64,000 nucleotides of DNA, taken from the IMG/VR virus record IMGVR_UViG_3300033977_000049, positions 23,975 to 87,974 of that record; one strand, 5' to 3'. Below the pieces are notes generated by a model that did not search any database, was not told where the DNA came from, and was given only the letters and a program-made list of their open reading frames with translations. The position numbers and the translations under genes were made by a program. The stretch comes from a virus. Of the stretch, positions 1-64,000 are shown one piece after another (positions within the stretch are counted from its first letter, which is position 1; every line of letters begins with the position of its first letter).

Positions 1-3000
1 TGAGTTTTTAATCTAGTTAAGGCATCGGAAACTTGCTCAATTGTATTAGGATTGAGTCGCCCAAATTGAATACCTACAAATCCAGCATGTTGATCGCCTG
101 GATTCATAATACGGATTAATCCTGCATTAAATGCATCTTCATAGTCTGTATATCCATGCTCTGTCAACCATTCAGGATGCCCAAGGGGAACCGTTTCAGA
201 TCGGCCATCGGGAAAGATAAATGAAGATCCCTCAACCGGGCCTAATATTATGCTAGGGCGCTTTCCTTTTATATCCACTCCAGCTTCTTCCCGAACTTTA
301 TCCTTCATTTGCAGGAGAACATTAAATTGTTGCTGTTCAAATTTCCTGCCTTGTTCTTTTCTCATTTCCCCAAGGCGATCTTCGGGATTAGGCCATGCCG
401 CGTCCCCTGGTTTTATACCGGTTCCACCGGTGGAAATAAATGGATAATTTTTACCATCAAGATGTACGATTCCCTGCTGGTTATATTTTTTCCCCAGCAT
501 CATAGCTTGCCCTATATCCGGCACAGTTACACTAACTTCCATTATCCATTGTTTAGCATCTTTATCATACCAAACTCCTACGTTATTAGAAGGATCGCGC
601 AATAATCCTATTATTTTAGGGCTAGCAATAAACCCCTGCACTTCTTTAGCAGTAGGTTTATGATCTAATTTAATTGTATATTCATTTTCGGGATAGATAC
701 TAACTGCATATTCTCCCGAAACTCCCATATTACCGCGATATAAATTAAAGGTAGCTCCATTATTAGCCTGAACTAAATCAGAAATAGCTTCATGGGGATT
801 TAATATTTCTTTTCTAGGTCTACCTATGCGTCCGAATATTTCTTCAAGAAAAGGAGGTAGTGGGATCTTAAGCATTTGGGCAGATGGATTTCTTAGGCCA
901 TCATATATATCTCTCATCCACCGCTTGAACTTAGCAAATACCCCTGCCATTTCCGGTACATAAGTTCTACCGGTAATTAAATGAGATTCCAAAGCTCTTG
1001 CAGTTTTTTCTTCAGCATCAACAGTCCATGTTCCGTTTTTCACTCCAGCCCAATTTTCTAATATCCTTAAATCTTCTTCCGGTAGCCCTCTCCGGAAAAC
1101 GTGGAACATTTCATGCACAAGCGTACTAAAATCGGCCCCTTGCATAGCGCGTATAATCACCTTGCCATCATTCTGAAAATCGGCCATGCCTTTTACACCG
1201 GCCCATCTTTCTCTAGGTATGCCAGCAGCCCTTAAATGCTCTTCAGTCCCTCGTTCAAATCCTTCTAATCCTCTTTCCCTCCAATATTCTTCTAGTGACA
1301 CCCCTCGCATGCGAGCAAAGGCGCGAGCCAAGGAAATTCCACCCTCCACTTGTTCATCTGTTAATCCCATTCCCCAGGCATCTTTAATTTGCTGTCTAAA
1401 TTTATCTGTAACAGGTTCCAGTCCAACCGTTTCTTGTAATAATGGCTTTTCTACTTTAGGAACCGCTTCTTCTGGGGGAGCTAATTTAGGAAATCTGACA
1501 ACAATATCACCATTTTTAATGGCCTTATCTAATGTTCCTTCTTTTCTCCTAGCTTCGATTTCCTTAGCGGCAATGCGAATATCTCTAATTCTACGTCCGT
1601 CAATCAAAAGAAATGGATTTTCACCATTAGGCATTTCCACAACTTTTCCGGAACCGGAATAGGCTGCTATTGGCCTGCCATCTGAAGTTTTATTACCGCG
1701 ATCAATCATATCGGCTACAAATTCACGAGCCGCAATAGCCTCTCCCAAACGGGCTTTATAATTAGCCATTAATTCAATAGGATCGGTTATAAGAAGTTTT
1801 TTACCCAAAAGCATGCCCAGCACTGTATCATCTATAATACGATGATTCAGCATGGAAATATTAGTATGAAATTCTGAATAGTTTCTTATTTCATGCACAA
1901 AACGATTAACTGCCTGATTATCGGTATCTTTACCCCAAATACGAGTAATATAATCTTCGATAAAAGGTATGTGTATATCATGCAGGGCCGCATTTGCTAA
2001 ATCCGCTGCAAATTCATTTTCAGACAATTTTGCCAATTCCCGAATACGGGCAGTAGGATTAATTGATTTTTCATATATCTTGATTATTCTATCAATTTCT
2101 TCTGGAGTATATTTTGTTGATACTAAACGACGCCCCGCAACCTCCAGTTTTCTTTTATCCATTTCTTCATGAATAGAAGTCAGGTCCGGCCTAATATCAG
2201 TCCGTCCCATTTCTAGCACAGGAATGTGTTCAAATCCTAAATCTTTATAGGCTTGCAAAGCATATCTTCCATTAACGCCAACAATATTACCTTCCGCATC
2301 TCGATAAATTTCAATCGGATCTATCGGCCTTCCCGCTCTAATGCGATGAATAACAGTATCAATATTCTTTTGGGCTTCTTCTCTAAGCTCTGGAGACATG
2401 CCTTGACGTATATCAAGGCTTCCAGATGTTGCCATAAGCGTAGCATCAACAGATTTAAGAATAGGCTCTTGATTAGCCCTAGCGTTTGGATCGTAAATTT
2501 CAGCGCGGGGCCTTAATCTTTCTGTGTCTTCGGCGGTAGCCCTTCCAGCCGATTCTTTGAATAAACTTAAATCTCTCTGAAGAGCTTCTTTATCTTCTCC
2601 TCTATCCCTTAAAAGAAAGGCAGCAAATCTATCTTCAGGATTTACATCTTTAAATGTTTTGTTTTTATCAGCCCTAAATAAATCCGCCGTTCGATTTACT
2701 TCGGTAACTTTTCTATCAAATTCACCACCCATCTGTCGTGTTTTTTGAGCTTCCTCGCTAGGTATTAAATTTTGAATTCCAAATTTTTCTGCTAATGCTC
2801 CCACTTCTGGCCTTAAATGAGCGCGAGCTTGAAATCCTGCTGCCACTCCTAGTCCTATATTACCCAAAATAGAAGGTGCCATTTCAAGTGCTTGTGCCGG
2901 ATCTTCAGAAAGAGCCTTTCTAAATTGAGGATATTGGTATATCGCTCCCAATATCATATTTGTACTAAAACCTAAATCAGTTAACCCCTGTATGGTTTTT

Positions 3001-3926
3001 GCAATAGTATCAGCCTTGGTTAATGGCATTCTAGCGCTACGAAGTATAGCGCCAAGTCCATTAATAATCAGTCCGCGATTTCTTAAATCGGAAAGATCAA
3101 GCCCTATCCTTCTTAGCCAATATCTTCCTTCTGTAAATAAGCGAGGATTAATGCCAGCCGATGAAAGAGCTTCTGGAACGCTTCTTCCTAAAGACATGGC
3201 TTTTTCAGCTATTTGTGCTCCACGGGCGATTTCTCCTATTTCATCATTTGTAAATAATCTAGCGGCAGCGGCAACTCCCTGCTTGCCTAGCGCTTCAATG
3301 GTTTCTTTACTGGCAGCACCAGCCGCTACATCTCTAAGCGCTGCCTCTCCAGCCGCCGTACCCAATCCACCTCCCCAGGTTCCTATAGTCAATGCGAGCA
3401 TAGCAGGAGCGGTTTGAGAATATAGCAAATCTGTAATAAATCTACCCACACCTCCCACAAGTGCTCCAGTATATTTCCCGGCAGCCTCTCCAGCAAAAGT
3501 GCTAACAGCTTCTTTAGTGGATTCTCCGATCTCTTTAGCCCATCTTCCTCCTTCATATTTTAATACATCTGGTAATCCCAAGGCATCAACTATTTGATTG
3601 CCCTTAGGTTCCCAAATCCAATCCCACATAGATCTGATAACGCCTTCTTTATCTCGCTGGGAAGTGGCAGGTGGGGCTATAGCCGGTTCGGTAGAAACTG
3701 GAGTTGAACTGATCGGAATTAATCCTAATTCCTCTGGGCTTTTGTAACCAATGGATTCTTTTGTTATAGAAGTTAATGGTGTTAGCCCAAGTTCTTCAGG
3801 AGATTTATAAGTAGTAGGAAATCGCCCTGCTATAGGCGGTGCTACTGGCATGGGAGATTTAGCTTTTGTTGCTACGGGAATTAATCCAAGCTCTTCCGGC
3901 GATTTGTAAATATCTTGATCTGCCAT
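1..3926 (-). CDS. Giant polyvalent virion protein (N-terminal 1308 residues; continues past the left edge)
   Basis: Reading from the ATG at 3926, the frame is open to base 1, so only the N-terminal 1308 residues are seen. The N-terminus carries three copies of the nine-residue motif YKSPEELGL (residues 7-15, 40-48, 61-69), possibly a docking tag. Residues 120-330 are Ala/Gly-rich and helical. Around residues 525-570 is a ParB/sulfiredoxin-like domain (GRPIDPIEIYRDAEG, then VNGRYALQAY at 551-560). A zinc-peptidase motif HEMFH lies at 938-942, with Glu 972/973 as likely third ligand in EEKTARALE, followed by the FAKFKRWMRDIY helix usual after this peptidase. A further C-terminal segment (GQAMMLGKKYNQQGIVHLDG) matches a domain often seen in such phage proteins. 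This mix of small enzyme domains is typical of phage large polyvalent proteins, which are virion-packaged and probably injected. The start lies 12 bases after the upstream stop. The role in the particle is inferred. Confidence 0.8.
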   Translation of the reverse strand, partial: MADQDIYKSPEELGLIPVATKAKSPMPVAPPIAGRFPTTYKSPEELGLTPLTSITKESIGYKSPEELGLIPISSTPVSTEPAIAPPATSQRDKEGVIRSMWDWIWEPKGNQIVDALGLPDVLKYEGGRWAKEIGESTKEAVSTFAGEAAGKYTGALVGGVGRFITDLLYSQTAPAMLALTIGTWGGGLGTAAGEAALRDVAAGAASKETIEALGKQGVAAAARLFTNDEIGEIARGAQIAEKAMSLGRSVPEALSSAGINPRLFTEGRYWLRRIGLDLSDLRNRGLIINGLGAILRSARMPLTKADTIAKTIQGLTDLGFSTNMILGAIYQYPQFRKALSEDPAQALEMAPSILGNIGLGVAAGFQARAHLRPEVGALAEKFGIQNLIPSEEAQKTRQMGGEFDRKVTEVNRTADLFRADKNKTFKDVNPEDRFAAFLLRDRGEDKEALQRDLSLFKESAGRATAEDTERLRPRAEIYDPNARANQEPILKSVDATLMATSGSLDIRQGMSPELREEAQKNIDTVIHRIRAGRPIDPIEIYRDAEGNIVGVNGRYALQAYKDLGFEHIPVLEMGRTDIRPDLTSIHEEMDKRKLEVAGRRLVSTKYTPEEIDRIIKIYEKSINPTARIRELAKLSENEFAADLANAALHDIHIPFIEDYITRIWGKDTDNQAVNRFVHEIRNYSEFHTNISMLNHRIIDDTVLGMLLGKKLLITDPIELMANYKARLGEAIAAREFVADMIDRGNKTSDGRPIAAYSGSGKVVEMPNGENPFLLIDGRRIRDIRIAAKEIEARRKEGTLDKAIKNGDIVVRFPKLAPPEEAVPKVEKPLLQETVGLEPVTDKFRQQIKDAWGMGLTDEQVEGGISLARAFARMRGVSLEEYWRERGLEGFERGTEEHLRAAGIPRERWAGVKGMADFQNDGKVIIRAMQGADFSTLVHEMFHVFRRGLPEEDLRILENWAGVKNGTWTVDAEEKTARALESHLITGRTYVPEMAGVFAKFKRWMRDIYDGLRNPSAQMLKIPLPPFLEEIFGRIGRPRKEILNPHEAISDLVQANNGATFNLYRGNMGVSGEYAVSIYPENEYTIKLDHKPTAKEVQGFIASPKIIGLLRDPSNNVGVWYDKDAKQWIMEVSVTVPDIGQAMMLGKKYNQQGIVHLDGKNYPFISTGGTGIKPGDAAWPNPEDRLGEMRKEQGRKFEQQQFNVLLQMKDKVREEAGVDIKGKRPSIILGPVEGSSFIFPDGRSETVPLGHPEWLTEHGYTDYEDAFNAGLIRIMNPGDQHAGFVGIQFGRLNPNTIEQVSDALTRLKT

Positions 3927-3938
3927 AATTTATTTTTA

Positions 3939-5864
3939 TTAGGGAAGTATGGCTCCCGCCACAGTTGGGAGCACAGTCCTGGCAGTTGAAATTGCGCCGG
4001 GGCGCTGTGAAGGAGGAATTGCTTCTGCCGCTGCTTCAACTGGAATTTTTTGATATTTTTTATTGTTAATATACCATTGTACATCTTTTATTGGGACTTG
4101 TTCTATTTTACCTTCGGGAGTCAGCATGGCTGTATAACCCGCACGCTCTCCTGGATGAAATTCTTTCATAAGTTCTGTCGTTCCACGAGGGGGAATTCTT
4201 TTATAGCCAGCCTTAATCGCAGCTTCAGCTTTTTCTTTAGTATCGGCCTTTACTGGTACGCCACCCCTAGGATTATATAGCCATTCCTGCCCTGGCTTAA
4301 GACTATCCCATTCTTCTATTGGTATTTGAGCTTGTAGCGCCGCTATATCCTCGGGTGGAGGGGCCGCAGCTTGAACCTTTCCTCTTAATAGGCCTAGGCG
4401 TTGTTGATAGCTATCTCTTTCTCTTTGTAAACTATCTACAATATCCATTTGTTTTGCAACTGCGGGATCTTTCGGGTCTGCATCTTTAGGAAAGCTAATA
4501 TGTGATAATTGATCGTTAATAGCATCCATTCTTTCTTCAAACGTTCCCGCTAAATCAACCGCATCTGAAACGGTTAATGTATCCGCAACCCGTTTTTGAG
4601 CCTCATCTGTAGGAACTCCTTGCCTTTCAAGCGTCATAACATCGCTAGACCATTTTTTGAGAAGATCTAATTGAGCTTGTTTTTGTAGTTGTTCTTTCCG
4701 GGTGCCCTTTTCCACGTCTATTTCAAGATTTCTAAGTAATTGAGATAATCTTTCCGTTTCTAATCTACTCTTTTCAGTTGCCAGTTTAGCTTGTTCTTCT
4801 TGTTCTGCTAAATCCCTTATTCGTTTACCCGAATTCTTTTCCTCGGCCTGCTCTGTATGTAAAAGTATAGTATTAAATTGATCCCAAGTTATGGATTTAT
4901 TATTTGCAGCATAACCCTTAAGGGTATTAGTCAAGCCTTCAAAATCTTTATCTACTCCGCTTTTTTCTAATTTATCAATAATAGCTTGACCTTCGGGAGT
5001 ATTGAAGGGGATGGGCTTATTTGGATCAATATCAATTACCCCTATATTATTATCGAAACTCACACTACCCCTAGACCCATCTGGATTTAATACATTAGGA
5101 TCATCTTTCCAGGTTGAAAGATTTGGACCAAGATCAATAAATAATTTTTTATGAGCATCACCTGCCATTTTTTTAGCCTCAGCGGTGCTAACTATTTGAC
5201 CGGACATTTGAAGCTTATTAACTAATAGATCATATATAGGACGATTTCCTTCCGTTGCCATTTGTTGAATTTTTAAATCCTGATTAGCCCTGTTATACAT
5301 ACCTTGAATCATTTCTTGATTTAAATGAGCTATATTAGCTTGGACTAATGTTTCTTCGCGCTTTTCTCTGGATAATTCCATGCCCCGCTGAAATTCCTGT
5401 TGAGCTTGCTGTATTTGCTGTTGGCGTTGTCCGCCTAAAAATTGACGCTCTGTTTCTGCCCCTGCTATTTCAGCCTGGAATCCTCCGCCCCAGATGTTTC
5501 GCTGGTGCTGCTCCATACCAGCCGCTCCACCTAATATAGAAGCCGCTAATATATCCCGAAAGAATGCTCCGGGCCGTCTTCGGCCAACATTAACTTCTTC
5601 CATTTGTCCGGTTTTCGGATTAATTCTAGGAACAGATTGCTCTGCATTCATTGAGCGATATAAAGATCGTGCTGCGCCACGAATATCTCTTCCCATTCTT
5701 TGCCTTAATCCGGGGCGTTGCATTGCCGGTGGTGCCGCTTGAGTTGCGGCAGGAGGTATAGTAGTAGGGGCAAGAGCGGTTGGCAGTTGCGCACCTGGAC
5801 TTCCAAGCACTGCTATTCCCGGCGCTGTATTTGCTTGTGGAGTAATATTATTTCCGTTTGCCAT
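3939..5864 (-). CDS. Probable internal virion protein, coiled-coil rich (641 aa)
   Basis: I do not recognise a family. Residues 1-60 are Ala/Pro/Thr-rich and disordered in look; about 140-210 is Gln/Glu-rich and suited to a coiled coil (QQQIQQAQQEFQRG); about 340-420 is a second long charged helix region; the rest is mixed. Its place directly before the giant polyvalent protein and after an Ala/Gly-rich protein matches the ejection-protein block of podoviruses, so an internal core or ejection role is inferred from context only. The start ATG follows the upstream TAA by two bases, with GGAATAA as ribosome site. Confidence 0.7.
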   Translation of the reverse strand: MANGNNITPQANTAPGIAVLGSPGAQLPTALAPTTIPPAATQAAPPAMQRPGLRQRMGRDIRGAARSLYRSMNAEQSVPRINPKTGQMEEVNVGRRRPGAFFRDILAASILGGAAGMEQHQRNIWGGGFQAEIAGAETERQFLGGQRQQQIQQAQQEFQRGMELSREKREETLVQANIAHLNQEMIQGMYNRANQDLKIQQMATEGNRPIYDLLVNKLQMSGQIVSTAEAKKMAGDAHKKLFIDLGPNLSTWKDDPNVLNPDGSRGSVSFDNNIGVIDIDPNKPIPFNTPEGQAIIDKLEKSGVDKDFEGLTNTLKGYAANNKSITWDQFNTILLHTEQAEEKNSGKRIRDLAEQEEQAKLATEKSRLETERLSQLLRNLEIDVEKGTRKEQLQKQAQLDLLKKWSSDVMTLERQGVPTDEAQKRVADTLTVSDAVDLAGTFEERMDAINDQLSHISFPKDADPKDPAVAKQMDIVDSLQRERDSYQQRLGLLRGKVQAAAPPPEDIAALQAQIPIEEWDSLKPGQEWLYNPRGGVPVKADTKEKAEAAIKAGYKRIPPRGTTELMKEFHPGERAGYTAMLTPEGKIEQVPIKDVQWYINNKKYQKIPVEAAAEAIPPSQRPGAISTARTVLPTVAGAILP

Positions 5865-5866
5865 AT

Positions 5867-6274
5867 TTATTCCTTATCCGTTAACCGGACAGATTCATTA
5901 AAATATTCTAAAATCGTTTTTTCCGATACCTTCTCATCCTGCAACGCTCGCCGGAGAAATGATATTATTTTTTTTACATTACCGGGATCTGATATTCCAT
6001 ATACTCTAAGAAGAGAAGCTAAAGTATCAGTGGTTTTGATATTCGCCCGGCTACTACCGCTAATCTTTTTCTCAAGATCGAAATAACCGGCTCTATAACC
6101 AGCCACTAAACTTGTAAATTTTCGTCTACCTTCATCATCGGTTTCATGTTTTCCTGGAGGACCGAAACTTTTAAGCATAAGGGGATTGCGAAGTTTGTAA
6201 GCTGTTGATCCAGGATCGGTGAATGCCCCGTTGAGATTGCCAAGTGCATCTAATAGAGCTTCAAGCTTATTCAT
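5867..6274 (-). CDS. Small charged protein of the internal-virion block (135 aa)
   Basis: Hypothetical. I prefer the ATG at 6274 (MNKLEALLDALGN) to an upstream one at 6304, because 6274 sits just after the preceding stop (TAAAATG) and has GAGG upstream. The protein is rich in Lys, Arg and Leu and probably helical. It lies in one leftward unit with the Ala/Gly-rich protein before it and the 641-residue protein after it. No catalytic motif is visible. The final codons overlap a TCCG...CGGA palindrome at 5877-5889. Confidence 0.65.
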   Translation of the reverse strand: MNKLEALLDALGNLNGAFTDPGSTAYKLRNPLMLKSFGPPGKHETDDEGRRKFTSLVAGYRAGYFDLEKKISGSSRANIKTTDTLASLLRVYGISDPGNVKKIISFLRRALQDEKVSEKTILEYFNESVRLTDKE

Positions 6275-6275
6275 T

Positions 6276-7226
6276 TTAAAAACCCTCAGGAACCACGGGT
6301 TCAAATGTAGAAGGTCCGGTACTAGTTACGGCTGATGCTATAGTAGGATTACTTACATCTGCAATTAACTGAGGAGTGCTATTGGTAGGGGTAGAACTTC
6401 CACCACCTAAAACCCCTCCCCATTGCCCAAGACCTCCGCTAAGATAATTAGCTCCAGGTCCAGTTGCCCAGGATGATCCGCTGGCTGCGCCCCCTACGGC
6501 CTGCCCGAATTGCGCTCCTAATTGTGCCCCTGCTGGTCCGCCCAAAACTGCTCCTGCTATTCCACCCAAAGCTCCTCCAATTGCGCCCCATGGACTTGCA
6601 GCGGCTTGTTCTGCTGCTATTTGAGTTTGAGCAGCAAAGGCTTCTTTACCAGCCGCGCTAGCTTGAGCGGCCATAGATGAGGGCGCTTCTAATGCAGCGG
6701 TTTGACCAAGCACACCAAGGGCGGTCTGCCAATTCTGTCTTCCCTGTGCATATCCAGCTTCCGTAATTCCTGTCATTAATTGTGATTCTTGACCTGCCGC
6801 TGCTTGATAGCCTTGACCTTGTAATTGTGCCGCAGCGCCACTAGGGAGGAACGCATTACCCCCTCCCCTTGCCGCCAAAGCTTCATTTAGCGCCTGTTGA
6901 TTGGCCGCAAAAGTAGTTGCAGTTTGTCCAATAGCCTGAGTTTCAAGCGCTGCCTGTTCTGTTGGAGAAAATCCATATTGATTAGGCCCGGCAGCTACGA
7001 TCCCTTGAGCAGCATTTCTAAGGCTGCCTAAAATAGCCTGTTGACCAGAAAAGGCAGTCGCCCATGCATTATTAAGAGCGGCATAAGTTCCGGACATATC
7101 ATTAGCAATAGTAGTTTGTGCCACTGAAGGTCCCTTGGCTAATTCTAATAGGCCATGGTATTCATAAAATTCATGCTCAAGAATATTACCATGCCAATCT
7201 ATAACAAATTTGGTTGTTATTCTCAT
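6276..7226 (-). CDS. Ala/Gly/Gln-rich putative internal virion (ejection) protein (316 aa)
   Basis: Residues 45-210 are almost entirely Ala, Gln, Gly and Thr in long helices. Residues 214-250 form a Gly-rich hydrophobic hairpin (AIGGALGGIAGAVLGG) of the kind found in membrane-inserting podoviral ejection proteins such as T7 gp14. The tail is Ser/Thr/Pro-rich. Similarity is in composition and layout, not in motif, so the role is inferred. The start uses the TAA-T-ATG junction that recurs in this genome. Confidence 0.65.
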   Translation of the reverse strand: MRITTKFVIDWHGNILEHEFYEYHGLLELAKGPSVAQTTIANDMSGTYAALNNAWATAFSGQQAILGSLRNAAQGIVAAGPNQYGFSPTEQAALETQAIGQTATTFAANQQALNEALAARGGGNAFLPSGAAAQLQGQGYQAAAGQESQLMTGITEAGYAQGRQNWQTALGVLGQTAALEAPSSMAAQASAAGKEAFAAQTQIAAEQAAASPWGAIGGALGGIAGAVLGGPAGAQLGAQFGQAVGGAASGSSWATGPGANYLSGGLGQWGGVLGGGSSTPTNSTPQLIADVSNPTIASAVTSTGPSTFEPVVPEGF

Positions 7227-7227
7227 A

Positions 7228-7401
7228 TTACTTCTCTTTGGGACTAACTAACTCGTGGGCAGCAGAAATTACTTTCTTTGCCAACACGTTAATTTCTTTT
7301 GCAGATACGTTAGGGAAATGGGATCTGACTATGCGCCCAACAGTAAAGTGCGATAATCTATTAATAGAATTATGGATTTCTCGCCTTTGATTTTTATTCA
7401 T
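7228..7401 (-). CDS. Small basic hypothetical protein (57 aa)
   Basis: Begins at an ATG overlapping the upstream stop by one base (TAATG) and ends one base before the next ATG, so it fills the gap exactly and is surely translated with its neighbours. The product (MNKNQRREIHNSINRLSHFT...) is helical and basic, with no recognised domain. Confidence 0.6.
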   Translation of the reverse strand: MNKNQRREIHNSINRLSHFTVGRIVRSHFPNVSAKEINVLAKKVISAAHELVSPKEK

Positions 7402-8609
7402 TAAATATTTAACGCTCCCGCTGGTCTATATCCATTTTTTAAGGATACTAATTCGGCCACTACCCAGCATTCTCCGTCAAAATTTTTCTCGGTTGTAAAT
7501 AAGCGAGGGGCTTGAAATCTTACCGGAGTTCCTATTTGCTGAGCTTTGATTTTATTAGTAAAATATAGAAAGCTATTTTGATTCCAAAAGCTTTTATTAG
7601 AAGAGTCTTGAAAGGCTCCTCTGCCATCGGTTGAAGAAACTTGAATGAATGCCCATCCAGCCGGGGCTAAAACTCTATACAATTCCTTTATAACGTGAAT
7701 GGGATCTTTTAATTTAGAAAATATATCGAAAGCCCTTATAACTCCCACCGAACTATCGGCTAAGGGCCATTTCTTATTTAAATTATTATCTAGGCATGTA
7801 AATCCTTGGCGCGTGACTTTACCCAATTCTATTTTCTTCAACCCATTAATATCTGCCCAGCGCTCTGTAAGTTGTTTAATATATTTATCATATATCGTAA
7901 AAACATTATCTTGAATCTCTGCATTAATATCTGATTTTAGCCAAGTATTTTCTCCATGAATTCTGTAAATATATAAACCTTTATCAATTCTGAGAAATTT
8001 AGTGGCTAAATACATTCTGCATATTAAATCCAAATCATCTAATACCCTTAAATCTTTTGCATATCCACCAATAGATTCATAAACGGATTTGCGAAATGCT
8101 CTTATGTGATCTGGGGCATACCAAATTCTGGAAACAGAATCGGGATATGGATCAAAGGCAATGAATTCATTTAATTTTATCCCATTCCATTCTATTTCTC
8201 TATATTTCCAACCATGAGTTTCATCGTACAATGCAGGCTTCGTATAGCGCGGGCCTTCTTTATTCAATTGAGCATGGACTAGATTAGAATATACAAATCC
8301 AATTTCTGGATCTTGAAAGGCTTTATAAACTTCCTCTAAGGCGTTGGGCATTAAAAGATCATCGTGATCCATTTCCACAAATATCTCTCCTGTAGCTTTT
8401 GCACATGCCGCCGCCTTTAGCGGACCAATCATTTTAGGGGCATTCCATTCTAAAAATCCCTTAACCCTAGAATCACTAAATTGAATGGGCTGTGCCCCGT
8501 TATTATAAAGGATTATCCATTCCCAATCCGTATAGGATTGTAATTTTAAAGATTCGTATAACTCATTCAACCATTTAGAATCATGCGTTGCAGTGTATAC
8601 TGAAATCAT
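7401..8609 (-). CDS. Glycosyltransferase family 2 fused to a methyltransferase-like domain (402 aa)
   Basis: The first 230 residues are a GT-A glycosyltransferase: MISVYTATHDSKWLNELYES is the nucleotide-binding strand-helix, VEMDHDD at 79-84 the DXD-type metal site, and a RKSVYESIGGY-like segment follows near residue 170. From about 260 to 370 the sequence reads like a class I methyltransferase C-terminal half (VIRAFDIFSKLKDPIHVIKE, RVLAPAGWAFIQV), as in methyltransferase type 11, although no clear glycine-rich SAM loop is visible. It probably transfers and modifies a sugar on a surface polymer or on the fibre encoded just upstream. TAATG coupling links it to the preceding glycosyltransferase. 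Confidence 0.85.
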   Translation of the reverse strand: MISVYTATHDSKWLNELYESLKLQSYTDWEWIILYNNGAQPIQFSDSRVKGFLEWNAPKMIGPLKAAACAKATGEIFVEMDHDDLLMPNALEEVYKAFQDPEIGFVYSNLVHAQLNKEGPRYTKPALYDETHGWKYREIEWNGIKLNEFIAFDPYPDSVSRIWYAPDHIRAFRKSVYESIGGYAKDLRVLDDLDLICRMYLATKFLRIDKGLYIYRIHGENTWLKSDINAEIQDNVFTIYDKYIKQLTERWADINGLKKIELGKVTRQGFTCLDNNLNKKWPLADSSVGVIRAFDIFSKLKDPIHVIKELYRVLAPAGWAFIQVSSTDGRGAFQDSSNKSFWNQNSFLYFTNKIKAQQIGTPVRFQAPRLFTTEKNFDGECWVVAELVSLKNGYRPAGALNI

Positions 8610-9136
8610 TATTTTGGTGCGCTCCGACTTCCAGAATGAATTCTATATATCCAAGTAATTTCTGGAATAAATTTAAATTTAGCTCCAAGCTCGCCCAATC
8701 TTAACCACATATCCCAATTGGGATAAACGGCCTTTCTAAATCCATTTACACTTAGCAGTGTAGATTTTTTGGTTAAAACAGTTGTTGGAATATAATTTTT
8801 TACCCTTAATGAAAATAAATCAAAATCTTGAGATGTCCAGCTTTTACAGGCTCCCTGCATTTCGCAATCAGAATAAATTACGTCACATTCATCATGTTCT
8901 GCCCATAATCTTTCTAAATGATGTGGAAGAAATAAGTCATCGTCATTTAAAAATGCAATCCATTCTGTTTTTGATTCTCTTAATAAAGTATTAAGGGTAT
9001 CAGCCTCTCCCTTGCGCTGTTGATCTATGGCAATAATATGGTCAAACGCCTTCATAGTTTGATGTGAAACGGATTTCCTGCATTCCGTTAGCATACAATA
9101 GCGCTCTGGAAGAGATGGAGTTAAAACTGTAATCAT
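8609..9136 (-). CDS. Short glycosyltransferase family 2 (175 aa)
   Basis: MITVLTPSLPERYCML is the first strand of a GT-A fold; FLNDDDLFLPHHLE is the metal-binding acidic motif; the NWDMWLRLGELG segment near the end is the usual acceptor-side helix. At 175 residues it is near the lower limit for this family and has no added domain. I take the ATG at 9136 (TAA-T-ATG after the fibre gene) instead of 9148, which lies inside the fibre gene. Being translated directly after the collagen-like fibre suggests that the fibre may be its substrate; that is inference. Confidence 0.85.
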   Translation of the reverse strand: MITVLTPSLPERYCMLTECRKSVSHQTMKAFDHIIAIDQQRKGEADTLNTLLRESKTEWIAFLNDDDLFLPHHLERLWAEHDECDVIYSDCEMQGACKSWTSQDFDLFSLRVKNYIPTTVLTKKSTLLSVNGFRKAVYPNWDMWLRLGELGAKFKFIPEITWIYRIHSGSRSAPK

Positions 9137-9137
9137 A

Positions 9138-10862
9138 TTACACCACAATTAAAGTTGCTGAAGAATAACCTTGAAGATCTGCAACTTGACCGGCATTTGT
9201 AGTCTGTCCTTGTACGTATAAGTGTGCAGCGCTACTAGGAGTAACAATTGTTCCTTTAATTAAAACCCAACTATATCCGGTTGCTTGACACATTACCGCC
9301 CCGACTGATCCAAAGCCAACAGTACCCACAGCCCCTATCAATTGTGCGCTTAGAGAAGTATTTACTCCCTGTGCTCCTTGCGCTCCCATAATTAATACAG
9401 AACCACTAGACATGGCTACAGTACCCTGTATAGTAAACTGCAAGCCCTGTGCTCCAGCGGAGACGTAAATGGGTAAATATATATCTACTTGATAAGCCGT
9501 GGATGTGGCTAATGTTGGAAAGGCAAATATATTAGATAAAGTAGTGCTTAAAGAAGCTGCCGCAGCATAGTAAGCATAAAGTGCTCCAGTTGGCCCTGTA
9601 TAGCCAGTATATCCTGTATATCCAGTGAAATTACCTGCTCCAGTATAGCCCGTGTAGCCTGTATATCCAGTAGGGCCTGTATAGCCGGTATAACCTGTAA
9701 AATTTCCTGGGCCAGTATAGCCAGTAGGGCCAGTATATCCAGTATATCCAGTAAAGTTTCCCGGTCCAGTATATCCCGTTGGACCTGTGTATCCTGTATA
9801 TCCAGTATATCCCGTGAAGTTGCCCGCTCCCGTATATCCAGTAGGGCCTGTATAGCCGGTATAACCTGTAAAATTTCCTGGGCCAGTATAGCCAGTAGGG
9901 CCAGTATATCCAGTATATCCAGTAAAGTTTCCCGGTCCAGTATATCCAGTTGGGCCGGTATATCCGGTATAGCCTGTATATCCTGTAAAATTTCCCGGTC
10001 CTGTGTAACCGGTGTATCCCGTTGGACCGGTTCCGGTATATCCAGTATATCCGGTATAGCCGGTTGCACCCGCTCCTGTATAGCCTGTATATCCAGTATA
10101 ACCAGTAAAATTACCAGGTCCGGTATATCCGGTATAGCCGGTTGCACCCGCTCCTGTATAGCCTGTATATCCAGTATAACCAGTAAAATTACCAGGTCCG
10201 GTATATCCAGTTGGCCCTGTATATCCAGTTGGTCCTATTACTCCAGCAGTACCTTGAGGTCCTGTATAGCCGGTATAACCGGTATATCCAGTTGGGCCAG
10301 TGTATCCAGTAAAAGCTCCAGATCCGGTATAACCGGTATATCCAGTTGGACCGGTATATCCCGTAAATGCCCCAGGGCCGGTATAGCCTGTATAACCCGT
10401 AGGGCCGGTATATCCAGTATAACCTGTAAATGCACCGGGGCCAGTATAGCCTGTATAGCCAGTGGGACCTGTATACCCCGTATATCCAGTAAATGCACCC
10501 GCGCCGGTATATCCAGTGGGTCCAGTATATCCCGTATAACCAGTATAACCAGTTGGTCCAGTCGCTCCAGCCACGCCAATAGGTCCAGTATAACCTGTAT
10601 AGCCGGATGGTCCGGTATATCCAGTATATCCAGTTGGGCCAGTATAACCAGTAAAATTACCCGGACCTGTATATCCGGTATAACCAGTAGGACCCGAAAA
10701 TCCACCATAGGGAAGAGAATTCCAAGCTGTTACACCATCCCCAATTTTTATTTGATGGGTATCGATTTCTAGTCCCATTTCTCCTGAATAGAGAACTGGG
10801 TTATTCGATGTCCAGTTGGAGGCGGTATCTCTTCGGAATTGAAAGATCAAATCGAAAGACAT
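9138..10862 (-). CDS. Collagen-like tail fibre with tropism-determinant-type N-terminus (574 aa)
   Basis: Residues 1-55 ([22 protein letters not shown], then [15 protein letters not shown]) match the N-terminal domain of the phage major tropism determinant, a trimerising, baseplate-attaching domain. Residues about 55-430 are uninterrupted Gly-X-Y triplets, mostly [10 protein letters not shown] and [10 protein letters not shown]. The last 145 residues form a hydrophobic beta-rich head without cysteine. This is a trimeric collagen-like fibre with a C-terminal head that probably binds the host. The many Thr residues in the third triplet position could carry O-glycans. It overlaps the next upstream gene by TAATG. 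Confidence 0.88.
9582..10700 (-). repeat. Collagen-type GYTGPTG coding repeat
   Basis: About 1.1 kb of short in-frame 9-, 18- and 45-base units encoding Gly-Tyr-Thr-Gly-Pro-Thr variants. Third codon positions vary freely between units (cca, ccg, cct, ccc for proline), so the repeat is old or selected at protein level. Near-identical blocks of more than 100 bases recur around 9660-9760 and 9840-9940 and around 10070-10200, which marks recent unit duplication. Confidence 0.9.
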
Positions 10863-11095
10863 TATGAAACCTGTGCAGAATTACCAAAATCTATCGCAAA
10901 ACAACTACTGGTTCTCGGGGTAGAAGCAGAACCTCCATCAATAAGTAAATTGCCAAAGAAAATAGTAGCCATCTGATTTAATGAAGCCTGTACCGTTTGG
11001 CCGCTTTGCACTAGGGGTATAATTTCCCCTCCCTGTAGGGCAGCGGCTTGCGGCAATTGGCTTATTTTTATCTCTTGTCTATTAATATATGCCAT
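10862..11095 (-). CDS. Small fibre-associated protein (77 aa)
   Basis: The sequence [23 protein letters not shown] is the short beta motif found near the attachment ends of many phage tail fibre and tail spike proteins. At 77 residues this gene encodes little more than that motif plus a short tail, so it may be a fibre adaptor or attachment module. It lies just before the collagen-like fibre gene and overlaps it by TAATG. Confidence 0.65.
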
Positions 11096-11097
11096 GA

Positions 11098-11424
11098 TTA
11101 ATATTTATTAAAAAATCCAGACAGCCACGGTTCTTCTTTTAAAAAAGTAGAAATTAAATTGTGCATAGAATCGTTCAAGGGATTTTGAAGCATGATCGCT
11201 GACTTGGCTGCTGTAATGGAATCGTTTTGAGTTAAAGATAGATCGCAAGCGGCGCTTGACGCATACATTTTAATCCAAAAAGAATACCAAGCATAACTTA
11301 CCGCATTTAATAAAAGCGTTCCATTTAATTGATCCAGCCAATTTACTGTGTTATCATCTAAAATGGTTTCGCATTCTAATAATGTACTAGATTCGGTATC
11401 TATAAGCGTTTCACTTTCTGTCAT
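11098..11424 (-). CDS. Acidic hypothetical protein (108 aa)
   Basis: Starts at the ATG sharing bases with the upstream stop (TAATG at 11424). The N-terminus is Glu/Thr/Asp-rich. The C-terminus (MHNLISTFLKEEPWLSGFFNKY) resembles the end of the 86-residue product at 23239-23499 (MIKNRLAEDPSLAQFFSSY), which suggests two distant copies of one small virion or chaperone protein. Function unknown. Confidence 0.6.
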   Translation of the reverse strand: MTESETLIDTESSTLLECETILDDNTVNWLDQLNGTLLLNAVSYAWYSFWIKMYASSAACDLSLTQNDSITAAKSAIMLQNPLNDSMHNLISTFLKEEPWLSGFFNKY

Positions 11425-14400
11425 TAAGTCGAACATTCTAGCTTAGCCAACTCTTCTTTTAAAATCTTTCTATCTTCTTCGCGGTGCGACCATCCAAGTC
11501 GATATATATCATCCATAACTTTTGGCTCTCTGGAAAAATGATGATGAATCATTTTGGCATCTTCGCACCTATGGGCTTCATTTATTTTAATGGCCCTGGA
11601 CCATAACAGGTTATCGCATCCTACATGAAAAAACTTTTCCGAAAAGATTTCTCCGAATTTTTCAATCAAATCTTTTCTAATTAAAAAGTGCTCGCAAATA
11701 TTACTTTTGTCTGGATAAAGCTCTCCGGTATTAAATGTTACAAGGCCATGATTCTTTGATGCCTTTACTGCATTATAAAGGCTCCAGGATTCAAACTCCG
11801 TATCATTAGCGGCAAAAACATAAACATCAGAATTGTTGTTTGCGCGGTACATTCTATTAACTTTTTGAGGAACTGTAGCTTTTTTATCGTTATCTATAAT
11901 AACATCAATGAGATGCTTGGGATAATAAAGGCGATCAATTGAATCCAAGCACCGCTTTAGTCCCGATTCTCTTTCTAGGGTTGGAATTAAAATGCCCACC
12001 CTAGGAAGGAAATTGGGTGAATCAGAAGCCCAACTTTTCATAAAATGATGGAATCCTATAGTATTATCCGTTAACCGGATAGTCCCATCTTGATGATTAT
12101 AGGGGAAAAAATATTCAGGGGAAAGAATTTTAATGGTATAATCCGATGCTACCTTTCCTGGCGCTAACCATAGACATCTAGGCTCGCCATAAGCTTGAAG
12201 ATATATCTTTGGGGTAATCACTTCTTGCGCTGCTTCAAAGACATATGCATCATCTCCGGAAAATTTTTCTTCTATTTCCCTAAGGCACTCTTTCATAATT
12301 GGATGATGCGGAATAGATCCCATTATAGAATTAGCAATAAAACAATTTTCTTCTTGGCATACAAATAGCTTATATTGTAATAAATTATCAAAATTTTTTC
12401 CCGAAAGAATTTCCATATCGGCATCACAATAAATGCCACCTTCTTTTTCTAAATACCACATGCGCAGATAATCAACCGCCTTAATCCATTTTCCCGATGC
12501 CAAAGCCTTTTCCACATAAGATATATTTCTTGGAATGTCTTTTAATCCAATAATTTTATGCTCGTAACCTAGCACCGCTCGCTGGCTGTTAATACATTTT
12601 TCTATAAAGGGTGGCATGGTTTCATTATTAGGTAATCCCCATATAGTAAAAATTTTCTTGGGAATTAATAATTCTAAAGAAATCATGTCTTTATATAATT
12701 CCTGCATTTCTATTAGAGGGGGTTGATAATCTCTTGTTTGGCCTAAAAAAATAGGATCAAATGCACTTCCCGTATCTAAGCATGTAACATTATGATTGGC
12801 TTCCAATACACTAGCTATCAGTGGTTTAGCTGCAAGTCCACAGCTAAATATAAAAATAGAATTATTTTGGCAATATGGGCGTAGCTTGTCTAAAATGGCG
12901 TTGTAATTTGCAAATGCATTTCTTTCTGGAACTTCTATAAATTTAGCCTTCAACATTTCTGTAACTTTACTTAGCTTAGACGGTCCTATAAAAACCTTTA
13001 TCCTGTCAAGATTGCTTAGGGTTTTATAAAAATCATGGATGGGAGTTAGGTCTTTATCTTTTGGATGTAATAAAATATTTCCCAATTGTAAGCTATCTTT
13101 ATCTCTCCAGAATGCAATGTAAGTATCGGGCAGATTATATAAAAAGTTGAATGCTTTGCGCAGGGCTTGATTAAGTTCTAGGGAATAAGCTTGCCCATCA
13201 CAATTTTCGCCCTTTACATATTCCATGCAATGTTGTTCACCGTCGCCAAATTTGATGAAAGCAAATGGTTCGTTCGATATAAGTTTTTGTAAAAGTTCGT
13301 TTAACGATTTTGGATATTTTCCAAATGGTTTCTCTACTATATCACTATGCCATAACAGACCATCCGGCACTTGTTCCACCTGAGATTCCTCAACAGGATT
13401 TCTTTCTTCAAAATATTGTCTATCTTGATTATATTTTGGATGTTGAGGGTCATAAGCTATAGCTTTTTGCCAGTGCTCTTTTGATTTTTCTTGCTGGCCT
13501 AAACGCCAAAATGCCCAATATAACATTTCATGGGGATAATTTGTATAGTGCGATCCTATATTGCAATAACAATCATTAAGGGGAATTTCTAATGCAGCCG
13601 CTCCATAACATACTGTCTTTTGAGCATCGCCCTTTTTATAAAAATATTCAGCTAGTTTAATTAAAGGTTCGCGCCTAGTTCCGTCTACCGTAAAAGATTT
13701 ATGGTAAGCTTCTAGCGCCCTGTCATCTTCACCCAAAGCGAGATAGGAATCCCCTATAAAAATAAAAGATTGCCCGCGCTCCTGTGCCCACCTATTCATT
13801 GCAACGTGTCTGTTTAATTCCTGAATAGCAGATTTGAAACGCCCATTCCAACATAATTCTCGGCCAAAATAGTGTGCATTTCGGTCATTTTCCGGATGTA
13901 AATAACAATCTAGGGCAAGGGCTGGTAAATAATTAGAGCGATGTTCGTGAGGTGCTTGATGGTGCTCTACTAACATGATTTCTTGGGGTAAATAGGTGCA
14001 TTTAGCTTGTCCAACTAATATTTCATGTACGATTCCCTGCCAGTGCATTTTGCGCCGATCATAAGTTCTGCAATGTCGAAATTGAATAGCGGGCTGCCCA
14101 TTAGGATATCGGCAGAATATAAAATGCATTTCCATCTGCTCGTATCCTTCATCAATTAATTTTTCGATAGCATCTATATTTAAGGTGTTATATTTTTCAT
14201 CACAATCAACAATGGATACGATATTATTGTTAGCCAATTCCACGGCGCGATTTCGGGCAGCAGCAAAATCAAATAATTTATCTCCGGCCTTGATAATAGA
14301 TTCTTCGCCTTCAATAATAAACTTTTTATTTACCGCGTCGGCCACTTCTTCGGTAACTATGTGTTTAAATTTCTCGCCTTCTTCAAATACTCTATAGCCA

Positions 14401-14597
14401 TAATTTCTGGCTACCTTAACAGTATCATCCTTACTTCCGGTATCAACTAGGACGACTTCCCCGCCTCGCTTTAAAAATTCAGATAAAGATTTATGAAGTC
14501 TCCAGAGATTCGGTGCTTCATTGCGAGCAATTAAGCATACCGAGAAGCGAACTCCTGATTTATGGATTTTTATTGGATGCCGACTTTTCTTTTCCAT
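11424..14597 (-). CDS. Multidomain glycosyltransferase: GT2 + TPR + GT-D + GT32-like + GT2 (1057 aa)
   Basis: At least four transferase domains are joined. Residues 18-200 are a GT2 domain (SVCLIARNEAPN; VLVDTGSKDDT; VDCDEKY). Residues 240-385 form TPR-like helix pairs. Residues 445-615 match the GT-D fold (FIKFGDGEQHCM, then GENCDGQAYS). Residues 647-860 match GT32, with PKKIFTIWG and the DXD site in GIYCDADMEI (Asp 725, Asp 727). Residues 865-1045 are a second GT2 (RVGILIPTLERESGLKRC). Such a chain could build a short glycan stepwise on one acceptor. It lies between the two collagen-like fibre genes, which makes fibre glycosylation plausible. AGGAGCGACC precedes the start. Confidence 0.85.
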   Translation of the reverse strand: MEKKSRHPIKIHKSGVRFSVCLIARNEAPNLWRLHKSLSEFLKRGGEVVLVDTGSKDDTVKVARNYGYRVFEEGEKFKHIVTEEVADAVNKKFIIEGEESIIKAGDKLFDFAAARNRAVELANNNIVSIVDCDEKYNTLNIDAIEKLIDEGYEQMEMHFIFCRYPNGQPAIQFRHCRTYDRRKMHWQGIVHEILVGQAKCTYLPQEIMLVEHHQAPHEHRSNYLPALALDCYLHPENDRNAHYFGRELCWNGRFKSAIQELNRHVAMNRWAQERGQSFIFIGDSYLALGEDDRALEAYHKSFTVDGTRREPLIKLAEYFYKKGDAQKTVCYGAAALEIPLNDCYCNIGSHYTNYPHEMLYWAFWRLGQQEKSKEHWQKAIAYDPQHPKYNQDRQYFEERNPVEESQVEQVPDGLLWHSDIVEKPFGKYPKSLNELLQKLISNEPFAFIKFGDGEQHCMEYVKGENCDGQAYSLELNQALRKAFNFLYNLPDTYIAFWRDKDSLQLGNILLHPKDKDLTPIHDFYKTLSNLDRIKVFIGPSKLSKVTEMLKAKFIEVPERNAFANYNAILDKLRPYCQNNSIFIFSCGLAAKPLIASVLEANHNVTCLDTGSAFDPIFLGQTRDYQPPLIEMQELYKDMISLELLIPKKIFTIWGLPNNETMPPFIEKCINSQRAVLGYEHKIIGLKDIPRNISYVEKALASGKWIKAVDYLRMWYLEKEGGIYCDADMEILSGKNFDNLLQYKLFVCQEENCFIANSIMGSIPHHPIMKECLREIEEKFSGDDAYVFEAAQEVITPKIYLQAYGEPRCLWLAPGKVASDYTIKILSPEYFFPYNHQDGTIRLTDNTIGFHHFMKSWASDSPNFLPRVGILIPTLERESGLKRCLDSIDRLYYPKHLIDVIIDNDKKATVPQKVNRMYRANNNSDVYVFAANDTEFESWSLYNAVKASKNHGLVTFNTGELYPDKSNICEHFLIRKDLIEKFGEIFSEKFFHVGCDNLLWSRAIKINEAHRCEDAKMIHHHFSREPKVMDDIYRLGWSHREEDRKILKEELAKLECST

Positions 14598-15009
14598 GGT
14601 CGCTCCTTTTTTCTATATCTGATATTCTTAACCTATAAACCTTCCAGGGCAATTCTTCAAATCCAAATTTTTTGGAAAATGTAGGAATAGTTTCTTCAGT
14701 AGCTACATAATATATTTCCCCGGAACCTTCTTGTATAGCTGATGTAATGGCATCTTGGAATAGCGTCTGTAATGCTACTGCAATTTCCCCTATCGAAGCT
14801 GAAGGATTAATACAAAGGCTTTCTAAATGCAAGGGCCTTTGAATTGGTGCAAACATAATTGGCCCATTTTTATTGCAAATAGCTCGAATGGATGTATTTT
14901 TATAAGTTAAAACGCTGGGATCTATCTCATTATTTCTAGTAGACAGTGCCCATTCACAGAATAATTTCCTATCGCTAGCCTTTGCTGGACGCACGAATAC
15001 GGGTAGCAT
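14560..15009 (-). CDS. GNAT-like acetyltransferase (149 aa)
   Basis: The opening MLPVFVRPAKASDRKLFCEW is the first strand and helix of the GNAT fold. LHLESLCINPSA fits the central strand, and YYVATEETIPTFSKKFGFEEL fits the C-terminal helix-strand, where the acyl acceptor usually sits. The acetyl-CoA loop (R/Q-x-x-G-x-G/A) is not clear, so activity is uncertain. It ends inside the next gene (38-base overlap). It may acetylate a sugar or a structural protein; the substrate is unknown. Confidence 0.6.
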   Translation of the reverse strand: MLPVFVRPAKASDRKLFCEWALSTRNNEIDPSVLTYKNTSIRAICNKNGPIMFAPIQRPLHLESLCINPSASIGEIAVALQTLFQDAITSAIQEGSGEIYYVATEETIPTFSKKFGFEELPWKVYRLRISDIEKRSDHGKEKSASNKNP

Positions 15010-15017
15010 ATATTCTC

Positions 15018-15410
15018 CTAATTTTTGGGATCGGCGGTTGCAGCAGTGGACATTTTTGAAGGACTGACCGCAGTGCTAATTTTAGCCTTTGCCATGCCCA
15101 GCCTTTCCCTTTCCGCAGTATCCAATCGTTTATTAATATCAGTTATGGCTTGTTCTATTCGAGCCACGGCGGGAACAATTATATCTAATTTTTGTTTAAA
15201 GTCTTCATTGGCACTTTGCAATGCCGTTACTTTTTCATTAATAGATGTGGATTGTATGGCATTTCCTGACAGTTGATCCGCCACTTTGGAGCGGTCTGAC
15301 CATAGCCACCCTATTAATCCAAATAGAGCACAAAGCAGCATAATAATAACCGTTGCTGCTCCCCAATTAATATGTGGCGATCTACATTCCGGATGATGGT
15401 GATTATGCAT
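15018..15410 (-). CDS. Membrane-anchored coiled-coil protein (130 aa)
   Basis: A His-rich start (MHNHHHPECRSPH) is followed by one transmembrane helix (about residues 17-37) and a long coiled coil (residues 55-110). The layout resembles phage inner-membrane spanin subunits, but no partner lipoprotein is visible nearby, so this is only a possibility. It overlaps the upstream glycosyltransferase by 8 bases. Confidence 0.6.
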   Translation of the reverse strand: MHNHHHPECRSPHINWGAATVIIMLLCALFGLIGWLWSDRSKVADQLSGNAIQSTSINEKVTALQSANEDFKQKLDIIVPAVARIEQAITDINKRLDTAERERLGMAKAKISTAVSPSKMSTAATADPKN

Positions 15411-16542
15411 TTATTTTTCCTTCAGCAAAGGACCTATTACTGATAATTCTTGATGCTTCATTTTCCGGTAAAGACAAGTTTAAAATTCTATCGCATATTA
15501 GTTTGGATAGATAATATTTGCCGACCCAATAGGCAGAAATGGCAAGTTCGTCTAGTGCTCGCCATTCATATACTTCTTTTTCCACAAACAATCTATCATT
15601 TGGAATCGGTATGTTTACTGCTTGTTGGGCAAAAAGAAAAGCAGCATCATGATAATTATGACATCTATAATATCTAGCCAGGCGATATATAGGTTCGGCC
15701 CTAGTCGGACGGCGATTATAGGCCCTTAAATATGAAAATACTATTTCTTTTTCTGATAAATCAAGTTGCTCTGATACGCAGCCAATTTGATATGCCGACC
15801 ACCAAGCCTCTTCATCCCAGCCGCCCATTTCCATCCGTCGTGTATAAAGATCTATGGCTTCCTTAAAATTTCCAAGATCACGATGGGTTTGGGCTAGATA
15901 AAATATTGTACGGCAATCGTCTGGATTTTTTCTATAAGCCCCTAAAAGAAGCCCCAAATCCCTTTCTAGCTTTTCTTTATATTGTTCCGGAGTTTTTCCG
16001 GGTCGTTCTCTATAAATTCCGGAAAGCGGATACGTGGTATAAAATCTCTGACAATCCAGATATTCATGAGTCTCACCTTTCCAAATCCAAGGTAAATTGC
16101 TTCTAATTAAAAATGGCCTTAAATATTGCAGTGAACAATATTTTTCCAATATTTCATAGCAATCTTTTTCTAGGGGATCGGGAAGTTTGAAATTCGTGTC
16201 TGGAAATAATTTTGTGCGCCCATCCATAAGCATAATATAATCACAATTCATTTCTTGGGCTAATTTTAGTGCTTCATTTCTATTATGCTCAAAATTTTTC
16301 CATTCGCTAGTTTTTATTGTTATCGGAAGGCCAAGATTATTACACGTTTCCTGGCAAATCTGTAAAGTATTATCTTTGCTTCCGGTATCTATAATTGCGG
16401 CATGTGTAATAAAGGGCAATGCCGATTTAATAGTATTTTCTATGTATTGCGCCTCATCTCGCACAATCATATTCCAGCAAATTGTATTTTTAGTTAAAGC
16501 ATTTGGCTCGTTAAAACGACGCCGATCAATAACTTTTATCAT
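15403..16542 (-). CDS. GT2 glycosyltransferase with TPR tail (379 aa)
   Basis: WNMIVRDEAQYIENTI and AIIDTGSKDNT mark a GT-A domain, and YIMLMDGRTKLF holds the acidic metal site (MDGR in place of the usual DXD). From about residue 190 helix pairs spaced by 34 residues (CRTIFYLAQTHRDLGNFKEA) are TPR repeats. The organisation equals the N-terminal third of the 1057-residue enzyme downstream, so the two share ancestry. It is likely to act on the adjacent fibre or on a surface glycan. Confidence 0.85.
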   Translation of the reverse strand: MIKVIDRRRFNEPNALTKNTICWNMIVRDEAQYIENTIKSALPFITHAAIIDTGSKDNTLQICQETCNNLGLPITIKTSEWKNFEHNRNEALKLAQEMNCDYIMLMDGRTKLFPDTNFKLPDPLEKDCYEILEKYCSLQYLRPFLIRSNLPWIWKGETHEYLDCQRFYTTYPLSGIYRERPGKTPEQYKEKLERDLGLLLGAYRKNPDDCRTIFYLAQTHRDLGNFKEAIDLYTRRMEMGGWDEEAWWSAYQIGCVSEQLDLSEKEIVFSYLRAYNRRPTRAEPIYRLARYYRCHNYHDAAFLFAQQAVNIPIPNDRLFVEKEVYEWRALDELAISAYWVGKYYLSKLICDRILNLSLPENEASRIISNRSFAEGKINA

Positions 16543-16553
16543 TTTCCCCTTTT

Positions 16554-19307
16554 TTAAGTTACACTTATCAAAAATACAATTTGATAATTACCATTACTTC
16601 CTGCAACTGAATAAGAAAATGTGGGATTTAATGGCCCGCCCGTAGGAATGCCTGTATATAAACAACCAGAAGCATTAGCACCATCATTAACCTGTTGCTG
16701 TTTCGTAACCGTAGCTGCTGGATCGGATACAGTATCAGTAGAAGCAGCGCGATTAGAACCAAAATAAATCGCCAAATCCGTAGAACATGGAGAGGGTGAG
16801 GTACTTGAGTTCATGCTAAGTGTTATAGAAGAAGATCCAGTTGTATTAATTTGACTGGTAATGGGAAACCAAATTCTATCCATGCCCTTGAGAGTTATAA
16901 TGGCTAAGACCGCATCATACGTTCCACTAAAACTGATTGTAACTGATCCATTGCTAATGTCAGTAGAATTTAAAACTTTCCAAAAAGTATTTTTTGTCCA
17001 ACTAGCTTGATTAACTGAATCAATGGAAACCCATCCGTTAGGAGTTGTGGCATAATAACCTCCAGCCGTAAAAATAATAGCCAAATCACCAGCTTGGGTT
17101 CCCGAAGGCCAAGAAACTGTATAACTTGACGCACTCGATGCTTGAATGCCAGTTCCCCTAATGGATGGCGTGGAAACCGCCCCTCCCGTAGCACCAGTTG
17201 GTCCGGTTGCTCCAGTGGCTCCTGCTCCAGTTACTCCAGTTAGTCCAGTGGGTCCAGCGGGTCCAGTGGGTCCAGCGGGTCCAGTGGGTCCAGTGGGTCC
17301 AGCGGGTCCAGTTGGCCCTTGTAATCCAGCAGCCGCCGTATTTGGCGGACCTTGCACAATAGTTGTATCTGTAACGGCTCCGGCCCATCCATTACCACTT
17401 AAATCCGGCTCTGGGCTAGTGCCCATAAATTTCCAATAAACTGTAGGATAGCCCACCGATACATCCATTGAGGGATATCCATTTGCCAGATTAGTTATAT
17501 CTGTTGCGGTTAATTCTTTTCCTATCCACACCGCAGGCTCGGCAACGGAATGAGGTGAAAAATAGCTTGTAGTAGTTCCCACTATACCAGCATTAGTCTG
17601 GAAAAATCCATTAGTACCAGTCATAGGACCTTGATTGCTTCCCGGACCAATCGTAGAAACTAATGCTCCGTTTAAATAAGTATAATATGTTCCATTCCCA
17701 GAAGTAATAAAGGCTATATGATTCCAAACTCCCACCATTCCAGCCCAATAACTCGATGGAATACATACAGCGCCCCAATCGATCCAGGCTTGGGAACCGG
17801 AATTATAATAAGAAGTCCATAATAATGCTCCTGATGGGCCGCTTTGCACATCCCAATCTAGGGCCATGTCGAAATAATAATTTGCCGATCCATCATTCCA
17901 ATATGATTCTGCAAAACAGCATTCTATAGTATCACTTGCTTGGCCAGTTTTAGGTTGCCATAATGGTTTAAACCAAAATGACATAGACATAGAACCGCCA
18001 GAATATGTAATTCCAGAACTGGTGGTATAGGTTGTGGTTATATGTCCTGTAGAGCCATCGCCTTTACGTCCGGAAAATGGAGCAGTGGCATTAGCGCCCG
18101 TTGTTCCGGTTAATCCGGTTGGACCAGTCATGCCAGTTGGCCCTGTTGATCCAGTGGGTCCTGTTCCCCCACCACCCGATCCTCCCGTTGGAGCTTCCCA
18201 ATTTATTCCATAGGGCTGAGAAGGATCAACGGTTAATACATAACCAGCGGTTGCTCCTACTGGTAACACTACATCTTGTTTGCCGCTGCCAGTAATTAAT
18301 CCGCCTTCAGGCAATAAGGGTAGTCCCGTTATAATTTGCTGAGCCGCAGAGGAAAATGTTGCTAAAATGACCGCATAAGCTGCCGCTGATGTTCCCGGAC
18401 CCCCTACCGATGAGGTTACTTGACCAGATGGCAGATTGCTTATCGATGCAGTAGCAATCTCATACCAACCGCTACTCCAGGAGGGAACCGTAAATGAAGA
18501 GGGAGACCAAGATCCCCATGTTGGGGTATAATAAAATGAAAAAGTAGCAAGGGCCAATACCGGACCAGATGAACTAACTGTGCTAGTAGCAAGTGTTCCC
18601 GGTTGATTTCCAGCATTTCCCGTACCAACTGTTAGACTTGGCTTTCCTTGAATTTCAATAACATAACAAACATCATATCCGTATCCCGGAGTTGGCCAAG
18701 TGTTAGAAGTAAAATTCCAAGAGCTTCCATCTCCCGATTGGACAATTTTTTCTCCTATAACTGCATTGCCGCCATATCCAGAACCGCTATAACTGGATAA
18801 TTGTTTAAATCCAGTCGGAAGATTTATTGTAACCGGACCACTGGACGAACTAGAGAGTGCTATAGCTATTAACGTATTTCCTGGTGTGGGAGAATTAGGA
18901 AGAGTAACGGTAAGTGGATTGGAATAAACATTTCCAGTTTGAGAAGCTTGTACGATTTGAGGAATAGTAGGCGCTGTGGGTTGTACCGTTACAGTTCCAG
19001 CAGCAGCTTTTTGAGCCGCTTGATTAGCTTTTACAAGAGCTTGCTGCGCTGTATTACTTATCAGCGTAGGCATTGTAGGAAGATTTCTAACAAAAGTTGG
19101 CCGATCTGGAAAGAATCTGGTTGTATAAATATCAGCAGCCGGATCTACGGGAAGATTCCCACGATTGGGAGATGGATTTCCGGGAACAGATAGAAGGGTT
19201 CCTTGATCCTTAGTTGGCGCTATGGGAATTTGTGGCGCTGGATTTTGCGAGGATTGAAATTCCGCCTGCGTTGCTGGCGTTGCCGCTCTTGATTCAAGTG
19301 ATGGCAT
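16554..19307 (-). CDS. Large collagen-like tail fibre with LamG-type domain (917 aa)
   Basis: The order is: a disordered N-terminus with an attachment-like segment ([11 protein letters not shown]); a beta domain at about 130-320; a short Gly-X-Y run ([16 protein letters not shown]); a concanavalin/LamG-like domain at about 405-640 ([33 protein letters not shown]); a second Gly-X-Y run; and a C-terminal beta domain related to the first ([29 protein letters not shown] region). LamG domains bind glycans, so this is a likely receptor-binding fibre. It is the second collagen-like fibre of the phage and is followed directly by a TPR glycosyltransferase. Confidence 0.85.
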
Positions 19308-19312
19308 CTAAT

Positions 19313-22300
19313 TTATTCTCGTCCGCTTAGACTTCCCCAAACGGAAAGGGTATAAAGCTCATTTCTTACGGCTTCCGCTGGAAATGCTATTTGCATTTGT
19401 ATATGCCGACCAATAATTGGTACAGCGCCTTGCAAAAGATAAAACCTCTTACTCATAATCGAGGTACTAGGGGTTAAAATCGGAGGATCGCTTACGCTAT
19501 TAGGAAGTGCTTCAAATGAAATGCGAGTTGGATTTAAATAATCATAAACCTCATCTAATATAACGCTAACGGTTGGAATGCTTCCTTTATTAGGCAATTC
19601 AACAGTAATACTTTCAATTTCCGCTATCTGTCCCGGTTGGGCCAAAACCAAGCTACCAAGAATAATAGAACCAGTATATGTATTTCCTAAATCGGTAAAT
19701 ATTCCATTGGGTCCGGGAGGAGTTCTATAGGCAACCATTGCCTGATTCGTGTATGAATTCCATACCCCAACTAATAATTGATGAACTCCAGGGGCGGTTT
19801 CGACAGAGCCGATAGATGTATAGCTCCATTGAGAATTATCGTATCCGGTTCCAGTATTTCCAGTTGCAGCAACTCCATTAGCATTGGTCACTGTGAATGT
19901 ACTAGAGCCGATTGCCGTTACGGGAAATGTTCCGTTATTACCAGCATTCGCCATGCCGATAACAGTAATGTTATCTCCAACTACTATAGCATTACCCGTT
20001 AAGCTGGTATAGGTATAAGTCCAAGAACTTCCCGAACCTGACACCGTGGTTATGGTATTTATTATAGGACCAGCAAAAAATTTTGCCTTTGGACTCCACG
20101 CGGGTCCGCCTTCTGGAGGCTGATTCCAATTACACCTGTACCAAGTAGAACTTCCATCAGCAAGAAATACCGCTTTATCTGAACTTCCTGAAATCAATGA
20201 TGCTACGTAAACTGTACTAGGATTATATGCCGGATCAATTTCCAGCCGATTACCAATTGCGAATCCATCCTCATTAATACCAGCAGCCGAAAATCTTATA
20301 AATTGGCGGTCGGCAGAATACAACCAAGTATTTACCCCATCTGCGGCAAGAGCATTATACGAACTAAGTCCAAGGCCCGTTAACATGGGCATGGGATACA
20401 TGGATGCAAGAGTACTTCCGGCAATATAATAAAGATCGGATTGAGTCCATACTAATAAGGCAGATGATGTGGGAACTAATCTATTGATTTGTGTTGGAAA
20501 GGTAAAATAATTTAATGGCGGAAATGCCTCTGAGCCATTTCCAACAAGGCAATCTGGACCAGCAGAATAATAAAGTAAATTGCCGACCGCTCCCCATATC
20601 CGCCCTAAATGATAAGCCATCTTAACAATGCCAGATGGAGGAGGGTTGTTTACATAATTTACTGGTCCTGGTTGGGTTATTATAAGTGATATATCGGGAG
20701 AGTTATCTTCTATTTGTACCGTGCTTACGCCCGGAGTCCATCCACTAGGCCAAAGAGTGGTGCAAAGATATGGAGAAGTTGGAATATTTAAAAATATTGA
20801 TCCACCATCAGTAATACGAAATACCCAAATTTGATCTACCTGTGGATCGGTAGGGGCTAAAAGCGTTACCTTAACTCCCGTAGCATTTGTAAATATTCCC
20901 GTGCCCGTACTAGGAGGAGTGGTGGAAGAAACATGTCCACTTTTACTATTTCCATAAGCCGCAACATATTGATATCCAGTAAAGGCATTAAATGTTCCGG
21001 GCGTGGTATCAATAGATATAGGCGGACCTCCGGTTGCCCATATAGTGATTTTAACCCAAGTAATATACCACGTTGCCAATCCCGTTCCTTGAGGATTAAA
21101 TGCTTGAAGCGCTACACCAAATCCAATTCCACCCACACTAGAAGCGGCGATATTTTGTATGCCCCAAAAATCTCCAGCCCCTCCTATGGAAATTGTACTC
21201 GAAGAAGTCCCTAACTGTACCGTTCTTACATTTCCGGTAGGCTGTCCGGCCAATAAAAGCTGAGCGGTTAAATAACATCCCGAAGGATTGCTTCCTTGAT
21301 ATCCATTTACCTGAACCTGAATTCCTTGCACGACAGATGGAGAAGTAATATTAAATCCAAAATTAGTTCCCTCTAATAAGTCGCTTTTATTAGACGATGG
21401 CAAGCTATAAGTAACCGCAATTTTAATGGCATCTACTTCACCCACATTTGCTTGCGTTGCCGGATAACCAGTTGCGGTAACTATTAAACTTACTCCAAAG
21501 GCAGATGAATTAATAAGATCGGGAGTTAATGACGATCCCCATAAAACTCCATCGTAACTTCTCCAAGTCAAATTTCCGGGCCATGAATTGGGACTAACAT
21601 CATATTGGGCATTACTAGATCCAACTCCCAAAAGTTGCAAAGAGCCATATAATCCGGGATATTGAGAAGTTTGATATTGAGCGGCACATTTTACCGATAC
21701 TGTAACATCAATAATTTTTGCATATGAAGGTATGGTAAATCCAAATCCACTTGCCTGTAATGGGCTGGAGGTTGTTCCCGGCTGCATAGTAATAGTAGCA
21801 CAATTTCCATCTTCGATTTCCACATAGAAAGGATTCTGCCATTCATTCATGTAATCAATGGCAGCGGTGGGAAATAAAGGCCCCACGACTTTTGAAGGAA
21901 TAGACCCAACTGTTACTGTAGCGGGTCCGCCAGTTCCGGTAGTAATACTACCATAAGCGAACCAAGGAACTCCATTACCAAAACTATAATTAGACCCATT
22001 GCTAATAACTACATTACCGGCTCCAGAATTTACAATAGATACTATAAATGGGCTGCTAGGAGATCCCAGCAAAGGCATTGTTACTGCCACGCCGGATGCG
22101 TTATTACAAATAATATAAGTACCATTATCATTGCTTTGAATTGTATAAGTTGATCCAGTTACAGGGGAATTTGGGCTTTGTGTGGTAGTCAAAACCTGAC
22201 CGGACTGATAATGAAGATTAGTTCCGTCACAATAAAGCGTTACAGTATCGTTAGTGCGAAGCGTAATACTTAATACTCCTGCCGCTGATACATCAGCCGC

Positions 22301-22876
22301 AGTACCCGGCAGGGAAGGCCCAGATGGTCCGGAAAACGGACCAATAGAAATACCCCAATTTCTTACTCCCTGTGTGATTCCGCTTACATTAGGGTCGCAC
22401 CATGCTAAGGCGCGAGAGCCGGTACCCATATAGAGCACATTTCCCACGCCTTGAAAATAACATTGATTATTAATTTCGGAAGCTTGTTTGGAAAAAATTT
22501 GGGTAGATAACGAAGGGGTAATGACATCTACTTCCACCGCCGTATCCACTATTACATCAAACGGATTGGGGATAGAAGCTATTTGGCGGAAGGAATAAAA
22601 ACTTTTGATTTGTGCGGATAGGCTTGCAGTAGAATAAGGGGCTAATCCAGGACGGCGAATATATGTACCATAATTAGTCAACTCCATATTCGAGCCGTCA
22701 ACCAACATGTCAGTGCGGACGCCATAGAATCTGGTATAATACCTACTGTCGGGTCCGTTGAAAGGACTGCGATTAGTCCAAAGGCCAGAGAAGAAATGCT
22801 GTGTGGACAGGGGTATAAAATGAGTCGCGTTTTTAGGTTGAGCGCCAGAAGACTGAAGCAGTCCTGGATCTGCCAT
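19313..22876 (-). CDS. Large tail or hub structural protein, beta-rich, possible propeller (1187 aa)
   Basis: No enzyme motif is seen. The N-terminus (FIPLSTQHFFSGLWTNRSPF, then a Gly/Tyr/Arg stretch) and the later block GRIWGAVGNLLYYSAG ... LVWTQSDLYYIAG ... TWLYSADRQFIRFSAAG repeat short strands with aromatic turns, as in beta-propeller tail hub proteins. In P22-like phages a beta-propeller protein (gp10) plugs the portal, and the similar size and location near the fibres support a tail nozzle or hub role. This is inferred by fold-like pattern, not by a family match. AAGGAG precedes the start. Confidence 0.65.
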   Translation of the reverse strand: MADPGLLQSSGAQPKNATHFIPLSTQHFFSGLWTNRSPFNGPDSRYYTRFYGVRTDMLVDGSNMELTNYGTYIRRPGLAPYSTASLSAQIKSFYSFRQIASIPNPFDVIVDTAVEVDVITPSLSTQIFSKQASEINNQCYFQGVGNVLYMGTGSRALAWCDPNVSGITQGVRNWGISIGPFSGPSGPSLPGTAADVSAAGVLSITLRTNDTVTLYCDGTNLHYQSGQVLTTTQSPNSPVTGSTYTIQSNDNGTYIICNNASGVAVTMPLLGSPSSPFIVSIVNSGAGNVVISNGSNYSFGNGVPWFAYGSITTGTGGPATVTVGSIPSKVVGPLFPTAAIDYMNEWQNPFYVEIEDGNCATITMQPGTTSSPLQASGFGFTIPSYAKIIDVTVSVKCAAQYQTSQYPGLYGSLQLLGVGSSNAQYDVSPNSWPGNLTWRSYDGVLWGSSLTPDLINSSAFGVSLIVTATGYPATQANVGEVDAIKIAVTYSLPSSNKSDLLEGTNFGFNITSPSVVQGIQVQVNGYQGSNPSGCYLTAQLLLAGQPTGNVRTVQLGTSSSTISIGGAGDFWGIQNIAASSVGGIGFGVALQAFNPQGTGLATWYITWVKITIWATGGPPISIDTTPGTFNAFTGYQYVAAYGNSKSGHVSSTTPPSTGTGIFTNATGVKVTLLAPTDPQVDQIWVFRITDGGSIFLNIPTSPYLCTTLWPSGWTPGVSTVQIEDNSPDISLIITQPGPVNYVNNPPPSGIVKMAYHLGRIWGAVGNLLYYSAGPDCLVGNGSEAFPPLNYFTFPTQINRLVPTSSALLVWTQSDLYYIAGSTLASMYPMPMLTGLGLSSYNALAADGVNTWLYSADRQFIRFSAAGINEDGFAIGNRLEIDPAYNPSTVYVASLISGSSDKAVFLADGSSTWYRCNWNQPPEGGPAWSPKAKFFAGPIINTITTVSGSGSSWTYTYTSLTGNAIVVGDNITVIGMANAGNNGTFPVTAIGSSTFTVTNANGVAATGNTGTGYDNSQWSYTSIGSVETAPGVHQLLVGVWNSYTNQAMVAYRTPPGPNGIFTDLGNTYTGSIILGSLVLAQPGQIAEIESITVELPNKGSIPTVSVILDEVYDYLNPTRISFEALPNSVSDPPILTPSTSIMSKRFYLLQGAVPIIGRHIQMQIAFPAEAVRNELYTLSVWGSLSGRE

Positions 22877-22887
22877 CTAATTACTCC

Positions 22888-23229
22888 TTACATTTCTTCT
22901 ATGCCGTAAATATAGCCGCTGACGGCACCGCTTGCCGTTACGTCGAGATAAAGTTTATTATTTTGTGTGCTAGATAGATATCCGGAATACGGAAATTGTG
23001 CGACAATGCCAATTCCCGCTGCCAGTAATGGAGTGCGTATAAATTCCGTTCCGCTTCCATCTTCAAAAAGAATACTACCGGCAACGCTTAATGATAAAGC
23101 CCATCCTAATAGCCTAAACCATTTACCGGTAGCTGGAGTCCAAACCGCTACGGGAGTTCCAGCGGTAATAGATGTAGCTTTTAGTTCATTTATAACCAAC
23201 TTTATTTGGTCTAATCTGTCTAAAATCAT
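22888..23229 (-). CDS. Small beta-sandwich-like virion protein (113 aa)
   Basis: Short alternating strands (WFRLLGWALSLSVAGSILFEDGSG, TPLLAAGIGIVAQFPYSGY) make a compact beta protein of the type used as head or tail decoration. It lies between the large hub-like protein and a small helical gene. AAGGAG precedes the start. Not assigned to a family. Confidence 0.6.
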   Translation of the reverse strand: MILDRLDQIKLVINELKATSITAGTPVAVWTPATGKWFRLLGWALSLSVAGSILFEDGSGTEFIRTPLLAAGIGIVAQFPYSGYLSSTQNNKLYLDVTASGAVSGYIYGIEEM

Positions 23230-23238
23230 AATTGCTCC

Positions 23239-23499
23239 TTAATAACTGGAGAAAAATTGTGCTAAGCTGGGGTCTTCCGCCAGCCTGTTTTTAATCATGC
23301 CATGAATCGGGGCATCGGGTGCAATGCCTTCCAGGGCGGTATTCCATGCAAGAAAATAATTATTCCATACAGCTTTTTGCGCTATGGATTTTCCGGATAA
23401 TATTTGGGCACACGAATTTCTAGTACTATAGGGAAAGAAAATATTTCCTACTATATCCAAGAGTATATTGGGAGGCATTGCATCAAAAGGAAGGGCCAT
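23239..23499 (-). CDS. Small hypothetical protein (86 aa)
   Basis: Helical. The end, MIKNRLAEDPSLAQFFSSY, resembles the end of the 108-residue product at 11098-11424. Both also have an aromatic central helix (NNYFLAWNTAL here, SYAWYSFWIKMY there). A pair of related minor virion proteins is possible. No catalytic motif. Confidence 0.6.
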   Translation of the reverse strand: MALPFDAMPPNILLDIVGNIFFPYSTRNSCAQILSGKSIAQKAVWNNYFLAWNTALEGIAPDAPIHGMIKNRLAEDPSLAQFFSSY

Positions 23500-23758
23500 G
23501 TAAATGTTTCTTTAAATAAATTATACCAAAAGCCAAGAGTGCTCCTATTAAATAAGCTGTGGTATCATGCCAGCCACTCTGAATAGTTTGTTCTTCTACG
23601 ATAATATCAAAAATAAACTCCTTCAAAATTGACCAGATAATGAGCAGCAGAAATGCCAGCTTTATATGCTTAAAATAAGCGCCGGTCATGATAAAGGCAT
23701 AACCAGCAGCAATATGGGCCAAACAACAAATTAAAGCATCTGAAGGTGCCCAAATCAT
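23483..23758 (-). CDS. Small integral membrane protein (91 aa)
   Basis: Three hydrophobic segments (about residues 8-26, 31-50, 65-83) with a loop containing VEEQTIQSGWHDTTAY. It overlaps the next gene by 17 bases. It is the first gene of a leftward unit whose start faces the rightward endonuclease gene. Holin function is possible but not supported by a motif. Confidence 0.55.
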   Translation of the reverse strand: MIWAPSDALICCLAHIAAGYAFIMTGAYFKHIKLAFLLLIIWSILKEFIFDIIVEEQTIQSGWHDTTAYLIGALLAFGIIYLKKHLHGPSF

Positions 23759-23761
23759 AAT

Positions 23762-23792
23762 TTGCTCATTTTACAAAAATCTGTGGTATAAT
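23762..23792 (+). promoter_or_regulatory. Possible promoter for the rightward endonuclease gene
   Basis: TATAAT at 23787-23792 is a perfect -10 box. The best -35 (TTGCTC, 23762-23767) is weak and 19 bases away. An own promoter fits a lone gene placed against the direction of its neighbours. Confidence 0.4.
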
Positions 23793-23808
23793 AATCGTGG
23801 AGGATGCT

Positions 23809-24513
23809 ATGCCACGACCAGTTCACTTACGGGCTAATAATGGCCTAAAAATATGTTCAAAATGTCACCTAGAAAAGCCGCTATCGGAATTCTTTAAAGA
23901 TAAGCGGAATGCCTATGACGGCCTACAAGGGCACTGCAAAGATTGCCATAGACACGCTATTAAGAGATGGGGGTTGGCACATAGGAGAAAAATCCCCATT
24001 GTTATTGGCTCCGTTGATCCATTAAAAGAATTGCCACAGGGACCACCTAAAAATGAAAAAGGTAAATATGTCAGGGAGCCTATTATGGAAGGATCAAAAA
24101 TCTGTTCTCAATGCCATCAAAACAGGTTGGTTATTGAATATCAACCCCAATCTGAAAATTTAGATGGAAGGCGTAATATGTGCAATGAATGTCGTAGTTT
24201 AAGAAGAAGAAAATTTGACCAATTAAATCCAGAATTGGCAATTAAAAGAAATAGAAAAAATACTCTAAAACAGTTTCATAATATGACACTTGAAGAATAT
24301 AACAATTTATTAAAAAAGCAAAATAGAGTTTGTGCTATTTGTAAAAATCCTCAAAAATGGACGCAAACTAAAAATCTCGTTATAGATCACGATCATAAAA
24401 CAAATACAAGGCGAGGTTTATTATGTGTTCATTGTAATAGTATGTTAGGTCAGGCCCATGATAATCCTGACATTCTTCGCTCTGCCGCTGATTATTTAGA
24501 AAAATATTCCTAA
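23809..24513 (+). CDS. Free-standing HNH / endonuclease VII-like homing endonuclease (234 aa)
   Basis: The C-terminal half carries the recombination endonuclease VII zinc and HNH pattern: VCAICKNPQ, then LVIDHDHKTNTRRGLLCVHCNSMLG. Two N-terminal zinc-finger units (ICSKCHLEKPLSEF ... HCKDCH; KICSQCHQNR ... MCNECR) probably bind DNA. The start is the ATG at 23809 preceded by GGAGG five bases away, not the upstream GTG at 23797. It is the only rightward gene in the left 59 kb, as expected of an inserted selfish gene. Confidence 0.85.
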   Translation: MPRPVHLRANNGLKICSKCHLEKPLSEFFKDKRNAYDGLQGHCKDCHRHAIKRWGLAHRRKIPIVIGSVDPLKELPQGPPKNEKGKYVREPIMEGSKICSQCHQNRLVIEYQPQSENLDGRRNMCNECRSLRRRKFDQLNPELAIKRNRKNTLKQFHNMTLEEYNNLLKKQNRVCAICKNPQKWTQTKNLVIDHDHKTNTRRGLLCVHCNSMLGQAHDNPDILRSAADYLEKYS

Positions 24514-24638
24514 TTTATTCCTAGCCTATAAATATAATCTAATTATAATTTAATTCTTTGATTTTAAAGAAGATATTTTTATAATCAACATACATATGGG
24601 TTTTCAGGACCAAGGAAAATTGAATAAGTCCTTTATTA
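24514..24638. other. Short AT-rich gap between convergent genes
   Basis: This gap lies between the stops of two facing genes. It is very AT-rich. An AGGAC/GTCCT pair can form a weak hairpin near 24609-24632, but there is no convincing U-run terminator on either strand. Confidence 0.4.
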
Positions 24639-25637
24639 TCACCACTGTCCATATGCGTAAGGATTCGCGGGTCCTAGCGGATATCCGAAACTGCCTGCCC
24701 CTGTAATCCCACTACTAGGATAAAATGAAAATGCCTGCTGTTCTCTATCAGCCGCTCTCAATGCAGTATTCAAATCCAGCAACCATTGCTGAAATGCATC
24801 AACCGATTTTCTATCTCCGGCATCCTGGTGCTTTCTCAGCATCGATATAAATCCCTGGCGGAATAGATAGCTGTAATCATCTGGTATGGGTGTAATTAAA
24901 CTGGTTAATGAATTTAACTTGGGGGCTTTTTTCTGATATACACAATAAACGGACCATACGATACCCGATGATGGGGGAAGCGTAGACATTCTCAGGGCTG
25001 CACCAGCAGGATCGGCAACGGTCCATACAACTGTCCCATCAGAAACCGTTGTCCCCGGCGTGGCATTCATCGGTGCATACGGTGCCGTAGTTCCAGTAGT
25101 TCCCCATGTAGAAACAAATAAATAATTTCCATTGCTATCTATAATTTGTTGAATTGGACTTGCTGGACAAGTCGTAGCTCCTAATCCTGTAGGATAAAGA
25201 GTGTTAGCCAACCAAGTTCCATATATAGCAAGCGGAACGGGCACCCAGCAAATTCCAAATGGCTGCGCCTGCATATAAATAGGTTGTAAATCACGCACCG
25301 CTTCCATAGGAAAGAGTGGCTTGGGTATCGAAGTATTATTTATATCAACCCTAGTGCATGCCTCTAGCCATCCCATATCTATGATACTTGGATAGGTGCT
25401 ATAAAGAGCCTGCACGCCTATATAATCCTGCTGAAGGGCAACAGTACAAAATGGTGCAACATATTGCCGGTTCCATTTCCAATTCATGGGCTGTGCTAAC
25501 ATGCGTTGCATAACATCGTTAGCAATAGTAAGCGCTGGTTCTTGTGCCCATCCAGCGTCCGGGAATAAAGAGACTAATTCCGGAATAGTTCTGGCAAAGT
25601 GAAGAACTTGATCTATCGTTATTGTAGTGCTAGGCAT
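24639..25637 (-). CDS. Virion protein, paralogue 3 of 3, with inserted fibre-type domain (332 aa)
   Basis: Shares with the next two genes the block: early aromatic helix, PALTIANDVMQRMLAQPMNWKWNR, a GWLEAC segment, a YQKKAPKL strand and a final helix with DDYSYLFRQGF. About 70 extra residues sit in the middle (GTWLANTLYPTGL ... GTTGTTAPYAP ... VSDGTVVWTV). That insert resembles the short carbohydrate-binding-like repeat common in phage tail fibres. The three genes probably encode related subunits of a head-tail connector or tail ring. Inference from paralogy and location. Confidence 0.7.
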   Translation of the reverse strand: MPSTTITIDQVLHFARTIPELVSLFPDAGWAQEPALTIANDVMQRMLAQPMNWKWNRQYVAPFCTVALQQDYIGVQALYSTYPSIIDMGWLEACTRVDINNTSIPKPLFPMEAVRDLQPIYMQAQPFGICWVPVPLAIYGTWLANTLYPTGLGATTCPASPIQQIIDSNGNYLFVSTWGTTGTTAPYAPMNATPGTTVSDGTVVWTVADPAGAALRMSTLPPSSGIVWSVYCVYQKKAPKLNSLTSLITPIPDDYSYLFRQGFISMLRKHQDAGDRKSVDAFQQWLLDLNTALRAADREQQAFSFYPSSGITGAGSFGYPLGPANPYAYGQW

Positions 25638-25638
25638 A

Positions 25639-26385
25639 TTATGCTCCGCGTGGCTGTTGCTGAACTTGCATTCCTAGTTCAGCGCGGGATGTCACAATGC
25701 GTTGCACATCCTTTTGAGTTATAAGGCGCTCTTTAAGAAATATATTTCTTTCAGTTTCGGTTAGCCCGGTATTCGCCGCCACGACTTGCCGGATAAATAA
25801 ATCCATGGCAACCTCGGCACGGGGATCGCCTGAATATTCATAGCTTCGGGCAATAAAACCCTGCTCGATTAAATAAAAGAATTGATCCGGCACTGGAGAA
25901 AATGTTCCACTTAAAGCTGTTAATCTGGCCGGGGCTTGCTGGAAAACCACTACCACGCTATATGCCTGATCGGAAAGTGGAAATAATCTAAAAGTAACAT
26001 TTCCAGTAGATGGATCTTGTTTAAAAACGCAAATACTATTGGGCCTCATTACGGTTTGATCTATGCCCAATACATGCCTAACATTTAGAGTTAAATTACT
26101 AGGGCTAGTCCCCGCAATGCTTAAATTGGCATTTTCGATATATCCATATGCTGTTAAAGCACTAACTACATTATCTTGCGTACTTGTGCTGGCAGTAAAG
26201 GTTGTGGTATTGCGATTCCAGGGATAGCTAAATGGAGGAGAAAGAATAAATGAAAGAACATAGTTGGCAATGGATAGGGCAGGTTCCATGCTCCATCCTG
26301 AAATTGCATTAATTGGTATTAACGATGGATTAGCCCTTGCATATCTTACAAGGTCATTAACTGTATAGGTGGAAATGCCCGCCAT
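25639..26385 (-). CDS. Virion protein, paralogue 2 of 3 (248 aa)
   Basis: Same plan as its two neighbours: AISGWSMEPALSIANYVLS, SYPWNRNTTTFTAS, YIENANLSIAG, VVFQQAPARL, PDQFFYLIEQGFIARSYEYSGD. I take the ATG at 26385 after the upstream stop (TAA-T-ATG), not the one at 26403. No insert domain. Probably forms a heteromeric ring or tube with the paralogues; the role is inferred. Confidence 0.7.
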   Translation of the reverse strand: MAGISTYTVNDLVRYARANPSLIPINAISGWSMEPALSIANYVLSFILSPPFSYPWNRNTTTFTASTSTQDNVVSALTAYGYIENANLSIAGTSPSNLTLNVRHVLGIDQTVMRPNSICVFKQDPSTGNVTFRLFPLSDQAYSVVVVFQQAPARLTALSGTFSPVPDQFFYLIEQGFIARSYEYSGDPRAEVAMDLFIRQVVAANTGLTETERNIFLKERLITQKDVQRIVTSRAELGMQVQQQPRGA

Positions 26386-26386
26386 A

Positions 26387-27127
26387 TTAACCTCGTTCCG
26401 CAATATTATAACGAACGCTTTGCGGAGGTTCTTTCATTTGAGTACCCGAATAGTCTGCCATGCGATTGCGCAAATGAAGATTTTGCTGCGTTTCCCCTTG
26501 GCCTGCATGATGGGAATTAAGCATTTGGAAAAAGTTATTCATGATATAGGCAAATCGCTCATCACCCTTTTGCTCATAAGCCTTAGCCATAAATCCCGTA
26601 TTATATATATAACTAAGAAAATCGGGGATGGGTGTCCATGTTCCGGTAGTGGCAGTAAAGAGAGGAGCTTGGGATTGCGCGATAAGGGTTACGGTATAAG
26701 CTTGATCGGGGGTAGGAAAAATTCTAAAACCAATATTACCGGCATTATCATCTGTTTGAACGGCAATAGCAGTTGGCTCAGATGTAGTAGTATCTATAGC
26801 CAGGGAATCTCTAATAAATAATTCTTTAACTACGCCGGTTGTACTGATAACAGCTTTTTCCAGCCATCCAAAATTAGTTATGGATGTAGAATAATCCTGA
26901 CCCCCGGCAGTGGATATTGATAAGGTGGGATATGGAGTTATCCGATTCCACCTCCAGGCATAGGGTGGTGCGAGCATGGCTTGGCGAACCCAATCTCCCA
27001 TACTAAGAGCCGGTTCATTGGAGAAACCAGAAATAGCTCCAAGACCTACAAGGGGGCGCATTTGCACGAAAGTCTGTACAAATGCCACAGTACGGGCAAG
27101 TGTATTCGTACAGTTAGAATACGGCAT
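26387..27127 (-). CDS. Virion protein, paralogue 1 of 3 (246 aa)
   Basis: Carries AISGFSNEPALSMGDWVRQAML, YAWRWNRITPYPT, GWLEKAVI, IAQSQAPLF and PDFLSYIYNTGFMAKAYEQKGD, aligned with the two genes downstream. The three copies lie head to tail and have diverged well beyond recent duplication. A structural role is likely by position between head and tail genes. Confidence 0.7.
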   Translation of the reverse strand: MPYSNCTNTLARTVAFVQTFVQMRPLVGLGAISGFSNEPALSMGDWVRQAMLAPPYAWRWNRITPYPTLSISTAGGQDYSTSITNFGWLEKAVISTTGVVKELFIRDSLAIDTTTSEPTAIAVQTDDNAGNIGFRIFPTPDQAYTVTLIAQSQAPLFTATTGTWTPIPDFLSYIYNTGFMAKAYEQKGDERFAYIMNNFFQMLNSHHAGQGETQQNLHLRNRMADYSGTQMKEPPQSVRYNIAERG

Positions 27128-27141
27128 TTAAATATCCAGAT

Positions 27142-27657
27142 TTATTCTTTCTTACCTTGACCTAGGCGGATAGCTTTGGCGGGATCGGTAAAGGTTCTCC
27201 GACCAGAAGCAGAGGGTTGATTTCCAGACTTCTTTCGCATGAATAAGTTATAATCCGGATCTCCCTGTCTCCATACTCGCGTGCAATTGGTGCAAATACC
27301 AATCACTTCTCCGCTATCCAAATAATGCTTAATAATAGCAGTTAAACCGTAGGGACTTTTAAAATCGCTTTGACTATTTGAACCCTGAATATGTTCACAA
27401 CTCTGTTGGTCAAGAAGGCGATTAGCCTCTAGCTGTTCCCGCTGCTTTTTCATGGCAGCCCTAATGCGCCTATTATTTTCATCTACAACAGGGCTTACAT
27501 AAGGTTCGCGGGACTTGATAATAGCCTCGACAAGCGCTTTTTGCTGTTCGGCTTGCTGGTCAGCTATTTTTCCTATCAATTCTGCAAGATCATTCTTGGT
27601 AAGAGTAATTTTTTGTTCGTCTCCTGCGAAAGCAGGATCTTCTACCTTATTAGTCAT
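27142..27657 (-). CDS. Hypothetical protein with coiled coil and Cys-rich end (171 aa)
   Basis: Residues 20-90 form a charged helix (KNDLAELIGKIADQQAEQQKALV...). Near 100-125, CEHIQG ... ICTNCTRVWRQGDPDYN gives a possible zinc site. Its ribosome site AGGAGAATGAA is preceded by the covarying hairpin at 27671-27702, which also precedes the scaffold-like gene. Confidence 0.6.
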   Translation of the reverse strand: MTNKVEDPAFAGDEQKITLTKNDLAELIGKIADQQAEQQKALVEAIIKSREPYVSPVVDENNRRIRAAMKKQREQLEANRLLDQQSCEHIQGSNSQSDFKSPYGLTAIIKHYLDSGEVIGICTNCTRVWRQGDPDYNLFMRKKSGNQPSASGRRTFTDPAKAIRLGQGKKE

Positions 27658-27670
27658 TTCATTCTCCTTA

Positions 27671-27702
27671 ACTCGGTTACAATCCGGTAACCACGGTTGA
27701 GT
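27671..27702 (-). promoter_or_regulatory. Leader hairpin, copy 1 (GGTTAC-CGGATT-GTAACC)
   Basis: On the minus strand a six-base-pair stem GGTTAC/GTAACC closes the loop CGGATT. An outer AACTC/GAGTT pair extends it. It ends just before an AGGAGAATG ribosome site and also contains the stop codon of the upstream gene (TAA at 27679-27677). A second copy at 33921-33938 has the same loop with a C-G to G-C swap in the closing pair. Confidence 0.6.
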
Positions 27703-28417
27703 TAGGCCCTTTTATCAGACGGCTGCGAAGATTGTATAAATCCCGCCTCCATACAATACTAGCTGGCCCTTGTGCTTCACCAAAAGCTTTATTACAATCT
27801 TCTTCGGTGATTAATCCTTTTAAAATAAAGCGCATTAGTGGAGTGCGCCACCCGCGAATTTGTTCTTTAACTGGTACATCTCTGGAATTAAAAACATAAA
27901 TACTATATTCGGGAAGTGGCCCCATGGGAATGTAACCCATATAAGAATAATCTTTGCCATCTGCCTGGGGTCTACCATAAGCAACCCATAGGGCAATATC
28001 AAAAACAAATCTTCCGTCCATCAAATAAAGCAAACGATCTCCGCTTAAAGATACAAGTTTTCTTAATTTATTTAAAAACTCACTATGGTGCATCCATTTT
28101 CCGGATAAACGCGCTGCAACATTCATATAATCTTCTTGATTTTCCCAGCGCTGGATTTTAGTGCCTTCTAGATTATAATTTAATTCTTTAAGCCTGTGAA
28201 TATGTTCAGCGGTAGATAATTTAGGCGCCATTTCACATTGAGCGCATTGATTACGAACACCTTCACGATACGAAGAGTCTCGCCTAAAAGCTGAATGGGG
28301 TAAAATATTCCAACAACTTTGGCATTGTTTCCAATTGGGGGTATTTATTGTTTGATCTAAAACCTCTAGGGGAACCGGAATTCCGTTATGTCCCAAAATC
28401 TGCTCTGCTGTCAGCAT
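27677..28417 (-). CDS. Hypothetical zinc-finger protein (246 aa)
   Basis: Residues 30-60 carry QCQSCWNILPHSAF ... NQCAQCEMAP, the same CxxC...CxxC unit found in the N-termini of the endonuclease VII-like genes here. The rest has no nuclease motif but has WVAYGRPQADGKDY and LYNLRSRLI segments. It may be a DNA-binding relative of the HNH genes that lost its catalytic part; function unknown. Confidence 0.55.
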   Translation of the reverse strand: MLTAEQILGHNGIPVPLEVLDQTINTPNWKQCQSCWNILPHSAFRRDSSYREGVRNQCAQCEMAPKLSTAEHIHRLKELNYNLEGTKIQRWENQEDYMNVAARLSGKWMHHSEFLNKLRKLVSLSGDRLLYLMDGRFVFDIALWVAYGRPQADGKDYSYMGYIPMGPLPEYSIYVFNSRDVPVKEQIRGWRTPLMRFILKGLITEEDCNKAFGEAQGPASIVWRRDLYNLRSRLIKGPNSTVVTGL

Positions 28418-28428
28418 TTTGTTAACTC

Positions 28429-29067
28429 CTAAGTGAAAACTTCTTCTCTTTTGCTAATTCTTTCTAGATCAGGCTTGAATATTGGATCTGCCTGTAATTT
28501 TCCGTTTGCAAGATATACCATGGCCACTCCCCCTGGCTGGACAAGGGTACGGGTATGGTCTTGATGTAAGAGTACGCCCAATTCATGTACTATACTAGAA
28601 TGGCCTGAAATGATATCCGGTATTCCAGTTGCCAATCCATGCTCTATTCCTTCTAAAATAACAGGATCAACTCTCCGGCGAAAATCATTCAAAGTTTCTC
28701 CTCCGGGAAATGGGATATCTGGATATAATACGGTATAGTAATGAACAATGTTTTCTGTTTCTGGGTTTCGCTCTTTGCCGCTAAGCTCTCCGACATCTAA
28801 AGCATGTAATTGTTCTGTATAAATCGGAGTAATACCCTTTTTACGGCCAATAATATCAGAAGTCTGGACTGATCTTAATTTATCAGAAGAAACAATTAAT
28901 CCCACTTCGAGTGGTTCAAAGAAATAGGCCAAAACATTAGCATCTTTAAAGCCTTGTTTATCCAGGGGTGGATTGGCCGGACCGCGAAATTTATGCTGTT
29001 CGTTTAAAACGGTTGTGCCATGGCGCACAACATATAAAACAGGAATTTTATCTGGATTTTGGGCCAT
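28429..29067 (-). CDS. Histidine phosphatase superfamily protein (212 aa)
   Basis: The phosphate pocket is complete: RHG at 15-17 (VVRHGTTVLNE), Arg 64 in SDKLRSVQT, Glu 123 in GGETL and His 155 in SGHSSIVHE. Length is normal for the branch with phosphoglycerate mutase-like and nucleotide or sugar phosphatases. It could remove phosphate from a sugar intermediate used by the glycosylation genes; that link is inference. AGGATATAAC precedes the start. Confidence 0.85.
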   Translation of the reverse strand: MAQNPDKIPVLYVVRHGTTVLNEQHKFRGPANPPLDKQGFKDANVLAYFFEPLEVGLIVSSDKLRSVQTSDIIGRKKGITPIYTEQLHALDVGELSGKERNPETENIVHYYTVLYPDIPFPGGETLNDFRRRVDPVILEGIEHGLATGIPDIISGHSSIVHELGVLLHQDHTRTLVQPGGVAMVYLANGKLQADPIFKPDLERISKREEVFT

Positions 29068-29075
29068 GTTATATC

Positions 29076-29267
29076 CTAATCGTAAAATATAGCATTAAGA
29101 TTTGGCATTCCGTTTTTAGTGGTTACGGATGCTTGGAATGGACTGTCAGATGTTCCGCTGGCAGGGTTTGAAGGATCTGATATTACTCTTCCGCACTCTT
29201 TGCACATATTTCCGGGAGTTAAAAAATAAACCAAAACCCATTTCTTACAAAATTGGCAATATTTCAT
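29076..29267 (-). CDS. Small zinc-ribbon protein (63 aa)
   Basis: MKYCQFCKKWVLVYFLTPGNMCKECG holds two CxxC pairs. The start at 29267 follows the upstream stop directly (TAA-T-ATG); the upstream ATGs lie inside the preceding gene. The unordered Ser/Pro-rich remainder ends in NAIFYD. Confidence 0.6.
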   Translation of the reverse strand: MKYCQFCKKWVLVYFLTPGNMCKECGRVISDPSNPASGTSDSPFQASVTTKNGMPNLNAIFYD

Positions 29268-29268
29268 A

Positions 29269-29541
29269 TTATTGGGTGGGATTTTGAGAATTGCTTTTTC
29301 CATTCCAACTAGGATGGGAAGTAATAACTTCCGCACCTTTATCTAATCCATAAAGGGCAGATAAAAATATCGTACCACCACTCCAATCCGGCATAGCGTG
29401 GGTTTTCAATAAAACATGCATTCCACATGCCAACACTACAACAGCGGCAGCGGCAAAAGCTATCTTGCCTATAGAAAGAGTTCCGTCGGGATCTTCAAAA
29501 AGCTGGCGGATATCTGTATATAGTGTAGATAGTATTGTCAT
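29269..29541 (-). CDS. Small membrane protein, holin candidate (90 aa)
   Basis: A hydrophobic helix at about 26-45 (IAFAAAAVVVLACGMHVLL) and a weaker one at about 55-70 follow an acidic start; the C-terminus is polar. Size and layout suit a class II holin, but no lysin gene is visible nearby, so the call stays open. Overlaps the upstream stop (TAATG). Confidence 0.5.
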   Translation of the reverse strand: MTILSTLYTDIRQLFEDPDGTLSIGKIAFAAAAVVVLACGMHVLLKTHAMPDWSGGTIFLSALYGLDKGAEVITSHPSWNGKSNSQNPTQ

Positions 29542-29804
29542 TAATATTCAACTTCCTTGTATAATTTATAATCGTTCCTATACATTTTACTATGTCTAAA
29601 TGTAAATTTGGGTAAATATGCATTGCCATTGACAGAGTTTGCGATATATTTTTTATCGCCAATAAATAATATAACAGTAAGCCTATCGGTTATCAATTTT
29701 TCCAAAAATCCAGCAGGATCACATACGCCGGGGGAATAATATATACGATTGCTACAATTTCTACACAATTTATTATTTTTAATATGTTGAAATGTTATTT
29801 TCAT
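29541..29804 (-). CDS. Hypothetical protein with CxxC (87 aa)
   Basis: LCRNCSNRIYYSPGVCDP has three cysteines near the N-terminus; the rest is basic and aromatic. The ATG at 29804 with GAGG five bases upstream is a better start than the GTG at 29810. Confidence 0.5.
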   Translation of the reverse strand: MKITFQHIKNNKLCRNCSNRIYYSPGVCDPAGFLEKLITDRLTVILFIGDKKYIANSVNGNAYLPKFTFRHSKMYRNDYKLYKEVEY

Positions 29805-29814
29805 GGACACCTCG

Positions 29815-29979
29815 TTAAGGCTGTATTTTTTGTCCGCATAGCGGACACTTTTTAGGCGCTATCCCTATCCAAATCCATCCGCAAAAACATTTTACGTCTT
29901 CACAGATATCTTTCTTTGTTAAAACCATCGTACAATTTGGGCACTTACGAACCCAAACTAAATCTTCTCTGTAGGCCAT
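29815..29979 (-). CDS. Very small zinc-ribbon protein (54 aa)
   Basis: CPNCTMVLTKKD ... VKCFCGWIWIGIAPKKCPLCG forms two or three CxxC knuckles. The ATG at 29979 has GGAGG at ideal spacing; the upstream ATG at 29997 does not. Confidence 0.6.
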   Translation of the reverse strand: MAYREDLVWVRKCPNCTMVLTKKDICEDVKCFCGWIWIGIAPKKCPLCGQKIQP

Positions 29980-30000
29980 AAAGCCTCCAGAATGCATAAA

Positions 30001-30417
30001 TTACTTACATAGCAATGGAACTGGTGTACTTATATTCCATGTGCTTTCATGTTTACAGCGGCATCGATATGTATAAATTCCTAAAAGATCATTTGTAATA
30101 TAAATTATTGTTAAAGGATCTGAGCATAATTCATTATTACAAGCGGGACAATAAATATAAGTTACCTGATTTTTAACACCATGATTTTCATCACATTTTT
30201 CCAAAGACCACATGGGTATTTGTATCCAGCGCGTACCAAATAAAAATCCGGTTACTTTAGCCCATTTACCTCGCTTATATTTTCGATACCATTTGAAATT
30301 TTCCAAAAACATAAATTCTTCTGTTAATGAAAATCCTTTGGGCTGCCGGGTGGCAGCGCGACAGCCCCAAGGGTGGCGTACAACTAATCTGCCAATTAGT
30401 TCATCGCCAAAAGCCAC
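30001..30417 (-). CDS. Zinc-ribbon hypothetical protein, start uncertain (up to 138 aa)
   Basis: The C-terminal half has YIYCPACNNELC and YRCRCKH, a zinc ribbon. The longest frame begins at a GTG (30417) without a clear ribosome site. An internal ATG at residue 36, preceded by AGAAG, would give 103 residues. Downstream of the capsid gene and its hairpins. Function unknown. Confidence 0.5.
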   Translation of the reverse strand: MAFGDELIGRLVVRHPWGCRAATRQPKGFSLTEEFMFLENFKWYRKYKRGKWAKVTGFLFGTRWIQIPMWSLEKCDENHGVKNQVTYIYCPACNNELCSDPLTIIYITNDLLGIYTYRCRCKHESTWNISTPVPLLCK

Positions 30418-30487
30418 ATCTTTTAATGGGGCTTAGCTATCTTCCAATCCGGTTTCAAGCCTATAAACCCATCAATCATGCGGCGTG

Positions 30488-30548
30488 CTCGCCCATTATA
30501 TTGTTATATTAGGGGGCGAGAAGTGAGGGAAAATATATATATTTTCCC
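30488..30548 (-). terminator. Two consecutive hairpins after the major capsid gene
   Basis: A 22-base perfect palindrome at 30527-30548 (GGG, AAAA, then an alternating TA centre) is followed, in the direction of transcription, by CTCGCCC/GGGCGAG at 30514-30520 and 30488-30494. There is no long U-run after them, so they may be a terminator, an mRNA 3' stabiliser or a processing site for the abundant capsid message. Confidence 0.5.
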
Positions 30549-30590
30549 CCAAAAATCATTAGCAATCGTTCTGTATAATCAATCCGATTA

Positions 30591-31491
30591 TTAAGGAGCG
30601 ACAGCTTCAATCCTACGCAGAGTCATAACGGAGCCGGGTCGCAATGTGTTAGTATATTTCACATTATATGAAACCCAACCACCAATTTGACGGGCAGGAT
30701 CGGAAACGGAACCACTAGCTGGTGCCTCTTGGATCATGAGGCGGTAATTTTTCTCACCAGTTGTGGGGTTTTTACCCAAGAACACACTGAATATAGCGTC
30801 ATCACCAAATACATATGTGATATATTTGGGAACGCCATCCACGGTCGGCGTGGGGCAAGTCGTGGTTTGCTTGAAGCGGCATCCGGCAAATTCGATCACT
30901 TCATCATCAGTGAGAGGAGAGAACAATTTGCGGACGGTACTTTCATTGCGCTTCAAAATGTCAGTCAATCCATTGTTAGTTGTGTCGTTAAGAATATCCT
31001 CAACAACATAAGGATGAATAATGCCTCCCCAATAACCATCTTTGGTTAGGGGGCGAGCATTAACGCCCTTAAGAGACTGAGTAGCAGCACGGATAGTCGA
31101 TGCGGTAACGAGTGCACCACCAGTAAGGTCGATGTTTACATTACCATCAACCGCCGCAGCAGCATCAGCCGTCAACTGAACAAGGGTATTAAGAGACAGT
31201 GCCAACCGGTAATTCAGTTCGGTAGCCAAATTTTGGAGCAGAGACGGATCATCAATTGCCACGTCCATCGCTAGATCGGAACTGTTAATAAAATCACAAT
31301 ATTGTCCGATTGTGGCGACTATCTTTGACGTAGACTCTGAGATCGGAGATCCAACTGAACCTTCACTAGCAGGTTGAGTGTTAGCACCAAATAGCGAATA
31401 AGTGAAGAATTGGATCTGGTTCCCGGCATGGAGCGGAAGGGGCTTCTGCTTAGTCATAAGCAAGAAGGGCGTTTCCGCTTTCAGGTTTGGG
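30591..31491 (-). CDS. Major capsid protein, N4-gp56 family, exon 2 (residues 27-326)
   Basis: The sequence NLKAETPFLLMTKQKPLPL, IQFFTYSLFGANTQP, STIRAATQSLKG, WGGIIHPYVVEDIL and the closing QIGGWVSYNVKYTNTLRPG fit the N4-gp56 major capsid family (HK97 fold). The usual start of this family is missing here and is found upstream at 32510-32589. Joining exon 1 to base 31491 gives an uninterrupted frame of 326 residues (Ala-Ile-Pro-Asn-Leu-Lys across the join), a normal length. Without the join, an apparent TTG start at 31463 would give a truncated 290-residue product. Forms the icosahedral shell. Confidence 0.88.
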
Positions 31492-32509
31492 CAAATGTGT
31501 TTAGGCTTTAATTATCACTAATAAAGCGCTCTACATGTTACCATGTAGTTCGGACTCTATCTTAACTTCCAAAGAAGTTTCCGGCGTATTAGTCTCTGGG
31601 GATAATGGCTGATAAAGTTTTTGGAATTGTTGATATAAATCTTCTCTAGCTTCCTGATTTACTTTACTATCTAAACGTATAAATTGTAAAATCAAGTTTG
31701 CTTCTTGTTTTTTTAATATTAAATATGGCAATATTGCCAGTAGAAGATTTTCTTGAATTTCATTCCCGAATATAGTCCATCGGAAAGCAGGTATATAATT
31801 TTCATTTGCAGAATGTTTTGGTTTAAATATTCCACCAAAATGTAAAACTAAATATTCCATTAATGCCCTACTGCAATTAGTAATATTTATAACCTTGTGA
31901 TAGCAATAGCCATTGGCATTATATTGTTTAGTTTTAATTATTCTTAAAGAACCCTCGCCATCGATTAATGCTGCAAGGTAGGAAAAATCTGATTTTGTAT
32001 TATGCATTAATCCAATAGATTTCGATGACCCGCTATTTAATATCTTACTTTTAAAATAAAAATTTTCACGTATATCGGGAATGATTTTATTTCCTAAATC
32101 AATAAAAGAAAGACATAATTTTGCCTGTTCTTTTTTAATGATAAGGGAATCTAAAACAGATAGTAACAGAGACTTTATCCTCTCTTTACCACCATGCGGT
32201 TCCCAATTAAAAGATCTTGTTCCGGGTTTAAAGGAACCGCCAAAATGCTTTATTAGGTAATTCATTAACCTTTTATCTTTATTAGATACGCTAAGATTAA
32301 TAGAATATCCCCAATAGCCTTTTTGATTTTTACAGCGATAGACACCAATATTGCCTTCTCCGTCAATTAATCCCGCAAGATAAGCATAATGTCTATCTTT
32401 TCTAGCCATTCTTTCCTCCGTCTAGTCCTCCCACAATCATTATAACATATTTTTTAAAAAATATGTGGATTTTGACGGATATAGCCGAATTTAAAGGCGA
32501 CCAAATTTT
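31492..32509 (-). mobile_element. Group I intron in the major capsid gene (1018 nt)
   Basis: Core helices are legible on the minus strand. P1: exon AGGCGAU (32516-32510) pairs with GUCGCCU (32501-32495), leaving the expected U-G pair at the splice site. P3: UCCGUC (32479-32474) with GACGGA (32422-32417). P4: CCACA (32468-32464) with UGUGG (32435-32431). P5: an AT hairpin at 32465-32446. P7: GGACU (32428-32424) with AGUCC (31556-31552), within AAGATAGAGTCC, like the usual S strand. P9: CUACAUG-GUAA-CAUGUAG (31548-31531). The intron ends in G (31492). The endonuclease gene fills the P8 region and ends inside P9. The join restores the capsid frame. Confidence 0.92.
31531..32409 (-). CDS. LAGLIDADG homing endonuclease inside the intron (292 aa)
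   Basis: Two motifs, LAGLIDGEG at residues 11-19 and LAALIDGEG at 145-153, each supply one catalytic acidic residue, so this is a single-chain two-domain enzyme. LIKHFGGSFKPG and LVLHFGGIFKPK are the paired DNA-contact segments. The enzyme should cut intronless capsid alleles and drive copying of the intron. Its ribosome site GGAGG overlaps the 3' strand of P3, so translation and folding should compete. The last codons encode P7 and P9 sequence. Confidence 0.92.
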   Translation of the reverse strand: MARKDRHYAYLAGLIDGEGNIGVYRCKNQKGYWGYSINLSVSNKDKRLMNYLIKHFGGSFKPGTRSFNWEPHGGKERIKSLLLSVLDSLIIKKEQAKLCLSFIDLGNKIIPDIRENFYFKSKILNSGSSKSIGLMHNTKSDFSYLAALIDGEGSLRIIKTKQYNANGYCYHKVINITNCSRALMEYLVLHFGGIFKPKHSANENYIPAFRWTIFGNEIQENLLLAILPYLILKKQEANLILQFIRLDSKVNQEAREDLYQQFQKLYQPLSPETNTPETSLEVKIESELHGNM

Positions 32510-32589
32510 ATCGCCTGACGCTCATAGAAAATGGCAACCAAGTTCGGGAATGTTCCCGAAGTTAACACCGAAGCAGGAGTATAACTCAT
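32510..32589 (-). CDS. Major capsid protein, exon 1 (residues 1-26 plus two bases)
   Basis: The ATG at 32589 opens MSYTPASVLTSGTFPNLVAI, then FYERQA, which matches the start of N4-gp56 capsid proteins. Without splicing, translation would run seven codons into the intron and stop at a TAA (Ile-Lys-Phe-Gly-Arg-Leu-stop). The 45 bases upstream hold a small GCCC/GGGC hairpin and AAGAGG. Confidence 0.88.
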
Positions 32590-32634
32590 GGTTGTTTTGC
32601 CCTAAACGGGCTAAATACCTCTTGTTAAGATAGT

Positions 32635-33909
32635 TTAGCGCCGAGCGGATTGACGTGTCTTAAAGCGAATAACTGAAGCCATAAGCTCGTTAATATCTTT
32701 ATCAGACATGCTCTCCAACTCTTCGACTGTGGGCGCTGCGCTTGGTTCTGAAGTAGGTGCTCCACTGGCCTCGCTGGTTCTAACTCCAAATCCAATACTA
32801 GCCGCTCGCGGACGTGGCGCTCCAGGAATCCCCGTGGGCGCTGGCGTCGGTGCCGGTGTTGCCGGTTGTGCTGTTACAGGTGCCACTGGTGCGGGCGCTG
32901 GCTGTGCTGCTGGCACTGGTGCTGGCGTTGGCTCAACTTCTTCTTCTACGGCTTGTAGCTCAAGCAATCCGTCTTGAGCTAAAACATCGAAGGCCTCTGC
33001 CAGTGTTTGTCTATTGAAAAATCCTCGTTTTGGCAATTCAAGCATAACTTGATTAGCATTTGCATCTGTAAGTTCTACGCCTAATTTCGCCTTTGCCAAA
33101 TATCCTATAATCATCCTATAATTAGTATCAGTAGAAAGATATTCAGGATGTGATTCCACAAATGCCCTAGCTTCTGTATCGATATAAAGTTCTTGAGATG
33201 CCTGGGCACCCAATCTTGCATTTTCAACTATATCTTCGAGCTTCATGCCCGTCTTTTTCTCGATAAGAGCAGTTAGGGCAGCATCGGGATCGCTCGTAAG
33301 TTGATTCTTAATTTCAAACTTCTCATCTGCCGTCAATTCACGAACTCTAGTTCTGGCTCGTGCAGGTGTTGGTGCGGCTGACTGTGTGGCAACTTTTAAT
33401 TTCAACTGTTTATTTTGCTGCCTAATTTGCTTAGTTGCGTTAAGTTTAGCAGTAAGAACTTGTCTTAGAAGTTCGCTTTCGTCTTTTCCATAAAAAACCT
33501 CCGCTCCGCTTCCTTCTCCAATGCTCAGCGTAGCCTTTTTACCAGTTGGGGTATCTTCGATAACCACCACAGAACCATCGTCATATTCATATACTTCAGG
33601 TTCTTTAGCGGTTGGTGCGGTTACTACAGGCTGAGGTGCCGTTACTGGAGTTGACGCAGGCGTGTTTGTAATAACTTCCGGCTGTAGTACTGCTTCCGGT
33701 TCGGGTGCAAAGGGATGTGCTTGAGCAGCATCCAATTTAGCTTGCGCGGCTGCAATAGCTGCTTTATCTTCATCTGTTGCGGTATCTTCTACTAGACCTG
33801 TTAAAAAATCTGACCCTCCGGTGCGAGTATCCATAGGCGCAAATTTATCATCTAGCCAAGGCTTCACATCGGGATCTTCTGTCGGGTATTGCACTGTATC
33901 TGTGGCCAT
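32635..33909 (-). CDS. Putative scaffolding protein (424 aa)
   Basis: It lies directly before the capsid gene, which is the usual scaffold position. The product is acidic. It has a helical charged middle (KQIRQQNKQLKLKV; ADEKFEIKNQLTSDPDAALTALIEKK), an Ala/Pro-rich linker at about 310-375, and a short C-terminal helix (SDKDINELMASVIRFKTRQ), a layout typical of scaffolds that bind capsid with their C-terminus. No protease motif. AGGAGAATGAT precedes the start, and before that lies the covarying hairpin. Confidence 0.75.
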   Translation of the reverse strand: MATDTVQYPTEDPDVKPWLDDKFAPMDTRTGGSDFLTGLVEDTATDEDKAAIAAAQAKLDAAQAHPFAPEPEAVLQPEVITNTPASTPVTAPQPVVTAPTAKEPEVYEYDDGSVVVIEDTPTGKKATLSIGEGSGAEVFYGKDESELLRQVLTAKLNATKQIRQQNKQLKLKVATQSAAPTPARARTRVRELTADEKFEIKNQLTSDPDAALTALIEKKTGMKLEDIVENARLGAQASQELYIDTEARAFVESHPEYLSTDTNYRMIIGYLAKAKLGVELTDANANQVMLELPKRGFFNRQTLAEAFDVLAQDGLLELQAVEEEVEPTPAPVPAAQPAPAPVAPVTAQPATPAPTPAPTGIPGAPRPRAASIGFGVRTSEASGAPTSEPSAAPTVEELESMSDKDINELMASVIRFKTRQSARR

Positions 33910-33920
33910 ATCATTCTCCT

Positions 33921-33938
33921 GGTTAGAATCCGCTAACC
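33921..33938 (-). promoter_or_regulatory. Leader hairpin, copy 2 (GGTTAG-CGGATT-CTAACC)
   Basis: On the minus strand GGTTAG/CTAACC closes the same CGGATT loop as copy 1 at 27671-27702. The base pair next to the loop is G-C here and C-G there, so pairing is kept. Both copies stand directly before AGGAGAATG ribosome sites and follow a CCGTGG motif. Confidence 0.6.
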
Positions 33939-33957
33939 ACGGGTTTAATTATGGGAT

Positions 33958-34320
33958 TTAAATTCCCTCCATTGGACCCGGTGTATGATGCCTTAAACTC
34001 TCTGAAAGCACCGCAGGGGGCTTTCGAGCGGCTTCAATCGCCGCATCCACGTCTTGCTTAAATTTAATAAATAATTGATTGGCAACTATAAAAACCGTGC
34101 TAGCTGCATTTACTTCATCTCTATCTTTAGGATCAATCTTAGTTATTTCTTCTGCTGATTTTGCAACATAAGATTGAAGCATTTCTAAAACCACATCAAA
34201 TCCTGGAAGTACTCGAATTTGAGAAAGGGCACGGCCCTTTTCCCACATAGTAATATTATATTCTTCCTCTTCCGTAAGCTGGCGATTAAGAATTTGAGTT
34301 AATTTGGCAGTATCAAACAT
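33958..34320 (-). CDS. Hypothetical helical protein in the head operon (120 aa)
   Basis: All-helical, acidic (LTQILNRQLTEEEEYNITMWEKG; AEEITKIDPKDRDEVNAAS), without motif. Its site between portal and scaffold genes suggests a head assembly or completion role. GGAGTATAAGAT precedes the start. Confidence 0.6.
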   Translation of the reverse strand: MFDTAKLTQILNRQLTEEEEYNITMWEKGRALSQIRVLPGFDVVLEMLQSYVAKSAEEITKIDPKDRDEVNAASTVFIVANQLFIKFKQDVDAAIEAARKPPAVLSESLRHHTPGPMEGI

Positions 34321-34323
34321 ATC

Positions 34324-34551
34324 TTATACTCCATTGGATATATATTTTGGTGATATAAATTGTAATATAGGCTGTGGTATAAATGAAAATATAGGTTGTG
34401 GTATAAAAGGAAGAATAGGATTAGGTATAAATTGAGGAATAGTGGACAGTGCTATGCTCCATCCGCAAAATGGACACATATCTATGGGCGGTGGGTAATC
34501 TATTAATCGATGGCAATTAGGACAATACATTTTTCTTTTCAGCCCTTTCAT
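34324..34551 (-). CDS. Zinc-knuckle protein with FIPQPI repeats (75 aa)
   Basis: MYCPNCHRLIDYPPPIDMCPFCGW is a rubredoxin-like zinc knuckle. It is followed by four near-repeats of the kind FIPNPI, FIPQPI, FIPQPI, QFISPK. The repeat also shows as a 27-base DNA periodicity at 34345-34440. Start preceded by AAGGA. Function unknown. Confidence 0.55.
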   Translation of the reverse strand: MKGLKRKMYCPNCHRLIDYPPPIDMCPFCGWSIALSTIPQFIPNPILPFIPQPIFSFIPQPILQFISPKYISNGV

Positions 34552-34978
34552 ATTGAGTCCTTACAATTTGCTCAACACAACTAGTGGCATCTCCACACCA
34601 AGCAGCTATTCCTTCTTGAGTAAGGGCATCTAAAATAGCTAGCATTATTTCATTCGGATTACGCCTACATCCCGGCTGCCTCCAAAGCCATTGCAGACAT
34701 TTAGTATTAACATCTTCATCGCTTTTACATTCTTCAGCCGGTAAAAATCCTTTGCTATGTAGTTCGGTAATAACAGATTTACGGCATAATTGAAGGGTAT
34801 GAAATGTATCTCTGCCAATTTCATAACCCGCACGCCATGCTAAAAATTGTTTTTTATAATCGGCAGATTCTCTATCGGCTTCAATAATTTCCTCGCAGAT
34901 TATATTACCAATGCGATTTTGCGAGTATCTCCAATTTTCAAATGCTTCTCGCCATTGTGCATTAATATTATTAGGCAT
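34517..34978 (-). CDS. Hypothetical protein (153 aa)
   Basis: Helical, with five cysteines spread through it (NIICEEI, QLCRKS, ECKSDE, PGCRRN, WCGDATSC). Start chosen at 34978, inside the portal stop region, with GGAG upstream. Overlaps portal by 8 bases and the next gene by 35. Confidence 0.55.
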   Translation of the reverse strand: MPNNINAQWREAFENWRYSQNRIGNIICEEIIEADRESADYKKQFLAWRAGYEIGRDTFHTLQLCRKSVITELHSKGFLPAEECKSDEDVNTKCLQWLWRQPGCRRNPNEIMLAILDALTQEGIAAWCGDATSCVEQIVRTQYERAEKKNVLS

Positions 34979-37055
34979 TGGCTCCAAATCCTATCCCTCC
35001 AGGCGCTCCGGCCACTTCTTCCGGAGTCGCAGCTTGCTCTATACTTTGTCTGAGAACTTCATTAGCGGCCCTAGCAATATTTTTATCATCCTGAAGCTGA
35101 GCAGTATTAGTTGCTCTTTGTTGTTCTAAGGCCATTTTACCTTGACTTTGAATTTGCGCTGCCGCTGCTTGTTTAGTAGCCATCCAGCGTTGTTTATCTT
35201 CAGCGGTCATGTCTACAACAACATCATTTATATTCTTCCAATCGCTAACTTCAAACATCATGCGTATCAATTCCCGCACATTAATCTTCTTCCCTTCAAT
35301 GGCCAGCGATTCAGTAATATTACTCGCTTGCAAAAATTGCATCATAATGGGAAGCGCCTGGGCCATATTGCGCCGGGCAAGCATTTTTGCAGCCGCGCTA
35401 ATAGTGAATTTCATGCGAGATTTCTTCGGATTCAATAAATCAATAATATCTCCCTGCTTATCTTTGATATATTCATGGTTTAATTCATCGCTTAGAATAT
35501 ATCTTACGGTTTGAAGGGGCATTAGGTTTCGGTTCATATCAGCAACTTTATATAAATATGGCACCACAACTTGATTACACAGTTTTTCTACAAAATCCTC
35601 TACCCTGGAACCGCTACCAGAAGCCATGAAATTAGCGCCCGCTGCTGATCTTGCTAAATTAGAATGCCCAGATGCTCCTGCCACTCCCTGTGTGGCAAAT
35701 TCACTGGCTCCCGAAGTTTGCTCCACCCTAGCTTGAGACATTGATAATGCCTGCATGGTTTCGGGAATGGGCTGTGGCCTTTGTAATGGCATTAGGGCAT
35801 TTTCTTTATCAATATCGATAATTTTACCGGGCGATACGCGCAAGTTTTGAGTGGGAACGCTCTGGCCTTTTACTCTGGTATAAACTCCATTCAACATGAT
35901 GGCTAACATATCAAGCCATGTATTGACAATGCCCATTTGCAAACGCTGTTCATTTCCTATAGTCTTTGCTAAGCCCATTGACCAAAATGCATTTGGGACA
36001 TCCCACCAGCCAATGCTAAAAAATGGAATTTCATTAAAATAATTTCTAGTATTGGCAATGACTAATTTTCTTTGCAAAACAAGAATATATCTTTGATTAT
36101 CCCATCTTTCTATTAATTCCAAGGGCTGATTAAATGGATCTTCGGTAGGTGCTTCCCATTGGGGTGTAGCGCGAGCATCAGATAATGGTGTGGGATAAAG
36201 AGTTTCGGCTGGGCCTTGAACGACTTCTTCTTTAGGGGGAAAGAAAAGTTCTAAAAGTTTTTCCCTGCTGGGAAGATTTTTAATATCTATGCGCTGTCTT
36301 AATCTATCCAATTCTTCCCAGGTTGGGTACATTTTATGGACAACATATTTAGCTTTTCGGATATCCGGTTCTTTTAATGTGGGATCGGGCAATACGCTTC
36401 TTAGATTACTAATATTTTCAAAGGTTGGCCTATCAACCAATCTTTCCGTAGGAACTTCTTCAAGCTCTTCATCAACGCTTGGAAGTTCTTCTACACCCCC
36501 TGCGGGAGAAGGCAATTTAATATTAGGAATAACACGCCGTAATTCAATATCTTCTTTTTTATAGACTTCCCATCCGTATTTCCAAATGCCAGTTCCATAT
36601 AACAAGCAATTCATTACGCCCAATCTTAAATGTTCACGTATATTCATTTCCTCAAGCTGCCATGCTATAATGGCTGCATTGGCTCTTGCAACTTGAGCGG
36701 AAGTCCCCGGCTTTGGTTGTGCTAAAAATGGGGGATCGTCATAAAATAATCCCTTAATAATCTGGGGAGCTAGGGAATTAACAACCGTAGCTAATGTAAA
36801 GAATGGAATATTGGCACGCTCAACCTGAGTGCCTTCCCAAAACCTAGTTACAACCGGAGCCTGATAAAGAGTTCCGGCGGTAGTCCATCCCAATACCCAA
36901 GATTTGGTAGCCTCAAAATTCTCTGCGCGATCAGCATCTTTTAGAACTATATTGAGCGCAGTGCGGTCATCCCATACGCCAGTGGAAAGAACTTTTTTGG
37001 CATCTTGAAATTGTACTGGCTGTTGTATTCCCGGTGGTTGCGGTAAAAGCGCCAT
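34971..37055 (-). CDS. Portal protein (694 aa)
   Basis: A long protein with the features of podoviral portals: IPFFTLATVVNSLAPQIIKGL and HLRLGVMNCLLYGTGIWKYGW early; FNEIPFFSIGWWDVPNAFWSMGL followed by a QRLQMGIVNTWLD helix in the middle; and a helical Gln/Ala-rich tail (AAAAQIQSQGKMALEQQR) that would make the crown. Direct neighbours are terminase and scaffold. Twelve copies should form the DNA channel at the head vertex. Confidence 0.88.
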   Translation of the reverse strand: MALLPQPPGIQQPVQFQDAKKVLSTGVWDDRTALNIVLKDADRAENFEATKSWVLGWTTAGTLYQAPVVTRFWEGTQVERANIPFFTLATVVNSLAPQIIKGLFYDDPPFLAQPKPGTSAQVARANAAIIAWQLEEMNIREHLRLGVMNCLLYGTGIWKYGWEVYKKEDIELRRVIPNIKLPSPAGGVEELPSVDEELEEVPTERLVDRPTFENISNLRSVLPDPTLKEPDIRKAKYVVHKMYPTWEELDRLRQRIDIKNLPSREKLLELFFPPKEEVVQGPAETLYPTPLSDARATPQWEAPTEDPFNQPLELIERWDNQRYILVLQRKLVIANTRNYFNEIPFFSIGWWDVPNAFWSMGLAKTIGNEQRLQMGIVNTWLDMLAIMLNGVYTRVKGQSVPTQNLRVSPGKIIDIDKENALMPLQRPQPIPETMQALSMSQARVEQTSGASEFATQGVAGASGHSNLARSAAGANFMASGSGSRVEDFVEKLCNQVVVPYLYKVADMNRNLMPLQTVRYILSDELNHEYIKDKQGDIIDLLNPKKSRMKFTISAAAKMLARRNMAQALPIMMQFLQASNITESLAIEGKKINVRELIRMMFEVSDWKNINDVVVDMTAEDKQRWMATKQAAAAQIQSQGKMALEQQRATNTAQLQDDKNIARAANEVLRQSIEQAATPEEVAGAPGGIGFGANA

Positions 37056-37056
37056 G

Positions 37057-37572
37057 CTAATTTCCTAATAAATCTTGATGTTTCTGAAGATAAGATATCG
37101 CGGAAATAAGTGTCTGAATGTTATCTTTTGCCAATCCCAACATACCATTGCATGCAATACATAAAATTCCCCTAATTTTTATTCCACCAGTTCTATTTTC
37201 ATATGCATGACAATGATCTATGCACCATCCATCTCGCCTGCCTTGATTAAACGGCGGATTGGTGGTTCCGCATATAGCACATCTATTTCCTTGATTTTCT
37301 AACATTTTCGTGCGTTCTTCAAAAGTTATACCAAATTTTGATTTAATTTTTGAAGAATAATTATGAGGCCATTTTCTGGATTCATAAAATTTTCTTTTAT
37401 GTGCCCTAAATTCTTTATAATGGTCTCTCTTCCAATCTCTTGCTTTTTGATATTCTTTATCTTTTTGTCTAGCTCTATAACGTATTTGAGCTTCTCTTTT
37501 ATATTTTCTATATCCTACGGGATCTTCTTTCTTAAAATTTTCTCTCCATAATTTTGTAGTTTCTTTACTCAT
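37057..37572 (-). CDS. HNH / endonuclease VII-like homing endonuclease between terminase and portal (171 aa)
   Basis: RCAICGTTNPPF, CIDHCHAYENRTGGIKIRGILCIACNGMLGLA is the zinc-bound HNH core. The first 90 residues are very basic (KYKREAQIRYRARQKDKEY) and likely bind DNA. It sits in the one-base gap-like junctions between two essential genes, so it is free-standing rather than inside an intron: both neighbours are complete. Confidence 0.87.
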   Translation of the reverse strand: MSKETTKLWRENFKKEDPVGYRKYKREAQIRYRARQKDKEYQKARDWKRDHYKEFRAHKRKFYESRKWPHNYSSKIKSKFGITFEERTKMLENQGNRCAICGTTNPPFNQGRRDGWCIDHCHAYENRTGGIKIRGILCIACNGMLGLAKDNIQTLISAISYLQKHQDLLGN

Positions 37573-37574
37573 AT

Positions 37575-39530
37575 TTATCCAACTAATCCCGCACCCAAGA
37601 GTGGTGGTAATCCATCACACGGAGTAATGGGCTTAAGCCCCGTATCTGGCTGTTCTGTTGGATTAATAACATGTGATCCGGCATCGCTAAATCCGGGTCT
37701 TCCAAATGCATCGCAATGCTCTTCGTAAATTAAATTCCAAGCCGCATCTTCCCTACTCCAAGCTGGCAATTCTCGCTTGGTAATCATTATTTCAATTTTA
37801 GGAAGCCATCTCACCTGCTGGGCAATGACATCTGGAATATCATCATGATGATGACTTATAAGGCAACGCTCGAATTCATTATATAAAACATCTAAATATG
37901 GCAAGTGAGAAACAAACCATAGCCTATCGGACATTAAGAGAGGATGCAAGGCTGCCATTCGTATTCTTTTTGCATCCTCTTGCTGATCCGGAACAAACCA
38001 TTCGATTCGCCTACACACATCTAAAAGCCATTGCTTTTTGCGATTTTCAGCTTCAGCCATAATTGTAGGCTCTAGCAATCTTGATCCAGCACAATCTTCT
38101 ATAGCTAAAACAGCGGGACGATATCTTTCAGCCTGATCCACTACAGATTTGGCCAATCCGGTAGGGCTGAATCTTTGCCTAACTAAATCAATCACATATA
38201 ATTGGCTTTTGGCATTGTAGACGCTTACGGCACAGGTGGAATAATCTCTTTTCTTTTTCTGGCTAAATGCAAAATCCCAAGTTATAATTGCAGGTGCCGT
38301 TGCTGGCACTTTATTAAAAGGTATAGTATGTAATTGCAGCAACGGCTTATCAAAAGTTATATTGCGTCGGGGGCGTGGATTTTGATTAATTTGTCCTTCA
38401 AATACAGCTTCATTTTCTTTTTGTTTACGACGCAAGGTTTCATAAGAAAGAAGTTCTGGAAATAAAATATACCAATCTTCTTTTTTTAAATCATCTTCTT
38501 TTATTTCATTTGCTAAAAGCTTTTTTCTAGGTTCTGGCTTAACTTCCCAACCCTTGCCAATTAAAATAATTTTTCCCGTAACTGGATTTTTAAATAATTC
38601 CCATGGGCGAGGATCACTGGCACTATCAAGGCCTTTGATTATTTCTATATCACCCACATTCTTTTCAATTTCTTCACCATAGCGATCTTCTTCGGCATAG
38701 CGAGTGCCAAGCATAACTACATAGCCATAAGTGACCAGCATATTCTTATCAATATCCCAATTTTTAGATACCTTAGCGCATCCTTCAGGTGTTTGGGAAT
38801 TGATATTGTCCACCATATCATCCGGTTTAATAATCTCAAAGTGGAGTCCGCTTACAGTGGATATGATAGAGGCTGCCATAATAGTTGACTCTTTACGAGT
38901 TACCTGATTGGCAAGCCATATTGGACAATTAAAAGTTTCTCCAACTAATTTCTTTTCATCAACACAAAATTCTGGAAAAAATAAATTCATGGGCGAGGGG
39001 TCTTCCCTGATAACAAAATGCCCTCGTGTTTCATCTACAAATCCAGCAGCCAATTTATCTGTAGCGGTAAGATATAAAATTCTAATATCTGGAAAATTTA
39101 ATATCCATTGCACGCTGTCTATAACATCTATTGAACTTTTAAAGCTTCCTCTAGGGTAGAGGATAAATCGTTCTTTATAGACCGGATCTTGATCGGCTAT
39201 TGATTTCGTATCATCTTTCTTGATAAAAACATCGCAAAGCGGGCGATGGGTGGCTTCATTAATAAGATTTACTTCAATAGGCTTGCCCACTCCGGTTGGG
39301 CATGAAGGCCAACAGAAATATTTAGCTGCCCAATAAAGATCCGCTTTGGTTCTCCGGCGCACTTCTTTAACTACAGGAATTTCTTTGAATTTATCCAGTC
39401 CTAATCTAATAGAATTTACTAGATTTTTCTTTACAACGGGATTTATAATAAAATTATATAATTCTAGATCGGGTATTAATTGCGGCCCATGAAATTGTAC
39501 AGATAATTCATCAAACGTGATTTGGGACAT
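37575..39530 (-). CDS. terL: Terminase large subunit (651 aa)
   Basis: ATPase: a variant Walker A, PRGSFKSS at 126-133, and a Walker B-like IIKPDDMVD at 233-241. RNase H-like nuclease: Asp 419 in ITWDFAFS, Glu 478 in AIEDCAG, and Asp 563 or Asp 567 in HHHDDIPDVI. This is the motor that cuts and pumps DNA into the head. Length is somewhat above the usual 450-600. No small subunit gene is recognisable in the window. Confidence 0.93.
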   Translation of the reverse strand: MSQITFDELSVQFHGPQLIPDLELYNFIINPVVKKNLVNSIRLGLDKFKEIPVVKEVRRRTKADLYWAAKYFCWPSCPTGVGKPIEVNLINEATHRPLCDVFIKKDDTKSIADQDPVYKERFILYPRGSFKSSIDVIDSVQWILNFPDIRILYLTATDKLAAGFVDETRGHFVIREDPSPMNLFFPEFCVDEKKLVGETFNCPIWLANQVTRKESTIMAASIISTVSGLHFEIIKPDDMVDNINSQTPEGCAKVSKNWDIDKNMLVTYGYVVMLGTRYAEEDRYGEEIEKNVGDIEIIKGLDSASDPRPWELFKNPVTGKIILIGKGWEVKPEPRKKLLANEIKEDDLKKEDWYILFPELLSYETLRRKQKENEAVFEGQINQNPRPRRNITFDKPLLQLHTIPFNKVPATAPAIITWDFAFSQKKKRDYSTCAVSVYNAKSQLYVIDLVRQRFSPTGLAKSVVDQAERYRPAVLAIEDCAGSRLLEPTIMAEAENRKKQWLLDVCRRIEWFVPDQQEDAKRIRMAALHPLLMSDRLWFVSHLPYLDVLYNEFERCLISHHHDDIPDVIAQQVRWLPKIEIMITKRELPAWSREDAAWNLIYEEHCDAFGRPGFSDAGSHVINPTEQPDTGLKPITPCDGLPPLLGAGLVG

Positions 39531-39534
39531 AAAA

Positions 39535-39951
39535 TTACAATGGAGCTAAATGGCGATACCATAAGAGATAATATAGAAGCATGGCCGCATTAGTTAATAC
39601 GCCCTCTTTCATGGCAGTAAAAGCAATATACCAAGGATAAAAAGATATCAAAAAGGCGCTAAATCTTTTAGTAAAATAACACCGCAGTCCCTTATAAATT
39701 AAATATCCCATGGGTAAATAAAGTATGAGATAAAACTCTGCATGAAGAAAAAGGGCCGCGCTTGTAATTAATTTGTGGTTGAATGGATCACGGGCAAATG
39801 GATTTGCCTCTGACCAAGGTGGCATATAAACATCACAAACAAAAGATATAAGCAAGTCTAGAGCATTGGCTATTAACATGGCAGAAATAGACATCCATAA
39901 AGGTTTGAAATCCCCGCTGTAAGAATTTTTAATAGCCTTCCAGAGTCTCAT
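39535..39951 (-). CDS. Membrane protein (138 aa)
   Basis: Four hydrophobic stretches. The first, ANALDLLISFVCDVYMPPW followed by SEANPF, resembles the DUF5658-type pattern of an Asp in the first helix and a Glu-x-Asn-Pro turn. It could be a holin or membrane-linked factor; unknown. Confidence 0.55.
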   Translation of the reverse strand: MRLWKAIKNSYSGDFKPLWMSISAMLIANALDLLISFVCDVYMPPWSEANPFARDPFNHKLITSAALFLHAEFYLILYLPMGYLIYKGLRCYFTKRFSAFLISFYPWYIAFTAMKEGVLTNAAMLLYYLLWYRHLAPL

Positions 39952-40193
39952 TATTTCCTTCGCCCACCCATACTCATTAGCCCTATGGCAGAACGGGCTT
40001 GGCTGGCAGTTTCACTCTTTCCCTTTTTCATCTTTTGGGCGTAGGCCCAAGTACTCATACCGGCCCGTTTAGCCTTTGCTCTAAATGCTCCGGGCTTAGT
40101 GATTTTAAAGCTTATGCCCTTTCTGCCAAGCTTGACAGTCCGAGGCTTCAATTTGCGTGTCTTTCCTTTTCCCAATACTTCTGCGGCTGCCAT
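39951..40193 (-). CDS. Small very basic protein with LGKGK motif (80 aa)
   Basis: MAAAEVLGKGKTRKLKPRTV, then many Lys/Arg/Gly residues. The opening motif AAxxLGKGK recurs at 45941-46111 and in the centre of the product at 46518-46958. The charge suggests nucleic-acid binding, perhaps as a packaged histone-like protein. Confidence 0.6.
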   Translation of the reverse strand: MAAAEVLGKGKTRKLKPRTVKLGRKGISFKITKPGAFRAKAKRAGMSTWAYAQKMKKGKSETASQARSAIGLMSMGGRRK

Positions 40194-40203
40194 GATAATT
40201 CCT

Positions 40204-41547
40204 TTACATCTGTTCTATATGGGATAAAATTGCTGGCTCTTCCTGAGCCTGAAGATTAGTTAAAAATCTTATAGGTTCCCCGCCATTCATTTCCAAAGTT
40301 TTCATTAACTTTCCGATATGAAGCTCAGCCAATCCAACCTTTGGAATTTCTCCTTCAAGTAAAGAAAGACAAAATTCAAAAGTTTTATGGCCCACTTCTA
40401 TTTCCGGTTGGGATTCCCAGGGTATATTTGCTGGATTAAAAAATACAGGCTTCCCATCCACAATATCTAAAAATTGGGGATGGCGAGCAAAATTAGCGCA
40501 TTCAATCTGCGCTGCTACGTAATATTTTACCAAGCCTTCAGTTCGATTAGGTTTTGAATGCGGGAATTTGCTCAGTAAAACAATTGGAATGTTAGGATTT
40601 ATTTTATCAACCAGCTTAGGAAGTGTATTTCCATATCCACACAAATCCAATACTAATGTATGATCCGTAATTAAATTTTTAACATAGCTTAAATATTCTT
40701 GACTTGGATTAGTTCTAGACATCCGGCTAGAATAAAAATAAACAGCCTTTTCCGGCCATCTTCCAAAACATGATAATTGATTATATAGTTTAACCCAAAG
40801 ACATGAATCCCTAGATGACATCAATATATTAACTATTCCATCTTTAAGGCATCGTTCGTGAAGAATTAAACTAGCTAAATATAAAAGCGGAAAGTTGATT
40901 TGGGTTTGTAAATGCTGATAATCACGATATTTTTGATTATAGGTCATTAACCGAGCTTGGCGAATAGTTAAAGCCAAATCCGGAAATTCAGTTCGCAGCG
41001 CTGCTTCAACTTCCGTAAGAACCGGCCCCGTATATAAGTGCGCTGATACACCATGGCTTTTAGGGATATGATAATCGGCTGCTGGATTATCTCCATAATG
41101 GAAAGAGATGGTATGCCCTAAATCTTTCCATGCTTTTCCACTTAATTTATCGCTTTCGGATAAATAAAGTTCATTTTTAAGTCCAGTGGTAATTTCAATT
41201 AAATGTTTTAAAAAATCATAGGGAGCATAATGATCGGAAATCAGAAGATCTCCAGGCCTAACCTTCAAAACATTTTCCATAATAGGAAAAACGCCCTCTG
41301 GATCACGATGCTTGTCTTCTACAGATCTTCGGGATATAAGCGTATCCCAAACATCAAAAGAAGCCCGCTTGGAGGATCTGGAATCTATAGAAAATAAAAT
41401 CTGAGAAATTTCCGGGTCATCAATAAGTGGAGATTTACGTTCCAATAAAATTAAAGCATAATCGCGCCGAATATTAATGGAAACGCTTTCATTCTTGACA
41501 ACCGCTGCAATTATCCAGTCGGGCGCATTCTTTTCCGGAGGTTCCAT
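40204..41547 (-). CDS. HAD-like protein of the glycan island (447 aa)
   Basis: SFDVWDTLISRR is the HAD loop I (Asp with DT two positions on), LLISDHYAP the second, and HYGDNPAADYHIPKSHGV the Gly-Asp-Asn metal loop. Such HAD-like domains accompany glycosyltransferases in polysaccharide loci. The C-terminal half (VLDLCGYGNTLPKLVDKI; LLSKFPHSKP) is unassigned. The start at 41547 has AGGGG upstream; a longer start at 41571 lies in the preceding gene. Confidence 0.7.
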   Translation of the reverse strand: MEPPEKNAPDWIIAAVVKNESVSINIRRDYALILLERKSPLIDDPEISQILFSIDSRSSKRASFDVWDTLISRRSVEDKHRDPEGVFPIMENVLKVRPGDLLISDHYAPYDFLKHLIEITTGLKNELYLSESDKLSGKAWKDLGHTISFHYGDNPAADYHIPKSHGVSAHLYTGPVLTEVEAALRTEFPDLALTIRQARLMTYNQKYRDYQHLQTQINFPLLYLASLILHERCLKDGIVNILMSSRDSCLWVKLYNQLSCFGRWPEKAVYFYSSRMSRTNPSQEYLSYVKNLITDHTLVLDLCGYGNTLPKLVDKINPNIPIVLLSKFPHSKPNRTEGLVKYYVAAQIECANFARHPQFLDIVDGKPVFFNPANIPWESQPEIEVGHKTFEFCLSLLEGEIPKVGLAELHIGKLMKTLEMNGGEPIRFLTNLQAQEEPAILSHIEQM

Positions 41548-41558
41548 GATGCCCCTTT

Positions 41559-42569
41559 CTAATTTTCCCAATAAGCTTCTTCTTCCCTGGATGGACTTAA
41601 AAATTCTTGATTTTCTATATATTCTTTAAGGCCTTCAGTTAAAGAAACGGATGGTACAAATCCAGTTATCTTCCTGAATTTTGTGGTATCTGCAGCCTTG
41701 CGAGATGCGCCTTCGGGCTTACTTCTATCAAATATAATTTGCGGATTTTTGCCTGTTACTTTGGATATTTTCTGTAATAATTCTAGCAAAGAAGTTTCTT
41801 GATCGTGTCCTATGTTAACAGGATCAGCATATGGATAAAGTTCGGTAATCAGCTTCAATCCTTTGGCTAAATCCCGATAATGAACAAAGCTTCTGGTTTG
41901 ATTTCCGCTTCCCCATACCACAATAGTATCATCGCCACGCAAAAATTTTCTGATTAAAAGTGGAAGAACGTGGGACTTATTGTCATCTTCTTTAGGTTCT
42001 CGGCCACCGTATCCGTTAAACGGACGCCCTATAGCAATTTCCATGCCATATTCTTGATAATAAAACAAGGCTTGCATTTCCAGGATACGCTTAGCCCATC
42101 CATATCCGCTATTAACTATTTCTGGAAAACGACTCCACCCCTCGGATTCAGGAGTAGGCACTGTAGCACTGTCCGAATAAACACAAGAACTGCTAACCAA
42201 TAAATACCTTTTAACACCTACCCTCCTTGCAGCTTCTAAAAGATTTAATCCAATTAATAAACTATTGGTTAACATTTCCCCGTGGTGGGAACTACTATAT
42301 TCTACCCCAAATACCGGGGCGGCTAAATTCATTACTATATCTTGGTTCCTGCAAACATTTATACAACTATCAAAATACCTAAGATCACACAAATGGAAAT
42401 CTATTTTACTAAAATTTATTTCGCTAAAATTAGATAGCCTGCCCCGAGACAAATTATCAGCAACGGAAATTTTGGCTCCATCTTCTATTAATTGTTCTAT
42501 TAAATAAGATCCAATCGCCCCAGCGCCTCCAGCAACTAGGACTTTTTTATCTTGCCAGAATATACTCAT
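41559..42569 (-). CDS. NAD(P)-dependent nucleotide-sugar epimerase/dehydratase, GDP-fucose synthase-like (336 aa)
   Basis: Extended SDR: GGAGAIGS at the cofactor loop, VMNLAAPVFGVEY, LVSSSCVYS, the catalytic YGWAK, and RPFNGYG. KPEGASRKAADTTKF near the end is the pattern of GDP-L-fucose synthase and GDP-mannose 3,5-epimerase. It is followed and preceded by sugar genes including a GT11-like fucosyltransferase, which supports a role in making GDP-fucose or a related donor. Confidence 0.85.
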   Translation of the reverse strand: MSIFWQDKKVLVAGGAGAIGSYLIEQLIEDGAKISVADNLSRGRLSNFSEINFSKIDFHLCDLRYFDSCINVCRNQDIVMNLAAPVFGVEYSSSHHGEMLTNSLLIGLNLLEAARRVGVKRYLLVSSSCVYSDSATVPTPESEGWSRFPEIVNSGYGWAKRILEMQALFYYQEYGMEIAIGRPFNGYGGREPKEDDNKSHVLPLLIRKFLRGDDTIVVWGSGNQTRSFVHYRDLAKGLKLITELYPYADPVNIGHDQETSLLELLQKISKVTGKNPQIIFDRSKPEGASRKAADTTKFRKITGFVPSVSLTEGLKEYIENQEFLSPSREEEAYWEN

Positions 42570-42585
42570 GAGTCATATTCCTAAT

Positions 42586-44247
42586 TTATAAAATTATCCA
42601 AGATGTCGGAAATAAATCTTCTGGTTTCCATCGCGGCCCATTAACAAACCATTTCTTGGGAGCAATAGTCAGGCCATCTCTCTTTTTTAACCAAGCTCCC
42701 CACCAGCTAAAAGTGGAATTAGCAATTATATGGTGCTTACAAAGGCTCATTAGGTACATATCAAGCTGGCCCGCCCTTTGATGAGTAGATGAATTCCATA
42801 GGCCATGATCTATACTAACAAGTTCTCCCTCAAAATCCTTAAGGCCGTTCCATTTTATATCATTGGTAAATATGAAAAATTTAGCTTCGGGATCAGCCGC
42901 TTTAATTACTGCGTAGGCTTCTTTATAATAATCTATCGGGCAAAGACCATGAAAATCTAGGGTAGATTTACTCTCCGCATATTCTCCGCGCCTGATATGG
43001 ACAGCTACGGAATTACTATTCCAAATTTTTCCTTCCCATGCATTATCAATTGGACGATGGAATTCAAAACAATCCCTAATTAATTGCTCTTGATCTTTAA
43101 AATATTTTTCAGATTGCCAATATCCAGCCAGAGAAACCAACCCATTTTTGATTAATATATTTGGATCAAAATAGAAATTAAGTTCTCTAGTATTAATTAT
43201 CTGAGCTTCACTTGTAGTTTTTTCATTGATTTTAAAACAACCTAAAGTATAACAACATCCTATAGGGTCGGGAAAGGCAGATATATCAAGCAAAAGAGGA
43301 GATTTATTTCTAGCTGCCATGGCTTTTGCAATAGCATATTGAAACATTTGATTGCCTATTCCCCCTGTCAGCTTGGTTATTACAAGAGAGTCAGGCATAT
43401 TTTTTTCCCAAATGCTTTTAAATTTTATAACATCTAGATCTTGTTTATAAATAGAATCTTCTTGACTAAGAATGGCAGCGGCAGCAACCTTCATTATATA
43501 AGGAGTATTAGCGCTTTTAACCAAATTCATAAGAAGAAAATCCGGCGAGCGAATTATGCACATTTGTATTTGATCGGTAATTTTTAAATCGGGCTTACCA
43601 TCAAATTTATTATAAAATTCAATCATCATTGCTGGAGAGCAATGATGGGTTGAAATAAAGTTATTATCTTTCTGAGGTCTGCCTACAGTCCATTCTGGAA
43701 TATATTGGCTTTCCCAATGAGGAATTATTCCAGCATTTCTTAAAGCCACACCCACTGCAATGTCTTCGGCTTGATGAATTTTAGCAAAGTCTTCCCTATT
43801 TATCTTCAAGATTTCTTCCATTGCCCGTCTACTAACCCAATATCCAGGTCCGCCCGAACAATAAAAATTGGAATTATTCAAGCCGCTATAATCGTATTTT
43901 TCAAAATCGCTATTTAAAAGCCTATCCGGAATTAAAAATGTATCTGTATCTGCTTTAAAAAAGAAATCGTAATTATTATCCACTGCCCATCTAAACATAT
44001 CCCAAGTTTTATGAGATTGATGATCCCAATCATCCGGAACATCTAAATATATTTCATCGGAAGCTATATCCGATGGATAAGATTTTCGTAGGCCATTAAT
44101 ATCAACTGGATTAATAGAATGTCCTGGGAAAAATATAACATCTGCATCTTTTACATCTTTAATCCAGGTTTTTCTTTCGGCATCCTGATATGCTTTATAT
44201 TTAGCAGCAGTTGGAATGCCTATTAAAATTTTTAAATCTTTGAGCAT
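42586..44247 (-). CDS. Bifunctional glycosyltransferase: GT31-like + GT11 fucosyltransferase-like (553 aa)
   Basis: Residues 1-210 resemble beta-1,3-galactosyl/fringe enzymes: ERKTWIK, DFFFKADTDTFL (DXD at 100-102), CSGGPGYWVSRRAME, EDIAVG. Residues 288-553 are GT11 alpha-1,2-fucosyltransferase-like: GGIGNQMFQYAIAKA at 295-309, VHIRRGEY at 416-423 (donor site) and NSTFSWWGAWL at 510-520. The fusion would add a hexose and then cap it with fucose. Overlaps the kinase gene upstream by 16 bases. Confidence 0.88.
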   Translation of the reverse strand: MLKDLKILIGIPTAAKYKAYQDAERKTWIKDVKDADVIFFPGHSINPVDINGLRKSYPSDIASDEIYLDVPDDWDHQSHKTWDMFRWAVDNNYDFFFKADTDTFLIPDRLLNSDFEKYDYSGLNNSNFYCSGGPGYWVSRRAMEEILKINREDFAKIHQAEDIAVGVALRNAGIIPHWESQYIPEWTVGRPQKDNNFISTHHCSPAMMIEFYNKFDGKPDLKITDQIQMCIIRSPDFLLMNLVKSANTPYIMKVAAAAILSQEDSIYKQDLDVIKFKSIWEKNMPDSLVITKLTGGIGNQMFQYAIAKAMAARNKSPLLLDISAFPDPIGCCYTLGCFKINEKTTSEAQIINTRELNFYFDPNILIKNGLVSLAGYWQSEKYFKDQEQLIRDCFEFHRPIDNAWEGKIWNSNSVAVHIRRGEYAESKSTLDFHGLCPIDYYKEAYAVIKAADPEAKFFIFTNDIKWNGLKDFEGELVSIDHGLWNSSTHQRAGQLDMYLMSLCKHHIIANSTFSWWGAWLKKRDGLTIAPKKWFVNGPRWKPEDLFPTSWIIL

Positions 44248-45230
44248 GTTGGATATCCAGGAACATCGCTCGCGTAAATTATTTTACTACCCTTTGGTTC
44301 AAAATTGACATCCACTTTACGGAAATTATTAAGCGCCTTAATTACTTGGTTTTGTTTGGATAGATCACATATTAAAACAAGGAATCCACATCCACCCGCC
44401 CCGGCTAGCTTGCCGCCTATAGCTCCGGCAGAAATGGCTTTATCGTAACACTCATCAATCCAAGAATTGCTAATATTTTTAGCCAGTTGCTTTTTAAGCA
44501 TCCATCCTTCATGAATAATCTGACCCAGCCCTTGTATATCTAATATAATAAACGATTTCCAAAATTCCTCTGCCAAATCATGTATTCTAGACAGATATTT
44601 ATAATTGCTGGTAATATTATCGGATTGATCTTTTAAAATAACAGCAGCATTTCTCTGCCCGTCTAAATAAAATACTAATAAACTTTGAAAAAATTTCCAA
44701 GTTAAAAAATCTTCTCTACGAGAACTAACATTAATACTTCCATCTTGATTAAATCGATATCTTCTAAGCCCACCGTAAGCAGCCGCACATTGATCTTGTT
44801 TTCCTATAGGTTCTCTTAAGACATCAATTTCTAAATGGCATGCCTTTGAGACTAACGACTCGGGTGTTTGATAATCTTTTTTATAAGCATAAAGAGCGTT
44901 TAAAAGCCCAACCGAAAAACTGCTAGATGATCCCAGCCCTGTACCAGCAGGAATGTCTCCTATGGAAGTCAATTCTATGCCATGATCTATCCCGGCTATT
45001 CTTAGTGCTTCCTTAAATCTAGTATGCTGAATCTGATCTATATTTTTAACAATTTCTGTTTTAGAATAACTTATTCTAATATCAGAGTCAAATCTTGGAT
45101 TGGCCGTAATATATATATATTTATCTATAGTAGAACTAACAGCGGTTCCTGTAAAATCTTTATAATATTGAGGAAAATCCGTACCACCGCCAATAAAACT
45201 AATCCTTAAGGGCGTGCGTGTAATAATCAT
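44232..45230 (-). CDS. GHMP sugar kinase, heptose/fucose type (332 aa)
   Basis: MIITRTPLRISFIGGGTDFP and the phosphate loop IPAGTGLGSSSSFSVGLLNA are as in D-glycero-D-manno-heptose-7-phosphate kinase and L-fucokinase; IGKQDQCAAAYGG and the final KLAGAGGCGFLVLIC are the other GHMP motifs. It should phosphorylate a free or phospho-sugar to feed the nucleotide-sugar steps encoded next to it. Start overlaps the upstream stop by four bases. Confidence 0.87.
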   Translation of the reverse strand: MIITRTPLRISFIGGGTDFPQYYKDFTGTAVSSTIDKYIYITANPRFDSDIRISYSKTEIVKNIDQIQHTRFKEALRIAGIDHGIELTSIGDIPAGTGLGSSSSFSVGLLNALYAYKKDYQTPESLVSKACHLEIDVLREPIGKQDQCAAAYGGLRRYRFNQDGSINVSSRREDFLTWKFFQSLLVFYLDGQRNAAVILKDQSDNITSNYKYLSRIHDLAEEFWKSFIILDIQGLGQIIHEGWMLKKQLAKNISNSWIDECYDKAISAGAIGGKLAGAGGCGFLVLICDLSKQNQVIKALNNFRKVDVNFEPKGSKIIYASDVPGYPTCSKI

Positions 45231-45922
45231 TTCCGGTGACCGTAAATTATTTCAGGGGATAATCCCTTGCCACGCCCAACAGGAGATAATTCATCCACCC
45301 AATCTGTCATATGAATATGATATGGTCCAATTCCATATTTATGAAGTGTAGATCCTACCCAAAAATCTTCGCTCCATTGGTCCACGCATGAATCTATGAG
45401 CCTATTCGATGCAGTTCTAGAAAGCCAATATCCATAGACCCCCGTAGTATATAATATTCTATCATAAACAACGCATGATCCGCTATATGGATACCGATCA
45501 AATTCTGAATAATAAATACCTTTCCATTCTCTTACAAAGCTATCCGCGCATAATTGTAAAATATATTCGTATTTATTATCTAATGCATATTGACTGATGC
45601 ATCTTTTCTTCCAGGGCAGGGCCATATATGCATCGAGGCAATCTAATTGAATTTCATCTTTTAGGAGGGGATTGGGGAAGGTTTCAAATGATCGAAACCC
45701 GTGAAAGGTGTCGCCATTTAAAAATATTAGATTTTCTTCTTTTTTGCAGCTATCAATATATTCTTGGCTTACGTCTTTAAGGAATAATTCACCCGGCTGA
45801 CCGACAAAAAATTTTAAATCCCAAGGGCATTTTCGCCCCCAGGTTTGTCGGATGGCCTCGTGAACACCATTTTGAATAAATTTTATACAGGAGTGTACGG
45901 CAACTAGAATGTTATCAACCAT
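45227..45922 (-). CDS. GT31-like glycosyltransferase (231 aa)
   Basis: VHEAIRQTWGRKC near residue 20 is the beta-1,3-glycosyltransferase start motif. GVYGYWLSRTASNRL and WSEDFWVGSTLHKYG match the acceptor and catalytic segments also found in the N-terminal half of the 553-residue enzyme, so these two are related. The usual DXD is replaced by CADSF (QLCADSFVRE). It is the first gene of the glycan island on the leftward strand. Confidence 0.78.
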   Translation of the reverse strand: MVDNILVAVHSCIKFIQNGVHEAIRQTWGRKCPWDLKFFVGQPGELFLKDVSQEYIDSCKKEENLIFLNGDTFHGFRSFETFPNPLLKDEIQLDCLDAYMALPWKKRCISQYALDNKYEYILQLCADSFVREWKGIYYSEFDRYPYSGSCVVYDRILYTTGVYGYWLSRTASNRLIDSCVDQWSEDFWVGSTLHKYGIGPYHIHMTDWVDELSPVGRGKGLSPEIIYGHRK

Positions 45923-45940
45923 TATATTGCCTATTTCCGT

Positions 45941-46111
45941 TTAACGGATAACTGGTAAATCTGGATTTACGACTTTTTTAACGGCCTTTAGAACGGCAGA
46001 GGGATTTCCTTTAATCTTTAAACTCATCTTAGCAGAGGGCCTATGCTTTAATCTAGACCTTCTTGCCCTCTTGCGTTTTTTCCCTTTTCCTAGAATTTCG
46101 GCAGCGGCCAT
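45941..46111 (-). CDS. Small very basic protein with LGKGK motif (56 aa)
   Basis: MAAAEILGKGKKRKRARRSR begins like the 80-residue protein at 39951-40193. It starts by TAATG overlap with the homing endonuclease gene. About one third of residues are Lys or Arg. Its last codons form the 5' half of a TCCG...CGGA palindrome. Confidence 0.65.
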   Translation of the reverse strand: MAAAEILGKGKKRKRARRSRLKHRPSAKMSLKIKGNPSAVLKAVKKVVNPDLPVIR

Positions 46112-46521
46112 TATTCAAACTCCATTTTAAGATATTGCATAGCAGCCAATAGCCAATGTGTTTTATCAAGCCATCCTAATACATTATTACATGTTGGGCA
46201 TAATAATCCACGTATTATATTATTTTTATGACTATGATCTACTGCTAATCTTTTCTTTCTAGGAGGTTGCTTGCAAATAGCACATACGCCATTTTGTTGT
46301 TTTAATAATTTATTATATTCTTCTATGGTAATGCCATATCTTGATTTCAGGCTATGTGATCTATGATATACTTTCCATTTATCTTTATCTTTATTTCTAG
46401 ATGCTATCGTAATTTGATTCATACAAAGCTTACATCTAGATAAAAGATATTGCTTATTTTTACCAGTTGAATAAAATTCGGATAATGGTTTTTCTACATG
46501 GCAAAGGGTGCATTTTTTCAT
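46111..46521 (-). CDS. HNH / endonuclease VII-like homing endonuclease (136 aa)
   Basis: KCTLCHVEKPLSEF and RCKLCMNQ form an N-terminal zinc finger. YNKLLKQQNGVCAICKQPPR, LAVDHSHKNNIIRGLLCPTCNNVLG is the HNH core. It is a shorter relative of the rightward enzyme at 23809. It lies between two LGKGK-motif genes and seems to have entered between them. Confidence 0.87.
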   Translation of the reverse strand: MKKCTLCHVEKPLSEFYSTGKNKQYLLSRCKLCMNQITIASRNKDKDKWKVYHRSHSLKSRYGITIEEYNKLLKQQNGVCAICKQPPRKKRLAVDHSHKNNIIRGLLCPTCNNVLGWLDKTHWLLAAMQYLKMEFE

Positions 46522-46958
46522 ACTTTATTAGCTTTTCTTGCTTCCGAGAGGGCAATTGCAACACCTTGTGCCCTACTTCTTACAACTGGTCCGTGCTTGC
46601 TACCGCTCCTCAGAGTTCCTGCCTTAAATTCTTTCATAACTTTGTGGATTTTGGACTGCCCTTTCTTGCTTTTCCAGGGCTTAGATTTCTTTCCTTTGCC
46701 AAGCACCTTAGCCGCACTTACAACTCTTTCGCCTTTATGTAACCTATATGTGCCAGTCTTTTTAACCTTGCCACCCTTTTTCAAACTAGGAATAGCTCCA
46801 CCACCAGTAATCTGTGTAGCTGGAACGGCCCCTCCACCAGCCAAGCCGACACCGGGAACTCTTCTAGCCGGAGAGAAACTTCTTAATCCAACAGATGCAG
46901 GCGCAATAGTTGAACCAGCACGAGTTGCCAGATTTATCATTGGTCTTAATATTGGCAT
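46518..46958 (-). CDS. Basic protein with LGKGK motif and DUF6496-like end (146 aa)
   Basis: Middle: KKTGTYRLHKGERVVSAAKVLGKGKK. End: HKVMKEFKAGTLRSGSKHG followed by RAQGVAIALSEARK, the pattern I associate with DUF6496 phage proteins. Strong positive charge suggests DNA or RNA contact. Uses the TAA-T-ATG junction. Confidence 0.65.
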   Translation of the reverse strand: MPILRPMINLATRAGSTIAPASVGLRSFSPARRVPGVGLAGGGAVPATQITGGGAIPSLKKGGKVKKTGTYRLHKGERVVSAAKVLGKGKKSKPWKSKKGQSKIHKVMKEFKAGTLRSGSKHGPVVRSRAQGVAIALSEARKANKV

Positions 46959-46959
46959 A

Positions 46960-47451
46960 TTAAACTCCTATTGGAAGTTCTGGACGCTGTCCTGGAGCGG
47001 CAGCCGGAGGAGTTTCTTTTGTCTCTTCCTCTTCTTCTCGTGGCGATGCCATATATTCGCCTACATGAGCCTGAAGGGTATTTAAATCTGGTACGTGATG
47101 CTCTTCGTTCTCAACCGGAGTTGCACCCGGTTCCGATTTAAATTCATGTTCTGCGATATAACCGCCATTGGCAGTTCTGCGAATATGCATTTTATGGACA
47201 GTACGCTTCTTGCCGGTTTTCTTGGTGGCTTTCTTAGGCCCACCTAGATGAACCTTTGCTCTATTATCAGCCATATGTTCCTCTAATTCTTTTTTATGAT
47301 GTCTTTCTTCTGACCGAATATGCTTAAGCAAGGATGCGCCTTCTTCATCTCCTTCTTTTTCAAGAAGGGACGCTCCTTCGTCATAATGGTCTGCGGCTTC
47401 GACTTCTTCTTTGCGAAGCTTCTTTAATACTTTTCCAGCCTTATCCGCCAT
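46960..47451 (-). CDS. Ferritin-like N-terminal domain protein (163 aa)
   Basis: EEVEAADHYDEGASLLEKEG and SEERHHKKELEEHM give two helices with Glu and ExxH spacing as in small ferritin-like or rubrerythrin-like domains. The centre is basic (KKATKKTGKKRTVHKMHIRR) and the end acidic. A metal-binding or DNA-protecting role is conceivable; unproven. Confidence 0.55.
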   Translation of the reverse strand: MADKAGKVLKKLRKEEVEAADHYDEGASLLEKEGDEEGASLLKHIRSEERHHKKELEEHMADNRAKVHLGGPKKATKKTGKKRTVHKMHIRRTANGGYIAEHEFKSEPGATPVENEEHHVPDLNTLQAHVGEYMASPREEEEETKETPPAAAPGQRPELPIGV

Positions 47452-47504
47452 GCGATAAACCCCTACTACATTTGTGGTATGATTTTACAACAAGGCTAAG
47501 ACAA

Positions 47505-47804
47505 TTACACGCCAACCTGATCTGTCATATGCTTATCGCGGGTAACATAAGATTCATGCTCGCCAGTTTCTAGGCATACATAGACATTGGAATCAACTTT
47601 TGTGCCGGTTTCCCCATCATTTTCGGTAGCCTTAAAATCTCCACCACGTGCTAAAGTTGGGCTAGATTCTGCGGCACCACCAGCGCGTTCATTTTTGCCT
47701 TCGCCCTCGATTTCACCTTTCTTGCCGCTAAATTTAAAATCTTCGGCTTTAGCTTGGTAAGGACTGGTCTGTGTGGTGTTTAAATCAACAAGTTCATTCG
47801 CCAT
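47505..47804 (-). CDS. Polar hypothetical protein (99 aa)
   Basis: Low-complexity Gly/Glu/Lys/Asp-rich, then a short ordered end (SNVYVCLETGEHESYVTRD). GGAGTATTATA precedes the start. No family recognised. Confidence 0.55.
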   Translation of the reverse strand: MANELVDLNTTQTSPYQAKAEDFKFSGKKGEIEGEGKNERAGGAAESSPTLARGGDFKATENDGETGTKVDSNVYVCLETGEHESYVTRDKHMTDQVGV

Positions 47805-47809
47805 TATAA

Positions 47810-47885
47810 TACTCCATTAAGAAAGGCCAGTAATGGCCCTTTTGCCCGTTATCCTGGGCCCGGGAATACACTTAGATTTTCGCTA
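47810..47885 (-). promoter_or_regulatory. Hairpin-rich junction
   Basis: On the minus strand ACTTAG/CTAAGT (near 47866-47884) follows the upstream stop and a second hairpin, AAAGG-CCA/TGG-CCTTT with a one-base bulge (near 47818-47842), stands before the next ribosome site. It may end or restart transcription. Confidence 0.35.
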
Positions 47886-47895
47886 AGTTACTATA

Positions 47896-48102
47896 TTAAA
47901 GCTTTTTTAGATCGGCAACAACATCCGCAACGACTTTGCTAACTTCGGAAGATGCGGCTGATTCAAGTTTTGACACTGCTACTTTAAGCTTAGCCTCTAA
48001 TGTAGCCACTTCTACCCTTAACTTAGCTTCAACAGTTTTGCGATTTAGATAAACCACAATAGCTGCGGCTGCGCCGATTAATAGTCCTGCTAAGAATTCC
48101 AT
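47896..48102 (-). CDS. Small membrane-anchored coiled-coil protein (68 aa)
   Basis: One N-terminal transmembrane helix (residues 3-19), then heptads (VEAKLRVEVATLEAKLKVAV). Starts by TAATG with the preceding gene, also a membrane coiled coil, so the two may pair, for example as spanin-like or holin-regulating proteins. Confidence 0.6.
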   Translation of the reverse strand: MEFLAGLLIGAAAAIVVYLNRKTVEAKLRVEVATLEAKLKVAVSKLESAASSEVSKVVADVVADLKKL

Positions 48103-48707
48103 TATTTTAATCCCCTTCCCAAAATTACGCCAGTGATAACAGAAAGTCCTACCACTTTAGCGTCATGCTTCAGGCGATCAAAAAATGATCCGCCTTTTGC
48201 AGCTTTCTTCCATGTTTGAACTTCATTATTACAAGCCGTAAGCTCATTTTGCAGATTGGTAATGGATGCTTTGGCCGTAGTTAAATTCACTTGACATTCC
48301 TGGCATGATTCAGCACTTTTAGCCAGAGACATCATAACTTCCGGAGTCATTGTGTAAACCATTTGAGGCGTCGGATTAGGATTGCTAGCCGTGGGAGTAG
48401 AAGGAACTTGCATGGGAACTATTTTAACATCTGGGAAATATGTAGGAACAGATGCAGCGGCCTGTGCTGGAGTTTTAATCTTTTCCAATTCGGCCCTTAA
48501 CTGACTAATTTGCTGGGTATTATCACTGGCTAATTTAGCCCGCTCTGCCTCTAACTGTTTAACAGTAGATTCATAAACTTCGGCTTTAGCAACTGCCGCT
48601 GTAATTAAATCATGAGACCTGCGAATCTCTCCCCATGCTACCACAGCAATAATTATTACAATAGAGAATTCTATAATTCTCCATTCTCGATGAGTTATAC
48701 TAGTCAT
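48102..48707 (-). CDS. Membrane coiled-coil protein (201 aa)
   Basis: Helix at about 13-25 spans the membrane; 40-80 is a coiled coil (AEVYESTVKQLEAERAKLAS); a Pro/Thr linker at 95-115; CQECQ at about 135; second coiled coil 140-165; and a final hydrophobic stretch (VVGLSVITGVILGRGL). Layout like an inner-membrane lysis protein, not assigned. Confidence 0.55.
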   Translation of the reverse strand: MTSITHREWRIIEFSIVIIIAVVAWGEIRRSHDLITAAVAKAEVYESTVKQLEAERAKLASDNTQQISQLRAELEKIKTPAQAAASVPTYFPDVKIVPMQVPSTPTASNPNPTPQMVYTMTPEVMMSLAKSAESCQECQVNLTTAKASITNLQNELTACNNEVQTWKKAAKGGSFFDRLKHDAKVVGLSVITGVILGRGLK

Positions 48708-48755
48708 TGGTTACCTCGCCGCCCAATACTTTTGATTTTGTCCGGACTTATATCA

Positions 48756-48774
48756 TGTCCATTAGTAATGGACA
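48756..48774. promoter_or_regulatory. Perfect 9-bp inverted repeat
   Basis: TGTCCATTA-G-TAATGGACA lies between the genes at 48802 and 48102. Symmetric and with almost no loop, it looks more like a protein-binding operator than an RNA hairpin, though either is possible. A TCCGGA lies 15 bases to its left. Confidence 0.4.
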
Positions 48775-48801
48775 GATTACAACTCTAACCTCTAACTGAC
48801 A

Positions 48802-49389
48802 TTAACTCGGATACGAAACATTCTTCATTCCAAAGTTAGCACATAGCCATTGCGTATAACGAAGGATTTGCGCTAAAGTTGGGTCGGTAGTGGCCGCTGC
48901 CGCCGCTTGTTTGGCAGCTTCTGCTTGCTGCTGTGCCTGAAACAATGTATTATTTTGAACTAAAACCGAAAATGGATTTGGCGCTATTAAACTTTCACAT
49001 GCAGCCAATGACCTGCGGGGAACTGGACGAGAAGGATTAACATTAGGGGGATATTGTTCCACGGCTAAATTAGGTACATTATAAGCAGCCGCTTCTGCCC
49101 TGGTTAACAAGAGATGGCTATATTGAACTGAAACATTTCCACCAACCCCTACTGTATAAGAAAGGATAGGATACAAAACGTTATTGCTATCAATGTACCA
49201 AATTCCTGTTACGGGATCGGCACTGGTAGTAACGGGAGCCGTTAATGCCTGTGGGTCTACCCAATCTTTAAACCCTTTAGTGGTGTCATAAGGCGGAGTG
49301 GGATTCGCCTGCTGGTCCGCTGGCTGTAATTCTGGAAATAAATTAAGCACCGACAAGGGGGCAGTTGCAGTTGTAATGGGGTTATCCAT
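48802..49389 (-). CDS. Probable structural protein (195 aa)
   Basis: Beta-strand-like middle (GIWYIDSNNVLYPILSYTV) and Ala/Gln-rich helix near the end (QAQQQAEAAKQAAAAAT). AAGGAGAAATAA precedes the start. No family recognised; location with decoration-like genes suggests a virion protein. Confidence 0.55.
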   Translation of the reverse strand: MDNPITTATAPLSVLNLFPELQPADQQANPTPPYDTTKGFKDWVDPQALTAPVTTSADPVTGIWYIDSNNVLYPILSYTVGVGGNVSVQYSHLLLTRAEAAAYNVPNLAVEQYPPNVNPSRPVPRRSLAACESLIAPNPFSVLVQNNTLFQAQQQAEAAKQAAAAATTDPTLAQILRYTQWLCANFGMKNVSYPS

Positions 49390-49569
49390 TTATTTCTCCT
49401 TTTTAATTTCTGGCGCTATTATATTTTTCGTACTACGGGGAATCCTACAAGTGCGCGATGAACTAATATCAAATTTTAATCCGCAACCATCGCAGGTTAC
49501 GGAAATATTTTGAGCATAAAAATCATGAGAACAGCGTGGACATATAAAATGATTCCAATTTTGGGTCAT
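49390..49569 (-). CDS. Small zinc-ribbon protein (59 aa)
   Basis: FICPRCSHDFYAQNISVTCDGCG holds two CxxC pairs. It starts by TAATG overlap with the gene upstream and stops immediately before the ATG of the next. Function unknown. Confidence 0.6.
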   Translation of the reverse strand: MTQNWNHFICPRCSHDFYAQNISVTCDGCGLKFDISSSRTCRIPRSTKNIIAPEIKKEK

Positions 49570-49805
49570 TATGTTATTCCACTTCCAATTAAATCAGGGT
49601 CATTATCAGGCAGGGGATTAGATGCTTTTAGAGGCTTAAAGGAAGGTAATGCAAATATAGACAGAATTTTATCCAACATATCAGGTTTAATTATACCATC
49701 GATAACAGCAAGAAATATAAGCGCAAGTAGCTGAACTTGGCGAGTAGCCTTGGGATCTTCGGATAGCCTTCTTAGGCCATTGGCTATAAATCGCCTTCTA
49801 TTCAC
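49569..49805 (-). CDS. Hypothetical helical protein, start uncertain (78 aa from GTG; up to 114 aa)
   Basis: The frame is open back to an ATG at 49913, but that would overlap the upstream gene by about 100 bases. A GTG at 49805, four bases after the upstream stop, avoids it. The product has a hydrophobic helix (VQLLALIFLAVIDGII). No family. Confidence 0.45.
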   Translation of the reverse strand: MNRRRFIANGLRRLSEDPKATRQVQLLALIFLAVIDGIIKPDMLDKILSIFALPSFKPLKASNPLPDNDPDLIGSGIT

Positions 49806-49809
49806 ATAC

Positions 49810-49998
49810 CTATACGTGTTTGTCTGAATGGATTCTGTCAAGCCAGTAACGCCTTTCTTCCTTATTTGGCCGTTCTGCCCGATCATGCAAAGCGATAAGT
49901 TTAGCAATTTCAATTGAGGTCATGGTATCTAAAACCATAATGTCCAATCTAGTTGCTACAGACACGAGTGCTTTACGCTCTGCGTCATTATTTTTCAT
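49810..49998 (-). CDS. Small hypothetical protein (62 aa)
   Basis: Charged helical (MKNNDAERKALVSVATRLDI; HDRAERPNKEERRYWLDRI). It is the first gene after a strong terminator-like element, with no clear ribosome site upstream, so it may rely on read-through or on a leaderless-like start. Confidence 0.5.
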   Translation of the reverse strand: MKNNDAERKALVSVATRLDIMVLDTMTSIEIAKLIALHDRAERPNKEERRYWLDRIHSDKHV

Positions 49999-50010
49999 AG
50001 AATAAAAATA

Positions 50011-50093
50011 GGGCGGGTAATTTTCCCCATAGGTAGCAACCGCGCTAAGACGTTGTTAAGTTGGCAACAGGAGTTTGCCAGCGCGACCCGCCC
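50011..50093 (-). terminator. Large nested-stem terminator after the gene at 50116
   Basis: Three nested stems: GGGCGGGT (50011-50018) with ACCCGCCC (50086-50093); CGCGCT (50041-50046) with AGCGCG (50080-50085); TGGCAA (50062-50067) with TTGCCA (50075-50080). In leftward transcription the last stem is followed by TATTTTTATT. This is the clearest terminator in the left part and implies that the gene before it is strongly expressed. Confidence 0.72.
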
Positions 50094-50115
50094 CTAAAAC
50101 CGGAAGGCTTTAAGA

Positions 50116-50730
50116 TTAATAACGTTCCATGCAGAATTCAACCACGGTATAAGTATTACCAGCATTAGCTGTAGCAAAAGTAAATGATGGCATAAAGTTG
50201 AGTTCCTTAGAACTTGCCACACCTGAAGTAAGCTGAGTACCAACAGCAGCTAAAGTAACCACGGCATTATTTACTGATCCAACGTGCCCACCGTCTAATT
50301 TGGCCACCATGGAGTCCCATTGGAAAATCCATTGAATCTGGAAGTGTCCGCTTGCTGGAGTAGTAAAAGCAATGCTATCAATATTCTGATCGCCAGAACC
50401 GGGGGCACCAGCGCTAGTCACAGAACCAGAAGCACTGATAGTACCCAATGAGAGAGACGGGACTTGATATAACTTGACCGTCAAGTTTCCAGCACCCGGA
50501 TTGGCTATCTTGCACGTTAGCTGAACACCAAAAGCATGACCATCCAACGCTCCACCGGTAGCTAGATCATAAGTAGCAGGAATGCAAAGTCCCGAACCTA
50601 CTGGATATTCTGGAGTTGGAAATCCTGGATAAGTTCCCGCTGCCGGAACAAGCAAGGCATGTTCGTTGGTATCGGTAAGAGTTACCGTAGGAAGATTCCA
50701 TATTCCATTATAGGAATTAACATTCGACAT
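50116..50730 (-). CDS. Probable abundant beta-rich virion protein (204 aa)
   Basis: Gly/Thr/Ser/Val-rich strands (LTVKLYQVPSLSLGTISASGSV; HFQIQWIFQWDSM) and few charges, as in head decoration proteins. It has a good ribosome site (GAGGTAAAGAA) and is closed by a large terminator, so high output is expected. No family match. Confidence 0.6.
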   Translation of the reverse strand: MSNVNSYNGIWNLPTVTLTDTNEHALLVPAAGTYPGFPTPEYPVGSGLCIPATYDLATGGALDGHAFGVQLTCKIANPGAGNLTVKLYQVPSLSLGTISASGSVTSAGAPGSGDQNIDSIAFTTPASGHFQIQWIFQWDSMVAKLDGGHVGSVNNAVVTLAAVGTQLTSGVASSKELNFMPSFTFATANAGNTYTVVEFCMERY

Positions 50731-50800
50731 ATTTCTTTACCTCAAATTAATTAAAATTTTCATCCCTACTTCCGCTATCGCGGTTCTTTCGGGCCTAGCA

Positions 50801-51046
50801 TTACTGCATTAACGGAACCCAATAAGTAGTTCCGTTTAAAACGACCTGTTGCCATCCAACCACCTTAAGAGGAGCTTGCGGTCCCGTTCCGGTTGCCTGA
50901 GCAGTGCCATAGGCATACGTTGTACCTGTAGCGCCAGTCGCTCCACCTACGAATACCGTACCCTGGGGATCTCCCGCTGGCTGTGATAGGCTTTGCAAGA
51001 AAGTAGTTGGATTAGCACCAGCATAAGTTGGGGTTCCAAAAGCCAT
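50801..51046 (-). CDS. Small Gly/Thr-rich virion-like protein (81 aa)
   Basis: MAFGTPTYAGANPTTFLQSL, then GGATGATGTTYAYGTAQATG, short Gly-Thr strands and a WQQVVLNGTTYWVPLMQ end that reads like a small beta cap. It stands next to the beta-rich protein and may be its partner. A CCGC-GATA-GCGG hairpin follows the stop. Confidence 0.5.
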   Translation of the reverse strand: MAFGTPTYAGANPTTFLQSLSQPAGDPQGTVFVGGATGATGTTYAYGTAQATGTGPQAPLKVVGWQQVVLNGTTYWVPLMQ

Positions 51047-51058
51047 ATTTTTATCCTA

Positions 51059-51274
51059 TTACCGGCTAGACTCTTTTCTTAGATAGGACTCGCCTAGCCA
51101 GCTATTTTCTTCATCTTCTATATCTCTTTCAATTTCTGAAAGTGAAGGTGTGGGGGATACCCTGCGACCACGAAGGTTCCGATGAAGTAAATAAATACTT
51201 CTCGTTGCTCCCTTTCCACTACCACGGGTTTCATCTAAAAATTCTTTTTCGATTTCTCTGTCAGTGAAGGCCAT
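51059..51274 (-). CDS. Small acidic hypothetical protein (71 aa)
   Basis: MAFTDREIEKEFLDETRGSG... charged, helical ends around an RNLRGRRVSPTPSLSEIERD core. Start at 51274 chosen for the GAGGGGG just upstream; the longer frame from 51343 overlaps the preceding gene and lacks a site. Confidence 0.5.
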   Translation of the reverse strand: MAFTDREIEKEFLDETRGSGKGATRSIYLLHRNLRGRRVSPTPSLSEIERDIEDEENSWLGESYLRKESSR

Positions 51275-51312
51275 GGCCCCCTCATATATCCTGTAAAATG
51301 GGGTCGGCTTAG

Positions 51313-51687
51313 CTATAACTTCTTTAGTCTCTTGAGAATGCATTTAATAGTATTGATAGATATATGCATCTCCTCAGCAATATCCCTAGCGGCATGGCTT
51401 AGAATATAATAGGAATAGATAATATCAAGCCATTGAATAAACTTCTGCCGTCGAAGATTATTGGGAGTGGTTTTAAGATGTTTACAAAGGTGAGACTCAC
51501 AAGCCTTGCGGGTTTTTAAATAGGCAGGTTTTTTATGGGGATGTCTCTTGCTCTTGAAAATTTGCATCCGGTTAATATCTTCTTGCCCAAACCGGGAAAA
51601 AAGTGATTGCCGATAAATGCTCAATCTAACATCATCAAATTGCCATCGGTCAAAATGTACGTTTTTTCCGCTATCCTCTGTAAGCAT
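51313..51687 (-). CDS. HTH protein, possible sigma-region-4-like regulator (124 aa)
   Basis: The last 30 residues, HAARDIAEEMHISINTIKCILKRL, form a LuxR or sigma-70 region 4-type helix-turn-helix. The first 90 residues are basic with HLCKHLKTTPNNLRRQKFIQWLD. It could direct late transcription of the structural genes downstream. The target is unknown. Confidence 0.7.
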   Translation of the reverse strand: MLTEDSGKNVHFDRWQFDDVRLSIYRQSLFSRFGQEDINRMQIFKSKRHPHKKPAYLKTRKACESHLCKHLKTTPNNLRRQKFIQWLDIIYSYYILSHAARDIAEEMHISINTIKCILKRLKKL

Positions 51688-51898
51688 ATGAACTGTAACC
51701 CCTTGGCTTAAAAACTATTTGTTCCCTTTTTACAACATCTCTTTCATCAAGCCATGTATCGCTATGAATGTATCTTGATGATTTAAAAGCATTTTTAGAT
51801 ACATAAACGATAGCGATGCCATCAAATCCCTCGAATTTCTCTGCCGATGTAAGAACTCGTATCGTCTTTCTTTTCTTAGATTTTAAATGTATAGACAT
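51671..51898 (-). CDS. Hypothetical protein (75 aa)
   Basis: Basic start (MSIHLKSKKRKTIRVLTSAE), strand-rich centre (GIAIVYVSKNAFKSSRYI). It overlaps the HTH gene by 17 bases and is likely co-translated. No family recognised. Confidence 0.5.
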   Translation of the reverse strand: MSIHLKSKKRKTIRVLTSAEKFEGFDGIAIVYVSKNAFKSSRYIHSDTWLDERDVVKREQIVFKPRGYSSYAYRG

Positions 51899-51923
51899 TT
51901 TATTACTTTCCGTAAAGCGGAAA

Positions 51924-52064
51924 TTAAAAAGTAACCGCTGCCGTTACAATTACCACCCCAAGCCAATAAATTGCCCTTCTAAAATCTCCAACTATACAAT
52001 AACCAACCGAAGCCCCAGCAGATAGAGCTATAACCCCAATTGCTAGCCATTTTCCAATATTCAT
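51924..52064 (-). CDS. Membrane micropeptide (46 aa)
   Basis: MNIGKWLAIGVIALSAGASV and a second hydrophobic stretch (YWLGVVIVTAAVTF) make two short membrane helices around a GDFRR turn. GGAGATAAT at ideal spacing supports translation. Its stop lies next to a TTTCCG/CGGAAA palindrome. Confidence 0.6.
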   Translation of the reverse strand: MNIGKWLAIGVIALSAGASVGYCIVGDFRRAIYWLGVVIVTAAVTF

Positions 52065-52075
52065 ATTATCTCCTT

Positions 52076-52360
52076 TCATTTTGGCGCATCCGTATAACGG
52101 ACAGAAATTTTTGCTTTTAAAGGAATTAGGGTATAATCAAATTCGTCTTCCCCTTCTTCCATTTCTGTAATAACTAGTAAATAATGTCCGATTTTAGCTA
52201 TCCGGCCAATGGAAGTTACCTTAGCAGCTAGGAATTCTTTGCCCTGGCGCATAGCATCAAAATTGGGAAGTTGCTCTTTATAGCGGGTTTGGGCATCTTC
52301 CCAATCAACTTCTCCATGCCGAAAGCGAATACCATTAATAATTACACTCTTACTAGCCAT
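52076..52360 (-). CDS. Hypothetical protein (94 aa)
   Basis: MASKSVIINGIRFRHGEVDW; strand-rich second half (IGHYLLVITEMEEGEDEFDYTLI). Start at 52360 has AGGGGA upstream; a longer frame from 52423 runs into the membrane peptide gene. Unknown. Confidence 0.55.
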   Translation of the reverse strand: MASKSVIINGIRFRHGEVDWEDAQTRYKEQLPNFDAMRQGKEFLAAKVTSIGRIAKIGHYLLVITEMEEGEDEFDYTLIPLKAKISVRYTDAPK

Positions 52361-52368
52361 ACATTCCC

Positions 52369-52473
52369 CTAATTTTTCTTGCTTTGCTTCCAAGCTGCAA
52401 TAATTACTGCAATCAAAATCCATGCTGGAAAGAGTAGGATTAAACCAAGAACAGAAGTGATGATATATTTCAT
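52369..52473 (-). CDS. Membrane micropeptide (34 aa)
   Basis: A single transmembrane helix with a basic tail (MKYIITSVLGLILLFPAWIL ... AAWKQSKKN). GGGAGAATAAAC precedes the ATG. Stop is eight bases from the next start. Confidence 0.6.
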   Translation of the reverse strand: MKYIITSVLGLILLFPAWILIAVIIAAWKQSKKN

Positions 52474-52491
52474 GTTTATTCTCCCATGGAA

Positions 52492-52764
52492 TTACAAACC
52501 ATTAATCTTTATCTCCAAATTTTCCAATCGCCGTTCTGCTTCTTTTAAACTGTTGTCTTCCTCAAGCAAGGGAGGTGCATCTGGTTCTTTGTCTTCGATC
52601 TCCGGCCTTGGATAATACGTATCCCATGCGATTTGCGCTTCATGGGCCGACTTGAGCACAAATATCCACAAATGTTTAATGACCAGGGTTCCTACAGCTA
52701 CGAACAAAAACAAAGACATGGTTAATCCAAAAACATTCCAAAACATTGAAAACACTCCGTCCAT
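52492..52764 (-). CDS. Membrane protein with coiled-coil tail (90 aa)
   Basis: Residues 10-40 are hydrophobic (FGLTMSLFLFVAVGTLVIKH); residues 50-90 are acidic and helical (SLKEAERRLENLEIKI). One of a run of small membrane proteins. Unknown role. Confidence 0.6.
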   Translation of the reverse strand: MDGVFSMFWNVFGLTMSLFLFVAVGTLVIKHLWIFVLKSAHEAQIAWDTYYPRPEIEDKEPDAPPLLEEDNSLKEAERRLENLEIKINGL

Positions 52765-52773
52765 TATACCCTC

Positions 52774-53208
52774 CTATTTGTTTTTATAACTTCTAGCCCA
52801 GCCCGTAAACCATAATACCAATCCACTTAATATCAATAAATCTCCTAGGCTAAAAATCATATAACTTTTCCACGGGATGATATCGCATAAAAATAAAAGG
52901 CGTGTAGATGAACTTGCCACGCTATGGTATCCATCCACTATCTTCATTGTGCCCGCGCATGGCATGGAACTATAATTGGCTGCTATCACTAGGGCATTGC
53001 ATAAACATCCTGTGCCACACATAAATCTTCCGGCCCTCTGAAGGAAATTATCCACTAAGGCATACAGCATAAAAGCAAATGAACACATAAACATGGCCGG
53101 TACAAAATAATGAGGATGTTTCGTGTTAATAATATTACTTACTATAGAGAACATCATTCCTAGCCATAAAATCAAAAGCGATCCTCCCCTAATTGCACCT
53201 TCATTCAT
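52774..53208 (-). CDS. Integral membrane protein (144 aa)
   Basis: Four hydrophobic segments: LLILWLGMMFSIVSNII, FVPAMFMCSFAFMLYALV, cysteine-rich FMCGTGCLCNALVIAANY, and a final FSLGDLLILSGLVLWFTGW. The start at 53208 overlaps the stop of the micropeptide gene (ATGAATGA), so the two are coupled. Confidence 0.6.
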   Translation of the reverse strand: MNEGAIRGGSLLILWLGMMFSIVSNIINTKHPHYFVPAMFMCSFAFMLYALVDNFLQRAGRFMCGTGCLCNALVIAANYSSMPCAGTMKIVDGYHSVASSSTRLLFLCDIIPWKSYMIFSLGDLLILSGLVLWFTGWARSYKNK

Positions 53209-53293
53209 TTTTATCATTCCTCCATAATTCATACCACACCAGAAAGAACATCACCAGGCATCCTACTGCTATGCATATTAAAATCCGCTCCAT
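53201..53293 (-). CDS. Membrane micropeptide (30 aa)
   Basis: MERILICIAVGCLVMFFLVW with a charged tail (YELWRNDKNE): one membrane helix. It starts by TAATG after the zinc-binding gene and ends inside the next start, which locks its reading frame between two real genes. Confidence 0.6.
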   Translation of the reverse strand: MERILICIAVGCLVMFFLVWYELWRNDKNE

Positions 53294-53550
53294 TATTTTA
53301 AAGTTATCTGCCTTTCTTGAGTTTGCACTTGGCTGGGTGCCTGTGTAGCCCCCATAATTGTCGGCTGCCTCATGCCTACAATTTGCACATTAATTAAAGC
53401 ATGGCAATCTCGACAAAAGAAAATCTGAACAATTGGGATTGGAGCACCTGGGAGCGCTGGCATTTCTTTTGCGATTGACGCTAGATTAAGTGGACATGTT
53501 TGGCAAAATCCGCATGCTATTTCAATTTTTTCTTCTTTTGGCTCGTCCAT
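53293..53550 (-). CDS. Zinc-binding hypothetical protein (85 aa)
   Basis: ACGFCQTCPLN and FFCRDCH supply two cysteine pairs. The remainder is Pro/Gln-rich. Overlaps both neighbours by one base. Confidence 0.55.
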   Translation of the reverse strand: MDEPKEEKIEIACGFCQTCPLNLASIAKEMPALPGAPIPIVQIFFCRDCHALINVQIVGMRQPTIMGATQAPSQVQTQERQITLK

Positions 53551-53768
53551 TATAGACTCCTGCCTTCTAAAAATTTTCTATAAGCTATCGCTTCTTGGCG
53601 AAGCTTTTCCCAGCCCGGATCTGAACATTGTCTGAAATGCGACCCGGTTTTTTCATTAATAATATCCAGGGCGCATTGACCACAAGCAAATCCGTAAAGC
53701 ATCTTGAAATTCATAAGTGCTCTTACTAATCGCCCCGGATAATCGATCTTACAAAAATCACATAACAT
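53550..53768 (-). CDS. Small zinc-binding protein (72 aa)
   Basis: MLCDFCKIDYPGR ... FACGQCALDI is a two-knuckle zinc site. The C-terminal part is helical (WEKLRQEAIAYRKFLE). Unknown. Confidence 0.55.
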   Translation of the reverse strand: MLCDFCKIDYPGRLVRALMNFKMLYGFACGQCALDIINEKTGSHFRQCSDPGWEKLRQEAIAYRKFLEGRSL

Positions 53769-53946
53769 CGTCTTCCCAATTTTTCACCCTAGTTACACCA
53801 AGGCATAAGTTTAAAATTTCTTTAATACGTTCTCGCATCATGAGAATTTCTTTAAAAGCCCTCCATTGAACATCAAAATTAGCCGCTCCCGTTTCAAGGG
53901 AACCAAGCTCGGCATCATTTAATTTATCAGATTCTTGTTTAATCAT
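53758..53946 (-). CDS. Small helical protein (62 aa)
   Basis: Acidic to neutral helices (FKEILMMRERIKEILNLCLG). Four-base overlap (ATGA) with the upstream gene and 11 bases with the next. Unknown. Confidence 0.5.
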   Translation of the reverse strand: MIKQESDKLNDAELGSLETGAANFDVQWRAFKEILMMRERIKEILNLCLGVTRVKNWEDDVM

Positions 53947-54146
53947 TTTAATCTCGCAACGGTATCTATAAGTTGGGCCAATAAATTATTTTGCCATTCA
54001 AGATTTGCAGCGATTGCCTGTAGACAAAGAGCCTTAAATGCTTCTACGCGCTCTGCATTATCAAATCTATCCTTGAAAGCCAAAACATCTTGTACTGTAA
54101 ATTTAAAATTTATAATTTTATTCCAGGCTCGTATATTATCGGCCAT
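53943..54146 (-). CDS. Small helical protein (67 aa)
   Basis: MADNIRAWNKIINFKFTVQD ... ERVEAFKALCLQAIAANLEW. AGGAG seven bases before the ATG at 54146 sets the start. Unknown role. Confidence 0.5.
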   Translation of the reverse strand: MADNIRAWNKIINFKFTVQDVLAFKDRFDNAERVEAFKALCLQAIAANLEWQNNLLAQLIDTVARLK

Positions 54147-54159
54147 AATAATTCTCCTT

Positions 54160-54417
54160 TCATCTGACATCTAAATGTTCAGGAATTTGACATTGAATTG
54201 TCGTTCCACAAGTACAATGAGGCGTAAGTTTTAATCCAGGATTATCAAAATTTTTTATATGAATTGTATGCCCAGCCGATACTGTTATATATGTTTTTGG
54301 CAAATAAGCATTCAAAAATGCACCAACGTATCTTTCCCTAGTCCAGCCGGAATCTATAATCCTATCTTTTATAATATTCCAAGCAGCAAGAGCTTCATCA
54401 ACCAAATCTTTTGACAT
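54160..54417 (-). CDS. Hypothetical protein with Cys/His end (85 aa)
   Basis: Helical start (DLVDEALAAWNIIKDRIID) and LTPHCTCGTTIQCQIPEH at the end, a possible metal site. GGAGGAATATTT precedes the ATG. Unknown. Confidence 0.55.
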   Translation of the reverse strand: MSKDLVDEALAAWNIIKDRIIDSGWTRERYVGAFLNAYLPKTYITVSAGHTIHIKNFDNPGLKLTPHCTCGTTIQCQIPEHLDVR

Positions 54418-54419
54418 AA

Positions 54420-54560
54420 ATATTCCTCCAATCTAAAAGCGATGGCCGGTTTCCCCACCCGGTTCCCTATGGGCATGTCTTGGCCTGTTGGCCCTTGGCT
54501 CCAACCGCATGAGCGCTCGCAACCTCCACACCCTCCAATCCCAGCCAATCGCATCGCTAT
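54420..54560 (-). other. GC-rich patch between small genes
   Basis: This stretch is clearly richer in G and C than its surroundings. A frame at 54369-54554 (61 codons, Gly/Cys-rich start) crosses it but overlaps the next gene by 49 bases and changes character at the end, so I do not call it a gene. It may hold a short unlisted peptide or foreign DNA. Confidence 0.35.
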
Positions 54561-54767
54561 TTATTCCTGTTTTCGGCTATAGTAATTTCTTACATCATCC
54601 TTTGAATAAAAATTTTCTTTCTTATCAATATTTTCTATGGCGGTTAAAATTTTGTTCGTTATCCGGATACCGATAGTGCCAATGTAAAATATAAAGCCAA
54701 ATATAATCATAATAACCAATACCAACACGCGCACCAGAAGCAATAACCATCCAAGAAATTTTTCCAT
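54561..54767 (-). CDS. Small membrane protein (68 aa)
   Basis: A long hydrophobic region (residues 5-35, FLGWLLLLVRVLVLVIMIIF) then a charged helix (DKKENFYSKDDVRNYYSRK). Start preceded by AAGGAGATTAAA. Unknown. Confidence 0.55.
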   Translation of the reverse strand: MEKFLGWLLLLVRVLVLVIMIIFGFIFYIGTIGIRITNKILTAIENIDKKENFYSKDDVRNYYSRKQE

Positions 54768-54828
54768 TTTAATCTCCTTATTTCAATTTCTTGGCATTTA
54801 ATAAAATAAACCAAGGTTTCGTGCGCCC

Positions 54829-55095
54829 TTATTTTATTTTTGGCACCCAGGTTCCGGGGAAAAATAATTTTTGGATCTCTTTGCGCATTTTGACTTTATA
54901 TTTCCCTGCCCTTTTCTCCAGGCATTTGGTGCAAAGTTTATATCCAGTATCGCACATATAGCCCACTCTTACCGTTTTATGGCAATCGTCACATGTAATA
55001 TTTGCTTCCGCTAGTAATTCACTATGAACATAGACTGTAACTTTTTCGGTATGAGAGCCTACAAATTTTCCCTCCCCTAGGTATTTATTTTTCAT
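54829..55095 (-). CDS. Zinc-ribbon protein (88 aa)
   Basis: ITCDDCHKTVRVGYMCDTGYKLCTKCLEK carries three cysteine pairs. The ATG at 55095 overlaps the upstream stop (TAATG) and has AGGGGC upstream, so the 28 residues before it belong to another frame. Confidence 0.6.
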   Translation of the reverse strand: MKNKYLGEGKFVGSHTEKVTVYVHSELLAEANITCDDCHKTVRVGYMCDTGYKLCTKCLEKRAGKYKVKMRKEIQKLFFPGTWVPKIK

Positions 55096-55271
55096 TATCT
55101 TGCCCCTATTATTTTTAATATCCAATATACCAACCCAATTGAACCACAGAATGCATATATCCAAGAAGCAACAAGCCAAAATGTCCTTCTATATACATTA
55201 GTTTCCGTTTTCCGGAAATAAGTAAAAACTATTGCACATGCGAAGGCTAATATGGTAAAAACAATTATCAT
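55095..55271 (-). CDS. Two-helix membrane protein (58 aa)
   Basis: MIIVFTILAFACAIVFTYF, a polar turn with Arg and Lys, then WLVASWIYAFCGSIGLVYWI. GAGGAAATAG before the ATG. The 5' end shares four bases with the stop of the preceding micropeptide and the 3' end shares one with the next gene. Confidence 0.6.
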   Translation of the reverse strand: MIIVFTILAFACAIVFTYFRKTETNVYRRTFWLVASWIYAFCGSIGLVYWILKIIGAR

Positions 55272-55348
55272 CTATTTCCTCGATGCCCGCACCATAAAGC
55301 ATAAAGAAATGCAAGGCAGAGTAATAAAAGCATAAGGCATAAATCCAT
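55268..55348 (-). CDS. Membrane micropeptide (26 aa)
   Basis: MDLCLMLLLLCLAFLYALWC with a short basic end (GHRGNR). GAGGAATAGCTA precedes the start and its stop overlaps the next ATG (ATGA). Among the smallest plausible genes here. Confidence 0.5.
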   Translation of the reverse strand: MDLCLMLLLLCLAFLYALWCGHRGNR

Positions 55349-55351
55349 TAG

Positions 55352-55453
55352 CTATTCCTCGTCTTTATTTCTATTTACAAGCCTATGGAAGGCCCATAGA
55401 AATACAACCATAAGCCATGCCCAAATAAGGGCGATATCAATTATGATTTTCAT
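55352..55453 (-). CDS. Membrane micropeptide (33 aa)
   Basis: MKIIIDIALIWAWLMVVFLW with a charged tail (RLVNRNKDEE). Starts by TAATG after the SprT-like gene. First of three consecutive tiny membrane genes. Confidence 0.55.
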   Translation of the reverse strand: MKIIIDIALIWAWLMVVFLWAFHRLVNRNKDEE

Positions 55454-55836
55454 TACCAAATTCCCTTAAAGGCTCCAGCCTTAGCTAATCTAAGCATCCC
55501 CTTTTGAAATAATGGCCCATGCCGTACTCCTGAATGGCCGGTTATAGAAAGATATACATGGTTCATTTCATGGAACATAGTAAATTTAAGTTCATTTAGG
55601 TAAAGATTATGAGCGACGACAATGGTAAAGGGAACTGTCTTAAGTTGATATTTTCTTTTGTCGCTAACCCTCTGCATTTCCATATCATATACTATTTTGC
55701 CCAGCCTTCTATATCCATCTTCTTTCCCCAGATTAGCAATAAACACCGGCACATCTTTAGGAAGCCGATTATTAAAATATCTACGATTCAGGCATTTATA
55801 TATTCTCTCAAGGCAATAACTTCTCTCTCCAATCAT
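55453..55836 (-). CDS. SprT-like zinc metallopeptidase (127 aa)
   Basis: HEMNH at residues 89-93 is the zinc site and HGPLF (His 106) is in the place of the third ligand region. LNRRYFNNRLPKDVPVFIA is the characteristic N-terminal substrate helix-strand of SprT-like proteins. Related Spartan enzymes remove DNA-bound proteins, so it could clear host proteins from phage DNA. Compact, without the C-terminal zinc ribbon of larger family members. Confidence 0.8.
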   Translation of the reverse strand: MIGERSYCLERIYKCLNRRYFNNRLPKDVPVFIANLGKEDGYRRLGKIVYDMEMQRVSDKRKYQLKTVPFTIVVAHNLYLNELKFTMFHEMNHVYLSITGHSGVRHGPLFQKGMLRLAKAGAFKGIW

Positions 55837-55845
55837 CTTAACCCC

Positions 55846-56142
55846 CTAAATAAAGGAATCTTCATTATCCAATTCCGCTGCCTCAAATGGATCGTCTATT
55901 CGCCGTTTAATATTTATTCCCGGAGTTTCCAATTCCCCCGGTGGCTTATTGTCTCTAAGTCCAGTTAAATCAACCGTTGGCAAATTAGGCCCTAATTTAT
56001 TAATAGTTAATTCATCCAGTAATTGCTTGAATAAAAATTTTAATTCTTCATTGGGTAATTCAATCATTCCAGTAATGGATTTGCGTTTTCCATAGACCAC
56101 ACAATCAGGATCAAATATCTTAAGATTAACTTTTAATTGCAT
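55846..56142 (-). CDS. Hypothetical protein, paralogue A (98 aa)
   Basis: MQLKVNLKIFDPDCVVYGKR, then ITGMIELPNEELKFLFKQLL. It aligns with the next gene upstream in both the opening and the ELP-hinge segments, so the two are a diverged tandem duplicate. GGAGGAATAAC sets the start. Confidence 0.55.
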   Translation of the reverse strand: MQLKVNLKIFDPDCVVYGKRKSITGMIELPNEELKFLFKQLLDELTINKLGPNLPTVDLTGLRDNKPPGELETPGINIKRRIDDPFEAAELDNEDSFI

Positions 56143-56143
56143 G

Positions 56144-56374
56144 TTATTCCTCCTTGATATTGTTAATAATTGACTTGTACATCTCTTGATAATTATATAA
56201 TTCATTAAGTAATTTTTTAAATTCATTTTCCGGTAATTCGGTAATACCAGGCTTGATATTGGTATTCCTATGTATTTTAAAGAGTCGGCAGAAATATACC
56301 AATGCGAAATGCTGTATAGTATTCATTTCGCAATTCAATGGGCCAATTATAGGAAGATTAATTTTTAATTGCAT
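56144..56374 (-). CDS. Hypothetical protein, paralogue B (76 aa)
   Basis: MQLKINLPIIGPLNCEMNTI, then PGITELPENEFKKLLNELYNY. Same opening and same ITELPENE element as paralogue A. Unknown function. Confidence 0.55.
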   Translation of the reverse strand: MQLKINLPIIGPLNCEMNTIQHFALVYFCRLFKIHRNTNIKPGITELPENEFKKLLNELYNYQEMYKSIINNIKEE

Positions 56375-56375
56375 G

Positions 56376-56534
56376 CTATTCCTTCTTACTATTTATAAAG
56401 CGGCTTAAAATTATCCGGTCATCTAAATAAGTTCCGCAATAATCATATCCCTGTGCCGTTAATTCATTTAATTGCTTGATGGCATCATCTGAAGCCGCGT
56501 CTAATATAATAACCTTAAATGCATAATAAACCAT
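56376..56534 (-). CDS. Small DUF4177-like protein (52 aa)
   Basis: MVYYAFKVIILDAASDDAIK followed by QLNELTAQGYDYCGTYL fits the short strand-helix 'LN xx G xx GY' plan of DUF4177. AGAGAATAAA precedes the ATG. Stop is two bases before the next start. Confidence 0.5.
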   Translation of the reverse strand: MVYYAFKVIILDAASDDAIKQLNELTAQGYDYCGTYLDDRIILSRFINSKKE

Positions 56535-56549
56535 TTTATTCTCTTTAAT

Positions 56550-56664
56550 TCAATTAATAATCAATATAGGATCAATTAAATATATTTTCCAATAAAGCCA
56601 ATTAATAAATCGCCTATTCACTTTATTCATTTTTTATTACATCAATTAGGAATCTTATAGCCAT
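56550..56664 (-). other. AT-rich stretch with two possible micropeptides
   Basis: Two tiny frames follow each other on the minus strand: ATG 56664 to stop 56623 (13 codons) and ATG 56630 to stop 56550 (26 codons, aromatic). Only the first has a ribosome-like GGGG upstream. Coding is unproven. Confidence 0.25.
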
Positions 56665-56687
56665 GGCCCCTAATTAAAAAGTTTAAT

Positions 56688-57056
56688 TTATATTCCATAT
56701 GGATTGAAGTTTATTATTCCCATTAAAGGAGGGCTTTTCTCAGTAATTGGTGCCATGGAATATTCATTAGTATCTCCAATTAATGGGCTTACCTGTCCCC
56801 AGTGAGATGATTTAATATATTTAGACAATTCGATATGTTCTTGATTAGAAACCGCTTTTTGTATATCTTGACTAAGATTACGAAGCGTAATGGCTTGATT
56901 ATCTTGATTGGCCTGAAATGCTTCTAGGGCTTGCTCTTCAATAAATTCCAATACCCATTTTAATCCATAGATATATCCTGACATATTATTCCACGTCTTG
57001 TCAAATTTAATACATTCAGGGCAATTAGTATGTTCTCCAATATGCTGAACGGGCAT
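56688..57056 (-). CDS. Hypothetical protein (122 aa)
   Basis: TNCPECIKFDKTW has one CxxC; a long helix follows (LKWVLEFIEEQALEAFQANQ). AGGAGG precedes the start. Unknown. Confidence 0.6.
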   Translation of the reverse strand: MPVQHIGEHTNCPECIKFDKTWNNMSGYIYGLKWVLEFIEEQALEAFQANQDNQAITLRNLSQDIQKAVSNQEHIELSKYIKSSHWGQVSPLIGDTNEYSMAPITEKSPPLMGIINFNPYGI

Positions 57057-57088
57057 AAATCCTCCTATTGCGAAAAGTTTAATTTATC

Positions 57089-57220
57089 CTAATAAAAGTT
57101 ATAAGTGGTTGGGGGGTCACTCTCAGTCCATCGCCGCCCCCGAAGGGGGTTCCACCGGCCCCCAGGGCCGATTCCAAAAGTAGTACCTAACTCCTTTCCT
57201 ATCAATAAATTATCGGCCAT
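57089..57220 (-). CDS. Small hypothetical protein (43 aa)
   Basis: MADNLLIGKELGTTFGIGPG, then Arg/Trp/Pro-rich. GGGAGGGGAATTGGTG precedes the ATG. Its message contains two stable hairpins (GGCCC-TGG-GGGCC and a C-UUCG-G capped stem at about 57130-57170), which could also mean that the sequence is kept for RNA structure instead of protein. Confidence 0.4.
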   Translation of the reverse strand: MADNLLIGKELGTTFGIGPGGRWNPLRGRRWTESDPPTTYNFY

Positions 57221-57598
57221 CACCAATTCCCCTCCCATCTTATTTAGATGCTTATAAGCTATCCCTGGTCCTCTATTCTATCGCGCCCCTGGCTCCGCAC
57301 CTGGAATTTTATTCAAAGCCCAGGTTGCGCCCTATTGCGAGTTGTTAAGTCCTTTATTTACAATAAATGTTGTAGAGTTTCCTACTCTACAACATTACTC
57401 GTTATCTGCTATTAAGTCAGTATGTTACGCGAATGCCGATATTTCGGCGCGGGCCGTGCAACCCTTCCACTCCTATCCACTATTTACCACATTCCACCAC
57501 TTAAAATCTTTATGTAACGATGTCTTTGTTATAGACAAGTTCCTATAGACTCCGTTTTGTACACCCATAGTTGACAAAATAGCATGGATTTAAACCGC
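57221..57598. other. Long non-coding gap with inverted repeats
   Basis: No convincing gene on either strand. It contains a perfect 13-bp inverted repeat, AATGTTGTAGAGT (57366-57378) with its complement at 57384-57396 and a five-base loop, plus GCCGA/TCGGC near 57434-57448 and TGTCT/AGACA near 57523-57539. It is the largest gap in the leftward region and a good candidate for a promoter-operator or a small RNA. Confidence 0.55.
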
Positions 57599-57775
57599 CT
57601 ATTCTTCGCTTTCAGATTGCACTATTTCCTTTAACTCCTCCTCGCTTAATTGCTCAATTAACTCGCTCATTGCTAATTGCCGGGGTAATGGCTTACGAAG
57701 GTCATTGCCGTCTAAGTCCACTTCTGCTATAACCCAGGAGGCTTTACTAATCATTAGTTTATACCTTGCGGTCAT
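57599..57775 (-). CDS. Small acidic protein (58 aa)
   Basis: MTARYKLMISKASWVIAEVD, then SELIEQLSEEELKEIVQSE. GAGGAAATATT precedes the start; four-base overlap (ATGA) with the upstream gene. Unknown. Confidence 0.55.
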   Translation of the reverse strand: MTARYKLMISKASWVIAEVDLDGNDLRKPLPRQLAMSELIEQLSEEELKEIVQSESEE

Positions 57776-58122
57776 AATATTTCCTCTCGAACTTTCTCAG
57801 ATAATTCTTCAAAATCTTCCTCCAGAGAATCAACTTGCCCTTGTAAGGAATAATCTTTTTGCTTATCAAACTTTGCCATATTCCCCGGCCATTTATTAAT
57901 AACTTCCAATGACCTTTTTACAGTCGCCGGACATGGTAATTCGCCGGGATCGGGTTCATATCCGGTAAAACAAATACCCCACAGGAGTCTAAGCGCTTGC
58001 CATTCGGGATGCCGGTCACAATATTCGCATTCCCCAGGCGCATGTAGAACTCTGGCATCGCAATGAGGTGTTTGTTTAATCAAATTAATTGCATCCAATT
58101 TAGGGATTTGTTTTCTAAACAT
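57772..58122 (-). CDS. Conserved phage protein with HAPGECEYCD motif (116 aa)
   Basis: DARVLHAPGECEYCDRHPEW and LWGICFTGYEPDPGELPCPA repeat a pattern I recognise from many phage small proteins of unknown role; the His/Cys cluster probably binds zinc. A coiled coil ends it (SLEEDFEELSEKVREEI). Confidence 0.65.
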   Translation of the reverse strand: MFRKQIPKLDAINLIKQTPHCDARVLHAPGECEYCDRHPEWQALRLLWGICFTGYEPDPGELPCPATVKRSLEVINKWPGNMAKFDKQKDYSLQGQVDSLEEDFEELSEKVREEIL

Positions 58123-58317
58123 TTAATCCTCCGTAATATCCGCTTCATCAATCAGTGTTATTGTGCCACCGATTTTATTTACCCATTTTTCAAGGTCGGT
58201 AATAGGTCTTGAAATAAACTTATGTAAGATTGGCGCTGCCTCAATAATACACTGATCCGGCTCGGTTATGCCTACAGCAGCGCAAAAATTTTTAGTGGTT
58301 ATTTGATACCATTTCAT
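58123..58317 (-). CDS. Small hypothetical protein (64 aa)
   Basis: MKWYQITTKNFCAAVGITEP... mixed strands and helices, no motif. Overlaps the upstream gene by four bases. Confidence 0.5.
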   Translation of the reverse strand: MKWYQITTKNFCAAVGITEPDQCIIEAAPILHKFISRPITDLEKWVNKIGGTITLIDEADITED

Positions 58318-58514
58318 TGTATTTTCCCCTGTCCGCTTTCCGGCTGTTCAATCAATTCTTCCAATTCAATATCCTTTTTCTTATTCAATTCGCTCAATTC
58401 CTGGTAAATTCGCTTAAGGTATTTCACTTGCTCTGCCTGTCGCGCCGAATCTCGCCACCATAAATAGGCTTCCAGACCACCTAACGCTAGAATAATGATT
58501 AGCGCTTCGATCAT
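58314..58514 (-). CDS. Membrane-anchored coiled-coil protein (66 aa)
   Basis: MIEALIIILALGGLEAYLWW is one membrane helix; QAEQVKYLKRIYQELSELNK is a coiled coil. GGAGGTGGGAT before the ATG at 58514. Resembles the first spanin subunit in outline only. Confidence 0.55.
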   Translation of the reverse strand: MIEALIIILALGGLEAYLWWRDSARQAEQVKYLKRIYQELSELNKKKDIELEELIEQPESGQGKIQ

Positions 58515-58729
58515 ATCCCACCTCCGCATTTCACACACTTTCCAGTTTGCGGATAATTTCCAGTTTGTGGAATGTGGGGTTTGTGATAATTATCCCACGC
58601 ATGACACATTCCGCATTCGCATGGATCAGATTTGGTTGCGAATGCTGGGTCTGGAATCCATGATTTTTCATCATGCCAACCTATGCGCTTGGCCTCAATT
58701 CCGCTATACCATCTTTTTTGTTTTTCCAT
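58511..58729 (-). CDS. Zinc-binding hypothetical protein (72 aa)
   Basis: DPCECGMCHAWDNYH and KCVKCGGG give two metal sites. The duplicated IPQTGNYPQTG comes from a 15-base direct repeat. Four-base overlap with the next gene. Confidence 0.5.
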   Translation of the reverse strand: MEKQKRWYSGIEAKRIGWHDEKSWIPDPAFATKSDPCECGMCHAWDNYHKPHIPQTGNYPQTGKCVKCGGGI

Positions 58730-58943
58730 TTTTAGGTTTTTGTCCTATACGTAAAATTTGGTAACGGGATTCAGAATGCCCCCAAAAGGCCATATTCATA
58801 TTTCTACGTTCACAGGCAGCCTTGCGAGTTTTATAACAAGAAGCATATTTCCAATCTGAGTCGCGCAATCGAAACCATACCCATTTGCCACGCACAACAC
58901 TAAATACAGAGCACCAAACACACCAATTTTTATTTGAAGTCAT
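58704..58943 (-). CDS. Small Cys/Trp-rich protein (79 aa)
   Basis: WCVWCSVFSVVRGKWVWFRL ... CYKTRKAACERR. It begins one base after the next upstream gene ends. Unknown. Confidence 0.5.
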   Translation of the reverse strand: MTSNKNWCVWCSVFSVVRGKWVWFRLRDSDWKYASCYKTRKAACERRNMNMAFWGHSESRYQILRIGQKPKNGKTKKMV

Positions 58944-59219
58944 TTAACAATTCCCTTGCCAACATCGACATTTCTCGAAAATTACTGAGCGTATTGTTTT
59001 ATCTCGACACTGCCATACCCATTTAAATTTTCCTTGAAGGTAAATTGCTGTATGTTCACATTGATAACATCCTCCACACCTAGAGCACTTATAAAGTAAG
59101 TCACCACATTTAGCACACCGTTTTTCATGGACGGCACACCTCACACTCTCTCCACCATTATAATACCATACTTTCGTGAAATTATTGGAATATTTATTCA
59201 TTCCAGGGGGCATATCCAA
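58944..59219 (-). CDS. Zinc-ribbon protein, first gene of the leftward strand (91 aa)
   Basis: RCAKCGDLLYKCSRCGGCYQ with flanking cysteines makes a double zinc knuckle. Starts at 59219 or at 59201; neither has a strong ribosome site. It marks the point from which almost everything to the left is read leftward. Confidence 0.5.
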   Translation of the reverse strand: MDMPPGMNKYSNNFTKVWYYNGGESVRCAVHEKRCAKCGDLLYKCSRCGGCYQCEHTAIYLQGKFKWVWQCRDKTIRSVIFEKCRCWQGNC

Positions 59220-59516
59220 TGTGTGAAAATTCTCAACTTTCGGTATAAATGTCAGTGGGAGTTTTTTCGCACTCGGTTATTTCACTCATTCCTAGCAATT
59301 GGAATTCCATAAAATGTTTAATATTGGACGGGATGTTGAAATTTACAATACCTAATCCAGATGATTGATTCCAAACAATTTAGGGCGATAAGAGAACTTT
59401 TGTCCGCATAAAATTTCAACACATTTTTCCGCTTAACGGACAAGGCCAAGCCTCTAAAATCCAAGTAAAAACTATATTTGGTTTATTTTCAATAAGTTAA
59501 ATATTTTGGCACCGAG
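59220..59516. other. Divergent intergenic region
   Basis: Lies between the leftward and rightward blocks, so it should hold at least two promoters. No box pair is convincing enough to name. A 25-codon minus-strand frame (59310-59233) lacks a ribosome site. A TCCGCTTAACGGA palindrome sits near 59430. Confidence 0.45.
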
Positions 59517-59940
59517 AGTGCTCTATATATGGACGTCCGGGGAAACCCGGATGATCGAAATGGTTCTACCGCTCAGCACATAGTCCTAGATCGGGAATAC
59601 CTGATGCAACTAGGGGCGCATGGCTCAGAAATGCGGTATGAAAAAGCCGCAAGGCGAGACAAGTTCCCATAAGTCCTGTACGGAGGCAGGGAGCGCACCT
59701 GGAGAGCGCGGTGAGAACGTAGCCCTTAGCTAATAAGTGGTCCGGGCGAGGATAGCTCACGACTCTAGGATTCTCTCTTTTTAGATTATCAATCGCTTTG
59801 ATGCCTTAGCTTAGAAAAAACCGGCAGCATTATAAGTCAGGCTGCAACGGTGCGGGCAAGCGGAAACCGCGCTAAGGCATCTAAGCGGTTGATAATTTCA
59901 ATTGCAGGCATAAGTCCTGACCTATCGGCAGGCAGCGTTT
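59517..59940 (+). ncRNA. Large structured RNA, two domains
   Basis: Nearly every segment pairs on the plus strand. Domain 1: TCCGGG-GAAA-CCCGGA (59536-59551); TACCGC/GCGGTA (59567-59572/59633-59638) enclosing CCTAG/CTAGG and ATCGGG-AATA-CCTGAT (59590-59605); GCC-GCAA-GGC (59646-59655); CCTG/CAGG (59675-59690). Domain 2: a 14-bp stem with one G-U (59785-59798/59883-59896), then an 11-bp perfect stem (59800-59810/59871-59881), enclosing ACCGGCAGC/GCTGC..CGGT and GCGG-AAA-CCGC. GNRA loops read correctly only on this strand. ATAAGTC recurs at 59669, 59832 and 59910. No reading frame fits. Size and style recall GOLLD/ROOL-type phage RNAs, but I cannot assign a family. Confidence 0.75.
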
Positions 59941-59983
59941 AAAAGAGCAAACATGGCAACGTATCAAGCGTTATCGGAGGTAA

Positions 59984-60325
59984 ATGATATCCATGATTAA
60001 AATATTCTATCATGGAACTTCAAGTAAAAATCTTAAATCCATTCTCAAGATAGGCCTGCTTCCCGGTAACGGAAGAAATTACCAAGAAGATATTTGGCTA
60101 AAGAACCATTGCCAAAAGGGGGTTTTCATGGATGCCCAGGCTAGTGTAGCTCAACACTATGCCGAAATAGCAGCGGGTAAATATATTCCCAACAGTCAAT
60201 TAGGGCAACCTGTTATATTGGCGGTGAGAATAAATCCAAAAAGATTACATCGCGATATAGCCGCAGGTGGAGCGGCTTATTTTTGTACTTCTAGAATACC
60301 CCCTAAACATATAAAGAAAATCTAA
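59984..60325 (+). CDS. ADP-ribosyltransferase-fold protein, KptA-like (113 aa)
   Basis: IFYHGTSSKNLKSILKIGLL is the NAD-binding strand-helix of the ART fold (His-Gly-Thr), and GVFMDAQASVAQHYAEIAAG is the second conserved segment of the RNA 2'-phosphotransferase/ART group. The protein is half the length of KptA and lacks its N-terminal winged-helix part. It may modify a host protein or an RNA. Two ATGs (59984 and 59993) follow GGAGG; the first is 3 bases and the second 12 from it. It stands directly after the large RNA. Confidence 0.7.
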   Translation: MISMIKIFYHGTSSKNLKSILKIGLLPGNGRNYQEDIWLKNHCQKGVFMDAQASVAQHYAEIAAGKYIPNSQLGQPVILAVRINPKRLHRDIAAGGAAYFCTSRIPPKHIKKI

Positions 60326-60338
60326 TTTTGGAGGCTTT

Positions 60339-60494
60339 ATGTCATTCCTAGATTACGTTAGGGAATACGGAACAATAGCAGTCGCGCAAGCTCTAAAAGC
60401 GGTTGATGAAGAGGTTGCGGATTCCCGCATCAAAACCGGTGACCAGGAATATGACCCTCTGACTTTTCAAGATTCGATTCTTTATTGGAATTAG
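60339..60494 (+). CDS. Small acidic hypothetical protein (51 aa)
   Basis: MSFLDYVREYGTIAVAQALK, then acidic. GGAGGCTTT precedes the ATG. Its stop codon lies within the first arm of RNA element E1. Confidence 0.55.
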   Translation: MSFLDYVREYGTIAVAQALKAVDEEVADSRIKTGDQEYDPLTFQDSILYWN

Positions 60495-60631
60495 CTTTGC
60501 CCTTGCCCCTAATTGAGCGCTAAATGCTGCTAGCCAGGAAAGAAGGTCCAATTTAACGGACGCGAGTGGCGGGTCAATTCACTTATAGAATTGCGGGTGT
60601 TTAGCCTATTAGGGGCAACATGGAAAGCTAA
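60491..60631 (+). ncRNA. Structured element E1
   Basis: TTAGCTTT (60491-60498) pairs perfectly with AAAGCTAA (60624-60631). Inside, TTGCCCCTAAT (60503-60513) pairs with ATTAGGGGCAA (60608-60618), leaving GCCC on the left and CATGG on the right as an internal loop. About 90 bases between contain GTCC/GGAC and CAATTC/GAATTG hairpins. Outer stem and right loop are shared with E2-E4. Confidence 0.65.
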
Positions 60632-60659
60632 ATCAAATCGGAAGCGGAAGGAAATTAAA

Positions 60660-60709
60660 TTAGCTTTACTCCCGGCCTTGAGTAATCTCAGGGCCGTATG
60701 GAAAGTTAA
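60660..60709 (+). ncRNA. Structured leader element E2
   Basis: TTAGCTTT/AAAGTTAA outer stem, left loop ACTCCC, inner stem GGCCTTGAG/CTCAGGGCC (60674-60682/60687-60695), loop TAAT, right loop GTATGG. It stands 20 bases before the GGAGG of the 32-residue peptide gene. Confidence 0.72.
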
Positions 60710-60738
60710 TCTAAAGAGAAAGCTAAATGGAGGCTGTA

Positions 60739-60837
60739 ATGTCTTGGAAACTACGTGTACGTTTTTGGATTATGTACTTTCGTCTGATCCCAATAGCCCT
60801 AAGAATGGGCAGGCGACCACATATTGTATGGTATTAA
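60739..60837 (+). CDS. Basic aromatic micropeptide (32 aa)
   Basis: MSWKLRVRFWIMYFRLIPIA plus LRMGRRPHIVWY. The ideally placed GGAGGCTGTA supports translation. Another, longer frame over this region runs through E1 and E2 and is not credible. The peptide may be toxic, membrane-active or a translation-coupling leader. Confidence 0.5.
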   Translation: MSWKLRVRFWIMYFRLIPIALRMGRRPHIVWY

Positions 60838-60860
60838 AAAGACATGATTCAAGAATCAGG

Positions 60861-60984
60861 CCGGGCCTTTCCCGGCAAACAGGATAGAAGCTCAGGCTGA
60901 AAAGCTGGCGAGAGCTTGACCTGCTCAATAGTGTCCCACTTATCTGCAAAGCGGAAAGGCGAGAGGATTGAGAAAAGGATTAAC
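60861..60984 (+). ncRNA. Structured leader L1 before the DUF932 gene
   Basis: Begins with CCGGG-CCTTT-CCCGG. GGATAG (60882-60887) pairs through two G-U pairs with TTATCT (60940-60945), enclosing AAGCTC/GAGCTT. The 3' part, GCGGAAAGGCGAGAGGATTG, precedes an AAAGGATTAAC start region. About 85 percent identical to L2 at 63100-63223, with changes that keep pairing. Confidence 0.7.
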
Positions 60985-62088
60985 ATGCATAATCTAGAAA
61001 TCGTGGACGATAAAGCGTCTATGGTTTATGTCAGTAAATGGGGTAATCCTTGGCATGAATTAGGAACGCCCGTCGAAAATGCTATGACTGCCGTACAAGC
61101 CTTGGAATTAAGCCGCCAAAATTTCAAAGTCGAAAAGTTCCAACTTGAATTTCAGGGAAAGCCGGTTCCGGCATGGGGCATTTTCCGCACCGATTCAATG
61201 GGGCTTTTAGGAACCTGCGGAGAAGGTTATCTTCCAATTCAAAATGATGCACAATTCGACGCCATTGATGCTCTCTTGCAAGGTTCTGACGGTGCCCATT
61301 ATGATACCGCCGGGGTATTAGGTAAAGGTGAAAGAGTATGGGCCTTGGCCCGAATCCCCCAAGCCGATATCAATATCGGTTCCGATAAACACGAGGCCTA
61401 TCTTTTGGCATCCACTTCACACGATGGTTCCGAAGCATTTACTTTAAAGCTGGTCAATATTCGGGTGGTTTGCCAGAATACGCTAAGTATGGCGCTTTCC
61501 AGTAACGGCGCACTCGCCAGAATTCGACATACCAAAAACGCCCTAGGCCGCATGGAAGCAGCCAAAGAATATTTCAAGATGATCGAAAAGAACGCCCATA
61601 CCCTAGCCGAAAAACTACAGGTACTTGCTGGGCGTAACATGACCAAGCAAAGCTATATGCAGGTCATGGACCGCTTATTCCCTGTCAGGCGCGACCAACA
61701 GGGTAATATTGTGAACGCTACGCGCCGGGAAAACATCTTGAACGAAATTGTACGGTTGTACGAAAGCAATGACCGCAATGCGGTTCCTGAAGTCAAGGGC
61801 ACTGCATACAATCTCCTGAACGCTGTTACGGAATACACTGACCACTGCCGTAACGCTCGCATGACTGAAGATCGGGAAGAAGCCGGATATACCGTAAAAC
61901 AAGCCCGCGCTGAAAGCGCCCTGTTTGGATCGGGGGAACAATTGAAAACACGCGCCCTAGAAGTGATTCTTGAGGATACCAAGGGCAATCCGGTTCATAC
62001 TATCCAGCAGTGCGCCGCCCCTGCGGTTGAAATGCTACAAAGCACGGGTAGCGCCTTGCTCGATCAGGTAATTGATGAGAATAACTAA
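60985..62088 (+). CDS. DUF932 phage/plasmid-like protein (367 aa)
   Basis: MHNLEIVDDKASMVYVSKWG, WHELGTPV, LLGTCGEGYLPIQN, LLASTSHDGSEAFTLKLVNI, RVVCQNTLSMAL and HTKNALGRMEAAKEYF are hallmarks of DUF932, a widespread phage and plasmid protein whose role is still unsettled. Length is typical. The ATG at 60985 follows the conserved L1 leader; the longer upstream frame overlaps that leader and is rejected. Codon use is richer in G and C than in the leftward genes. Confidence 0.88.
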   Translation: MHNLEIVDDKASMVYVSKWGNPWHELGTPVENAMTAVQALELSRQNFKVEKFQLEFQGKPVPAWGIFRTDSMGLLGTCGEGYLPIQNDAQFDAIDALLQGSDGAHYDTAGVLGKGERVWALARIPQADINIGSDKHEAYLLASTSHDGSEAFTLKLVNIRVVCQNTLSMALSSNGALARIRHTKNALGRMEAAKEYFKMIEKNAHTLAEKLQVLAGRNMTKQSYMQVMDRLFPVRRDQQGNIVNATRRENILNEIVRLYESNDRNAVPEVKGTAYNLLNAVTEYTDHCRNARMTEDREEAGYTVKQARAESALFGSGEQLKTRALEVILEDTKGNPVHTIQQCAAPAVEMLQSTGSALLDQVIDENN

Positions 62089-62103
62089 GATTGGCTAGCC
62101 AAT

Positions 62104-62192
62104 ACTGGCTAGCATAACCCCCACACCATTGCGTAAGCCCCTTTTAATAAGGGCACGGGGTATACAAAAAGCTGGGGGTTATGCTGGCTAGT
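62104..62192 (+). terminator. Long hairpin with 20-bp G-U-containing stem
   Basis: Bases 62104-62123 pair with 62173-62192 over 20 positions, two of them G-U. Those wobbles would be A-C on the other strand, so the plus-strand RNA is what is selected. The inner loop holds a CCTT/AAGG hairpin. It follows the DUF932 gene and precedes a peptide gene by 18 bases, so it may end the first message or control the second. There is no U-run. Confidence 0.65.
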
Positions 62193-62209
62193 AATGGACT
62201 GGAGGGAAC

Positions 62210-62287
62210 ATGAAACTATCTTGCCGCATTATGCACGCAATATGGCTTTTCCTGTTGCGGCATCATGTAGTAAAGTTTGTTGTTTAG
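62210..62287 (+). CDS. Micropeptide (25 aa)
   Basis: MKLSCRIMHAIWLFLLRHHV plus VKFVV, hydrophobic and basic. GGAGGG at ideal distance. The stop TAG lies in the first arm of E3, just as the stop of the 51-residue gene lies in E1. Confidence 0.45.
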   Translation: MKLSCRIMHAIWLFLLRHHVVKFVV

Positions 62288-62334
62288 TCTTGCTCCCGGC
62301 CCTGAACAATTTCAGGGTCGCATGGAAAGCCAAA
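62283..62334 (+). ncRNA. Structured leader element E3
   Basis: Inner stem GGCCCTGAA/TTCAGGGTC (62298-62306/62311-62319) with CAAT loop; left loop GCTCCC, right loop GCATGG; outer arms TTTAGTCTT and AAAGCCAAA pair at seven of nine positions. Compared with E2, three inner-stem pairs differ and all remain paired. It leads into TTGGAGGAAAAC and the next gene. Confidence 0.7.
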
Positions 62335-62349
62335 TTTTTGGAGGAAAAC

Positions 62350-63099
62350 ATGTGCAACTTTGCTTCAGGAATACTCACAAAAGACAAAGAATTTTGGTGC
62401 GATACATCTGATTCGCACGAGGATATTATACAAAAACACGGCCTGCACGAAGATGGGGCGCAAGGCCCCAATCTGCTGAAATACGAACTTCTCCCTCCGG
62501 TAAATGGCGAAAACCTTTTCAGCCTTGCTGAATGGGAATTCAAGATCGACCAGGATATTAAGCCGGAATGGGTGAAGGGGAATGAAGAAGAAAGAGCGCG
62601 AGCGGCGTTCTTACGAAGATTCCCTGATTTTGGCAAGCGCAAGCTGAGCGCGGATGGGAGCCTTAATTTGAGTAGCCTGACTACACTGCCCGCCGATGCC
62701 AAGCTGAGCGTGGGTGGGGACCTTTATTTGCGCAACCTGACCTCACTGCCTGCTAATGCCAAGCTGAGCGCGGGTGGGAACCTTGATTTGCGCAACCTGA
62801 CTAAGCTCCCTGCTAATGCCAAGCTGAGCGTGGGTGGGAGCCTTGATTTGAGCGGCCTGACTACGCTCCCTGCTAATGCCAAGCTGAGCGTGGGTGGATA
62901 CCTTGATTTGCGCAACCTGACTAAGCTCCCTGCTAATGCCAAGCTGAGCGCGGGCGGGGGCCTTAATTTGAGTAGCCTGACTACGCTGCCTGCTGATGCC
63001 AAGCTGAGCGCGGGTGGGAACCTTTATCTTATCAATGCCTTACAAGGTAAGGAATTGCCCGCAGGTATTACCATTAAAGGCAGGGTTATATATTATTAG
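62350..63099 (+). CDS. Tandem-repeat protein with leucine-rich-like units (249 aa)
   Basis: The N-terminal 95 residues (MCNFASGILTKDKEFWCDTS...) are unique and acidic. From about residue 97 seven 20-residue units follow, such as LPANAKLSVGGSLDLSGLTT, predicted to form a flat beta-solenoid. The unit resembles bacterial and phage LRR-like repeats that bind proteins. The true start is 62350 after GGAGGAAAAC, not the open frame from 62194. A near-identical second gene begins at 63882. Confidence 0.75.
   Translation: MCNFASGILTKDKEFWCDTSDSHEDIIQKHGLHEDGAQGPNLLKYELLPPVNGENLFSLAEWEFKIDQDIKPEWVKGNEEERARAAFLRRFPDFGKRKLSADGSLNLSSLTTLPADAKLSVGGDLYLRNLTSLPANAKLSAGGNLDLRNLTKLPANAKLSVGGSLDLSGLTTLPANAKLSVGGYLDLRNLTKLPANAKLSAGGGLNLSSLTTLPADAKLSAGGNLYLINALQGKELPAGITIKGRVIYY
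62641..63060 (+). repeat. Seven tandem 60-bp repeats in coding frame
   Basis: Each unit is exactly 60 bases and starts with AAGCTGAGCG. Differences are mostly single-base (AGT AGC or CGC AAC, GAT or AAT). The high identity signals recent unit gain by recombination. GC content is well above the surroundings. Confidence 0.9.
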
Positions 63100-63223
63100 C
63101 CGGGCCTTTCCCGGCAAATAGGATAGAAGCCCAGGCTGCAAAGCTGGCAAAGGTTCGACCTGCTCAATAGTGCCCCACCTATCCATAAAGCGGAAGGGCG
63201 AGAGGATTGAGAAAAGGATTAAC
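63100..63223 (+). ncRNA. Structured leader L2
   Basis: Same plan as L1: CCGGG-CCTTT-CCCGG starting just after the upstream stop, GGATAG (63121-63126) paired by Watson-Crick pairs with CTATCC (63179-63184), a GGTTCGACC segment in the middle, and the same GCGGAAGGGCGAGAGGATTG 3' part. Precedes the 64-residue gene by AAAGGATTAAC. Confidence 0.7.
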
Positions 63224-63418
63224 ATGCAAAAACCTCAAATCGAATTGCGAAGCAAACTTTATCTTTTACCGGGCATTATTGGCCTGCAAGATGCGTTTAT
63301 GGCCAATCCCCGCATGTCGCCTAATGAATATCTTATGGCCGAAATAGCCTGGAGGGAGTTTATAAACGAAAAGCGCGGGGAATTTCTTTTGCGATTAACC
63401 CGGCCTTATCCGAATTAG
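63224..63418 (+). CDS. Small hypothetical protein (64 aa)
   Basis: MQKPQIELRSKLYLLPGIIG, LMAEIAWREFINEKRGEFL. Mostly helical. Start fixed by the leader shared with the DUF932 gene; the frame upstream (63170) lies in that leader. Unknown. Confidence 0.6.
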   Translation: MQKPQIELRSKLYLLPGIIGLQDAFMANPRMSPNEYLMAEIAWREFINEKRGEFLLRLTRPYPN

Positions 63419-63422
63419 GTTC

Positions 63423-63438
63423 AAAGTACTAGTACTTT
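63423..63438. promoter_or_regulatory. 16-bp perfect palindrome
   Basis: AAAGTACTAGTACTTT ends seven bases before the -35 box of the promoter at 63446. Symmetry without loop suggests an operator for a dimeric repressor or activator. Confidence 0.55.
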
Positions 63439-63445
63439 AGTGCTG

Positions 63446-63474
63446 TTGACATTTTCTTGCAAACAAGATATAAG
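63446..63474 (+). promoter_or_regulatory. Sigma-70-type promoter before the structured RNAs and tRNA
   Basis: TTGACA (63446-63451) and TATAAG (63469-63474) with exactly 17 bases between them. It is the best promoter in the window. It should drive the hairpin pair, the tRNA and perhaps the repeat-protein gene at 63882. Confidence 0.75.
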
Positions 63475-63494
63475 GATACTTGATCTTGTGCAAG

Positions 63495-63596
63495 CTAGGC
63501 GAATAGATAAGGGCTGCCTTTATGCAGCTACGGTTATTTACCTAGAATCAGGTGGGTGTGTAAAGGGCTGCCTATTTGCGGCCACGACCACCCACC
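63495..63596 (+). ncRNA. Two tandem related hairpins
   Basis: Hairpin 1 (63495-63545): CTAGG/CCTAG outer, GGCTGC/GCAGCT inner. Hairpin 2 (63551-63596): GGTGGGTG/CACCCACC outer, GGCTGC/GCGGCC inner. Both share AAGGGCTGCC before and GC(A/G)GC(T/C)ACG after the loop while the outer arms are unrelated but fully paired. Two inner pairs covary. Confidence 0.65.
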
Positions 63597-63612
63597 AAAA
63601 AGTTTTAGTTAT

Positions 63613-63695
63613 CGCGGGAGAGTGGACACGGATATATAAACCACGCCAGCCCCATAAGCTGGAAATAGCCAGTTCGACTCTGGTTCCCGCAACCA
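63613..63695 (+). tRNA. tRNA with CAU anticodon, initiator-like
   Basis: Acceptor CGCGGGA pairs with TCCCGCA except C1/A72, the mismatch typical of formyl-methionine initiator tRNA; A73 and encoded CCA follow. T arm GCCAG-TTCGACT-CTGGT is complete. Anticodon stem CCAGC/GCTGG encloses CCCATAA, giving CAU but with C in place of the usual U33. D stem GTGG/CCAC has an unusually long 15-base loop. Three G-C pairs in the anticodon stem expected for an initiator are absent. Active function is thus uncertain; an elongator Met or Ile(CAU) role is possible. Confidence 0.68.
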
Positions 63696-63700
63696 ATTTT

Positions 63701-63781
63701 AATCCGCTGGCCTTATGGCGGCTCTAAGGACTAACAGCGACTTCACCCTACCTCTGCCTTAGTGGTTTATGACAGCGGATT
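63701..63781 (+). ncRNA. Structured segment after the tRNA
   Basis: AATCCGCTG (63701-63709) pairs with CAGCGGATT (63773-63781) and CTAAGG (63724-63729) with CCTTAG (63757-63762). The first arm begins five bases after the tRNA CCA end. It could be a small RNA or a processing and terminator structure. Confidence 0.55.
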
Positions 63782-63808
63782 TTCCCAAAGCGTGTTATAG
63801 TTTCGAGG

Positions 63809-63864
63809 TTAGCATTGCTCGTGCCCATCAGGATATCCCACTGATGGGCGTTATGGAATGCTAA
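63809..63864 (+). ncRNA. Structured leader element E4
   Basis: TTAGCATT (63809-63816) pairs with AATGCTAA (63857-63864); inner stem GCCCATCAG/CTGATGGGC (63823-63831/63841-63849); left loop GCTCGT, right loop GTTATGG. Compared with E1/E2 the outer stem has a T-A to A-T change with compensation. Stands before TTTGGAGGAATC and the gene at 63882. Confidence 0.72.
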
Positions 63865-63881
63865 TCTAATTTGGAGGAATC

Positions 63882-64000
63882 ATGTGCAATTTTGCTTCAG
63901 GAATACTCACAAAAGACAAAGAATTTTGGTGCGATACATCTGATTCGCACGAGGATATTATACAAGAACATGGCTTGCACGAAGATGGCGTGCAAGGTCC
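63882..64000 (+). CDS. Second copy of the repeat-protein gene (partial, runs off the right edge)
   Basis: The first 39 codons match the gene at 62350 almost base for base (MCNFASGILTKDKEFWCDTS...), with QKHGLHEDGAQG replaced by QEHGLHEDGVQG. The leader E4 and ribosome site also correspond to E3 and its site. A recent tandem duplicate whose repeat section lies outside the window. Confidence 0.85.
   Translation, partial: MCNFASGILTKDKEFWCDTSDSHEDIIQEHGLHEDGVQG

What the first reader, a model, noticed from the sequence alone, without database searches (positions are those of the whole stretch)
59517..59940. Large ornate non-coding RNA at the turn between leftward and rightward genes
About 420 bases with almost complete pairing, GNRA tetraloops in the plus sense, a 25-pair central helix with one mismatch, and three ATAAGTC motifs each followed by a hairpin. 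No coding. Large ornate RNAs of phages (GOLLD, ROOL) are known to be near tRNAs and to have unknown or cage-like roles; a CAU tRNA lies 3.7 kb to the right. Could be a new class.
Basis: partly seen in the sequence, partly recalled or inferred. Interest (0 to 1): 0.85.

Follow-up and report, generated by a model that had tools for sequence, protein, structure and literature searches.

The report
Phage mRNA leader with conserved hairpin
The 430-base folded RNA at the turn between two phage gene sets is most likely the control region at the front of the rightward genes' messenger RNA, and it ends in a small hairpin that turns out to sit just before start codons in many unrelated phages and a few bacteria but is in no RNA database.

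Summary
The observation largely holds. Bases 59519-59949 are non-coding and unusually well folded (z -4.2 to -4.7, plus strand), closed by a 6-pair helix, with a 27-pair central helix and three ATAAGTC motifs within 248 nt. No Rfam family matches. The GOLLD/ROOL-like reading is not supported. The RNA opens the rightward operon without a terminator, and its closing helix ends 3 nt before a start codon.

Following ATAAGTC led to a small RNA element (R1): stem, (A/G)UAAGU, CCUG-A, hairpin, CAGG-C, stem. I found about 50 copies in roughly 30 phage contigs and 11 bacterial genomes. Its stems covary (0.359 against 0.115 +/- 0.014 shuffled). In the main set 38 of 43 copies lie 11-30 nt before a ribosome-binding site and start codon; sequence-only controls do so in 11 of 147, at least 7 of those being real copies. 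The window has one good copy (59900-59943, E 7e-9 with a model built without it) and one weaker (59659-59697).

The other ~380 nt have no detectable homologue, so their fold rests on one sequence. R1's function is inferred, not shown. The rightward operon looks accessory.

The parts
59519..59949 (+). Whole structured leader RNA, closed by helix 59519-59524/59944-59949 (UGCUCU/AGAGCA)
   Evidence: Fold z -4.2 to -4.7 on plus strand; closing helix mean pair probability 0.95
59534..59553 (+). Hairpin CGUCCGGG-GAAA-CCCGGAUG, GNRA tetraloop
   Evidence: Pair probability 0.99
59567..59638 (+). 5' irregular stem-loop (TACCGC/GCGGTA outer helix, ATCGGG/CCTGAT inner helix); holds ATAGTCCTAG...CTAGG, only superficially like R1
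   Evidence: Helix probabilities 0.58-0.99; not detected by the R1 models
59646..59655 (+). Possible small GCAA tetraloop hairpin GCC-GCAA-GGC (the minimum-energy fold pairs it elsewhere with probability only 0.36-0.44)
   Evidence: Sequence
59659..59697 (+). Second, imperfect R1 element: GUUCCC-A-UAAGU-CCU...AGG-C-A-GGGAGC; lacks the bulged A and inner hairpin
   Evidence: 19.0 bits, E 0.0023 over 64 kb with a model built without window sequence; 17.6 bits with R1
59698..59769 (+). Stem-loop domain (CCTGGAG/CTCTAGG, GTGAG/CTCAC)
   Evidence: Helix probabilities 0.94 and 0.81
59783..59898 (+). Central 16+11 pair helix with one U-U mismatch, topped by a branched apex
   Evidence: single-sequence covariance model finds no homologue in 50 records
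59820..59851 (+). Apical hairpin ACCGGCAGC/GCUGC..CGGU with ATAAGTC in a 12-nt loop; the loop could pair with the 59916-59925 part of R1 (ATAAGTCAGG/CCTGACCTAT, 9 of 10)
   Evidence: the pseudoknot or switch is inference
59900..59943 (+). R1 element: weak outer stem, A-UAAGU, CCUG-A-CC(UAUC)GG-CAGG-C, 20 nt before ATG 59953
   Evidence: 35.7 bits, E 7e-9 over 64 kb with model R3, which holds no window sequence
59953..60000 (+). 15-codon ORF (MATYQALSEVNDIHD) whose TAA overlaps an ATG of the next gene (ATGATTAA); its weak SD (AAAGAG) lies in the closing helix
   Evidence: Sequence; no homology evidence, so a candidate leader peptide only
59984..60325 (+). First sizeable gene of the rightward operon, 113 aa; SD GGAGG at 59976-59980; weak PARP-like match and unknown-function PHROG
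   Evidence: Pfam PARP E 0.034, below its cut-off; phrog_13493 E 2.6e-8

Best explanation
The 430-nt RNA is the structured 5' leader of the phage's rightward, accessory operon and acts in cis on the messenger that carries it. Its last module is R1, a small conserved hairpin that many phages, and a few bacteria, place about 20 nt upstream of start codons. Most likely mechanism (inferred): R1 is a recognition site for a ribosome component or RNA-binding protein that sets translation, or protects the messenger's 5' region. The larger fold holds R1 next to the first start codon and masks that start's weak ribosome-binding site in the closing helix, until R1 binding or leader-peptide translation opens it. 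Shown here: the leader position, the fold statistics, and the R1 family with its covariation and its place before start codons. Not shown: transcription, a binding partner, or any switching.
For: The RNA lies at the divergent turn, reads in the sense of the rightward genes, and has no terminator between it and ATG 59953/59984. R1: 43 aligned instances, 89.4% of cells paired, covariation score 0.359 against 0.115 +/- 0.014 shuffled, one instance changing two P2 pairs at once (L023:4536, CCGA/UCGG); an alignment of 28 without window sequence gives 0.318 against 0.117. 38 of 43 R1 hits precede SD + start codon by 11-30 nt; sequence-only matches do so in 11 of 147, of which at least 7 are themselves R1 by the model. 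Several phages carry 2-4 copies. Window copy found with a model built without it, with ATG at +20. R1 is also the last piece of leaders elsewhere: tandem copies in L019, and a twister-sister ribozyme directly upstream in L020. The closing helix covers the weak SD of the 15-codon ORF.
Against: No homologue of the other ~380 nt, so its conservation and role are unproven. The window's R1 has a poor outer stem and is followed by a 15-codon ORF with a weak SD rather than a strong SD and gene (it failed the automatic test). No sigma-70 promoter stands out upstream. The genes behind R1 are of many kinds, which does not single out one regulator. R1 was found with patterns taken from the window, so its sequence conservation is partly selected; the independent evidence is stem covariation, position before start codons, and divergent extra copies.
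Confidence: 0.55

Rival explanations
1. Free-standing ornate non-coding RNA: the 430-nt fold is released or made alone and acts in trans or as an RNA-only assembly, as ROOL and GOLLD do.
For: Closed, multi-domain fold with high pair probabilities, two GNRA loops, phage origin, a tRNA-like sequence 3.7 kb away.
Against: No Rfam match; no terminator at its 3' end; ends in an R1 element that elsewhere is a start-codon-proximal mRNA element; no homologues, whereas GOLLD and ROOL occur in many phages and prophages (PMC12286853).
Confidence: 0.2
2. Transcription-level leader: the fold controls RNA polymerase (attenuation, or cis-acting antitermination of the put type) at the start of the operon.
For: Position at the start of an operon; competing pairings exist (59714-59718 with 59772-59776 before TCTTTTT; 59832-59841 with 59916-59925).
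Against: No good intrinsic terminator in the leader; R1 keeps a fixed 11-30 nt distance to start codons, which suits translation rather than transcription.
Confidence: 0.12
3. Catalytic RNA: an undescribed self-cleaving or splicing ribozyme that processes the messenger and leaves R1 near the new 5' end.
For: In L020 a twister-sister ribozyme (59.9 bits) lies directly before R1; branched fold with GNRA loops.
Against: No Rfam ribozyme or intron match in the window RNA even at E<10; no split gene or endonuclease at the site; R1 copies elsewhere mostly follow ordinary genes closely, with no ribozyme.
Confidence: 0.07
4. DNA-level element: the inverted repeat and hairpins mark a replication origin or recombination site at the transcription turn, and the RNA is incidental.
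For: The cumulative GC skew minimum falls at about 60 kb; 31-nt imperfect inverted repeat.
Against: Skew follows gene direction; plus strand folds better than its complement; R1 is strand-specific relative to genes.
Confidence: 0.06

Closest known systems
GOLLD and ROOL RNAs (large ornate phage RNAs)
   Same: Phage-borne, unusually elaborate fold, non-coding
   Different: No Rfam match; ~430 nt (many GOLLD exceed 800 nt, PMC12286853); no confirmed tRNA island; acts most likely in cis as a leader; no homologues
Translational operators and start-codon-proximal hairpins of phage mRNAs (e.g. MS2 coat operator; from general knowledge)
   Same: Short hairpin with a conserved internal loop and a bulged A, placed just before the ribosome-binding site
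   Different: R1 sequence and structure are not those of any operator I know; it spans phages of unrelated hosts and some bacterial genomes; binder unknown; not in Rfam
Twister-sister ribozyme (RF02681)
   Same: Occurs immediately upstream of R1 in one phage contig (L020)
   Different: Window RNA does not match it; R1 is a separate element outside the ribozyme
Leader-peptide and SD-masking 5' leaders (erm-type attenuation; from general knowledge)
   Same: Structured leader, tiny ORF coupled to the next gene, weak SD inside a helix
   Different: No evidence here that the tiny ORF is translated or that any inducer exists

Membership tests
GOLLD / ROOL | Covariance-model match in Rfam | tested here: not met
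   No Rfam hit at gathering threshold over 64 kb nor at E<=10 over 59300-60050
GOLLD / ROOL | Association with tRNA islands | tested here: not met
   ARAGORN finds no tRNA in the window; one sub-threshold tRNA-like sequence (17.4 bits)
GOLLD / ROOL | RNA-only multimeric cage | not testable with these tools
   Needs cryo-EM or native gel
R1 start-codon-proximal RNA element (defined here) | RUAAGU-CCUGA...CAGGC core | tested here: met
   59909-59933, 35.7 bits E 7e-9 with a model without window sequence
R1 start-codon-proximal RNA element (defined here) | Inner hairpin (P3) and outer stem (P1) | tested here: inconclusive
   P3 CC/GG present (P 0.84); P1 only C-G and G-C then a G-G mismatch
R1 start-codon-proximal RNA element (defined here) | 11-30 nt before SD + start codon of a gene | tested here: inconclusive
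   ATG at +20 with a weak SD and a 15-codon ORF coupled to the 113-aa gene; automatic test not passed
Twister-sister ribozyme (RF02681) | Covariance-model match | tested here: not met
   No hit at E<=10; positive control in L020 detected
Group I intron | Catalytic core match and interrupted gene | tested here: not met
   No Rfam hit at E<=10; no gene interrupted at 59.5-59.95 kb

The most novel reading that the evidence does not exclude
R1 is the binding site of one widespread factor (a ribosome feature, a conserved host protein or a ligand) that unrelated phages and some bacteria, including Patescibacteria, share as a common switch in front of start codons, and the 430-nt window RNA is an elaborate leader that uses two R1 copies and hides the first start site.
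Probability: 0.2. Interest if true: 0.8.

Novelty: new variant of a known kind. Interest (0 to 1): 0.55.

Why it matters
R1 looks like an undescribed family of RNA elements with a strict core, covarying stems and a fixed place before start codons, spread across phages of many environments and a few bacterial genomes. Such a fixed core usually means a fixed partner, so R1 gives a short RNA with which to look for a translation or mRNA-stability factor used by many phages. The window RNA is an unusually large leader that carries it.

Tried and rejected
Rfam at both thresholds: only chance matches. Nucleotide searches of phages and plasmids, 48 related phage records, 396 genomes of the phylum of a Bryobacterales MAG, and all fetched loci with word-7 blastn and nhmmer: no homologue of the bulk of the RNA. 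Single-sequence covariance model of the central domain on 50 records and 13 loci: no convincing homologue (one 23.9-bit, AT-rich hit in L217). Pattern for two R1 cores at the window's spacing: 94 stretches, none of the loci listed had an R1-model hit. Neighbour-gene route: 113-aa protein and terminase alone found nothing; portal alignment gave 80 relatives, of which 48 tested lack R1 and 39 tested lack the DUF932 gene; 80 DUF932 loci from viral contigs lack R1. R1 as a general element of Patescibacteria: rejected, 2 of 287 genomes. R1 in a named E. coli phage (CP025887): rejected, model score 6 bits at another site. Literature searches for the core sequence gave only unrelated papers. The weak ATAGTCCTAG repeat at about 59580 was considered as another R1 copy and rejected.

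Full report
WHAT IS THERE. The window is the last 64 kb of an 88-kb virus contig; its nearest annotated relative by terminase and portal is Tunturiibacter phage Tunturi_3 at about 30% identity, so an acidobacterial host is likely. Leftward genes end at about 59.22 kb; rightward genes start at 59.95-59.98 kb. Between them an AT-rich stretch (59225-59510, GC 0.33, z -1.5) gives way to a GC-richer folded stretch (59517-59952, GC 0.51, z -4.7). The plus strand folds better than the minus strand. The predicted fold is closed by 59519-59524/59944-59949 (P 0.95) and contains a GAAA hairpin, an irregular 5' stem-loop, an R1-like element, a stem-loop domain, a 27-pair central helix with a branched apex, and a second R1 element. 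These are single-sequence predictions.

IS IT MORE THAN CHANCE. None of 100 dinucleotide shuffles folds as well. ATAAGTC occurs 10 times in 64 kb on both strands, against 7.8 expected, but three of the ten are on one strand within 248 nt here. Two of them share the longer text CATAAGTCCTG...GGCAGG.

FOLLOWING THE REPEATED MOTIF. A pattern from the two longer copies, run on 2.9 million viral contigs, gave 19 stretches; about half had a hairpin with extra shared features just before a ribosome-binding site and ATG. The A after CCTG and the C after CAGG were not in that pattern, yet the convincing hits share them. Wider patterns and one scan of bacterial genomes added more. Element R1 is: outer stem P1 (free sequence), A or G, UAAGU, CCUG, unpaired A, inner hairpin P3 (free sequence), CAGG, C, one base, P1'. 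In 43 aligned instances 89.4% of cells pair, nine of twelve pairs have changes on both sides, and the covariation score is 0.359 against 0.115 +/- 0.014 shuffled and at most 0.082 with slid partners. That alignment is fitted to the model; a MAFFT alignment of 28 sequences without the window gives 0.318 against 0.117. Variants found by the model but outside the patterns include UAAGACC and a P2 changed to CCGA/UCGG.

PLACE OF R1. 38 of 43 instances lie 11-30 nt before a start codon with an SD-like sequence and an open frame. Of 147 sequence-only matches that were not in the aligned set, 11 pass the same test, and at least 7 of those are R1 by the model. Some phages carry several copies: G005 and G014 four each. 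In bacterial genomes there is one copy per genome and only 2 of 287 genomes of one Patescibacteria phylum sample have one, so R1 is sporadic there. Genes behind R1 are varied: small unknown proteins, an exonuclease-like protein, a single-strand binding protein (the latter two named by eye from sequence). No Rfam family covers the R1 sites examined.

R1 IN THE WINDOW. With a model containing no window sequence the copy at 59900-59943 scores 35.7 bits (E 7e-9 over 64 kb) and 59659-59697 scores 19.0 bits (E 0.0023). The first copy lies 20 nt before ATG 59953, which opens a 15-codon frame whose stop overlaps an ATG of the next gene (ATGATTAA). The weak SD of that frame falls in the closing helix. 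The next gene also has its own GGAGG at 59976. The outer stem of this R1 is poor.

THE REST OF THE RNA. No homologue of the remaining ~380 nt was found in annotated phages and plasmids, 48 related phage records, 396 genomes of one phylum, 50 records with a model of the central domain, or any fetched locus. The related phages also lack R1 and the operon's DUF932 gene, although those records may be fragments. The rightward operon with its leaders is therefore probably accessory. Other gene gaps of this operon are also folded: 62089-62209 z -5.9, 63420-63880 z -5.9, 60495-60738 z -3.2, though 63100-63222 is not (z -0.6).

HOW IT PROBABLY WORKS. Shown: a well-folded plus-sense RNA at the head of an operon with no terminator before the genes, ending in a conserved element of start-codon regions. 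Inferred: R1 binds a ribosome component or protein and sets translation or messenger stability; the larger fold masks the first start site. The fold may switch through the alternative pairing 59832-59841/59916-59925. None of these inferred steps was tested.

COMPARED WITH WHAT IS KNOWN. GOLLD and ROOL are phage and prophage RNAs, often near tRNA islands, that form RNA cages; many GOLLD exceed 800 nt (PMC12286853). The window RNA fails the model and tRNA-island tests, so it is not filed with them. R1 works like a start-codon-proximal operator or leader hairpin, but I found no named family that it belongs to. The literature library holds only open-licence papers, so an earlier description elsewhere cannot be excluded.

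LIMITS. R1 was discovered with the window's own sequence, so core conservation is partly selected; hits scoring 20-28 bits among pattern-fetched loci include chance matches. The independent support for R1 is the covariation of the P1 and P3 stems, the P2 double change, the extra copies within contigs and the start-codon placement.

Noticed in passing
window 60480-61003, 62089-62349, 63099-63242, 63420-63880: Nearly every gene of the rightward operon is preceded by a folded or repeated leader: paralogous hairpins with P1 UUAGCUUU/AAAGCUAA and a 5x5 internal loop (xCUCC / xAUGG) at 60492-60640, 60660-60710, 62284-62329 and about 63800-63880; a 144-nt element duplicated at 60860-61003 and 63099-63242 (87%).
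   Followed up: partly
window 63616-63697: tRNA-like sequence with CAU at the anticodon position, long D-loop and an AACCA end; below threshold for Rfam (17.4 bits) and not called by ARAGORN.
   Followed up: partly
window 62346-62468 and 63878-64000: Start of one gene duplicated (93%); the second copy runs off the contig end.
   Followed up: no
window 62580-63059: 60-nt tandem repeats encoding 20-aa repeats (LSAGGxLxLxxLTxLPANAK) in the 301-aa ORF.
   Followed up: no
window 30591-32409: Major capsid ORF (290 aa) matches its PHROG only from position 55 on and is preceded in reading direction by an ORF that looks like a LAGLIDADG endonuclease; a split capsid gene with an intron that Rfam does not recognise is possible.
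   Followed up: no
L020 91-212 (minus strand): Twister-sister ribozyme (59.9 bits) directly upstream of an R1 element and a small gene in a 29-kb phage contig.
   Followed up: partly
L019 71-171: Two R1 elements in tandem in one leader, four R1 copies in a 5.2-kb contig.
   Followed up: partly
window 9138-10862: Long collagen-like TGYTGYTGP repeat protein, probably a tail fibre.
   Followed up: no
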